A stretch of DNA of 38,454 bases from Nitrososphaeraceae archaeon (GTDB taxonomy: Archaea; Thermoproteota; Nitrososphaeria; Nitrososphaerales; Nitrosopumilaceae), in the NCBI GenBank assembly GCA_025930495.1, contig JAICOU010000008.1:1-38454 (forward strand), written 5' to 3'. A program made the translations under genes and the position numbers. The notes under the pieces are model-generated. The model was not told the DNA's origin and did not search any database. It saw only the letters and a list, made by a program, of their open reading frames with translations. Below, piece by piece: positions 1 through 38,454 of the stretch (the first letter of the stretch is position 1; every line of letters starts with the position of its first letter).

Positions 1-253
1 AGAGTTTTTTGACAAGTTAGGTATTTCTCAGGAGGCTTTAAGGAATTTTGACAAGTATCTAGAGTCAATAAGCAAGTCATACCAAGATTGGATTGATCTG
101 AGTTCAAAATATGGGCAAGACTATGTACAGACACGATTATCCATGATAAAATCATCTGATCAGTTTATTCACATGACAATGGATTTGTATGCAAAAATGT
201 TGGCAAAATTTAATGAGATGTGTGATTCAAACACAAGAAAACTTGTTAAATAA
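1..253 (+). CDS. 3' end of a helical hypothetical protein (partial)
   Basis: An open frame enters from the left edge (codons in phase from base 2) and stops at TAA 251-253, giving about 83 C-terminal residues. The translation is polar and helix-forming, with motifs such as FDKYLESISKSYQDWIDL and DLYAKMLAKFNEM, and has no membrane segment. It resembles the long amphipathic helices of phasin-like or PhaE-like proteins, but this is only compositional. The FMN reductase follows 19 bases later on the same strand, so the two may be cotranscribed. Function not recognised. Confidence 0.6.
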   Translation, partial: EFFDKLGISQEALRNFDKYLESISKSYQDWIDLSSKYGQDYVQTRLSMIKSSDQFIHMTMDLYAKMLAKFNEMCDSNTRKLVK

Positions 254-272
254 CCTAGAGTGAAATTATGAG

Positions 273-848
273 ATGAGCAAGCCAAAAATTCTTGCATTTG
301 CAGGAAGCACACGTATTGATTCATTTAATAAAAAATTAGTCAAGATAGCAGCTTTAGGAGCAAGAGAAGAAGGGGCAGATGTAACGATAATTGATCTTCG
401 TGATTTTCAAATGCCAACCTATGATGAGGATTTAGAAAGACAAGAAGGATTACCAACTAGTGCACGAAAACTAAAGGACCTGATGTTGGCACATCAGGGA
501 TTACTTGTTTCATCTCCAGAGTATAACAGTTCTATCTCAGGTGTTCTCAAAAACACAATTGATTGGACATCACGACAGAGTGATGGCAAAATTCCTTTAG
601 ATTGTTTTAAAGATAAAGTAGCAGGATTGATGAGTGCATCACCTGGAGTACTAGGCGGGCTTAGGGGATTGGTTCATGTTCGTGCAATTCTTGAAAATAT
701 TGGAGTGCTAGTAATCCCAAATCAAGTGGCAATATCAAAAGCACATGAAGCATTTAATTTGGATGACACTATGAAAGATACAAAACAAGAACAACAAATC
801 AAAAATATTGGCGCCAACCTGACCCAAATGTTATTGAAACTAAACTGA
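273..848 (+). CDS. NADPH-dependent FMN reductase family flavoprotein
   Basis: 191 residues, the usual size for the NADPH-dependent FMN reductase / azoreductase family (flavodoxin-like fold). The N-terminal phosphate-binding loop reads AGSTRIDSFNKKL (about residues 10-22), and the flavin-contacting motif SPEYNSSISGVLKNTIDW lies near residues 81-98; both are family hallmarks. Such cytoplasmic enzymes use NAD(P)H to reduce FMN, quinones or other acceptors; the exact substrate cannot be read from sequence. The ATG lies 19 bases after the preceding stop, suggesting an operon with the partial gene upstream. No signal peptide or membrane segment. Confidence 0.88.
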   Translation: MSKPKILAFAGSTRIDSFNKKLVKIAALGAREEGADVTIIDLRDFQMPTYDEDLERQEGLPTSARKLKDLMLAHQGLLVSSPEYNSSISGVLKNTIDWTSRQSDGKIPLDCFKDKVAGLMSASPGVLGGLRGLVHVRAILENIGVLVIPNQVAISKAHEAFNLDDTMKDTKQEQQIKNIGANLTQMLLKLN

Positions 849-1101
849 AATTACACCAATAAATAGGGATTTTTAATCAGCAGGGATACTCAGATAATTC
901 TTCACGACCATCTAATTTTTCATCTATTATATGTAAATGATAAAGAATGGATTTTCGGTAAGTCAAATTAGGCATCGCTGTTTGGTAATAACATATGAAT
1001 TTGATTTTAGATATAAAAGAATGACGTATGAATTACACTAGTCTTAATTTTTAAAATATATTTCATGATTAAATCTAACTGTTAGTTAAGTATTCCAGAT
1101 T
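849..1101. other. Gene-free convergent spacer
   Basis: 253 AT-rich bases between the FMN reductase and RHH genes, whose 3' ends face each other. I see no ORF with a credible start, no tRNA and no strong hairpin. Short T-tracts on both strands would suffice for termination. Confidence 0.5.
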
Positions 1102-1683
1102 CTAATGCTGTTTATTTTTTATTGCATATACATCATCAAGTTCTATTAGAACTGCGTTCTCAGTATGTTCCGTTTTTATCTTAGAACCCAACTCAAAAAA
1201 TACTGTCTCATAATATGTTTTAAAAAATAGAGACCACTGCTCACCCATTTCATGGTGCAACACTAATTTTGTATTGTTATTTTCATTATACTCTTTAATT
1301 GAAAATCCTGATGATTTAGCACGATCTTTTAAAATAGAAATCCATTCATCAACACCATATTTTCCTCTCATGGATAATGCAATTTCTTTTGCACCACTTT
1401 CAGCTAAATTTTTTGCTATTTTGATTATTGTTTCATTATCGACGTACTTTACCAATTCTATTAATGCCGATTTTAGCATAACAATCCAGCCTATCTCTGA
1501 AGCATGTACATCCCAGTTTACATGAGAATCAAAAATTTGGTTTACGTATGTATTGAGACTTAATTTCTGATCTTTGGAAATTTTTTTCAAGTTATCCAGA
1601 GTAGTTGTGTTTATTCTAAAACTTGCATGTTCTGTAGGTGTTCTTTTTTTCTGAATCATTGTTAATCTATCTTGGTGATCCAT
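1102..1683 (-). CDS. Ribbon-helix-helix transcriptional regulator with C-terminal sensor-like domain
   Basis: 193 residues. Residues about 18-55 fit a ribbon-helix-helix (MetJ/Arc/CopG type) DNA-binding domain: a short strand (HASFRINTTT), then helix LDNLKKISKDQ, a turn, and helix LNTYVNQIFDSHVNW. The remaining roughly 135 residues are an alpha/beta region I do not recognise (WIVMLKSALIELVKYVD, then GVDEWISILKDRAKSSGF), perhaps for ligand sensing or oligomerisation. A second ATG (MIQKKRTP) nine codons in is an alternative start. The gene is divergent from the DUF1059 gene and the hyf-like cluster, and a perfect 19-bp palindrome at 1775-1793 lies between them, the arrangement expected for a dimeric regulator and its operator. 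Target and ligand are inferred, not shown. Confidence 0.75.
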   Translation of the reverse strand: MDHQDRLTMIQKKRTPTEHASFRINTTTLDNLKKISKDQKLSLNTYVNQIFDSHVNWDVHASEIGWIVMLKSALIELVKYVDNETIIKIAKNLAESGAKEIALSMRGKYGVDEWISILKDRAKSSGFSIKEYNENNNTKLVLHHEMGEQWSLFFKTYYETVFFELGSKIKTEHTENAVLIELDDVYAIKNKQH

Positions 1684-1774
1684 ACCATTTTAATTTACTT
1701 GAAAACTAACTACATGTATAATTGTAATTTGTGCTTATGGCCTGAAATCCTTGTTTGAGTCATGCTCATAATTT

Positions 1775-1793
1775 TGTGTTACACTGTAACACA
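1775..1793. promoter_or_regulatory. Perfect 19-bp palindrome, candidate operator
   Basis: TGTGTTACACTGTAACACA has two perfect 9-base arms around a central C. It lies in the divergent intergenic region, 92 bases from the start of the RHH regulator gene and 44 from the DUF1059 start. RHH proteins bind such symmetric sites, so this is the best candidate operator in the window. It sits just upstream of the TATA-like element at 1806-1814. Seen directly; binding is inferred. Confidence 0.6.
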
Positions 1794-1805
1794 GCGTATA
1801 CTGAG

Positions 1806-1814
1806 AAATTATAT
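1806..1814 (+). promoter_or_regulatory. TATA-like element for the DUF1059 / hyf-like operon
   Basis: AAATTATAT is centred about 27 bases upstream of the ATG at 1837, the spacing expected for an archaeal TATA box with transcription starting at or next to the start codon (leaderless mRNA). No Shine-Dalgarno sequence precedes 1837, which agrees with this. The site is adjacent to the palindrome at 1775-1793. Confidence 0.4.
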
Positions 1815-1836
1815 CTGTATATGATCTTCAATCCAT

Positions 1837-2109
1837 ATGTACAAAATAATTTGTAAAGATCTTGGTTTTGACTGTGATTTTATTGTAAATAATAGAGATA
1901 AGGAAATTCTTGCAATTAATTTTGGAAAGCATTTACAAGTTAGCCACAAGCAATATTACCCAAAAAATGAGATTTTTGGTTTTATTGATATTCAAAATAA
2001 GAAACAAAATAATCCTGAACCGATGAAAAATAAAAAATTAACAAGTGTTGATGACTATGGGTTATTTAGATTGGAAAAATGGAATCTAGGTCATAGAAAT
2101 TTTCCATAA
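1837..2109 (+). CDS. DUF1059-like small Cys/His protein
   Basis: 90 residues. The first 40 match the small DUF1059 family: IICKDLGFDCDFIV with Cys6 and Cys13, then His32 and His37 in a KHLQVSH segment, a probable metal-binding Cys2His2 set. The C-terminal half (after about residue 50) is Lys/Asn-rich and not recognised. The gene lies between the divergent RHH regulator and the hyf-like operon on the same strand, 91 bases before hyfB, so it may be the first gene of that transcript. The family's function is unknown; metal binding is inferred from the Cys/His spacing. Confidence 0.7.
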   Translation: MYKIICKDLGFDCDFIVNNRDKEILAINFGKHLQVSHKQYYPKNEIFGFIDIQNKKQNNPEPMKNKKLTSVDDYGLFRLEKWNLGHRNFP

Positions 2110-2133
2110 CTAAGAAAGAAAGGAGCATAGAAA

Positions 2134-2199
2134 TTGATTAATCGTAATTATCTAGATACAAGTATGTCTGGAAATTCTAAATTAATAAAAGGAAATTGA
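2134..2199 (+). CDS. Possible 21-codon leader ORF before the hyf-like operon
   Basis: A TTG codon at 2134 is preceded at 8-base spacing by AAAGGAG (2119-2125), a strong Shine-Dalgarno match to the 16S 3' end in this same window. The frame runs 21 codons to TGA 2197-2199, ending two bases before the hyfB TTG start at 2201. The product would be short and polar. It may be a translated leader coupled to hyfB, or a chance ORF; nothing but the ribosome-binding site supports it. Confidence 0.25.
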   Translation: MINRNYLDTSMSGNSKLIKGN

Positions 2200-2200
2200 A

Positions 2201-4246
2201 TTGTCAGAAAATCTATCTATACTGTACGTTATTATTGCATTTTTTTCTTTAGGTGCAACTCTGGGATTATTTACTAGAGGACAAAAATATCATACATATT
2301 TCACTTACATTCCATCGGCTTTTGCATCTTTTTTAACAATTATTTTATCCCTTACTATTTTTTCTTCTGAAAGCATACATCTAACTTTTTTTAATATACA
2401 GGATCTCTTTTATTTTGAAATTTTTATTGATGGCGTAGCTACATTTTTCCTCCTAATAATTGGATTGATCTCATTTGCTGTTTCGATTTACTCACTTTCT
2501 TATTCTAAAAAATTTGATGACAAGAAAAATAATTCTGCACTTGGAATGCTGTTCAATGTTTTTATCATCTCCATGATCTTAGTAGTAATTAGTAACAACG
2601 TATTCTTTTTCCTAGTATTTTGGGAATTAATGTCACTTACATCATTCTTTTTGGTTATTTATGAACATGAAAATAAACACAATCTCAAATCGGGTCTAAC
2701 CTATCTAGTAATGACTCATTTAGGAACGGGATTTATTTTTGCATCTTTTATGCTTATGTACACTCAAACTGGAAGTTTTAGTTTTGATTCTTTCAGAGAT
2801 GTTTCAATAATTCCACAATATGTAAAAGATATTGCATTTGTTTTGGCTTTTGTAGGATTTGGAACAAAGGCCGGAATGATCCCTTTACACACTTGGCTGC
2901 CAAAAGCACATCCATCGGCACCAAGCAATGTATCTGCCTTAATGTCTGCAGTAATGCTCAAGATTGCAATTTATGGCATAGTTAGATATCTTTTTGATTT
3001 TAACGCAATTGACAGTTCTCCTGATTATGTATGGTTAGGCGTAGGGATAATCGTTATTGGATCAATTTCGTCACTAGTTGGAATTCTTTACGCCCTGATT
3101 GAAAATGACATTAAACGTGCACTGGCTTTTTCTAGCATTGAAAATATCGGAATAATTTTTATCGGATTGGGGTTATCGGTAGTATTTGCCGCATTTCATT
3201 TGTTGTCTTTGTCTGTTTTAGCTTTTATTGCCAGCATGTTTCATACTTTGAATCATTCAATTTTCAAAGGACTGTTGTTTATGACTGCAGGGTCTATTCA
3301 TTATAGTACACACACAAAGAATATAGAAGATTTAGGAGGCTTGATTAAAAAAATGCCTTGGACTGCCATGATGTTTCTTGTTGGCTCTATTGCCATAATT
3401 GGATTGCCTCCACTTAATGGATTCATAGGAGAATGGTTGACATTGCAATCACTTCTTGCAGTCTTTCAGATACCCTCAAATATTTTACAGGTGTCTCTTG
3501 CATTTGCCGTATTGGCATTTGCACTCACTATCGGTCTTGTAGGTGCAACATTTGTAAGATTATTTGGAATAACTTTCCTGTCAAAAAGCAGAAGTTTCAA
3601 AGCAACAAACGCAGTGGAAGTTCCACGATTAATGCTAATAGGAAAAGCAATTCTGGCATCATCATGTGTTTTATTGGGCATTTTGCCTTTTATTGGAATA
3701 AATTTGATTGTATCTGCTTTTGATTTACCCTATACGCCATCTAGTCCGTTTGAAACAATTTCAATAACAAATACAGATGGCAGTAATTTTGCTAGTCTTC
3801 TAATGCCTGGAGTGCTAGTTATTTTCATATCGGTCATTGTTGGAATTTTTGCATTTGTACGAATTATTGGTGGTAAAACAAAGACAGTAAAATATGGTAC
3901 ATGGGATTGTGGCTTTGGAAGTTTATCTGAAAGAACACAATATACTGCTACATCACTGGCAGAACCAATACGCAGAATTTTTGGTGTTTTTTATAAACCT
4001 AATAATCATATTGATGTTAATTTTTATGCAAAAGAAAATTTATATCTTAAAAAATCTATCAATGTAATTTCTACAACTAGAAATATTTTTGATGAAAAAT
4101 TGTATGGAAAAGTAATCTCAGGTAGCTTGTTTGTGTTAGATAAAATACGAAAAATTCAGTCAGGGAAAGTTAATGCATATATTTTATACATTATGATTAC
4201 TCTAATTGCACTTCTCTTATTCGTAGGATTTGGTACACATGAGTGA
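2201..4246 (+). CDS. hyfB: Hyf/Ehr-like complex, antiporter-type membrane subunit HyfB (NuoL family)
   Basis: 681 residues, many hydrophobic helices, Mrp-antiporter/NuoL-M-N family. It keeps the proton-pathway residues of the family: Glu142 in VFWELMSLTSFF, Lys223 in GFGTKAGMIPLHTWLPKAHP, and Lys254 in SAVMLKIAIYG. The C-terminal extension with TWDCGFGSLSERTQYTATS is typical of HyfB/HycC-type subunits. TTG start, with AAAAGGAAA upstream. It is the first of six tightly packed genes for a complex I-related membrane complex and would act as an ion-translocating module in the cytoplasmic membrane. Closest by motif to formate hydrogenlyase/hydrogenase-4 subunit B; the symbol denotes family, not a proven hydrogenase role. 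Confidence 0.88.
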   Translation: MSENLSILYVIIAFFSLGATLGLFTRGQKYHTYFTYIPSAFASFLTIILSLTIFSSESIHLTFFNIQDLFYFEIFIDGVATFFLLIIGLISFAVSIYSLSYSKKFDDKKNNSALGMLFNVFIISMILVVISNNVFFFLVFWELMSLTSFFLVIYEHENKHNLKSGLTYLVMTHLGTGFIFASFMLMYTQTGSFSFDSFRDVSIIPQYVKDIAFVLAFVGFGTKAGMIPLHTWLPKAHPSAPSNVSALMSAVMLKIAIYGIVRYLFDFNAIDSSPDYVWLGVGIIVIGSISSLVGILYALIENDIKRALAFSSIENIGIIFIGLGLSVVFAAFHLLSLSVLAFIASMFHTLNHSIFKGLLFMTAGSIHYSTHTKNIEDLGGLIKKMPWTAMMFLVGSIAIIGLPPLNGFIGEWLTLQSLLAVFQIPSNILQVSLAFAVLAFALTIGLVGATFVRLFGITFLSKSRSFKATNAVEVPRLMLIGKAILASSCVLLGILPFIGINLIVSAFDLPYTPSSPFETISITNTDGSNFASLLMPGVLVIFISVIVGIFAFVRIIGGKTKTVKYGTWDCGFGSLSERTQYTATSLAEPIRRIFGVFYKPNNHIDVNFYAKENLYLKKSINVISTTRNIFDEKLYGKVISGSLFVLDKIRKIQSGKVNAYILYIMITLIALLLFVGFGTHE

Positions 4247-5186
4247 TTTTTCCATGTTAGATTATGGTCTTGGTATACTTCAGGCTCTTTTACTCATAGT
4301 TTTGTCTCCTTTAATCGTTGGAATGATGAGGAAAATTAAGGCAAAATCCCAAAAACGAATAGGTTCTGGAATTTTTCAGCCATATTATGACATTGTAAAA
4401 TTGCTAAGAAAAGAGGAGATAGTCTCTGATCAAAGTTCTTGGATATTTCGAGCTACACCATGGGTAAATTTTGTTACAACTGCGTCTGCTGCATTTTTTA
4501 TTCCTGTATTTCTCGTCTATTCCCCTTTTGGTGTTGTAGGTGATATTTTGCTTGTTGTTGGTTTGTTTGCACTTGGACGATTCTTTACGATGCTTGCAGG
4601 ACTGGATACAGCAAGTTCCTTTGGCGGATTAGGAAGTAGTAGAGAGATGATGGTTTCTGTACTTGTGGAACCAGCATTATTTATGACCATATTTGTAATT
4701 GCATCATTTTATGGTGGAACAAACATCAGTACAATAGTTTCATCTGCAAATGATACATCTATCTTAATTGTACCTGGAATTCTTTTTGCATTAATTGCAT
4801 TTTTTATTATCATGATGGCAGAAACTGGAAAGATACCATTTGATAATCCCTCTACACATCTCGAGTTGACAATGATTCATGAAGCTACGATGCTTGAATA
4901 TTCTGGAAAAAGTTTAGCACTAATGGAATGGTCTCATGCAATAAAACAAATGATTTTGTTTACATTATTTGTAGACATATTCCTTCCATGGAATTTTGCA
5001 GAACAAATTTCATTAATAGGAATTAGTTTTGGCATAATGCTTTTCATTGTTAAGGTATCGACATTAGCGAGTTTTATTGCCTTTATTGAAACACGGGTAG
5101 CAAAGTGGAGATTATTCAGAGTTTCAGATCTAATTGCAATGGCAATATCTAGTTCTATGATAGGAGTAATTTTCTTTTTTTTGTAG
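4239..5186 (+). CDS. hyfC: Hyf/Ehr-like complex, membrane anchor subunit HyfC (NuoH family)
   Basis: 315 residues from ATG 4239, which overlaps the end of hyfB by 8 bases; a TTG nine bases earlier is an alternative start. NuoH/HyfC hallmarks are clear: KRIGSGIFQPYYDIVKLLRKE near the N-terminus, AETGKIPFDNPSTHLELTM and IHEATMLEYSGKSLALMEW in the middle, and ETRVAKWRLFRV near the C-terminus. This subunit joins the soluble redox arm to the membrane arm and carries acidic residues for proton transfer in the family. The PFDNPSTHLELTMIHEA form is that of the hydrogenase-4 branch rather than Nuo. Several transmembrane helices; translation probably coupled to hyfB. Confidence 0.9.
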   Translation: MSDFSMLDYGLGILQALLLIVLSPLIVGMMRKIKAKSQKRIGSGIFQPYYDIVKLLRKEEIVSDQSSWIFRATPWVNFVTTASAAFFIPVFLVYSPFGVVGDILLVVGLFALGRFFTMLAGLDTASSFGGLGSSREMMVSVLVEPALFMTIFVIASFYGGTNISTIVSSANDTSILIVPGILFALIAFFIIMMAETGKIPFDNPSTHLELTMIHEATMLEYSGKSLALMEWSHAIKQMILFTLFVDIFLPWNFAEQISLIGISFGIMLFIVKVSTLASFIAFIETRVAKWRLFRVSDLIAMAISSSMIGVIFFFL

Positions 5187-5188
5187 GT

Positions 5189-5866
5189 ATGTCTGATTTA
5201 CTCTTGCCAACACAAATTGATTTGTTACATGTATCTGCAGTAATTTTGCTAATTGCTACTTTTGGAATTGTTGTAAGAAGGGGATTTTCAGACTGGTTGC
5301 ATGCATATAGATATCAAACAATAATTCTTGCAGGAATTGTTGCCCTAATTGGATTCATAACTAGTATTTGGGAGCTTTACATAGTATCTGCACTTACATT
5401 GGGAATTAAGGCAATAATCATTCCCAAAGTTTTGTTTTATGTAACAAAAAAACTAGATTCCCCGATTAAATTAGAGATGAACCCCTATGTTAGCCTCAGA
5501 ATCTCTGTAATCGCCTCGGCATTGTTAGTTGCAATGTCTTATTTTATGGCTTTACAATTGCCTATATCCTCAGATGAGACAATCAGCGTATTTCTACCAG
5601 TGTCGTTTTCATTATTTTTTATTGGTCTGTTTATTATAATTAGCAGAAGAAAAGCACTCAGCCAAATAGTGGGATTGTTAACTATTGAAAATGGTTTATT
5701 TTTGTTTGCTGTGGTAGTTACACACGGATTTTCATTAATTATTGAGATAGGACTCATGGCAGATATTTTAGTAGGTGTGATAGTATCTAGCATTTTACTA
5801 TTTAGAATGAGTAAGACATTTGATAGTATAGATATTGAGAATCTAGAAAGTTTGAGGGATGACTGA
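5189..5866 (+). CDS. hyfE: Hyf/Ehr-like complex, membrane subunit HyfE
   Basis: 225 residues, about seven hydrophobic helices, matching the length and pattern of HyfE, which acts as a NuoK-like (plus extra helices) subunit in hydrogenase-4-type complexes. The segment SQIVGLLTIENGLFLFAVVVTHG contains the membrane Glu of the NuoK/HyfE family. It starts two bases after the hyfC stop and its TGA overlaps the ATG of hyfF, so expression is coupled. Small subunits of this type are weakly conserved; the call rests on the ENGLFLFA motif and on position. Confidence 0.85.
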   Translation: MSDLLLPTQIDLLHVSAVILLIATFGIVVRRGFSDWLHAYRYQTIILAGIVALIGFITSIWELYIVSALTLGIKAIIIPKVLFYVTKKLDSPIKLEMNPYVSLRISVIASALLVAMSYFMALQLPISSDETISVFLPVSFSLFFIGLFIIISRRKALSQIVGLLTIENGLFLFAVVVTHGFSLIIEIGLMADILVGVIVSSILLFRMSKTFDSIDIENLESLRDD

Positions 5867-7383
5867 TGTTTACCAATCTATTTTCATCTGTAGAATCTGT
5901 ATTAGTGGTCTCTCTTCTTTTAACTCCAGTGGTCAGTGGCTTGTTAATTACATTATTGAAAAGAAAACGAATCATTGAAACTACTACCATAATTTCTTCA
6001 TCTTTAATATTGATTCAAGGATTGTTTTTGTTACCGTATATTTTAGAAAAAAAGACAATCTCTATTTTTGATGGCACATTTTATCTTGATTCTCTAAGTG
6101 CAATTATGATAATTACAATTTCTCTGGTGGGATTTCTTGCATCTCTTTATTCTGTAAATTACATGGGCAGGCAATATGATAAATTAATTGTAGATGGAAA
6201 AAAGCTTGTCAGATATTATCAAGGATTTAACATGTTCTTATTTACCATGTTGCTTGTTCCAGTTTCTAACAATCTTGGTATAATGTGGATTGCAATTGAA
6301 GCTACAACTCTTGTTTCTGTTTTGTTGATTATGCTTTATACCAAACAAGGCTCAATTGAAGCATCATGGAAATATTTGCTGATAGCTACGGTGGGTTTAT
6401 CTCTTGCACTTTTTGGAATAATTTTCTTTTACTATGCAAATTCTGTTTATGATAATTCCTTTGATTCTACTCATGGGATGGACTGGACAAACATGGTGGA
6501 AAATGCACACTATTTTGATCCTAACCTTGTCAAATTTGCTTTTATTTTCATACTTGTTGGATTTGGAACAAAAGCGGGTCTTGCGCCTATGCATACATGG
6601 CTTCCAGATGCCCACAGTGAGGCTCCATCTCCAATCAGCGCTCTTTTATCAGGTGTTTTGCTGAATTGTGCCTTTTATGGGCTTTTACGATTTCATATAA
6701 TTTCTAGTCATTCCATTGGTCCTGAATTCTCAAATACGTTGTTGATTATTCTTGGAATAATATCACTTGGCATTGCTGCAGCATCGATATATTTTCAGAA
6801 AGATGTGAAGCGTATGTTGGCTTTTTCAAGTATTGAACACATGGGATTAATTTCCGTATCAGTAGGCTTTGGAATTTTCCTAGGGATTTATGGAGCATTA
6901 CTCCATGTGATTAATCATGCTGTAGTAAAATCACTCCTGTTTTTTTCAAGTGGATCAATTTCACAGAAATATCAAACAAAGTCTATTGCAGATACTAGTG
7001 GAATAATTAAGACAATGCCTGTAACTGGTTTTATGTTTTTGATAGGGGGGCTGGCAATAATTGGAATGCCACCGTTTAATATTTTCATGAGTGAATTTTT
7101 AATGTTGAGTTCTGGATTCAGTTCTGAAAACTTTCTTGCAAGTGCACTTGTGATTTTGTTTCTAGTGGTAATATTTGCAAGTTTTGGAAAGCATTTACTG
7201 CACATGGTATTTGGAAATCCAAAATCAGAAATGAAAAAAGAAGATCTTGGAAAACTTTCAATGCTACCAATGATAATTTTGGTTTCAATAATTTTCATAA
7301 TGGGTATTTATGTTCCAGAGCCTTTGCAAACATTAATTGAAGATGCTACAAAAATTATACTAGTAGGTGGAATCAACTCTTGA
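5866..7383 (+). CDS. hyfF: Hyf/Ehr-like complex, antiporter-type subunit HyfF (NuoL/M family)
   Basis: 505 residues, Mrp-antiporter/NuoL-M family. The proton-pumping pair is conserved: Glu145 in MWIAIEATTLVSVLL and Lys236 in GFGTKAGLAPMHTWLPDAHS, followed by EAPSPISALLSGVLLNCAFYGLLR in the HyfF manner and a later KDVKRMLAFSSIEHMG motif. The start codon overlaps the hyfE stop. With HyfB this gives two antiporter-like modules; the third one of E. coli hydrogenase-4 (HyfD) is absent here. The paired Glu/Lys residues suggest the membrane arm still translocates ions. Confidence 0.88.
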   Translation: MFTNLFSSVESVLVVSLLLTPVVSGLLITLLKRKRIIETTTIISSSLILIQGLFLLPYILEKKTISIFDGTFYLDSLSAIMIITISLVGFLASLYSVNYMGRQYDKLIVDGKKLVRYYQGFNMFLFTMLLVPVSNNLGIMWIAIEATTLVSVLLIMLYTKQGSIEASWKYLLIATVGLSLALFGIIFFYYANSVYDNSFDSTHGMDWTNMVENAHYFDPNLVKFAFIFILVGFGTKAGLAPMHTWLPDAHSEAPSPISALLSGVLLNCAFYGLLRFHIISSHSIGPEFSNTLLIILGIISLGIAAASIYFQKDVKRMLAFSSIEHMGLISVSVGFGIFLGIYGALLHVINHAVVKSLLFFSSGSISQKYQTKSIADTSGIIKTMPVTGFMFLIGGLAIIGMPPFNIFMSEFLMLSSGFSSENFLASALVILFLVVIFASFGKHLLHMVFGNPKSEMKKEDLGKLSMLPMIILVSIIFIMGIYVPEPLQTLIEDATKIILVGGINS

Positions 7384-7399
7384 TGATATCCTACATGTA

Positions 7400-7421
7400 T
7401 TATTTTAGAGGTGAAAATTTA
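7400..7421 (+). promoter_or_regulatory. Strong Shine-Dalgarno site of hyfG
   Basis: GAGGTG lies seven bases before the hyfG ATG at 7421. It is complementary to the CACCTC at the 3' end of the 16S rRNA encoded in this window. The site fixes the start codon and lies in the only real gap (37 bases) of the cluster, hinting that the soluble-arm genes get their own strong initiation. Confidence 0.6.
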
Positions 7422-9043
7422 TGAGCCATAAGGAAATAATCAGGAAATATTATTCCAAATTGGGAAAATTTGATTCTGATATAAAAAAAATCGAAAACAA
7501 TAATGAATTGCATCTAGTTCTAAATGATCCCAACAAACTGCATGACTTCTGCAAATTTTTGAAACAGGATTTTGATCTTAGATTGTTGACAATAATCTGC
7601 TGTGATGAACGAAAATTAAACCATGGATTCAAAATTAGGCATGTTTTTGGCTCTGATGCTGATGATTTTTTCTTGTTTGTAACCATATTCATAGATGAAA
7701 GTCATCCACATTTTCCTAGTCTCTACGATGTATTTCCTTCTTCAATTCTATATGAAAGGGAGATTAATGATATGTTTGGATTAATTGCTAAAGGAAATCC
7801 AAATATCAAACCATTAATCTTACACGATTTTCCAAATAATGTTTTTCCACTACGAAAAGACTTTAACTTGAATGATGATGTAAAGAGAAATTTAAAACAG
7901 TTTGAATTTACTCCAATCACCGGAGAGGGAGTATGCGAAATTCCTGTAGGACCAATACATGCAGGAATAATTGAGCCCGGTCATTTTAGATTCAGTGTTC
8001 TAGGAGAAACCATAATCAACTTGGAAACTCGCTTGGGATACACTCACAAAGGAATAGAGAAACTAGCAGAAAGTATGTCGATAAACGATGTTGTATTTTT
8101 GTCCGAAAGAATTTCAGGTGATGAGTCTATAGCAAACTCTGTTGCATTTTGTCAAGCAATTGAAAAAATTGCCAAGTTGACAATCTCACAAAAGGCAAAA
8201 CAAATTCGATTATTGTTTGCAGAATTGGAAAGAATCTATAATCACTTTGGAACACTAGGTGGAATTCTTGCAGATGTTGGATTTCCATATGGCGCATCTA
8301 GATTGAATATTTTAAAAGAGCAAATTATGCAATTAAACGAAAGATTATCTGGAAGCAGAATATTATTTGGAGTTAATCAAATTGGTGGCGTAAAAATTAG
8401 CATAACAGATGAAATGTTAATTGACATTCACTTTGTTTTAGATGATGCTTTTCAGATTTTTGAAAAAATATTTGATCATTTAAAATCAAATCCATCGGTA
8501 ATGGACAGATTACGAAATACTGGCATAATTGAAAAACAACTGGCAAGAGATAGGGGGTTGGTAGGAATATCTTCTAGATGTATTGGTATTGAAACGGATG
8601 CTAGACAGACTCATCCCTACGGCTATTATCCATCAATAAACTTGAAACAAAAGACACTTAGAGAAACAATGGAGCATCAGGTAGAATTACAAAAACGGAT
8701 TGGCGATGTTTTATCTCGATTTATGAGTCGTGTGGATGATTTGAGACAATCAAAAGCCATCATAGACTCTATCACTACTCTAAAAGATGATGGACTATCA
8801 ATGTCTATGAATGATGAATTAATTCCATATTCATCTGGCTTGGGTTATGCTGAATCTCATAGAGGAGAGACGTTACATTGGGTCATGATTGGAGAAGATA
8901 ATTCTATTTTTAGATATAAGATCAGAACAGCTTCTTTTTCAAATTGGCCTGTTATTGAACACGCTGTATTGAATAACATTGTTGCTGATTTTCCAGTAAT
9001 TAACAAAAGCTTTGATTTTTCTTATTCGGGGAATGACTTATGA
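7421..9043 (+). CDS. hyfG: Hyf/Ehr-like large subunit: NuoC-NuoD/HyfG fusion lacking all Ni-Fe cysteines
   Basis: 540 residues: an N-terminal NuoC-like domain (about 1-160, with EINDMFGLIAKGNP and FPLRKDF) fused to a NuoD/[NiFe] large-subunit domain (about 170-540, with EIPVGPIHAGIIEPGHFRF and RLGYTHKGIEKLAE), the HyfG/HycE layout. In [NiFe] hydrogenases, Ni and Fe are held by RxCGxC and DPCxxC. Here the first reads RISGDE (Ser232, Glu235) and the second DFSYSG (Ser534, Gly537), so all four cysteine ligands are gone, and the protein ends three residues later without the usual tail. It therefore cannot hold a Ni-Fe site and belongs with the energy-converting-hydrogenase-related (Ehr) proteins. 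The domain otherwise looks intact and in frame, so it is not a pseudogene. It overlaps the next gene by four bases. Confidence 0.9.
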   Translation: MSHKEIIRKYYSKLGKFDSDIKKIENNNELHLVLNDPNKLHDFCKFLKQDFDLRLLTIICCDERKLNHGFKIRHVFGSDADDFFLFVTIFIDESHPHFPSLYDVFPSSILYEREINDMFGLIAKGNPNIKPLILHDFPNNVFPLRKDFNLNDDVKRNLKQFEFTPITGEGVCEIPVGPIHAGIIEPGHFRFSVLGETIINLETRLGYTHKGIEKLAESMSINDVVFLSERISGDESIANSVAFCQAIEKIAKLTISQKAKQIRLLFAELERIYNHFGTLGGILADVGFPYGASRLNILKEQIMQLNERLSGSRILFGVNQIGGVKISITDEMLIDIHFVLDDAFQIFEKIFDHLKSNPSVMDRLRNTGIIEKQLARDRGLVGISSRCIGIETDARQTHPYGYYPSINLKQKTLRETMEHQVELQKRIGDVLSRFMSRVDDLRQSKAIIDSITTLKDDGLSMSMNDELIPYSSGLGYAESHRGETLHWVMIGEDNSIFRYKIRTASFSNWPVIEHAVLNNIVADFPVINKSFDFSYSGNDL

Positions 9044-9855
9044 AAAAAAGTGATAAAACAAACCATTTGATTGACATATCATTCAAATCAGCTGCAATAA
9101 AAGATCCGCTGAAAATGGATGATACTGTTGCAGCAAATTATCGAGGATATGTCATATTAGATCCTGACAAAGATTTTGTCTTAAAGGATGAAACTGGAAA
9201 AATATTAGAAAACTCATGTCCTACACATGCTATCACATTTCAAAATGATGGTAGTAATTTAAAAATTCATCTAGATAATGGAAAGTGTATTCTATGTGGA
9301 AACTGTCAAGTAAAATCTCCCGAACTAATTAAAATTACAAACAAATTTAATTTAGCAAAAAAAAGAAGAGATGATCTTATCGAAACATTTTCAATGTCTG
9401 TTCCGTTTGGAAAGACATACGATGAATTAGGACAAGAATTAAAAAGTAAAATTAACAAAATTTTTGGAAGATCCCTGACCATTAGAGAAATTGATGCAGG
9501 TTCATGTAATGGATGTGAGATTGAGATCAATGCGTTAAATAATTCTGTTTATGATATTGAGCGATTTGGAATTACTTTTGTAGCATCCCCACGCCATGCT
9601 GATATTTTATTGGTAACAGGTCCTGCATCCAAAAACATGGAAAGAGCATTAAAAATTGCATATGATTCTACTCCTAATCCTAAAATCGTTATTGCAGTGG
9701 GTGCATGTGCATGCAGTGGTGGAATATTTGGCAACAATTATGCCACTACAGGAGGCATAGACAACATTGTTCCTGTGAATGTCTACATTCCAGGATGTCC
9801 TCCCAGACCACAAGCATTGCTTTATGGCATCCTAATGGCAATAAACAAAATCTGA
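9040..9855 (+). CDS. HyfH-HyfI fusion: single-cluster ferredoxin domain plus NuoB-like small subunit
   Basis: 271 residues. Residues about 30-115 align with the two-cluster ferredoxin HyfH/NuoI (starting at YRGYVILDP), but where the first CxxCxxC should be there is none. Kept are Cys60-Pro and Cys83/Cys86/Cys89 (CILCGNC); the last Cys-Pro is Ser93-Pro. As ligands are shared crosswise between the motifs, one [4Fe-4S] cluster keeps all four ligands and the other loses all four. Residues about 145-271 are a HyfI/NuoB small subunit with proximal-cluster ligands Cys156, Cys159 (GSCNGCE), Cys223 (GACACSGG) and Cys253 (PGCPPRP). This gives a two-cluster wire instead of three. In E. coli Hyf these are separate proteins. 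Last gene of the cluster; start overlaps hyfG by four bases. Confidence 0.87.
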   Translation: MKKSDKTNHLIDISFKSAAIKDPLKMDDTVAANYRGYVILDPDKDFVLKDETGKILENSCPTHAITFQNDGSNLKIHLDNGKCILCGNCQVKSPELIKITNKFNLAKKRRDDLIETFSMSVPFGKTYDELGQELKSKINKIFGRSLTIREIDAGSCNGCEIEINALNNSVYDIERFGITFVASPRHADILLVTGPASKNMERALKIAYDSTPNPKIVIAVGACACSGGIFGNNYATTGGIDNIVPVNVYIPGCPPRPQALLYGILMAINKI

Positions 9856-9943
9856 TTGTAATGACCTCCGGAAATATGAGGAGATATTATGTTGTTGCAG
9901 TAATTTATGATAAATTAATCGTACATTTCATCGAATTTTAAAA

Positions 9944-10696
9944 TTATGGAAATGAATTCAGCACTGCAGCATAACTTGCAAATCGATGATTTTTTGGATT
10001 GACGGATTTTTGATGATATTTTGAAATAGTTTTACCCATAGCACCGTTTAGTCCAAGTGGTCCTTTGACAAATTTCTCATTATTTGCCCAATTCAAGACC
10101 TCATCAGTGGGACTGAAATAATTTACAATCTTATCTCTAATTACTTTGTCAAATAATTTTCCATATTTTTTTGAAGATGGTACATCACTTGTAATGGATG
10201 CACCAAAAAAATATACACTCTCAATTATTCCAGTACGATTCTTTTTTGCCAAATATTCCACAGCACTTAGAATTACCTGTGACCCCAAAGAGTGGCCCAT
10301 AAGGCGAATCTTAGTTTTAGGGCTTGTAGATTTGAAATCCTCAATAAACATGGCAAGATTACGACCGTTTTTCTTTGCAATTATTTGACCGGCAGAAAGT
10401 GCACGTTTAGCATGTTTTAGCAAATGTGCACCAGTAGTATTGGAATCATAGCTAAATCCAATCACTGGAAAAGGGTAACCCAAGCGAGACAATCTGGTTT
10501 TTGCCAAAATAACTTTTGCAATGGCTCCTGCATTATCATTTTGCAACCCATGAATCATTATAACAAGTTCCTTGGAACCAATAAATTTCTCAAAGTCTTT
10601 TTTTGGGTACAAAAAATAAGAATTTTTTTTGATTGTTTTACCATATTTCAAATCATAGTATCCCCTAGTAGAGATTCTTGGAATGATTTTTGTCAT
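9944..10696 (-). CDS. Alpha/beta hydrolase, lipase-like, unknown substrate
   Basis: 250 residues with an alpha/beta hydrolase core: an oxyanion-side strand VIMIHGLQNDN near residue 45, the nucleophile elbow MGHSLGSQV (catalytic Ser about residue 138), a probable Asp in FSPTDEVLNWANN, and His in KNHRFASY near the C-terminus. No signal peptide is evident, so it is probably cytoplasmic. The family resembles DUF900/DUF726-type hydrolases found by lipase-like signatures; the substrate cannot be told. Its start overlaps the metG stop by four bases, so it is coexpressed with methionyl-tRNA synthetase, most likely without a functional link. Its 3' end converges on the hyf-like cluster. Confidence 0.75.
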   Translation of the reverse strand: MTKIIPRISTRGYYDLKYGKTIKKNSYFLYPKKDFEKFIGSKELVIMIHGLQNDNAGAIAKVILAKTRLSRLGYPFPVIGFSYDSNTTGAHLLKHAKRALSAGQIIAKKNGRNLAMFIEDFKSTSPKTKIRLMGHSLGSQVILSAVEYLAKKNRTGIIESVYFFGASITSDVPSSKKYGKLFDKVIRDKIVNYFSPTDEVLNWANNEKFVKGPLGLNGAMGKTISKYHQKSVNPKNHRFASYAAVLNSFP

Positions 10697-12348
10697 TGTG
10701 ATGGGCCTAGTTGTTTTTTGTATTTTGCAATATCTTCTTCTTCTACTTTGACAAATAATGGTGTCACATCGCCTAAAATATGCCCAGATTTTACACCAAT
10801 CTCAGATATTGAATCCCACTTGTTTTCATTGACTTTGCCAGAAAATCCAAGCTGAACCCAAATCTTTTGGGACGATTCTGGAAGAAATGGAAATAATGCT
10901 ATTGCCATGCTACGAGCAGCATTTACTGATAAAAATACACAGTTTGCAGTTCCAGGTCCTTTCTTCCAAGGTTCTTTGTGCTGAAAATATTGATTGAAAA
11001 ATGATGAAAATTCCATGATTTTCTTTAGAGCTCTGTCCAGATGATTTTGCTCCATCAGTATTCCTAGATCACCAGAAAGATTTTTTATTTTGCTTTCCGC
11101 TTCAATGTCTTTTTGATCATAAGTTTGAGTTTCTGGAATTACTCCATCAAATGCTTTTTTTGTAAAACCCAATGCGCGATTAACAAAGTTTCCAAGATTG
11201 CCAATCAACTCAGAATTGATTCTGTTTGTAAATTCATCCCAGTCAAAATTCAAGTCGTCTTGAGAGTATGGATTTATTGCAACCAAATAATATCTCAGAT
11301 AATCTGCAGGATAGTATTCTAAAAATTGTCTTAGCCCAATGTACCAGTTTCTGCTTTTTGAAATCTTTTTTGATTGTAGTGTTAGATGGCCCCTAGTTGG
11401 AATAAAATCAGGAAGCTTGTATTCACTGTTTAATCCTAAACGCATTGCAGGCAAAAACAGATAATGATGATAAACAATATCCTTGCCAATAAAATGGTAA
11501 ATATCAGCAGAGTTCCAAAACTCTTTTCCGTTTATGCCTTTATCCTCAAGAAATTTTATTGCAGTAGAAATGTATGCCAAGTGATTATCAAACCAACCAT
11601 AGAATACCTTGTCTTTGGCAGCTTCAAGCGGTACTGAAACACCCCAAGAGATATCGCGTGTAATATCCCAGTCAATCAGGCCAGATTTTATCCAGTTTTG
11701 AACGTATTTTTTCACATCTTTTTGCAGATTGTCATTTTCGTCTAGCCATTTGGATAATGAATCACCAAAAGTTTTAAGCTTGAAAAAGAAATGAGTTGTC
11801 TTTTCTTTAGTAGGGGTTTGTCCACAAATAGAACATCTTGGATCAGATATTTCTTCAGGAACACGCCCACAACTTTCGCAAAGATCAGAGTACTGATCAG
11901 CTGCATTACAATAAGGACAAACACCTTTGACATATCTATCAGGTAGAAATTTTTTATCATTGCTGCAGTAAAATTGAATGATTTCTTTTTCGTATATATG
12001 ACCTTCAGCATTAAGTTTTCGGAACACATCTTGAACAAAGGCAATATTTTCAGGAGAACTTGTTTTGTAGAAAAAATCAAAATCAATACCAAATGCAGTA
12101 AAATCATCATAATCACGTTTATTCCAATATGCAACATAATCAGAAGGTGACTTTCCTTCTTTTTCAGATTGTATCAAAATAGGAGTACCAAAATCATCAG
12201 ATGCACAAAAATAGTAAGCCTCTACGCCCTTGAGTTTTAGAAATCTTGTAGTGACATCAGCCGGTAGATATGTTGATGCAACGTGGCCAAGATGTATCTC
12301 CCCGTTTGCATATGGCAATGCACTAGTAATGATTGCTTTATTTTTCAT
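10693..12348 (-). CDS. metG: Methionyl-tRNA synthetase
   Basis: 551 residues, class I aminoacyl-tRNA synthetase that charges tRNA-Met in the cytoplasm. The HIGH-type motif is HLGH (19-22, in ALPYANGEIHLGH), KMSKS is KISKS (328-332). Two zinc knuckles are complete: Cys144/Cys147 with Cys157/Cys160, and Cys172/Cys175 continuing the connective-peptide insertion. The anticodon-binding helical domain follows (about 390-540). No C-terminal EMAP/Trbp111-like domain is fused; archaea often carry it as a separate protein. ATG start; it lies 36 bases after the ahcY stop on the same strand. Confidence 0.95.
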   Translation of the reverse strand: MKNKAIITSALPYANGEIHLGHVASTYLPADVTTRFLKLKGVEAYYFCASDDFGTPILIQSEKEGKSPSDYVAYWNKRDYDDFTAFGIDFDFFYKTSSPENIAFVQDVFRKLNAEGHIYEKEIIQFYCSNDKKFLPDRYVKGVCPYCNAADQYSDLCESCGRVPEEISDPRCSICGQTPTKEKTTHFFFKLKTFGDSLSKWLDENDNLQKDVKKYVQNWIKSGLIDWDITRDISWGVSVPLEAAKDKVFYGWFDNHLAYISTAIKFLEDKGINGKEFWNSADIYHFIGKDIVYHHYLFLPAMRLGLNSEYKLPDFIPTRGHLTLQSKKISKSRNWYIGLRQFLEYYPADYLRYYLVAINPYSQDDLNFDWDEFTNRINSELIGNLGNFVNRALGFTKKAFDGVIPETQTYDQKDIEAESKIKNLSGDLGILMEQNHLDRALKKIMEFSSFFNQYFQHKEPWKKGPGTANCVFLSVNAARSMAIALFPFLPESSQKIWVQLGFSGKVNENKWDSISEIGVKSGHILGDVTPLFVKVEEEDIAKYKKQLGPSQ

Positions 12349-12384
12349 CTATTTAGTTTGGAATCTAATTGGGGTTAAGAAGTT

Positions 12385-13626
12385 TTACCAGCTATGTGCA
12401 TATTTGACTTGTTCTGGTGTGAGCTTGTCAATTTTTACATCCATTGCTTTTAGAGCATCAACTGCAACTTGTTTATCAATTTCTTCTGGAACATTGATAA
12501 TTTTATTGCCAATCTTTGCATGATTTTTGAGAATATACAAAATAGATAGAATTTGATTAGAAAATGACTGAGCCATTACTTCTGGAGGATGACCTTCTGC
12601 TGCAACGAGATTTGCCAAGCGTCCCTCACCAATAAGATAAACGCGTTTACCATTTTTGAGTGTACATTCATCAAGGTTTGGTCTTACTCTTTTTACTGAT
12701 TTTGATTCTTTCAGCAAAAATTTACTATCAATTTCTACATCAAAGTGCCCTACATTTCCCATAACAGCACCATTTTTCATTTGTAAAATGTGTTCTTTTC
12801 TAATTACACTAGTCATGCCAGTACAAGTGATAAAGATATCACCTATTTTGCAGGCCTGTGCCATTGGCATTACTTCAAATCCATCCATGTGAGCTTCTAA
12901 TGCCTTTACAGGATCAATTTCAGTTACTATTACTTTGGAACCCATCCCGTGGCATCTTGATGCGACACCACGACCAACCCAACCATATCCAACAACAACA
13001 ACTCGTTTAGATGCCATAAGCAAATTCATTGCACGCAAATATCCATCAATGGTACTTTGTCCAGTTCCATAACGATTATCAAACATGTGTTTTGTGTATG
13101 CCTCATTTACTAGAATTACAGGGTATCGAAGTTTGCCCTGATTTGCAACAGCTCTGATTCTAGTTACGCCTGCAGTTGTCTCTTCAGTTGCACCAAGAAT
13201 TTTCATATTTTTATATCTATTATCAAAGTGTGCCTTTACGTTCATGTCAGCACCATCATCAGTCAGAATAGTAGGTTTGTGATTCAAGACCTGGTCAATA
13301 CACCAATCATATTCTTTTACAGATTGGCCATGCCATGCATAAACATGAATTCCTTGTGATGCTAAAAATGCTGCAATATCATCTTGTGTTGTAAGAGGAT
13401 TTCCACCACAACATGCAACAGTAGCACCAAGTTCCTTTGCCCCCATTAAAAGAACAGATGTCTCCTTTGTTATGTGTAAACAAAATCCTACTGTAACACC
13501 TTTGAGAGGTTTGGATTTTTTAAATCGATTAATAGTATTGTCTAAGATTTGCATATGAGATCTAGCCCACTCATAAGACAATTTACCGTCTTGAATCAAT
13601 TTTGCACTAGACTTTACCTTGCTCAA
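12385..13626 (-). CDS. ahcY: S-adenosylhomocysteine hydrolase
   Basis: 413 residues. It cleaves S-adenosylhomocysteine to homocysteine and adenosine, relieving product inhibition of methyltransferases. The N-terminal substrate domain has GVTVGFCLHITKETSVLL and LTDDGADMN; the active-site region has GATEETTAGVTRI and VNEAYTKHMFDNRYGTGQS; the NAD-binding Rossmann loop is VVVGYGWVGRGVAS (about residue 207), followed by VTEIDPVKALEAHMDGF. The C-terminus is short (ends HSW) compared with bacterial enzymes that end in a KYRY-like tail, as is usual in archaea. A TATA-like element about 25 bases upstream suggests a leaderless transcript. Confidence 0.95.
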   Translation of the reverse strand: MSKVKSSAKLIQDGKLSYEWARSHMQILDNTINRFKKSKPLKGVTVGFCLHITKETSVLLMGAKELGATVACCGGNPLTTQDDIAAFLASQGIHVYAWHGQSVKEYDWCIDQVLNHKPTILTDDGADMNVKAHFDNRYKNMKILGATEETTAGVTRIRAVANQGKLRYPVILVNEAYTKHMFDNRYGTGQSTIDGYLRAMNLLMASKRVVVVGYGWVGRGVASRCHGMGSKVIVTEIDPVKALEAHMDGFEVMPMAQACKIGDIFITCTGMTSVIRKEHILQMKNGAVMGNVGHFDVEIDSKFLLKESKSVKRVRPNLDECTLKNGKRVYLIGEGRLANLVAAEGHPPEVMAQSFSNQILSILYILKNHAKIGNKIINVPEEIDKQVAVDALKAMDVKIDKLTPEQVKYAHSW

Positions 13627-13647
13627 TACAATTTGGCTTCAGAAAGA

Positions 13648-13656
13648 GTATAAAAT
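13648..13656. promoter_or_regulatory. Shared TATA element between ahcY and the Rieske gene
   Basis: GTATAAAAT on the plus strand reads ATTTTATAC on the minus strand. It is centred about 26 bases from the ahcY ATG (13626, minus), the position for a leaderless start, and about 38 bases from the Rieske ATG (13690, plus), giving a short leader. The 63-base divergent gap has no other clear TATA sequence. Inferred from spacing. Confidence 0.4.
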
Positions 13657-13689
13657 TCTATCATGCGAATCTAAATAAATGACAAAATC

Positions 13690-14007
13690 ATGAAATTAAC
13701 AAGTATGACTTGGAAAAAAATTGCAGAGAAAGGAGAAATTGCTGCAGGTAAAGGAAAGGCCTTTAAAATTGACAATAAACAAATTGCAATATTTAACCAA
13801 GGTGGATATCATGCAATAGATGATCTTTGTGTACATCAAGACGGATCAATTGCACCAGGAAAACTTGAAGGAGATATAGTAGAATGCCCATTACATTTTT
13901 GGCACTATAATATCAAGACAGGTGAATTGAAAGACTATCTCAAAGATGTAAAATTAGAAACATATTCTGTTGAAGCAAGAAACGACGGAATTTATGTGAA
14001 TATCTAA
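13690..14007 (+). CDS. Rieske-type [2Fe-2S] ferredoxin
   Basis: 105 residues, small soluble Rieske protein of the NirD/aromatic-dioxygenase-ferredoxin type. Cluster ligands are visible as Cys-x-His (CVHQDGS, about residues 46-48) and Cys-x2-His (CPLHFWHY, about 64-67), with the normal ~15-residue spacing. The C-terminal YVNI strand closes the fold. It carries one electron in the cytoplasm; without a neighbouring oxygenase or reductase its partner is unknown. No signal peptide or membrane anchor, which separates it from bc1-type Rieske proteins. Confidence 0.88.
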   Translation: MKLTSMTWKKIAEKGEIAAGKGKAFKIDNKQIAIFNQGGYHAIDDLCVHQDGSIAPGKLEGDIVECPLHFWHYNIKTGELKDYLKDVKLETYSVEARNDGIYVNI

Positions 14008-14159
14008 GTGTTAAAATCATAAAAAAATCTGTAAAATAATAAAAATACATCTATTTTTCAGTCATTAGTTTTGTAATGTTTTGAAAAGACAAAAACGATT
14101 ATCTCCCAAAAATGGAATGTTTACACTCACCTTTTATACAAAAAAAATACAGTAAGAAC

Positions 14160-14543
14160 ATGTATGGAAAAATAATTCTTCCAATGTTGATAGGAATTCT
14201 AGTGGTTGGAGTTATACAATTTACATTTGCTGAATTAGAAAAAGTAACATATATCGCTGTAGATAAGGAACAATTTGAACAACCTCAATCAAAATACAGT
14301 TATCAACAAATTACAATTATTGGATATGTTGAAAATTATACTAGAGGAGATGTGATAAACATAGCAATTATTTATCCAGATGAATCTCAAGAGGAAATCA
14401 ACACATATGCCACAAAGAAAGGAGAGATAAACACACTATTTCAAATCAATGGGGATTCACAAATAGGAGTTCACAAAATAATTTTAAAATATAATGGGGT
14501 CGAATTAGCATCCACATCATTTGAAATTTTAAAAAATCAATAA
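14160..14543 (+). CDS. Secreted or membrane-anchored Ig-like beta-sandwich protein
   Basis: 127 residues from ATG 14160. A longer frame from 14112 exists but would put 16 polar residues before a good signal sequence (MYGKIILPMLIGILVVGV, then TFA), so the inner start is preferred. The mature part has repeated beta-strand patterns (QQITIIGYVENYTRGDVIN, then GVHKIILKYNGVELAST), similar to the first domain of the secreted protein at 29562-30548, and probably forms one immunoglobulin-like domain outside the cell. No catalytic motif. Function unknown. Confidence 0.6.
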   Translation: MYGKIILPMLIGILVVGVIQFTFAELEKVTYIAVDKEQFEQPQSKYSYQQITIIGYVENYTRGDVINIAIIYPDESQEEINTYATKKGEINTLFQINGDSQIGVHKIILKYNGVELASTSFEILKNQ

Positions 14544-14726
14544 ATCAATCTATATCAGTTAAATAAAAAATAGATCTTCAAAAAGTGTAAAGGAGTTCAA
14601 ATACTTAAAAACAGAAAAGTCTTCAAGGCAAAGTTGGCAAAATGAATAATAAATGATTCAAATGAGGCAAATTTCAATTCAGTATGTGGTACAATTTTTA
14701 TTCTCACATATTCTGCAAATTAATCA
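14544..14726. other. Gene-free spacer upstream of nadE
   Basis: 183 bases, strongly AT-rich. It contains no ORF with a credible start, no tRNA-like fold and no long inverted repeat that I can see. It probably holds the nadE-cysS promoter; AT-rich candidates are too many to choose one. Confidence 0.4.
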
Positions 14727-15521
14727 TTGAATCAAGATATCATTAATGAAATAATAAATCAAGACTATCCTGCAATTATTGAGATAATTGAGAAATTCTT
14801 GACAAAGCAAATAGAAAATAATCATGCGAGAGGAGTAATCTTAGGATTGAGTGGTGGAATTGATTCAGCCGTTTTAGCTTACATATGCAAAAGAAAACTA
14901 AAAGAAAAAACACTTGCAATTATAATGCCAGATACACAGATCACACCAAGTATAGAGACAGAAGATGCAATGAGAATGATAGCACTTACGGGATTGGAAT
15001 ACAAATTAATCGATATCAAACCAATTGTAAATGAATATTCAAAGTATCTTGAACCAAACGATTGGGCCAAAGGAAATCTCAGAGCACGTGTAAGAGCAAA
15101 TATTTTGTATTATTATGCAAATACAAAAAACTACTTGGTATTAGGTTCAAGTGACAAAAGTGAGTACTTGATTGGATATTTTACAAAATATGGAGATGGG
15201 GCATCAGATTTAGTTCCAATAATTTCATTATACAAATTACAAGTAAGAGAGATTGCAAAATTTTTAGATGTGCCCCAAAGCGTCATTGAAAAAAAGAGCA
15301 GCCCACATCTATGGAAAGAACATGAAGCTGAAAAGGAATTAGGAATGTCATATGAAGACATAGATTCCATACTTTATTGTATTTTTGACAAAAAACTTTC
15401 AATTGAAAAAACTGTAGAAACATTACAAGTTGAAAAACAAATTGTTGAAAAAGTGTACCAATTATATCTCAATAGCACACATAAAAGAGAAACACAACAA
15501 AAACCATTTGAGGATTTATGA
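14727..15521 (+). CDS. nadE: NH3-dependent NAD+ synthetase
   Basis: 264 residues, the length of the ammonia-dependent NadE without a glutaminase domain. It makes NAD+ from deamido-NAD+, ATP and ammonia. The PP-loop motif LSGGIDSAV (41-49) binds ATP; LGSSDKSEYLIGYFTKYGDGASDLVPI is the family signature around the substrate and ammonia site; SSPHLW follows. Direct use of ammonia suits an ammonia oxidiser, though many prokaryotes have this form. TTG start. Its stop overlaps the cysS ATG (four-base overlap), so the two are translationally coupled. Confidence 0.93.
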   Translation: MNQDIINEIINQDYPAIIEIIEKFLTKQIENNHARGVILGLSGGIDSAVLAYICKRKLKEKTLAIIMPDTQITPSIETEDAMRMIALTGLEYKLIDIKPIVNEYSKYLEPNDWAKGNLRARVRANILYYYANTKNYLVLGSSDKSEYLIGYFTKYGDGASDLVPIISLYKLQVREIAKFLDVPQSVIEKKSSPHLWKEHEAEKELGMSYEDIDSILYCIFDKKLSIEKTVETLQVEKQIVEKVYQLYLNSTHKRETQQKPFEDL

Positions 15522-16912
15522 GACTGCAAGACACGCTTAGCAATTCAGAACAAATGCTAGACATTTCAAAAAAGATAAGAGTATACTTGTGTGGGGTTAC
15601 AGTTTACGACGAATCACATATAGGACACGCAAGGACAATAATTGTTTTTGACGTTCTAAGAAAATACTTGGAGAGCAAAGGAATCACAGTAGACTTTGTT
15701 CAAAATTTTACAGATGTTGATGATAAAATAATAAATCGTGCCGAATCAGAAAATACAACTGCAGAGCAAATTAGTTCAAGATATATTCAAAATTATTTCA
15801 ATGATTTTGATGGATTAAACGTAAAGCGTGCAACAAATTATCCCAAAGCAACTGAGCATATGGAAGATATTAAAAATGTCATCAAGAAACTAATTGAAAA
15901 AGATATAGCATATGTATCAAAGAATGGAGTGTATTTCTCAGTATCAAAATTTCCCCAATATGGTAAATTATCAAAAAAGAAGATAGACGAACTGCAATCA
16001 GGTGCAAGAATTGAAGTAGACGAGGCAAAAAAAGATCCGCTAGATTTTGCATTGTGGAAATTTTCAGATGTCAAGCCACTCTGGGATAGCCCGTGGGGCA
16101 AAGGAAGACCAGGATGGCATATAGAATGCTCTGCAATGAGTATACGATACCTTGGAGAAAATTTTGACATACATGGAGGCGGCAGAGATTTGATATTTCC
16201 TCATCATGAAAATGAAATTGCACAGTCAGAGTCATTTACATCAAAACAATTTGCAAAAATTTGGATGCATGTAGGAATGGTTACAATTAATGGTGAAAAA
16301 ATGTCAAAATCACTTGGAAACATCAAATCAATAAAATATGTTTTAGATAACTGGGGGTCAAACATAATCAGATTATTTTGTTTGTCAGGGCATTATTCAA
16401 AACCAATAGACTATTCTGAAGAATTGTTAAAAGAGAATCTCATAAAATGGCGCCAAGCTGAGATATGTTATTATGAATTGATTCATGCAAATAATAAAAA
16501 TCATGACAGTGAAATCAGATCACTAATTGAGGAAACAAGTAATGAATTTGATAATGCGTTGGAATCTGACTTTAATACTCATCTTGCACTTTTGGCATTT
16601 TTTAAACTTGTAAAAGAAGTAAATCATTTAGCCGCCGAAGAAAAATTAGACTCAGATGATGCTAAAATAATTATTCCAGAATTTGAAAGAATGCTTGAAA
16701 TTTTAGGATTGATTATCCCAAAAATAACACTAGAGCAAAAACAAGAAATTGACAATTTGATCACAAACAGAGAACAATTAAGAAAAGAAAAGAAATTTCA
16801 AGAAGCAGACAAAATCAGAGACAAACTCAATGAAATGAACATCGAGTTAATTGATCATAAGGGAAAAACAATCTGGATACAAAAAGAAAAGATCAAGGCA
16901 GATATACAGTAA
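15518..16912 (+). CDS. cysS: Cysteinyl-tRNA synthetase
   Basis: 464 residues, class I synthetase charging tRNA-Cys. Visible: zinc ligand Cys25 in YLCGVTVYD, HIGH at 34-37 (DESHIGHAR), the second zinc site in GWHIECSAMS and GGGRDLIFPHHENEIAQ, and KMSKS near residue 260 (NGEKMSKSLGN). The C-terminal helical and anticodon-binding part ends with REQLRKEKKFQEADKIRDKLNEM, typical of CysRS. The presence of CysRS means this organism does not need the SepRS/SepCysS route for Cys-tRNA. Overlaps nadE by four bases. Confidence 0.95.
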   Translation: MRLQDTLSNSEQMLDISKKIRVYLCGVTVYDESHIGHARTIIVFDVLRKYLESKGITVDFVQNFTDVDDKIINRAESENTTAEQISSRYIQNYFNDFDGLNVKRATNYPKATEHMEDIKNVIKKLIEKDIAYVSKNGVYFSVSKFPQYGKLSKKKIDELQSGARIEVDEAKKDPLDFALWKFSDVKPLWDSPWGKGRPGWHIECSAMSIRYLGENFDIHGGGRDLIFPHHENEIAQSESFTSKQFAKIWMHVGMVTINGEKMSKSLGNIKSIKYVLDNWGSNIIRLFCLSGHYSKPIDYSEELLKENLIKWRQAEICYYELIHANNKNHDSEIRSLIEETSNEFDNALESDFNTHLALLAFFKLVKEVNHLAAEEKLDSDDAKIIIPEFERMLEILGLIIPKITLEQKQEIDNLITNREQLRKEKKFQEADKIRDKLNEMNIELIDHKGKTIWIQKEKIKADIQ

Positions 16913-16958
16913 GACAGCACAAACACCAGTACAAATAGAGGAAGAAACAGAATGGAAT

Positions 16959-17093
16959 ATGTCGTTATTTTGTGAAAAATGTAACAGTCGAAGACTTCCA
17001 AAATGGATAAAAGAAGAAAACAAGACACATTGGCTTTGTGAAACTTGTGACAATTATGTAGACGGTGAAAACAACATCATCGTTAAAGCATAA
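16959..17093 (+). CDS. Small zinc-ribbon protein
   Basis: 44 residues from ATG 16959; a longer in-frame start at 16851 overlaps cysS out of phase and is less likely. The product has two Cys-x2-Cys knuckles, CEKCNSRRLPKW and CETCDNYV, about 20 residues apart, which is a zinc ribbon. Follows cysS by 46 bases on the same strand. A conserved thaumarchaeal micro zinc finger is plausible; partner and function unknown. Confidence 0.55.
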   Translation: MSLFCEKCNSRRLPKWIKEENKTHWLCETCDNYVDGENNIIVKA

Positions 17094-17121
17094 AAGAAGT
17101 TTAAGCACTAACGAAAACAGA

Positions 17122-18333
17122 TTATTTCTTTGATGCACTAACCAAAGACACCACATCTCTATCCCTTAGTTGATAATCTACTGGCAATCTCAAATGATAT
17201 CTCAAGTCTTTTCCATAAAGCAATCCTTTGGTAAGATCAGTGTGTATCTCCTTTGCAAGATCAGCAATTGTTGCTCCAGCCTTAAGCAAAAGCAAATCAG
17301 GCAATACACGTCCTTTTTTATCTGCAAGATGTTTCTCATCAGCTACAGGATAAACAGAGTTCATCTTCAAAAGTTTGAAGATTGCTACGTTTATTGCAAA
17401 TTGCACACCAGTTCTCATGTATTCACCCATTATTCCTTGTTTTATGAAATCCAATGCACGTGTTTGTTTTTCATTAAGCTCCCCGGATTTGATTATTTCA
17501 AATTGTTCCGAACCTGGAGAGTATTTGATCAATCCCTTTTGTTCTGCTCTTCTTAGACTAAATTCACTATCACCACTGACAGGAATTACTATAGAATCAT
17601 TGTAACGTTCTCGCAATCTAGCAAAATTTTTGTCTGCACCTTCAACGTCTATTTTATTTGCAACAATTAAGGTAGGTTTTGAAATTTTTCTAATATACGA
17701 CGCAAGTTTTTTAGTATCAACCATATCAAAATCATCAAATTCTTTTTCTTCTAGTCCAAGTGCAATCAATGCATCTTTCACATGTATTTTATTGACACCT
17801 ATACCACGATACAAATCAGTTATAGCATCAATAATTCCAGAGCCAGTTCGAATCAACTTTGAGACCTTATCTCTATTCCCTTCCAAAATTTTATGATACC
17901 ACATGATTAATTCCTCTTCAATATCTGCAAAGTCAGATATAGGATCACCACTTCCAACTTCGCTGATTTTTCCAGAAGAATCTATACCGCCAGAGGCATC
18001 AACTACATGAAGTAATGCATCAGATTGTGCGGCAATGGAAAGAAATTGATTTCCCAAGCCCTTTCCTTTCCAGGCATCTTTGATAAGACCAGGTAAATCA
18101 ATTAATTCAACTGGTATGTATCTCCAACCCTCAACACATTTTGAATTATTAGGATTGTCTTGTATTTTGAATTCTGGATGTACACATAATGTAATTGCGT
18201 GTGCTGTTCCAGAAACAGGTTTTTTTGTTGTAAATGGATAAGAAGAGATTTCTTCAGAAGATAAAGTGGCAGCATTATAGAAAGTAGTTTTACCAGTATT
18301 TGTTTTGCCTATTAGCCCGAGTTTAATTGGCAT
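17122..18333 (-). CDS. Obg/YchF-type GTPase with C-terminal TGS domain
   Basis: 403 residues, the archaeal translation-associated GTPase of the Obg-HflX superfamily (YchF/DRG-like). G1 is GKTNTGKTT (9-17), the switch region contains YPFTTKKP, G3 is DLPG (79-82), followed by KGKGLGNQFLS, and G4 is NKID (226-229). The C-terminal ~80 residues form a TGS domain (LLLLKAGATIADLAKEIHTDLTKGLLYGK) ending in the typical hydrophobic strand before SASKK. Cytoplasmic, probably ribosome-associated. The G4 motif NKID (not NxxE) suggests GTP rather than ATP as substrate. Transcribed toward the cysS/zinc ribbon pair. Confidence 0.9.
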   Translation of the reverse strand: MPIKLGLIGKTNTGKTTFYNAATLSSEEISSYPFTTKKPVSGTAHAITLCVHPEFKIQDNPNNSKCVEGWRYIPVELIDLPGLIKDAWKGKGLGNQFLSIAAQSDALLHVVDASGGIDSSGKISEVGSGDPISDFADIEEELIMWYHKILEGNRDKVSKLIRTGSGIIDAITDLYRGIGVNKIHVKDALIALGLEEKEFDDFDMVDTKKLASYIRKISKPTLIVANKIDVEGADKNFARLRERYNDSIVIPVSGDSEFSLRRAEQKGLIKYSPGSEQFEIIKSGELNEKQTRALDFIKQGIMGEYMRTGVQFAINVAIFKLLKMNSVYPVADEKHLADKKGRVLPDLLLLKAGATIADLAKEIHTDLTKGLLYGKDLRYHLRLPVDYQLRDRDVVSLVSASKK

Positions 18334-18367
18334 GGTTTGATTGCAATCTAAGAATATTTATCTCTGC

Positions 18368-18733
18368 CTAGATGGAATCGTTTGTTTTCTCAGTGATCTT
18401 TTCAAGGGATTGTTTTAATTCCTTTATGGACCATTCAATATCACTTATGTCTTTTTTTGAAAGTTCACTTTTCCATTTATCTAAAATAGTATTTGTTATT
18501 TCTGAGCAGTTGTAAAGTAAATTCCAATATGGATGATGTTCTGCTGTTGCATATGCAAGCTCAGTCACATCATTTAATCCATTTTTAGCTCTTGTCAGAG
18601 CAGTAATGTTTTCACCAAAAATTTTTACAATGTTAGTTTCTAGATCTTTTTCAACTTTTAGCGGAGTGTTATTCTTTTCATGTTTATTGACTAGTTCAAG
18701 CAAATCATTGTAAAAAGCATCAAAGGAAGTCAT
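18368..18733 (-). CDS. Hypothetical helical protein
   Basis: 121 residues from ATG 18733, two bases after the upstream stop; a longer frame starting at 18769 would overlap the CoA-binding protein gene. The protein is soluble and mostly helical (SFDAFYNDLLELVNKHEKN near the start; KELKQSLEKITEKTN at the end) with the odd central segment YATAEHHPYWNLLYNCSE. No family recognised. Likely cotranscribed with the CoA-binding protein. Confidence 0.55.
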   Translation of the reverse strand: MTSFDAFYNDLLELVNKHEKNNTPLKVEKDLETNIVKIFGENITALTRAKNGLNDVTELAYATAEHHPYWNLLYNCSEITNTILDKWKSELSKKDISDIEWSIKELKQSLEKITEKTNDSI

Positions 18734-18735
18734 TT

Positions 18736-19146
18736 CTAGAATAGCCTCTGATATTCTGCCAACATACATCTATTAAATACAACTTTGATGCCTTTTTTTC
18801 TTGCCATGTCTTCAGCTTCAGGATTGTGAATTCCTTCTTGAAGCCAAATTACCTTGGGATTTTTCTTTATAGCTTCCTCCACAACAGGAAGTACAAGATC
18901 AGAGGGCCTAAACACATCAACAATGTCAATATCATCATCAACATCAGAAATAGTACTGTAACATTTTTTGCCTAAAATATTATCAGTTGTAGGATTTACT
19001 GGAATTATATCAAACCCATTTTCAGACAGATATTTTGGCACATAGTGTGCTGCCTTGTTATCATTTTTAGACATACCAACTACTACAACACGTCTTAAAG
19101 AAAGAATGTCTCGAATTTCAGCATCGGTGTAAGAATCATGTTCCAT
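18736..19146 (-). CDS. CoA-binding (Rossmann) domain protein
   Basis: 136 residues from ATG 19146 (MEHDSYTD); the frame stays open another 25 hydrophobic codons upstream but those look non-coding. It is a single CoA_binding_2 domain of the YccU type: nucleotide loop RRVVVVGMSKNDNKAAHYVPKYL (about 18-40), then IPVNPTTDNILGKKCY, VDVFRPSDLVLPVVEEAI and a conserved IWLQEGIHNPEAEDMAR. Members bind CoA or a similar nucleotide; the role is not established. Cys near the C-terminus (NRCMLAEY) is family-typical. Confidence 0.85.
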   Translation of the reverse strand: MEHDSYTDAEIRDILSLRRVVVVGMSKNDNKAAHYVPKYLSENGFDIIPVNPTTDNILGKKCYSTISDVDDDIDIVDVFRPSDLVLPVVEEAIKKNPKVIWLQEGIHNPEAEDMARKKGIKVVFNRCMLAEYQRLF

Positions 19147-19273
19147 AAAAAATCTAAAGCATAGTGGAATATAATTTTTGAAATAAACAAGAATAAGATA
19201 TTCAGGATAAAGAATTATCAAGACAAAAAAGCAAAACCGCAGGGTATTTTAATAATAACAAAAATCAGATTTC

Positions 19274-19807
19274 ATGGAACCAACTCCAGAAGAACCAAAA
19301 GATGTAATTGTTCTTGGGGCAATTAAAAAAGGAGCCAAAAAATTTGAAAAGATACAAAATGCAGCTCAAATAGATGCAGAGGAATTAAATTCAATTCTCG
19401 AAAAACTAGAGAAGAGAGAACTAATCACAGTGGAAGAGAAAAAGAGTTGGTTTGGTAAAAAAATAGAGATCAAAATCACAGAAAGAGGATCTAAGGAAGT
19501 AGAAGAGAGAATTCATGAATTACAAGGTAAATGGGATCAAATGTCATTATTGTACAAAAGTGGAGACAAGCAAAAATTAAAGCAATACATGGATGATAAC
19601 AAATCAATTCTTCCCATGATGATGTTTTTTGGAGTAATGGATATGATCATGTTTTCAATGATGTTTAGCATGATGGGTATGATGATGACAGACTATGTAC
19701 CAGCAGAAAGCATTCCAAGTGATGCAGGTGGAGATAGTTCATCAGACAGTGGTTCGGATGGCGGTGGGTCTGATGGCGGCGGATTTGACTTTGATGTCGG
19801 ATTCTAA
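19274..19807 (+). CDS. Winged-helix protein with Met-rich hydrophobic segment and Gly/Ser/Asp tail
   Basis: 177 residues in three parts. Residues 8-85 form a probable winged helix-turn-helix domain (LEKLEKRELITVEEKKSWFG, with a wing-like KIEIKITERG). Residues 113-140 are hydrophobic with 13 methionines between 115 and 138, long enough for one membrane helix. Residues 150-177 are a low-complexity tail of Ser, Asp and Gly ending FDFDVGF. I know no characterised protein with this order. It could be a membrane-tethered regulator, with methionines in a helix able to contact Cu(I) or Ag(I), but that is speculation. A TATA-like sequence lies about 25 bases before the ATG. Confidence 0.7.
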   Translation: MEPTPEEPKDVIVLGAIKKGAKKFEKIQNAAQIDAEELNSILEKLEKRELITVEEKKSWFGKKIEIKITERGSKEVEERIHELQGKWDQMSLLYKSGDKQKLKQYMDDNKSILPMMMFFGVMDMIMFSMMFSMMGMMMTDYVPAESIPSDAGGDSSSDSGSDGGGSDGGGFDFDVGF

Positions 19808-19853
19808 GTTAAAGTTGATATTTTATACTTGAAATAAAGAAGACATACAGTTG

Positions 19854-20858
19854 ATGTACAGCTCGTATGACAATCCAGGTCTAGTCAAAGTATTATCATT
19901 TCTAAAATCGCACAATACAGAATATCTTTCAGGTCAAGATCTGAGTGATGTCTTAAGAATAAGCAGAGTTGCAGTTTGGAAGCATATTAAAAAAATTAGA
20001 GAATTGGGATATAAAATAGAATCAAAACAAAAGCTAGGATACAGGCTAGAATCCAATACAGATATGCTACTGCCATGGGAAGTCACGTCAGGGTTAAAGA
20101 CCAAAATATTTGGAAAACAAGCATATTATTTTGATTCAATTGATTCTACTCAAAACCATGCGATGAAAATTGCTTCAGATGAAGCAAATAATGGAACAGT
20201 GATAATTGCAGAAAAACAAACCAGTGGAAAAGGGAGATTAGGCAGAAAGTGGATTTCACCCAAAGGAGGTATTTGGCTTTCAATAATTTTACACCCAAAA
20301 TTTGACATATCAGTAATCACATTATTCCCAATAGCTTCTGCACTAGCACTATCAAATGCAATAGAAAAAACATTGAATATCAAATCAGAATTGAAATGGC
20401 CAAATGACATAACAATCAAAGGCAAAAAAGTTGCAGGGATGTTAGTGGATGCATCATTAGAGTCAAATAAAATAGAAAATCTAATCCTAGGTGTTGGAAT
20501 AAATTTCAATGTAGACATTAAGCAAATTGAAAAGAGCTTAAAAGACACACCGAATTTTTACGGGATTGCATCATTGAGTGAACAAAATAAAACGGTAAAA
20601 TCAATTTTACTAGTACAATCATTTTTGATGGAGTTAGAACAGATATACAATTTATTGAATACAGGGGATACTAAAAAAATCATCAGAGACTGGACAAGAA
20701 GATCCTCGACAATTGGTCAAAACATAGAACTGAGTACAGAGAACGGAAAAATTAGAGGCAAGGCAATCAAAATAGATGAAGATGGGGCGTTAGTCATATC
20801 AGAAAATAAGAAAAATAGGCGAATTACTTCGGGGGATATCACACATATTTCAAAATGA
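19854..20858 (+). CDS. birA: Biotin--[acetyl-CoA-carboxylase] ligase with HTH domain
   Basis: 334 residues from ATG 19854 (a TTG just before is an alternative). The N-terminal ~65 residues are a winged helix (LSGQDLSDVLRISRVAVWKHIKKIRELGY), the middle is the biotin ligase domain with SIDSTQNHAM and the biotinyl-AMP loop GKGRLGRKWISPKGGIW, then LKWPNDITIKGKKVAGMLV; the C-terminal SH3-like domain follows. It attaches biotin to the carboxyl carrier protein of acetyl-CoA/propionyl-CoA carboxylase, which in this lineage serves the 3-hydroxypropionate/4-hydroxybutyrate carbon fixation cycle. The HTH suggests it also represses biotin-related genes. Confidence 0.93.
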   Translation: MYSSYDNPGLVKVLSFLKSHNTEYLSGQDLSDVLRISRVAVWKHIKKIRELGYKIESKQKLGYRLESNTDMLLPWEVTSGLKTKIFGKQAYYFDSIDSTQNHAMKIASDEANNGTVIIAEKQTSGKGRLGRKWISPKGGIWLSIILHPKFDISVITLFPIASALALSNAIEKTLNIKSELKWPNDITIKGKKVAGMLVDASLESNKIENLILGVGINFNVDIKQIEKSLKDTPNFYGIASLSEQNKTVKSILLVQSFLMELEQIYNLLNTGDTKKIIRDWTRRSSTIGQNIELSTENGKIRGKAIKIDEDGALVISENKKNRRITSGDITHISK

Positions 20859-20875
20859 CATAAACAAAATCCATA

Positions 20876-21244
20876 TCATTTTTTTGAAGACTTTCTTTTA
20901 GGTGTAGATTTTTTCTTGTTTTTTGATATAGAAGGTTTTCTAGACTTTCTATTTGAAATAAGATTAGATTGTTCTCTTAAGATATTTTTGAGATCATTTT
21001 GGATATCAAAAACCACAACAATCATGTCTTCTAGCACCTTAGAATACTGGCTGTATGCAGACAGTAGCTCAGATTGTTTTTTAGATACTTTGGCAAGATA
21101 TTCATTTGAGCGTAAAAGGTTAGTAGAAGTAATTAATTCAGGCATGTCTAAGGTGGGACCTCCTAATTCATCTAATTCTGACTTGATGTCTTGAATTTTC
21201 TTGCTAAATTCATAGATAATTTCACCTACGCCGAGCTTACTCAA
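20876..21244 (-). CDS. Coiled-coil protein with Lys-rich tail
   Basis: 122 residues. The first ~95 form long amphipathic helices (EFSKKIQDIKSELDELGG; SKVLEDMIVVVFDIQND), the last ~25 are a basic, Ser/Lys-rich tail (RKSRKPSISKNKKKSTPKRK) that could bind nucleic acid. No signal peptide or membrane segment. Not recognised. Converges with birA with 17 bases between stops. Confidence 0.55.
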   Translation of the reverse strand: MSKLGVGEIIYEFSKKIQDIKSELDELGGPTLDMPELITSTNLLRSNEYLAKVSKKQSELLSAYSQYSKVLEDMIVVVFDIQNDLKNILREQSNLISNRKSRKPSISKNKKKSTPKRKSSKK

Positions 21245-21338
21245 TCTAGAAAACTTGTATTTGTTAGAAGATTAAAGATTTGCTAAGAAGTACAGAATTT
21301 TGAACTAAAAATGGCAGTAATATACCAATAGTCATAAT

Positions 21339-22805
21339 TTGTCACAAAATGGAAATAAAATATATCTGAAATCAAAACGTCAAATATTGATGATTCATGC
21401 TTTTCTAGGTGCAATTTTACTATTTTCTAGTTTTATTTCAGTTCCTGTGTTCGCACAGACTACAAGCGATGCACAGACAATGTTCAAACAGGCCAATGAA
21501 CACTTTGTGAAAGGAGAATACAACGAAGCAATTGTAATCTATGATGATATTTTAGAAGTGACTCCAAATAATTTGTCCACATTGAAAATGAAGGCTATTG
21601 CTCTAAGTAATTCCGGATATCACGAAAAATCACTAAAAGAGTTCTTCAAGATTCTTCAATCCAAGCCAGACGACATTACAGCGCTTACTGGAATGGGCAT
21701 TGGATTTGGAAATTTGGGAGAATATCAAGAAGCCAAATACTATTTTGAAAAAGCAGTCAAGAAAAAATCAGACAGTGTTGTGATCAACAACTATAAAGAA
21801 TTTATAGATAAGGTGATTGCAAAATATCCATACATTACGACAGAAAAACCAGTTGGTCTAAAAATTGAGATAGTAATTCCAGATTGGATCAAACCTACTG
21901 CAAAATGGTGGGCAGAAGGGCAAATCAAAGATTCAGAGTTTGTATCAGCATTATTATTTATGATTGAAAATAAAATCATACAAATTCCAATAGTAGAAAC
22001 AAAATCAGAAACAGACGATAAAATACCAGATTGGATACGAAACAATGCTGATTGGTGGGCAGATGGCTCAATAGATGACAATTCTTTTGTTCAAGGAATA
22101 CAGTACATGATAGAAAAAGGAATCATAATTGTAGATATTAAAAAATCACAAGAAGAGATTCAAAAAGAAAAAGATGATGAATTTTATTTGTTTGGAAAAT
22201 ATCTGCGCAGTATTTCAAAAAATGTTGCAGATGAAAAAAGATACATAGAAAACCCAAATCCTAGTCAAGAAGTAATAAAAAAATTTCTCCGAGATTATAT
22301 AAAATGGAACTTTGAAGAAGAGGTAAAAACAGCATCAAGTAACTTTCCAGATCCCACGTACCAAATCATAAATCAAACATATGTTATTCATTACAAGGTT
22401 TTTGTAAATGAACAGCCAACAGGATTGCCATTAGATCATGTCAGTACATTGCAAAATTCATTTTTGTTTTGGGAAAATCAAGAATTAAGTACCAACGGAC
22501 AAAAAGCCATAATGGAATTTGAGATTACTGATCAAAAACACGAAGCAAATGTATGGGTTACATGGGTAGTACGAGACATAGGACAAGGCGTACTTGGTCA
22601 TGCACATTTGGGAAAGGGAGTAGTTGAAATCACATTAGGCGATTATAATTGTGACGGAATATTTCAGCTGTATGATATAAAAACTGTTGAAAAAATAATG
22701 ACACATGAGTTGGGTCATTCAATAGGACTGGAACATACATCTGATCCAAATAACATAATGTATACTTCGTTAAAACCAAGTTATGCATATTGCCTATTAG
22801 GATAA
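21339..22805 (+). CDS. Secreted TPR / WW-repeat zinc metalloprotease (matrixin-like)
   Basis: 488 residues from TTG 21339 (ATG 21390 is an alternative). An N-terminal hydrophobic segment ends at VFAQ (residue 40) as a signal peptide. Residues about 43-145 are TPR-like (AQTMFKQANEHFVKGEYNEA). Two ~38-residue repeats follow at 180-217 and 229-266 (IPDWIKPTAKWWAEGQIKDS and IPDWIRNNADWWADGSIDD). The C-terminus holds a metzincin-type zinc site HELGHSIGLEH (His456, Glu457, His460, His466) with a Met-turn candidate Met474 (NNIMYTS). The likely role is an extracellular peptidase anchored or targeted by its N-terminal domains. Substrate unknown. Confidence 0.8.
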   Translation: MSQNGNKIYLKSKRQILMIHAFLGAILLFSSFISVPVFAQTTSDAQTMFKQANEHFVKGEYNEAIVIYDDILEVTPNNLSTLKMKAIALSNSGYHEKSLKEFFKILQSKPDDITALTGMGIGFGNLGEYQEAKYYFEKAVKKKSDSVVINNYKEFIDKVIAKYPYITTEKPVGLKIEIVIPDWIKPTAKWWAEGQIKDSEFVSALLFMIENKIIQIPIVETKSETDDKIPDWIRNNADWWADGSIDDNSFVQGIQYMIEKGIIIVDIKKSQEEIQKEKDDEFYLFGKYLRSISKNVADEKRYIENPNPSQEVIKKFLRDYIKWNFEEEVKTASSNFPDPTYQIINQTYVIHYKVFVNEQPTGLPLDHVSTLQNSFLFWENQELSTNGQKAIMEFEITDQKHEANVWVTWVVRDIGQGVLGHAHLGKGVVEITLGDYNCDGIFQLYDIKTVEKIMTHELGHSIGLEHTSDPNNIMYTSLKPSYAYCLLG

Positions 22806-22852
22806 TTTTTCAAATTAAAAAATAAAACATTCATTTCTGATTATTCAGAGTT

Positions 22853-22876
22853 ATTCTAATTTTATAGAATTAGAAT
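22853..22876. repeat. Inverted repeat between metalloprotease and tfb
   Basis: ATTCTAATT (22853-22861) and AATTAGAAT (22868-22876) are perfect 9-base arms around TTATAG. It lies 48 bases after the metalloprotease stop and about 80 bases before the tfb ATG. It may be an operator for tfb or part of a terminator. The loop contains a TATA-like core. Confidence 0.45.
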
Positions 22877-22957
22877 GAGTATTAGCTTAACCTACATACA
22901 ATTAACCTGCAGAAATTAGGTAAAATGAATAATAAGCTAATTACAGAATTATGACTA

Positions 22958-23869
22958 ATGCTGAAAAGCACAATAGTTTCTGGACCAAAATGTCCTTCAT
23001 GTGGTGATAAAAAAATGGTAACAGATGAAACCACTGGAGAATTGTTTTGTGGAAGATGTGGTTTTGTAGTTTCCGATAAAATTTCAGAGACAGGAGCAGA
23101 ATGGCGTTCTTTTGCAAATGATGATACAAACAGAACTAGAGTAGGTGCAGGAACATCATTGACAATGCACGATATGGGATTATCAACAGTAATTGGCGCT
23201 GCAAACAAAGATTCTACCGGAAAACCACTCACATCATCAATGAAGAGCTCAATTGAGAGATTAAGAACTTGGGATAGTAGAACACAGGCACATTCTTCTG
23301 CAGATAGAAATCTAAGACAAGCACTAAATGAAATGGACAAATTAAAAGATAAACTGGCACTAACAGATGCAGTAGTTGAAAAAGCTGCGTATATTTACCG
23401 AAAGGCTATGGAGAAAAAACTTGTAAGAGGTCGTTCTATTCAAGGCCTAGTTGCAGCATGCCTTTATGCTTCATGTAGAAATACTGAAACGCCTAGAACT
23501 TTGGATGATGTTGCCAAGGGCATCAACATTAGAAGAAAAGATGTTGCAAGATGTTATAGATTAATTTTTAGAGAACTGGAATTAAAAATGCCAGTGGTAG
23601 ATCCTGTAAAAGGAGTATCAAGAATTGCAAGCATTGCAGAATTAAGCGAAAAAAGTAAACGAAGAGCAGTTGCAATACTAGAACAGGCAAAAAAAATAGG
23701 GATGGTTGCAGGAAAAGATCCTATGGGGATAGCAGCAGCGGCATTGTATTTGGCATGTATTAGTACAGGTGAGGTAAAATCACAAAAAGATATCTCAATT
23801 GCATCTGGAGTTACAGAGGTAACAATTAGAAACAGATGTGCAGGTTTGAGAAAAATGATGCAAAACTAA
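22958..23869 (+). CDS. tfb: Transcription initiation factor B (TFB)
   Basis: 303 residues. It recruits RNA polymerase to TBP-bound archaeal promoters. The zinc ribbon has Cys12, Cys15, Cys31 and Cys34 (KCPSCGD and FCGRCGF); the B-reader/linker region follows (GAEWRSFANDDTNRTRVGAG); two cyclin-like repeats occupy about 110-300 (YRKAMEKKLVRGRSIQGLVA and AKKIGMVAGKDPMGIAAAAL). Full length and intact. Thaumarchaea usually have several TFBs; this one looks like a general form, not a reduced one. An inverted repeat lies in its upstream region. Confidence 0.95.
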   Translation: MLKSTIVSGPKCPSCGDKKMVTDETTGELFCGRCGFVVSDKISETGAEWRSFANDDTNRTRVGAGTSLTMHDMGLSTVIGAANKDSTGKPLTSSMKSSIERLRTWDSRTQAHSSADRNLRQALNEMDKLKDKLALTDAVVEKAAYIYRKAMEKKLVRGRSIQGLVAACLYASCRNTETPRTLDDVAKGINIRRKDVARCYRLIFRELELKMPVVDPVKGVSRIASIAELSEKSKRRAVAILEQAKKIGMVAGKDPMGIAAAALYLACISTGEVKSQKDISIASGVTEVTIRNRCAGLRKMMQN

Positions 23870-23879
23870 TAGGAGAAAA

Positions 23880-24170
23880 ATGTCAAATAATGAAAATGCA
23901 TGGTCAGATTGGCTAGACTTTAATAAAGAAACGATTTCAAAAATACCACAATCTGCAGGAGTCTATATGATGCATGCATCTATGAAAATTTTATTCATCG
24001 GTGGTTCTGAAAATATCAAAACAAGTATCCAAGATAAAGAAAAAGATCCATGTATCTCAAGAGCTACAAGAGTGAGATACATGCAGACTATATCTTATGA
24101 GCAAATCACAAATGATTTAATTAAAGATTATAAAGATAGACATGAGGGAAAACACCCTCAGTGTATGTAA
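23880..24170 (+). CDS. GIY-YIG-like small protein, degenerate motif
   Basis: 96 residues. The order SAGVYMMHASMKILFIGGSEN (GVY at 27-29, FIG at 39-41) matches the GIY-YIG nuclease fold with both motif copies altered but shape-conserving, followed by RATRVRYMQTISYEQ with Arg and a C-terminal LIKDYKDRHEGKHPQC resembling the LIEEYKPxHG end of UvrC-type domains. A stand-alone one-domain version. Whether the residues needed for cleavage are complete is unclear, so it could be an inactive nucleic-acid-binding relative. It starts 11 bases after the tfb stop with an AGGAG site in the gap, so it is probably cotranscribed with tfb. Confidence 0.55.
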   Translation: MSNNENAWSDWLDFNKETISKIPQSAGVYMMHASMKILFIGGSENIKTSIQDKEKDPCISRATRVRYMQTISYEQITNDLIKDYKDRHEGKHPQCM

Positions 24171-24209
24171 GTACGTTAAAAAAATTAAACTGTTGTGCAG
24201 TTTTAAAAA

Positions 24210-24632
24210 TTACAATGCAAAATCTTTGAGGCGACGATATTCCATTTTATCCCATGGATATACAATGTATTCACTGCCTTTTGTTTTTTGAGCATATACT
24301 AGTTGTTTTGGATATTTTTTGCCTTGTCTTGCAAATAATGTGGCATATACAAAATTTGAAGGATCAGTTACTTTTGGGATTATTTTTTTAAACGTATCAC
24401 CAGAATCGTAAATGTCATCAACAAAAAGAGAATCAGGAGGAATTTTGTTTTTATCGACAAGTATTGTGTCTATTCCCATATGATCAGCCAATAGCCTTGC
24501 TGGAACTAGCCCTCCACGGCTAATTGTAGAAATACTTGAGAAGTCTTTTGATAATACGGAAATTTTCTTTGAAAGTAATTTAGCCAGTCTTTCAATATCA
24601 GCCCATGTCACATTTTGAGAATCAGTTTTCAT
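24210..24632 (-). CDS. Phosphoribosyltransferase (xanthine-guanine type)
   Basis: 140 residues, type I phosphoribosyltransferase. The PRPP-binding motif is LFVDDIYDSGDTF, and an upstream loop SRGGLVPARLLADHMGI is the other family landmark. Such enzymes transfer ribose-5-phosphate from PRPP to purines (salvage); length and motifs are closest to the Gpt/HPRT-like group. YPWDKMEYR near the C-terminus fits the purine-contacting hood. Exact base preference cannot be told. It starts 30 bases after the end of the DUF6659-like gene on the same strand. Confidence 0.88.
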   Translation of the reverse strand: MKTDSQNVTWADIERLAKLLSKKISVLSKDFSSISTISRGGLVPARLLADHMGIDTILVDKNKIPPDSLFVDDIYDSGDTFKKIIPKVTDPSNFVYATLFARQGKKYPKQLVYAQKTKGSEYIVYPWDKMEYRRLKDFAL

Positions 24633-24662
24633 AATTAATCCACTTTACTAAATTAGAACGAG

Positions 24663-25055
24663 TTAAAAAGTTCCCAGAACAGATTTTTTGAGTGGAGTAA
24701 TAAGTTTAAGAATTTTAAAAGCAATTTTACTAAAATCTGCTTCTTTTTCAGAAGATACTAGCAAAACATCATCATTTGCCAAAGGAAAACTCATTACAAT
24801 TACCTTATCTCTATAAGACATGGAAAAATGAACTTCACCAAACTCCTTATCAAATTCATGCCTCATACGAACTCTAAGCGCAAGTTCCATGAACATCATC
24901 TCATCTTGTTTTTGTGCTTCCAATGCCAGTAGTCCTTTTTTCATACCACCTGCAACAAGATGCCCACGACTATTGATAATTCGACAAGATCTCATCTTAG
25001 GGTCTAGATTTGTAATTTTTTGGCATATTTTTTCTAGTTCTTCAACATTAACCAT
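24663..25055 (-). CDS. DUF6659-like protein, paralogue of the 30602 gene
   Basis: 130 residues of a small alpha/beta protein: MRSCRIINSRGHLVAGGMKKGL, then a helix ending RHEFDKEFGEVHFSMSYRDK, then strands VIVMSFPLANDDVLLVSSEKEA. The order of strands and helices, and the GxLVAGG hairpin, recall roadblock/LC7 or profilin-like sensor folds. A second copy of the family is at 30602-30982. Such proteins are numerous in thaumarchaea, and no function is known to me. No membrane segment. Confidence 0.7.
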   Translation of the reverse strand: MVNVEELEKICQKITNLDPKMRSCRIINSRGHLVAGGMKKGLLALEAQKQDEMMFMELALRVRMRHEFDKEFGEVHFSMSYRDKVIVMSFPLANDDVLLVSSEKEADFSKIAFKILKLITPLKKSVLGTF

Positions 25056-25108
25056 TTGTCTAATTAAACAAGCGATCTATTTATTGAGATCTGTAGTAAT
25101 AGTAAGCC

Positions 25109-25699
25109 GTGGAATCACAATCTCCAAAAGATATCACGGACTATTACAAGCATCTTTCTTTGTTCTGGACAGATATTATCCATCTAATGGCAAGCAAACC
25201 GCAGGCATTGACCTCAATAGGTCCTATGCGCGCATTTGCTTCAAATTCAAAGAAAATCTCAACGGAGTTAATTCAGATTAATGAAAATTTAATGGAGTTT
25301 AACAAACTTGTAACAGAATACTATAAGCAGCTATCAGAAACTTGGAGTGAAGCACAAAAGAAAGTCAATCTTAAAGCACCAGATGTGCCACATGACACAG
25401 AACAGATGGAGTCATTTAAGAGAATATGGATAGATATTTTTGATAATGACTATACAGAATTATTTGATTCAGAAAAGTTTGGAGAAAATTATGGAAAGCT
25501 AGTATCAAAAGAGCTTGAACTTACAAAACATTGGAATAATATTTCAAATGTGATTTTACAGTCAGCAAATTTGCCAAGCAAAGAAGAAATTGATGAAGTG
25601 TATAAAGAAATACATGCTCTGAAAAAAAGAGTGACAAAATTAGAAATTGAATTAAAAAAGAAAAGAGACACAAAAAATGAAGGTAATATAAAAAAATGA
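25109..25699 (+). CDS. phaE: PHA synthase class III subunit PhaE
   Basis: 196 residues from GTG 25109. Helical protein with a PhaE-like layout: a central FNKLVTEYYKQLSETWSEAQKKV and a C-terminal coiled coil (EEIDEVYKEIHALKKRVTKLE). PhaE is the non-catalytic partner needed for class III PHA synthase activity at carbon-storage granules. It overlaps phaC by four bases, which supports the assignment. The protein is shorter than bacterial PhaE, as in haloarchaea. Sequence conservation in this family is low, so the call leans on context. Confidence 0.85.
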   Translation: MESQSPKDITDYYKHLSLFWTDIIHLMASKPQALTSIGPMRAFASNSKKISTELIQINENLMEFNKLVTEYYKQLSETWSEAQKKVNLKAPDVPHDTEQMESFKRIWIDIFDNDYTELFDSEKFGENYGKLVSKELELTKHWNNISNVILQSANLPSKEEIDEVYKEIHALKKRVTKLEIELKKKRDTKNEGNIKK

Positions 25700-26760
25700 A
25701 AAGTGAATCAAAATTTGACCCTAAAATCATGGAGGAGTTGATAAAGTTTGGCAAAAACATTATGGATGCGCCTAAATTAGTTTCAGCCCCAGATGAAATC
25801 AGTCTAGAGGTAACCCCGCACGACATAGTGCAGAAAATAGACAAAACAAGATTATTACATTACAGATCACTTACAGAAAAACAATACAAAACACCATTAT
25901 TGATTTCCTATGCGTTAATTAACAGATATCATATTTTGGATATACAGCCAGAAAAAAGTTGGGTTAGAAATTTACTACTGCAGGGATTTGATGTGTACAT
26001 GCTGGATTGGGGGACACCAACAAGTATGGACAAGTACTTGGATTTTGATGATTATGTTAATGGATATTTAGATAGTAGTGTGGAATTTATCAAAGATGAG
26101 ACATCTACAGAAAAAATATCAGTGCAAGGATACTGCACTGGAGCTACAATAGCAACAGCATACGCATCACTGCATCCAGAAAGTGTGAAAAACTATATTG
26201 CAACAGCACCTGTAATTGATGGGTGGCGAGATACTACAGTAATTAGTAATTTGGCCAAGCATATGGATGTAGATAAAATGGTGGAAATCATAGGGAACAT
26301 GCCTCCTGAATTCATGTATTACTGCTTTTCAGTATTAAAACCATTTGAGCAAGGAATTGAAAAATACGTAAATTTTTTCAAAAACATAGAGAATAAAAAA
26401 TTTGTAGATAATTTCCTAAGAGTAGAAAAATGGTTAGGAGATACACCACCAATACCAGGTGAACTTTTCAGACAATGGATCAAAGACATCTATCAAGATA
26501 ACTTGCTAATTCAAAATAAAATGTATGTTGGTGGAAGCCACATAGATTTGAAAAAAATAGACATGCCATTATTTACACAAGTTGCAGTTGGAGATCATCT
26601 GGTATCGCCAGAATGTAGCATGCCTCTTCATTATGCAGTTGGAAGTGAAGATAAAACGTTAAAGATGTATCCAACAGGCCACGTAGGCATGATTGCTAGC
26701 TCATTATCTCAAAACAAAGTACTCCCAGAGTTAGGGAAATGGCTTGCAGAAAGATCATAA
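25696..26760 (+). CDS. phaC: Class III polyhydroxyalkanoate synthase PhaC
   Basis: 354 residues, the length of class III PhaC. Alpha/beta-hydrolase fold with a lipase-like box in which Cys replaces Ser: QGYCTGA with nucleophile Cys147. Asp300 (AVGDHLVSPE) and His329 (TGHVGM) complete the triad. The motif DVYMLDWGTP near residue 100 is also typical. It polymerises (R)-3-hydroxyacyl-CoA to PHA, a carbon store. Overlaps phaE by four bases; convergent with two phasin-like genes, forming a small PHA locus. Confidence 0.95.
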   Translation: MKSESKFDPKIMEELIKFGKNIMDAPKLVSAPDEISLEVTPHDIVQKIDKTRLLHYRSLTEKQYKTPLLISYALINRYHILDIQPEKSWVRNLLLQGFDVYMLDWGTPTSMDKYLDFDDYVNGYLDSSVEFIKDETSTEKISVQGYCTGATIATAYASLHPESVKNYIATAPVIDGWRDTTVISNLAKHMDVDKMVEIIGNMPPEFMYYCFSVLKPFEQGIEKYVNFFKNIENKKFVDNFLRVEKWLGDTPPIPGELFRQWIKDIYQDNLLIQNKMYVGGSHIDLKKIDMPLFTQVAVGDHLVSPECSMPLHYAVGSEDKTLKMYPTGHVGMIASSLSQNKVLPELGKWLAERS

Positions 26761-26782
26761 AATAAAAAATAAAATTTTACCA

Positions 26783-27208
26783 CTAGTTGTTCTTTGTGGT
26801 GAATGCGGAGATCCAGGACTGTAGAATATTTCTGTTTAGATCAGCAAATGATTTTGCATTGTTATTGAATGTTTTGATGTTTTGTTGTGTTGCATCAATT
26901 GTTGCAAGTGTTATTTGATTCTGTATTGAAGCTGCTTTAACAAATTCTTCTGTAGTATCATGAATTACTTTGAGGGTTGTTTGTGGAATGTTAGTTGCAA
27001 TACCTGCTTTCTTTGCATATTCTTTTTGTAGTGTGATTGTAGAATCAACAATGTTTTCATATGCTTGTAGGTATTCTTGCTGAACATTAGTAATTGACTG
27101 ATGATACTGTGGTACTGAATGTCTAATACCAGAGAATATTTTGTCTACGTTTTCCTGATAAACTGAAAACATATCTTTAGTTTCTGGTGTCTGTTCGTTT
27201 TTACTCAT
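26783..27208 (-). CDS. Phasin-like granule-associated protein
   Basis: 141 residues, almost all helix, rich in Gln, Asn and Thr (NVQQEYLQAYENIVDSTITL; ATQQNIKTFNNNAKSFADL), no cysteine and no signal peptide. This is the composition and length of phasins, which coat PHA granules. It is next to phaEC and overlaps the upstream AbrB-phasin gene by four bases. Its start has a full AAGGAGGTG Shine-Dalgarno, placed inside the last codons of the upstream gene. Homology is not shown directly, so the role rests on context and composition. Confidence 0.7.
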   Translation of the reverse strand: MSKNEQTPETKDMFSVYQENVDKIFSGIRHSVPQYHQSITNVQQEYLQAYENIVDSTITLQKEYAKKAGIATNIPQTTLKVIHDTTEEFVKAASIQNQITLATIDATQQNIKTFNNNAKSFADLNRNILQSWISAFTTKNN

Positions 27209-27630
27209 TGTTTCACCTCCTTATTTTTTGATTTTTTTGCGATTGGAAGTACTATAACTTGAACCAAGTCGCCTTCTCCTAATCCAAGTGCATTACGTTC
27301 TGCCTCTGGAATAGAAATTCTGCCATTGCTACTAACAGTTGTTTTGTAAGCGCCCCAATTCATAAAAGATGGGAGCATTTGGCCAATCTGAAACATTGTT
27401 TCCATGCTTTTGTTTTGCATTGAAGACATGGTCTTCATTAAATCAGATTGAGCATTTCTTGTGTTATCAGATACTTCTCGTAGAGTTTCTAAAGGATTGA
27501 ATGTTTGAGTATTCTGGTTTGTCATCAATAAGCCAAAATTTTTCATAAATTCAGCTTGTGCACGACCATTTTTTTGAATCCAATCTTTGAACATCTCTGA
27601 AGGATTAAACTGGTTATAATTACCGCTCAT
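27205..27630 (-). CDS. Phasin-like helical protein with C-terminal AbrB/SpoVT swapped-hairpin domain
   Basis: 141 residues in two parts. Residues 1-90 form phasin-like helices (SEMFKDWIQKNGRAQAEFM; STQLM-type Met/Gln-rich helices). Residues about 94-133 match the AbrB/SpoVT swapped-hairpin domain (TTVSSNGRISIPEAERNALG, then LGEGDLVQVIVLPI). In haloarchaea the AbrB-like PhaR and the phasin PhaP are separate neighbours of phaEC; here both features are in one chain. It might bind granules and DNA and so regulate the locus in response to polymer, as PhaR does. Leaderless start is indicated by the TATA box at 27652-27660. Confidence 0.75.
   Translation of the reverse strand: MSGNYNQFNPSEMFKDWIQKNGRAQAEFMKNFGLLMTNQNTQTFNPLETLREVSDNTRNAQSDLMKTMSSMQNKSMETMFQIGQMLPSFMNWGAYKTTVSSNGRISIPEAERNALGLGEGDLVQVIVLPIAKKSKNKEVKQ
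27215..27227 (-). promoter_or_regulatory. Full Shine-Dalgarno site of the phasin gene
   Basis: On the minus strand AAGGAGGTG lies five bases (AAACA) before the ATG at 27208. It pairs over nine bases with the 16S 3' end found at 37905-37913. The site is within the coding sequence of the upstream gene (codons for Lys-Glu-Val), which explains how the second gene of this pair is translated. Confidence 0.7.
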
Positions 27631-27651
27631 TGGTAATAGTAGGAATTAAGT

Positions 27652-27660
27652 GGTATATAA
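27652..27660 (-). promoter_or_regulatory. TATA box of the phasin operon
   Basis: Minus-strand TTATATACC is centred about 26 bases upstream of the ATG at 27630, so transcription should start at or beside the start codon (leaderless). No Shine-Dalgarno sequence precedes this gene, in agreement. Confidence 0.5.
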
Positions 27661-27666
27661 GTAGAG

Positions 27667-28461
27667 CTAGCGACATGAAAGAAAATCTAAAACTATAGAT
27701 GAAAATGTATCTGGGTCTTGGACATATGGAGTATGGCCACAGCCATCCATTCTATAAAATCGACAATCTTTGATAGAAGATGCAAAACTTTCTGCATACT
27801 GAATTGGAATGACTGGATCCTTAGAACCCCAAATTATCAGTGTAGGACTGTGAATGGTATGCAGTTTAGTTGTAATGACTTCAGAATTTTTCAATCCTAA
27901 AACGGTAGACATGAAGGCCAATTTTGCATTTGGCAATTGCATTCTCTCAACAAATCCACGAACAATTCTATCATCAACTTGATTGCCAGAAGATTCCATC
28001 ATCTCAAATACATTTTTAGCACTTTGTTCATTTGGATACAATGCAGCCATTATGTAAGCATCCAATGCAGGTGTAGATTGTTTCATTGCACCTGCAGGAG
28101 ATACAAGAATTAATTTTTCTACATTATTGGGATGTGCAGACGCATATTCTGCAGCTATTTGACCACCTAAAGAAGAACCGATTACATTTGGACGTTTAAT
28201 TCCTAGTGCATCAAAAAATTTTCCAAGAAATGCTGAAAAGAAATCAGGAGTATAGTCCACAATCGGTTTATCGCTGTAGCCAAATCCAATCAGATCAGGA
28301 ACTATCACATGATAATGTTTTGCAAATTTAGGAATTACATTATTCCATCGTTCTGCAGATGCTCCCAATCCATGAACTAGCACTAGAATATTTTTAGAGT
28401 CTCCAGACTCTAGATAACGGATCTTATTTCCATCCACTTGAATAAAACTTTCTTGCACCAT
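27667..28461 (-). CDS. Alpha/beta hydrolase (serine), PHA-locus neighbour
   Basis: 264 residues with a complete alpha/beta-hydrolase triad: oxyanion region LVHGLGASAERWNN (about 29-42), nucleophile elbow GSSLGGQ (Ser about residue 96), Asp in IWGSKDPVIP (about residue 212) and His in CGHTPYVQDP (about residue 240). Soluble, no signal peptide. It lies beside the PHA genes on the same strand as the phasins, so a PHA or 3-hydroxyacyl ester/thioester hydrolase is an attractive guess, but generic esterases of this family are common. It shares its lipase signature with the hydrolase at 9944-10696 but is otherwise different. Confidence 0.8.
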   Translation of the reverse strand: MVQESFIQVDGNKIRYLESGDSKNILVLVHGLGASAERWNNVIPKFAKHYHVIVPDLIGFGYSDKPIVDYTPDFFSAFLGKFFDALGIKRPNVIGSSLGGQIAAEYASAHPNNVEKLILVSPAGAMKQSTPALDAYIMAALYPNEQSAKNVFEMMESSGNQVDDRIVRGFVERMQLPNAKLAFMSTVLGLKNSEVITTKLHTIHSPTLIIWGSKDPVIPIQYAESFASSIKDCRFYRMDGCGHTPYVQDPDTFSSIVLDFLSCR

Positions 28462-28591
28462 TTTAGCGTCAATTATTTAGCTAGTTAAGTTTAGTTACTA
28501 CTACCGATCAGTTGTTTTTATTACTTTTCTAAATTTTCACGCATACGATAAGAGAGACTATGTTTTTTAAGATCTAGATAGAAAACATATT

Positions 28592-29026
28592 ATGATAAAT
28601 AAAAAAATCAGTAAAATCCTAGTTCCATTGGATGGTTCAAAAAATTCTATGCGGGCACTTGAAATGGCCATATCCATGGCAAGGCAATTCAGATCTACGA
28701 TTACCGGTGCCTACTCGATTAACATACAGCCACATTCAGAATTTCATGGAGTGGGCTCGGTGAATAAAGAATGGAATAATGAAATTAAAAAAATGATGAA
28801 CAACGCCAAAACATTATCAGCACAAAACGGCATAGTATTCAAAGAAAAACTGATGCGTGGAGATATAGGATATAATCTCATAAAATTGGCTCACGACAAA
28901 AAAGAAAACTTTAATCTAATTGTGATGGGTTCGCGAGGAAGAAGTGCGGTAAGAGAGTTATTTTTGGGTAGTGTTTCAAACTATGTTATTCACTCATCAA
29001 AAATTCCAGTACTTATTGTAAAATAA
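28592..29026 (+). CDS. Universal stress protein (UspA family)
   Basis: 144 residues, one Usp domain. The start reads KILVPLDGSKNSMRALEMAI, and the ATP-binding motif G-x2-G-x9-G-S is complete in MGSRGRSAVRELFLGSVSNY near the C-terminus, so it should be an ATP-binding form. Ends in IPVLIVK as usual. Cytoplasmic; role in stress not defined. Converges with msrA, with two bases between the stops. Confidence 0.92.
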   Translation: MINKKISKILVPLDGSKNSMRALEMAISMARQFRSTITGAYSINIQPHSEFHGVGSVNKEWNNEIKKMMNNAKTLSAQNGIVFKEKLMRGDIGYNLIKLAHDKKENFNLIVMGSRGRSAVRELFLGSVSNYVIHSSKIPVLIVK

Positions 29027-29028
29027 TT

Positions 29029-29484
29029 TTAAGATAGTCCGTGTTTCTGAAAATATTTTTGATGATATTCTTCAGCTTTGTAAAATTCCGGAGCTGGAAT
29101 AATTTCAGTTACAATACGTTTCTGAAATTTTCCTGATTTTTCTAGTTTTTCTTTGGATTCTTGTGCAATTTTTTTTTGTTCTTCATCATGAAAAAAGATT
29201 GCAGAACGATATTGATTCCCAACATCAGGTCCTTGTCGATTTAGTGATGTAGGATCATGGTTACTCCAAAATATTTTGAGTAATTCATCATAAGAGATCT
29301 CATTTGGATCATATTCTACTTGTACTGCTTCGGCATGACCAGTTGCATCAGTACAGACTTCCTCATAAGTTGGATGTGCCAATTTGCCTCCAATGTAACC
29401 TACTTGTGTTGATTTCACACCCTTGGTTTTACGAAGCAAGTCTTCAACATGCCAAAAACATCCTGCACCAAATGTTGCTTTCAT
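29029..29484 (-). CDS. msrA: Peptide methionine sulfoxide reductase MsrA
   Basis: 151 residues. It reduces the S-form of methionine sulfoxide in proteins. The catalytic site GAGCFWHVE holds Cys9; further hallmarks are [26 protein letters not shown] and [23 protein letters not shown]. Apart from Cys9 only Cys43 is present; the C-terminal resolving cysteines of the E. coli enzyme are missing, so recycling may use Cys43 or an external thiol. Ends in [13 protein letters not shown] as typical. Confidence 0.95.
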
Positions 29485-29561
29485 GATTTTAGTAATAATT
29501 CTATCAAATTAAAACTATTTGATCAATAGTATAAGAAAACAAAAGATTGTTTCCAAATTAA

Positions 29562-30548
29562 CTAGTTAATTTCAATGATTTGTTCTTCAATTAGATATTC
29601 TAAAGAATTTACAAATTCTTTTTGTGAAATCAAATCATTTGCCCACCAATCAGCATTGTTTCGTATCCAATTTGGAATACTAGATACAGAGTTTTCTTCA
29701 GAATACTGTAAATTTGGAATTATAATTATGTGATGTTCTAACATAAAATCCAATCCTGAAATAAATTCAGAATCAGACATGTCGCCTGTGGCCCACAATT
29801 CAGCATATGTCTTAATCCAATCAGGAATGTAAGTGGAAAAACCTAAAATATCATAGATGGATTGTTTATGAAATTGAGAATCAAACCAAGACTTGTAGCT
29901 TGGTTCATTGTGATATCTGTCAATGTAATATTGTGGAGAACGATCTAGAGAAGGAAAGTTTTGCACATGTGTTGGTTTGTATCCAACAACATCCTGTATT
30001 AAATAATTAGGAAATTGAGAATCAAACCAAGACTTGTAGCTTGGTTCATTGTGATATCTGTCAATGTAATATTGTGGAGAACGATCTAGAGAAGGAAAAT
30101 CAGGTATTTGCATTTTAGGATTTTCAATAAATGATTCGTCAGGATTGCCAATAGCATCAATAGTATCAACAGAGGCATCATCAGAATTTGCAGATGATTT
30201 TTGATAAGAAAATGTTTTTTCAAGATTTTCACCGTATGATATTTTGATTGTGTAAGTACCATCTTCAGACCACGTAGGACCACCCACATGAAATGTAGTA
30301 GAAAATGAACCATCTGATTTTGGCAATACGTTTGCAATTCCAGCAAGACCGGTTCCACCAGGGGTAATTATTTGCAGTATTACAGAAGGAATTGTAGCGT
30401 CATAGTTTACAGTACCTGAAATTGTGAGAGTATCGCCGTCATGATATATTGATTTATCTATAGAAAAATTTTGGACAGATCCAAACACAGAAACAAAACT
30501 ACCAGATACAAATAAAATTGAAAATAAAATTAGAAATGACCTATACAA
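29562..30548 (-). CDS. Secreted repeat protein with Ig-like domain and WW repeats
   Basis: 328 residues. A signal peptide (SFLILFSILFVSGSFVSVFG) is followed by a beta-sandwich domain (about 25-120; IYHDGDTLTISGTVNYDA, GTYTIKISYG) like those of other thaumarchaeal surface proteins. Next come two copies of a 47-residue unit (FPSLDRSPQYYIDRYHNEPS and so on), identical over 29 residues, and two ~38-residue WW-type repeats at the C-terminus (IPDWIKTYAELWATGDMSDS and IPNWIRNNADWWANDLISQ). No catalytic motif. Probably an envelope or matrix protein. The same C-terminal repeat is in the proteins at 21339 and 31142. Confidence 0.7.
   Translation of the reverse strand: MYRSFLILFSILFVSGSFVSVFGSVQNFSIDKSIYHDGDTLTISGTVNYDATIPSVILQIITPGGTGLAGIANVLPKSDGSFSTTFHVGGPTWSEDGTYTIKISYGENLEKTFSYQKSSANSDDASVDTIDAIGNPDESFIENPKMQIPDFPSLDRSPQYYIDRYHNEPSYKSWFDSQFPNYLIQDVVGYKPTHVQNFPSLDRSPQYYIDRYHNEPSYKSWFDSQFHKQSIYDILGFSTYIPDWIKTYAELWATGDMSDSEFISGLDFMLEHHIIIIPNLQYSEENSVSSIPNWIRNNADWWANDLISQKEFVNSLEYLIEEQIIEIN
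29870..29957 (-). repeat. 88-bp perfect direct repeat, copy 1
   Basis: Bases 29870-29957 and 30011-30098 are identical over 88 positions by eye, with 141 bases from start to start (47 codons, in frame). They encode the repeated FPSLDRSPQYY...WFDSQF block of the secreted protein. The perfect DNA identity implies a recent duplication or ongoing conversion. Confidence 0.85.
30011..30098 (-). repeat. 88-bp perfect direct repeat, copy 2
   Basis: Second copy of the repeat at 29870-29957, in the same frame of the same gene. The 53 bases between the copies differ from the flank after the other copy. Confidence 0.85.
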
Positions 30549-30601
30549 CGCAAGAACAAAAAATTAAGGCATATTAAAGAATTTGCCAGATAACAGTAAT
30601 T

Positions 30602-30982
30602 CTAATTAACGTTGGTAAAAATTTTAACTACCTTCTTAGCCAAATTTTCAATATTAGCAGAAGGTTCTGCAGAGATCAAAAGAAGAATTTGTGTAATTGG
30701 AAATGGAAAACTCACCAGTACTGCCTTATCTCGTCTTGCTGCAAGGTAATTAATTGGGCCCAAGCTTTCGTCATACTCTTTTCTAATAGAAGCTTTTGAT
30801 ACAAATTCCAAAAATGAGTGTAATCTAGTTTCATCTCCCTCATGAGGTACAAGCCCTTCTTTAAAACCACCAGCTATTAACTTTCCATTTTTATCTACAA
30901 TTCCTGCAAATCTAATTTCGGATTCTTTGAGAATCTGTGAACATTTTTCATTGTAAAGGGCAGTGTTATTTTGAGCAGACAA
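30602..30982 (-). CDS. DUF6659-like protein, paralogue of the 24663 gene
   Basis: 126 residues with the same layout as the 24663-25055 product: a hairpin FAGIVDKNGKLIAGGFKEGL, a helix with SIRKEYDESLGPINYLAARRDK, then VLVSFPFPITQILLLISAEP. Sequence identity is modest but the order and spacing of the GKLIAGG, RKEYD and RRDKAVLVSFP motifs are the same. A roadblock/profilin-like fold is my guess. Divergent from the secreted protein gene at 31142, with an inverted repeat between them. Confidence 0.65.
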   Translation of the reverse strand: MSAQNNTALYNEKCSQILKESEIRFAGIVDKNGKLIAGGFKEGLVPHEGDETRLHSFLEFVSKASIRKEYDESLGPINYLAARRDKAVLVSFPFPITQILLLISAEPSANIENLAKKVVKIFTNVN

Positions 30983-31058
30983 TGGAGTACAGTCAATATA
31001 TCAAAAATAAAAACTTAGCCAATGATACAATATTGATCAAATTTGTTGGAATCATGTT

Positions 31059-31074
31059 TGGAATTGAAATTCCA
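31059..31074. repeat. Short inverted repeat in a divergent intergenic region
   Basis: TGGAATT-GA-AATTCCA, seven-base perfect arms. It lies between the minus-strand DUF6659 gene (start 30982) and the plus-strand secreted protein (start 31142), about 68 bases before the latter. Candidate operator; could be chance in AT-rich DNA. Confidence 0.3.
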
Positions 31075-31141
31075 CATTGGTCATCAAGTTAAGAGAATTT
31101 CTACAAGTAATTAATAAGGAAAAAAATAGAAATAGAATTCA

Positions 31142-32230
31142 ATGAGATTGCCAATATTGATGCTCCTAATAATGGGAGCAGTAGCTGGGGCAATTGGAGT
31201 TCCCAGTGTATTTGCACATGATCCAGATTTTGAGGTAAAGACAACAAAAGACATTCTAAAATTTTGTGAGTTTTTTTATGACGAATATGTTTTCATGGGG
31301 GTAGAAACGCTTGCAGAACAACATCAAAACTATCCAAATCTTAGAGCATGTGTGATTTTGTATAATCATGTAGCTTGGAAGAGCACACATCCAGGAAGAG
31401 ATATTGTGTTAATTGCAGAGATTGAAAAATATCTTGGCGATGCAAGATACATCAAAGACAGACATATGGAAATTTCTGATATTATGCCAGAATGGATAAA
31501 AAACGATGCAAAAATGTGGATGCAAGGGAAAATCACAGATTCACGATTTGCATATGGAATAAGAGTAATGCTAGAAGCTCATCTTCTAAATCCATCTTTG
31601 AATAATATGGATAGGAATTGCAATGAGAATAAACTGTGTATTGTAAAATCAGATTTTATGAAATATTCATACTCTAACAAATACGGTCAAGATATTACAG
31701 AAAGATACACTGTAGATTCAATTAGTGATGATGAAATTTTAATAAAAACAGAAAAAATTTCAAGAGAGGGAAAAGAGATCTGGACAATTAACATTGACAG
31801 TCAAGGCACAGTTCCAACAAATAAGAAATGTTGTGTAATAGACAAATTCATATTTTTAACTCCGATTAATTTTGGCGACATGGTCACATCAGATTTAAAA
31901 GTAATAGGTGAAACAACATATGAATTCAAGAGTAACGCACATCAAGTATGGATTGCACAAAATTTAGAAAAGCAAGATACAGTAATTATAGATAAAAAAA
32001 CAGGGCTTGTGTTTTCAGATAGCCATAAAGAAACAGATATTGTTACTAAATGGGAAAAAATAGAATTAACAGACACTAATGTTTTTGAGAAAAAATATCT
32101 AACACACGAACTTGTCATACCAAAATGGTTCAAGACAACCACAATGTGGCTAATAGATGACTTAATTTCAGAATCAGAATATCTAAACGCAACAGAAAAT
32201 TTATTGGAGCAAGGAATTCTACGTGTATAA
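31142..32230 (+). CDS. Secreted protein with two WW-type repeats
   Basis: 362 residues. Signal peptide MRLPILMLLIMGAVAGAIG ending at VFA (residue 25). One WW-type repeat lies near residues 116-155 (IMPEWIKNDAKMWMQGKITDS) and a diverged one at the C-terminus (IPKWFKTTTMWLIDDLISES). Between them is a beta-rich region (about 160-320) with Cys residues (RNCNENKLCIVK, NKKCCVIDK) that could form disulfides outside the cell. No enzyme motif. The stop is followed two bases later by the end of the convergent methyltransferase gene. Confidence 0.7.
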   Translation: MRLPILMLLIMGAVAGAIGVPSVFAHDPDFEVKTTKDILKFCEFFYDEYVFMGVETLAEQHQNYPNLRACVILYNHVAWKSTHPGRDIVLIAEIEKYLGDARYIKDRHMEISDIMPEWIKNDAKMWMQGKITDSRFAYGIRVMLEAHLLNPSLNNMDRNCNENKLCIVKSDFMKYSYSNKYGQDITERYTVDSISDDEILIKTEKISREGKEIWTINIDSQGTVPTNKKCCVIDKFIFLTPINFGDMVTSDLKVIGETTYEFKSNAHQVWIAQNLEKQDTVIIDKKTGLVFSDSHKETDIVTKWEKIELTDTNVFEKKYLTHELVIPKWFKTTTMWLIDDLISESEYLNATENLLEQGILRV

Positions 32231-32231
32231 T

Positions 32232-33077
32232 TTAGATCCTGCATTTTAGAACAACATAGTCAATAATTTTTTGGTCAGATGCTTTTTTCATTTTAAGAAT
32301 AGACATGTAGAGTATTTTTTCTATATATTTCGGATATTTTTCCAATATAGATTTTTTTAACTCAACACGATTTTTAATATAATAATTTGCCAATGGAGCA
32401 TAAACATTTTTTCCGATTAATTTTTCATCATTAATTGTAAAGCCACCAGATATCACAAGTTCTCTCACATGTTCTAACCCATAATGTTCAGAGGACCAAG
32501 TAAATTTCAGAATCCCTAATTTTGCAAAAGAAGCGCTTGGAAGAGTTACAGGTAATGCCAAAGTTAAGATTCCATTGGATCTTAAAATTCGTTTTGATTC
32601 TGAGATAAAATCTTTCAGAGGTTTGAAATGTTGTGAGGATTCTAATGCCAATACACGATCTACTGAATTATCAGAAAAGGGTAATTTGGTAGAAGTTGAG
32701 TTGAGAAATTCGATATTTTTTTGAGGTCCTGAAAAAGATAATTGAGTATTATTGATGTTTACACAAAATAGATTTAATTTTTCATAATTATTTCTCCAAA
32801 AAATTGCTGGTGCAGATAATCCACTTCCAACATCAACAACGTTTTTTGCATTTTCCAGTTCTGCCAGTTTACCAAAATATGAACACAAGTTTTCTTGGGC
32901 AGAGATTGGTTCAGTTGTATTTTCCATCCAATAGCCAAAATTCAGCATTGACCCACCTGTTGCAAGTTGCATTATGGGGGAAAGAGAATTGTAAAGATTT
33001 ACTACATCTTTCTCATTTTTTCTAATAGTCCAGAAAAAGACATCAAGGGGATTAATCAAGAACAAAAAGATTTTCAA
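32232..33077 (-). CDS. SAM-dependent methyltransferase (class I)
   Basis: 281 residues, Rossmann methyltransferase. Motif I is NVVDVGSGLSAPAIF (about 78-92), the acidic loop after strand 2 is FCVNINNTQL, and the later motif is DRVLALESSQHFKPLKDFI (Ser-Gln-His in place of the usual Ala/Glu). The N-terminal YNSLSPIMQLATGGSMLNFGYW recalls the small-molecule O/C-methyltransferases of the tocopherol/sterol type. Substrate not determinable. Its start has two hydrophobic turns (MKIFLFLINPLDVFFW) that may just be part of the fold. Confidence 0.8.
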   Translation of the reverse strand: MKIFLFLINPLDVFFWTIRKNEKDVVNLYNSLSPIMQLATGGSMLNFGYWMENTTEPISAQENLCSYFGKLAELENAKNVVDVGSGLSAPAIFWRNNYEKLNLFCVNINNTQLSFSGPQKNIEFLNSTSTKLPFSDNSVDRVLALESSQHFKPLKDFISESKRILRSNGILTLALPVTLPSASFAKLGILKFTWSSEHYGLEHVRELVISGGFTINDEKLIGKNVYAPLANYYIKNRVELKKSILEKYPKYIEKILYMSILKMKKASDQKIIDYVVLKCRI

Positions 33078-33106
33078 ATAAAGTTGAAATTAGATCTTAT
33101 TAATTT

Positions 33107-33238
33107 CTAGGGTAGTCCTTCAGAATCATCAATGCAGTGCTTATGAACCCATTTGTCGTCTTTATTTTTGGCAATTTCTTTGCCTAATTGGATTTTATCC
33201 CCGCACGATATACAAGAAGATGCAAATTTTGCTTTCAT
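33107..33238 (-). CDS. 43-residue zinc-finger microprotein
   Basis: A short ORF on the minus strand from ATG 33238 to TAG at 33107-33109. The product has one metal site: Cys9-x2-Cys12 (SSCISCGDKIQLGKEIAK) and His32-x2-Cys35 (WVHKHC), a LIM/PARP-like half-finger with Trp before the second pair. The Cys and His spacing is far from chance for a 43-codon frame. Located behind the methyltransferase gene on the same strand. No family name known to me. Confidence 0.6.
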   Translation of the reverse strand: MKAKFASSCISCGDKIQLGKEIAKNKDDKWVHKHCIDDSEGLP

Positions 33239-33359
33239 AATATAGCATAGCATATCAGTGATAAATGGACTGTGTTGGAATCGGTGCTAACTAAAGATTA
33301 GCTCTGTGTCGTGTTTCCAGTTGGAGATATTTTATTAATTTGATCACAATAGTTAGAAT

Positions 33360-33842
33360 ATGAGCGAGCCAGATTCAGAGTTTTCAGAGATAGTGATTGC
33401 AAAATGGAGTGATAGATTTTTTGCGTGGTTAATTGATTTTTGCATAATTTCAGCAGTTTCAATAATAATGGTTTCTTCAGTTTTTGGGACAATTGACTAT
33501 GAATTAAGTGAAAAATGGATTTTAGCAGAAACAACATTTATTCCAACTAGTATCATATTTTTTGGATATTGGACAATTTTGGAATATAAAAAAGGCCAGA
33601 CAATTGGGAAAAAAATTCTAAATTTGAAAATAACAGATATGCGTGGAAAACCACCAGATTGGAAAGGAGTCATGATTAGTAGTTTTGGCAAAACATTTCT
33701 TTTACCATTAGATGTGGTATTAGGATGGATTTTTACAAATGAAAATCGCCAAAGAATTTTCAATAAAATAGGAGACACACTAATAATAAAAATAAAAAAT
33801 CCAGAAGAAAATAATGATAATATCAGATATAAAAAAGACTAA
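33360..33842 (+). CDS. RDD family membrane protein
   Basis: 160 residues. The RDD pattern is present: DRFFAWLIDFCIISAVS in the first membrane helix (Arg then Asp), and KKGQTIGKKILNLKITDMRGK in the middle, the conserved loop of the family. Three hydrophobic helices are likely. RDD proteins are small integral membrane proteins; some act in ion exchange, but most have no known role. Confidence 0.88.
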   Translation: MSEPDSEFSEIVIAKWSDRFFAWLIDFCIISAVSIIMVSSVFGTIDYELSEKWILAETTFIPTSIIFFGYWTILEYKKGQTIGKKILNLKITDMRGKPPDWKGVMISSFGKTFLLPLDVVLGWIFTNENRQRIFNKIGDTLIIKIKNPEENNDNIRYKKD

Positions 33843-33926
33843 ATTTTGTCATATTTTGTTATACAATTGTTTTACAGAATTAACCAGCAGATCTATTACC
33901 AACTTTGAGTCTTTTGATTTTAAGAA

Positions 33927-33998
33927 ATGTCTGAGAACACAAAATGGTGGATTGGACTTCCTAAAGAACTAGAAAAAGACATAGAATTCGAAGAATAG
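33927..33998 (+). CDS. Possible 23-residue microprotein
   Basis: ATG 33927 to TAG 33996-33998 encodes MSENTKWWIGLPKELEKDIE and a short acidic end. The Trp-Trp and charged composition look more protein-like than random AT-rich translation, but there is no homology evidence and no clear Shine-Dalgarno. It is in the otherwise gene-free stretch between the RDD gene and the acidic secreted protein. Confidence 0.3.
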   Translation: MSENTKWWIGLPKELEKDIEFEE

Positions 33999-34090
33999 AA
34001 CAACGCTATCCAATATTTGAAATAGATTTCAGCCGTATCAGAATTGTTTATTAGAATTTTAGTAGATATTATGCCCAAATAGATAGAAAA

Positions 34091-34522
34091 TTATTGGGCC
34101 CAACCCCAAGCAATCAATTTTTGAATACTTGTTGTTTTAACGCAAGCCGGTTGTCCGTTAAGTTTGAAAACAAGTTCCAGTCCTTCTTTACAGACTACAT
34201 TTTCAGGTACAACACCTTCTTTGATTTGTTTAAGTGGTGAAAGAACAGTTTCTTCCATTATTTCAGCTTCCAATACTTCATCTTCAGTTCCTGTCATTTC
34301 ATCTTCAGTTTCAAGTTCAGTTTCTAGTTCATCTTCAACTACCATTGTTTGACCTTCAGGAGATGTAGAGTTTGAGGATGTATCAGTGGTTTCAGATGTA
34401 GAATTTGATGTCTCAGTTTCAGTTGCATTTACTGGAGTTTCTTGTGCAAATGCAAGAGGATTAACTAGCAATCCTGTAACAAGTATAGAAAATAATAGAA
34501 ACATACCAAAATTATTACTCAT
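34091..34522 (-). CDS. Acidic Ser/Thr-rich secreted protein
   Basis: 143 residues. A signal peptide (NFGMFLLFSILVTGLLVNPLAFA) is followed by a low-complexity region rich in Thr, Ser and Glu (about 28-85; SNSTSETTDTSSNSTS and ELETELETEDEMTGTE), then a folded C-terminal part LSPLKQIKEGVVPENVVCKE with two cysteines (VVCKEG and PACVK), likely a disulfide. This C-terminal PLKQ...CKEGLELV...PACVK module is found in many thaumarchaeal secreted proteins as far as I recall. Probably extracellular; role unknown. It lies downstream of the rRNA operon on the same strand. Confidence 0.65.
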   Translation of the reverse strand: MSNNFGMFLLFSILVTGLLVNPLAFAQETPVNATETETSNSTSETTDTSSNSTSPEGQTMVVEDELETELETEDEMTGTEDEVLEAEIMEETVLSPLKQIKEGVVPENVVCKEGLELVFKLNGQPACVKTTSIQKLIAWGWAQ

Positions 34523-34592
34523 AAATAATGGGAAATAGAGTATAATTTAAGATTTATGATAGTCCAATATTAGACTAGAAATTATTTTCTTA

Positions 34593-34699
34593 ATGTCGTG
34601 TATAGCATTCGCTAGGAGAACTAAATAAAATCATCATAACAAAATGCATAGCATCCGCTAAGAATGATTAAAAATAAAATCACCGTACATGTCGTGTAT
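34593..34699 (-). repeat. Imperfect tandem repeats with T-rich tracts after the 23S gene
   Basis: ATGTCGTGTAT occurs at 34593-34603 and again at 34689-34699. Between them are two diverged ~38-base units with cores TAGCATTCGCTA and TAGCATCCGCTA, each followed by AAATAAAATCA. Read in the direction of rRNA transcription (minus) this gives two GATTTTATTT stretches, which could act as serial archaeal T-tract terminators. Confidence 0.5.
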
Positions 34700-34711
34700 T
34701 TGTTTCCACTT

Positions 34712-34735
34712 GATGAATTCAAAAATGAATTCATC
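34712..34735 (-). terminator. 10-bp hairpin just past the 23S 3' end
   Basis: GATGAATTCA (34712-34721) and TGAATTCATC (34726-34735) are perfect arms around AAAA (a TTTT loop on the transcribed strand). It sits 10-20 bases downstream of the 23S 3' end and overlaps the processing arm at 34731-34745 by five bases. It may aid termination or compete with the processing stem. Confidence 0.45.
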
Positions 34736-34745
34736 GTGCATAGTC
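34731..34745 (-). other. 23S processing stem, 3' arm
   Basis: TCATCGTGCATAGTC here pairs with GACTATGCACGACGA at 37774-37788 (14 Watson-Crick pairs plus one G-U). The arms flank the whole 23S gene, as in the archaeal bulge-helix-bulge stem cut by the splicing endonuclease. Partner in the next entry but two. Confidence 0.7.
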
Positions 34746-34754
34746 TCTATGTAA

Positions 34755-37750
<2,996 letters not shown>

Positions 37751-37904
37751 GCAAATTCAGCCACATATTACACGACTATGCACGACGATCATTGCAAGTC
37801 CTCCGGTAAGAGGAACCTGCTACATCCTTCATACATCACTTTCGTGATGCATTGCATCGATGATTTTTGTGAAGATTATGTGCACCCGGCACATTCACTT
37901 GTCT
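37751..37904 (-). other. 16S-23S internal transcribed spacer, no tRNA
   Basis: About 154 bases with no tRNA-Ala, unlike many archaeal operons. It contains a GNRA-capped hairpin (CATCAC-GAAA-GTGATG on the minus strand, 37834-37849), a weaker one (TCCTC-TTACCG-GAGGA, 37799-37814), and the 23S 5' processing arm (37774-37788). Confidence 0.75.
37774..37788 (-). other. 23S processing stem, 5' arm
   Basis: GACTATGCACGACGA is complementary to TCATCGTGCATAGTC at 34731-34745 with one G-U pair. In the transcript it lies about 25 bases before the mature 5' end of 23S; the unpaired bases next to both arms are suitable for a bulge-helix-bulge. Confidence 0.7.

Positions 37905-38454
<550 letters not shown>

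Follow-up and report, generated by a model that had tools for sequence, protein, structure and literature searches.

Within the window, by which we mean the whole analysed stretch of 38,454 nucleotides, six genes running in the same direction from 2201 to 9855, overlapping or separated by short gaps, encode homologues of HyfB, HyfC, HyfE, HyfF, HyfG and HyfI (Table 1). The membrane part of the operon (2201-7383) combines Mrp antiporter-like subunits with a NuoH-like anchor. By alignment, the pump residues E142, K223, K254 and E411 are retained in HyfB, and E145, K236 and E410 in HyfF, where N267 matches E. coli HyfF. The cysteines of the fused ferredoxin-type domain and the four proximal cysteines were intact in every aligned Nitrososphaerota small subunit. 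HyfB, HyfF, HyfG and HyfI are all under purifying selection, with dN/dS against relatives of 0.05-0.17. In Pfam searches, the operon showed no input gene of the formate dehydrogenase, NuoEFG or Fpo type, and neither formate dehydrogenase nor HyfA/HyfH-type Fe-S subunits turned up in the operon or among its upstream neighbours.

Table 1. Features of the Ehr locus, with positions in the window and the basis of each assignment.
Feature	Position	Strand	Basis
Divergent 193-aa gene, ribbon-helix-helix-like by eye, possible regulator	1102-1683	-	Synteny in Nitrosarchaeum (L005, L006, L010, L085, L086, L087)
Small DUF1059-type protein, co-travelling with the operon in Nitrosarchaeum	1837-2109	+	Pfam PF06348; synteny
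HyfB-like antiporter-type membrane subunit, 681 aa	2201-4246	+	Pfam PF00361; NCBIfam NF005086 (hydrogenase 4 subunit B), E = 2.7e-193, 644 bits (cut-off 667)
HyfC/NuoH-like membrane anchor, 318 aa	4230-5186	+	Pfam PF00146, E = 8.9e-49; conserved charged residues kept
HyfE-like membrane subunit, 225 aa	5189-5866	+	NCBIfam NF008556 (hydrogenase 4 membrane subunit), E = 2.9e-27, under cut-off
HyfF-like antiporter-type membrane subunit, 505 aa	5866-7383	+	NCBIfam NF005044 (hydrogenase 4 subunit F), E = 2e-155, under cut-off
HyfG/EhrL-like large subunit, NuoC+NuoD domains, 540 aa, without [NiFe] ligands	7421-9043	+	Pfam PF00329+PF00346; HycE nearest by sequence and fold; motifs
Loop GPIHAGIIEPGHF, residues 177-189; E185 equivalent to MbhL E21, I184 at the Nqo4 H38 position	7949-7987	+	Alignments; roles of H38 and E21 from PMC7684303
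Former L1 motif RxCGxC, now RISGDE, residues 230-235	8108-8125	+	Translation, alignments
D285, equivalent to Nqo4 D139	8273-8275	+	phmmer alignment; kept in all Nitrososphaerota sequences
Former L2 motif DPCxxC, now DFSYSGNDL, extreme C-terminus, residues 532-540, no maturation extension	9014-9040	+	Translation, alignments
HyfI/EhrS-like small subunit, 271 aa, N-terminal ferredoxin-type domain	9040-9855	+	Pfam PF01058, E = 4.2e-36
Single [4Fe-4S] motif of the fused ferredoxin-type domain: C60, C83, C86, C89	9217-9306	+	Alignment; weak Pfam Fer4_7/Fer4 hits
Proximal [4Fe-4S] ligands C156, C159 (CxxC, hydrogenase-type spacing), C223, C253	9505-9798	+	Alignment with HycG, HyfI, NuoB

The large subunit was closest to E. 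coli HycE (PDB 7z0s, chain E), its top PDB match by phmmer (E = 2e-71) and its best fold match by Foldseek (E = 1.1e-31, TM 0.83). A first-pass annotation of this DNA had aligned RISGDE (from residue 230) and DFSYSG (from residue 532) with the two [NiFe] ligand motifs and had concluded that all four cysteines were gone from an intact gene in a tidy operon. The translation of 7421-9043 bears this out: positions 232, 235, 534 and 537, which are cysteines in [NiFe] hydrogenases, are Ser, Glu, Ser and Gly, and the equivalent motifs of E. coli HycE/HyfG are RVCGIC and DPCYSC. The only cysteines lie at 44, 60, 61, 172, 244 and 387. No CxxC occurs anywhere in the 540 residues and the reading frame has no internal stop, so that neither ligands shifted elsewhere in the protein nor a frameshift restoring CxxC was found. 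We then compared 63 non-redundant sequences of energy-converting-hydrogenase-related (Ehr) large subunits, comprising 27 from Nitrososphaerota, 14 from Methanoperedens, Methanomassiliicoccales, Nitrospira and Omnitrophota, and 22 from Patescibacteria, each set thinned at 90% identity with rows chosen without a motif filter. A lone cysteine in one Patescibacteria sequence was the only one at any of the four ligand positions. Given the intact frame, the low dN/dS of HyfG against its relatives (0.09-0.17) and the absence of the cysteines across these sequences, the loss is not a sequencing error, a frameshift or chance. Ehr large subunits also terminate at D539-L540, whereas HycE and HyfG of E. 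coli carry a 32-aa maturation extension. Because Cys-bearing group-4f-like relatives likewise have no C-terminal extension, the alignments suggest that it was probably lost ahead of the cysteines. An AF2 model of HyfG alone (27 relatives, no partner subunits) had a pLDDT of 79 overall and below 50 at residues 159-209 and 524-540, which are exactly the pocket.

The host genome (1.40 Mb, 99% complete) encodes an archaeal AmoA (E = 1.8e-118), in agreement with the earlier description of the host as an ammonia-oxidising archaeon. HypD (PF01924) was absent from this 99% complete genome in searches whose controls were positive, and no protein with the PF00374 hydrogenase domain was found in it. With neither present, the complex cannot be a [NiFe] hydrogenase; added to the loss of the four cysteines, this upholds the view that a catalytic Ni-Fe site is impossible. 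A NuoD distinct from HyfG is encoded in the genome as well, within a region of complex I genes (L097). The host's own complex I NuoD (L001:1255-2391 (-), G000 contig C26) reads RPVIHD in place of the Tyr87 motif RxDY and seemingly also has no His38 loop, so that its quinone site looks atypical.

Group-4 relatedness, the loss of both CxxC motifs and the HyfB/C/E/F/G/I gene set identify the complex, at the level of sequence, as an Ehr complex: a six-subunit assembly resembling complex I and group-4 hydrogenases whose Ni-Fe site has been lost. The same assignment in the first-pass annotation is thereby supported. The type is already published, and the window adds a member to it rather than a new kind. 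According to the available text of PMC10432482, Cys-less Ehr of Nitrosotalea, Nitrososphaera and Nitrosocosmicus are of "function unknown", and the accessible parts of PMC10284858 and PMC12342949 say the same of comammox Nitrospira Ehr without the ligand cysteines. An FDH-Ehr has been proposed in Margulisbacteria and relatives (PMC6349859), and Geobacter Ehr rises with formate (PMC7894505). In these sources, as far as they could be consulted, the Ehr of AOA, Nitrospira, Margulisbacteria, Geobacter and CPR are in print without a proven function. The published complexes share with the window the group-4-like gene set and a large subunit without CxxC; the Nitrosotalea and Nitrospira sequences align with the window protein over their full length and have the SGD and SYxGND motifs in common with it. 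The host side differs, as the present complex belongs to Nitrosarchaeum/Nitrosopumilus-type genomes, which the available part of the review PMC10432482 does not list.

Known systems resemble the complex in part. The E. coli hydrogenases 3 and 4 (HycE, HyfG; FHL, PDB 7z0s) have the same NuoC+NuoD fusion and provide the best solved match, but unlike it they have the four L1/L2 cysteines, the 32-aa extension, a separate HyfH, HyfD (in hydrogenase 4) and Hyp maturation proteins; the formate dehydrogenase and HyfA/HyfH-type Fe-S subunits that mark a formate hydrogenlyase are missing from the operon. Complex I (NuoCD/Nqo4) has a homologous fold, no NiFe ligands and the D139 equivalent, whereas the window complex has no equivalents of Nqo4 His38 and Tyr87, no tandem-Cys N2 motif in its NuoB-like subunit and only six subunits. 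Like the window complex, the Pyrococcus furiosus MBS (PDB 6u8y) is derived from group 4 and has lost NiFe function, and it generates an ion gradient; by its description in PMC7684303, it differs in keeping two of the four cysteines, in having no E21 equivalent and in its atypical proximal cluster. The nearest Cys-bearing relatives are hydrogenases of Selenomonadaceae, Acidaminococcaceae and Acholeplasmataceae (L033, L035, L039, L040), which we call group-4f-like by analogy with PMC10284858. They have in common with the window the GPIHAGIIEPGHFR loop, the order B-C-E-F-G-I where the locus is complete, and the absence of a C-terminal extension. Unlike the window protein, they retain all four ligand cysteines (RxCGAC, LCYAC).

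In the tree, the window protein grouped with Nitrososphaerota Ehr (support 100/99). A topology in which the Cys-bearing group-4f-like set was nested inside Ehr, implying regained Ni-Fe ligands, appeared in a tree that included the very long branches of a second Cys-less type and of Nuo, and did not stand once these were left out. Without them, a single Cys-less Ehr clade was not rejected (AU p = 0.54; the tree held to such a clade was 1.53 lnL better). A single loss of the cysteines is thus the simplest reading, though not proven. The second type is a distant Cys-less group-4-like large subunit of other Nitrososphaerota (L096:7910-9247 (-), L128:9081-10436 (+), L130:6850-8229 (+)) with the motifs RSAGNF and LSYADSDR and a GPVSSGVPE loop; its gene order in L128 is C-E-F-G-I-B. 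A true Cys-bearing group-4 large subunit, with RICGIC, DPCFCC and a 27-aa C-terminal extension, was seen in another family of the order (G334, L129:3098-4321 (-)).

In place of the lost ligands, the family carries a signature of its own, SGD ... SYxGND. S534 and D539 were invariant in all three sets of HyfG sequences, and D234 was present in 27/27 Nitrososphaerota, 14/14 of the other group and 21/22 Patescibacteria. G537 was found in 26/27, 14/14 and 22/22, respectively, and N538 in 27/27 and 14/14 but in only 9/22 Patescibacteria. Ser alternates with Ala at position 232 (Ala in 8/27 Nitrososphaerota), and position 235 varies by lineage among Glu, Asn, Thr, Met, Ser and Ala: Nitrososphaerota have Glu, Patescibacteria mostly have Met or Ser, and the other group has Asn or Thr. 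E185, at the position of MbhL E21, is retained nearly throughout, and D285 is conserved in Nitrososphaerota and in the 14-sequence group. In the register of the phmmer alignment, I184 and G233 occupy the positions of complex I H38 and Y87, which are quinone-headgroup ligands (PMC7684303, which also describes the role of MbhL E21). As judged from these alignments, there is no constant set of metal ligands, yet the pocket is conserved, and what fills it is a conserved sequence in its own right rather than decay.

The Patescibacteria provide a contrast. A HyfG relative was found in 27 of 381 genomes of the class containing an Uhrbacteria genome, and all 20 small subunits examined (L041, L042, L165-L178, L180-L183; e.g. 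L042:2269-2844) had lost proximal [4Fe-4S] ligands, 13 of them all four and seven of them three. Their proximal motifs read STNAEE/STNACE, GDGA/GDDA and GDPPSP, and a conserved Asp occupies each of the last two positions where a ligand would stand. Their HyfG proteins keep GPIHAGIIEPGHF, SGD and LSYSGxD in nearly all cases, and the membrane subunits are intact. Thus, Patescibacteria Ehr is apparently a complex-I-like assembly without these redox centres, and, as the pocket signature survives the loss of the proximal ligands, redox catalysis alone cannot explain its conservation. The available part of PMC7304191 describes the loss of large-subunit cysteines in CPR Ehr; we found no report of ligand loss in the small subunit, which does not prove that none exists. 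The portions of the Ehr literature at hand likewise do not state the replacement signature, the mobility of the cassette or the Fe-S loss in Patescibacteria.

The operon is patchily distributed. Matches occurred in 35 of 250 genomes of the host's family and 6 of 18 in its genus, and 54 of 400 genomes of the class matched at 1e-40, including five distant matches of ~30% identity. The order B-C-E-F-G-I is common to Nitrososphaerota, Methanoperedens, Nitrospira and the Cys-bearing Selenomonas-type hydrogenases; in Patescibacteria it is I-B-C-E-F-G. In Nitrosarchaeum, the operon, the divergent gene and the DUF1059 gene were found together in differing surroundings, and four Ehr-minus congeners (G036, G026, G037, G024) have the metG-side block without the operon. 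From this gene order, the operon looks like a cassette that is gained and lost. The divergent gene had no Pfam or NCBIfam hit, and its AF2 model was of low confidence (pTM 0.56). A 309-aa gene follows the cassette in L006/L085 and L086, and in L086 it is TFB-like by eye. The window has the divergent and DUF1059 genes where other Nitrososphaerota have an upstream TrmB-like regulator gene: a conserved winged-helix protein of ~200 aa with a weak TrmB hit and a CPNC motif, divergent beside HyfB (L134:14183-14785 (+), L133:1465-2079 (-), L135, L138, L141, L143, L013, L018, L139), which is a candidate regulator. In Methanoperedens, G and I are separated by a gene for a dicluster ferredoxin, followed by universal-stress-like and acetyl-CoA-synthetase-like genes (the last two named by eye). 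A conserved neighbour was considered as electron partner and discarded, as none recurs beside the archaeal operon in the relatives compared. The Ehr large subunit of a MAG labelled Nitrososphaeraceae (L007, QCWD01000076.1; L119, G333) shares 76-77% identity with that of the window and falls within the Nitrosopumilaceae group, through either lateral transfer or a mis-binned contig.

The reading that we favour, and to which we give about an even chance, is that the complex is a ferredoxin-linked, ion-translocating oxidoreductase with a membrane quinone as its most plausible partner, possibly reversed to yield reduced ferredoxin. With no gene in the operon for electron input by formate dehydrogenase, NuoEFG or Fpo, the natural donor would be a soluble carrier, for instance ferredoxin. 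It would dock onto the ferredoxin-type domain fused to HyfI, and electrons would pass from the [4Fe-4S] cluster of this domain to the proximal [4Fe-4S] cluster of HyfI and on to the emptied and remodelled pocket where HyfG, HyfI and HyfC join. At this point they may meet a partner other than H2, most plausibly a membrane quinone headgroup, and the reaction would shift the E185-bearing loop, leading to ion translocation via HyfC, HyfF and HyfB. In the forward mode, reduced ferredoxin would reduce quinone with outward pumping; in the reverse mode, quinol and the ion gradient would yield reduced ferredoxin for biosynthesis. The ion, like the direction, the docking ferredoxin and the quinone, is putative. 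For this reading we count the loss of all ligands, the missing PF00374 and HypD proteins, the intact Fe-S cysteines, the pump residues, the selection, the replacement signature and the conserved D285. For the quinone, solved relatives without NiFe have as a rule a chamber that is more open than that of MBH and serves quinone or polysulfide (PMC7684303), and by analogy this may apply here. Against it count the replacement of H38 and Y87 by I184 and G233, for which the host's own NuoD without Y87 (RPVIHD) is a slight counterweight, and the spacing of the proximal cluster, which is the CxxC of hydrogenases and not the tandem Cys of complex I. The host also already has a complex I gene region, so that another ferredoxin:quinone complex would in part duplicate it. 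Further points against are that most congeners have no operon, that the pocket signature outlasts the proximal Fe-S ligands in Patescibacteria, and that AF2 confidence is low at the pocket. The suggestion in the first-pass annotation of a redox reaction stands in so far as the Fe-S wire is intact here; the reaction itself stays conditional, as the pocket persists in Patescibacteria without the proximal ligands.

The chief rival, unlikely in our estimate, is that the complex is an Mrp-like ion transporter, decoupled from or gated by redox, in which the hydrophilic arm is a structural or regulatory plug and the Fe-S wire senses the redox state. The Patescibacteria data favour it for Patescibacteria, where a signature that persists without the ligands is independent of electron delivery. 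However, Nitrososphaerota, Methanoperedens and Nitrospira retain the Fe-S ligands alongside a ferredoxin that is fused (Nitrososphaerota) or separate (Methanoperedens), and there is selection on them in the window's relatives. Somewhat less probable again, the Ehr pocket would not be a redox active site, and the hydrophilic arm would be a conserved coupling or gating element that archaea gate via ferredoxin electrons and whose proximal ligands Patescibacteria dropped. On a par with the ion transporter we rate a ferredoxin-linked pump that works with another partner, soluble or lipid-soluble, such as NAD(P)H via another subunit, flavin or formate dehydrogenase (FDH-Ehr, PMC6349859). Neighbours do vary by lineage, as with the proposed Margulisbacteria FDH-Ehr and the formate response in Geobacter, and the window has a gene for an FMN reductase upstream of the operon (273-848); however, it is not beside the operon in the relatives compared, and no FDH or NuoF gene recurs.

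A sulfur reductase like MBS, reducing polysulfide or another sulfane directly at the proximal [4Fe-4S] cluster, is a far more distant prospect. The overall architecture is shared, and in MBS, too, H38, Y87 and some of the NiFe ligands are missing (PMC7684303). However, MBS needs a shortened motif with one Fe without Cys ligation, whereas the window CxxC keeps the hydrogenase spacing; MbsL retains two of the four cysteines and the window protein none; MbhL E21 is missing in MBS and present as E185 here; and an aerobic ammonia oxidiser would have little evident use for the activity. We regard as highly improbable a hydrogenase with Ser, Glu or Asp replacing Cys as ligands: R230, G233, Y535, D539 and E185 remain from the NiFe motifs, but the Ala at position 232 in 8/27 Nitrososphaerota and the variation at 235 (E/N/T/M/S/A) leave no constant ligand set, and the genome has neither HypD nor a NiFe-family protein. 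There is equally little to be said for a decaying relic of a hydrogenase operon, which the patchy presence in the genus would fit, as dN/dS is low throughout and all six genes are intact and syntenic across phyla.

Ehr is present in two major groups of nitrifiers, AOA and Nitrospira, as well as in Methanoperedens. If the pocket serves gating, the Patescibacteria complex would resemble complex I but have no redox centres in either its large or its small subunit. The pocket signature (D234, S534, G537, N538), the coupling glutamate E185 and the intact ferredoxin wire of the archaea are testable specifics that emerge from the sequence, and the Patescibacteria, as natural lineages with the pocket but without the proximal ligands, may together with them help to separate the redox and ion-transport hypotheses.
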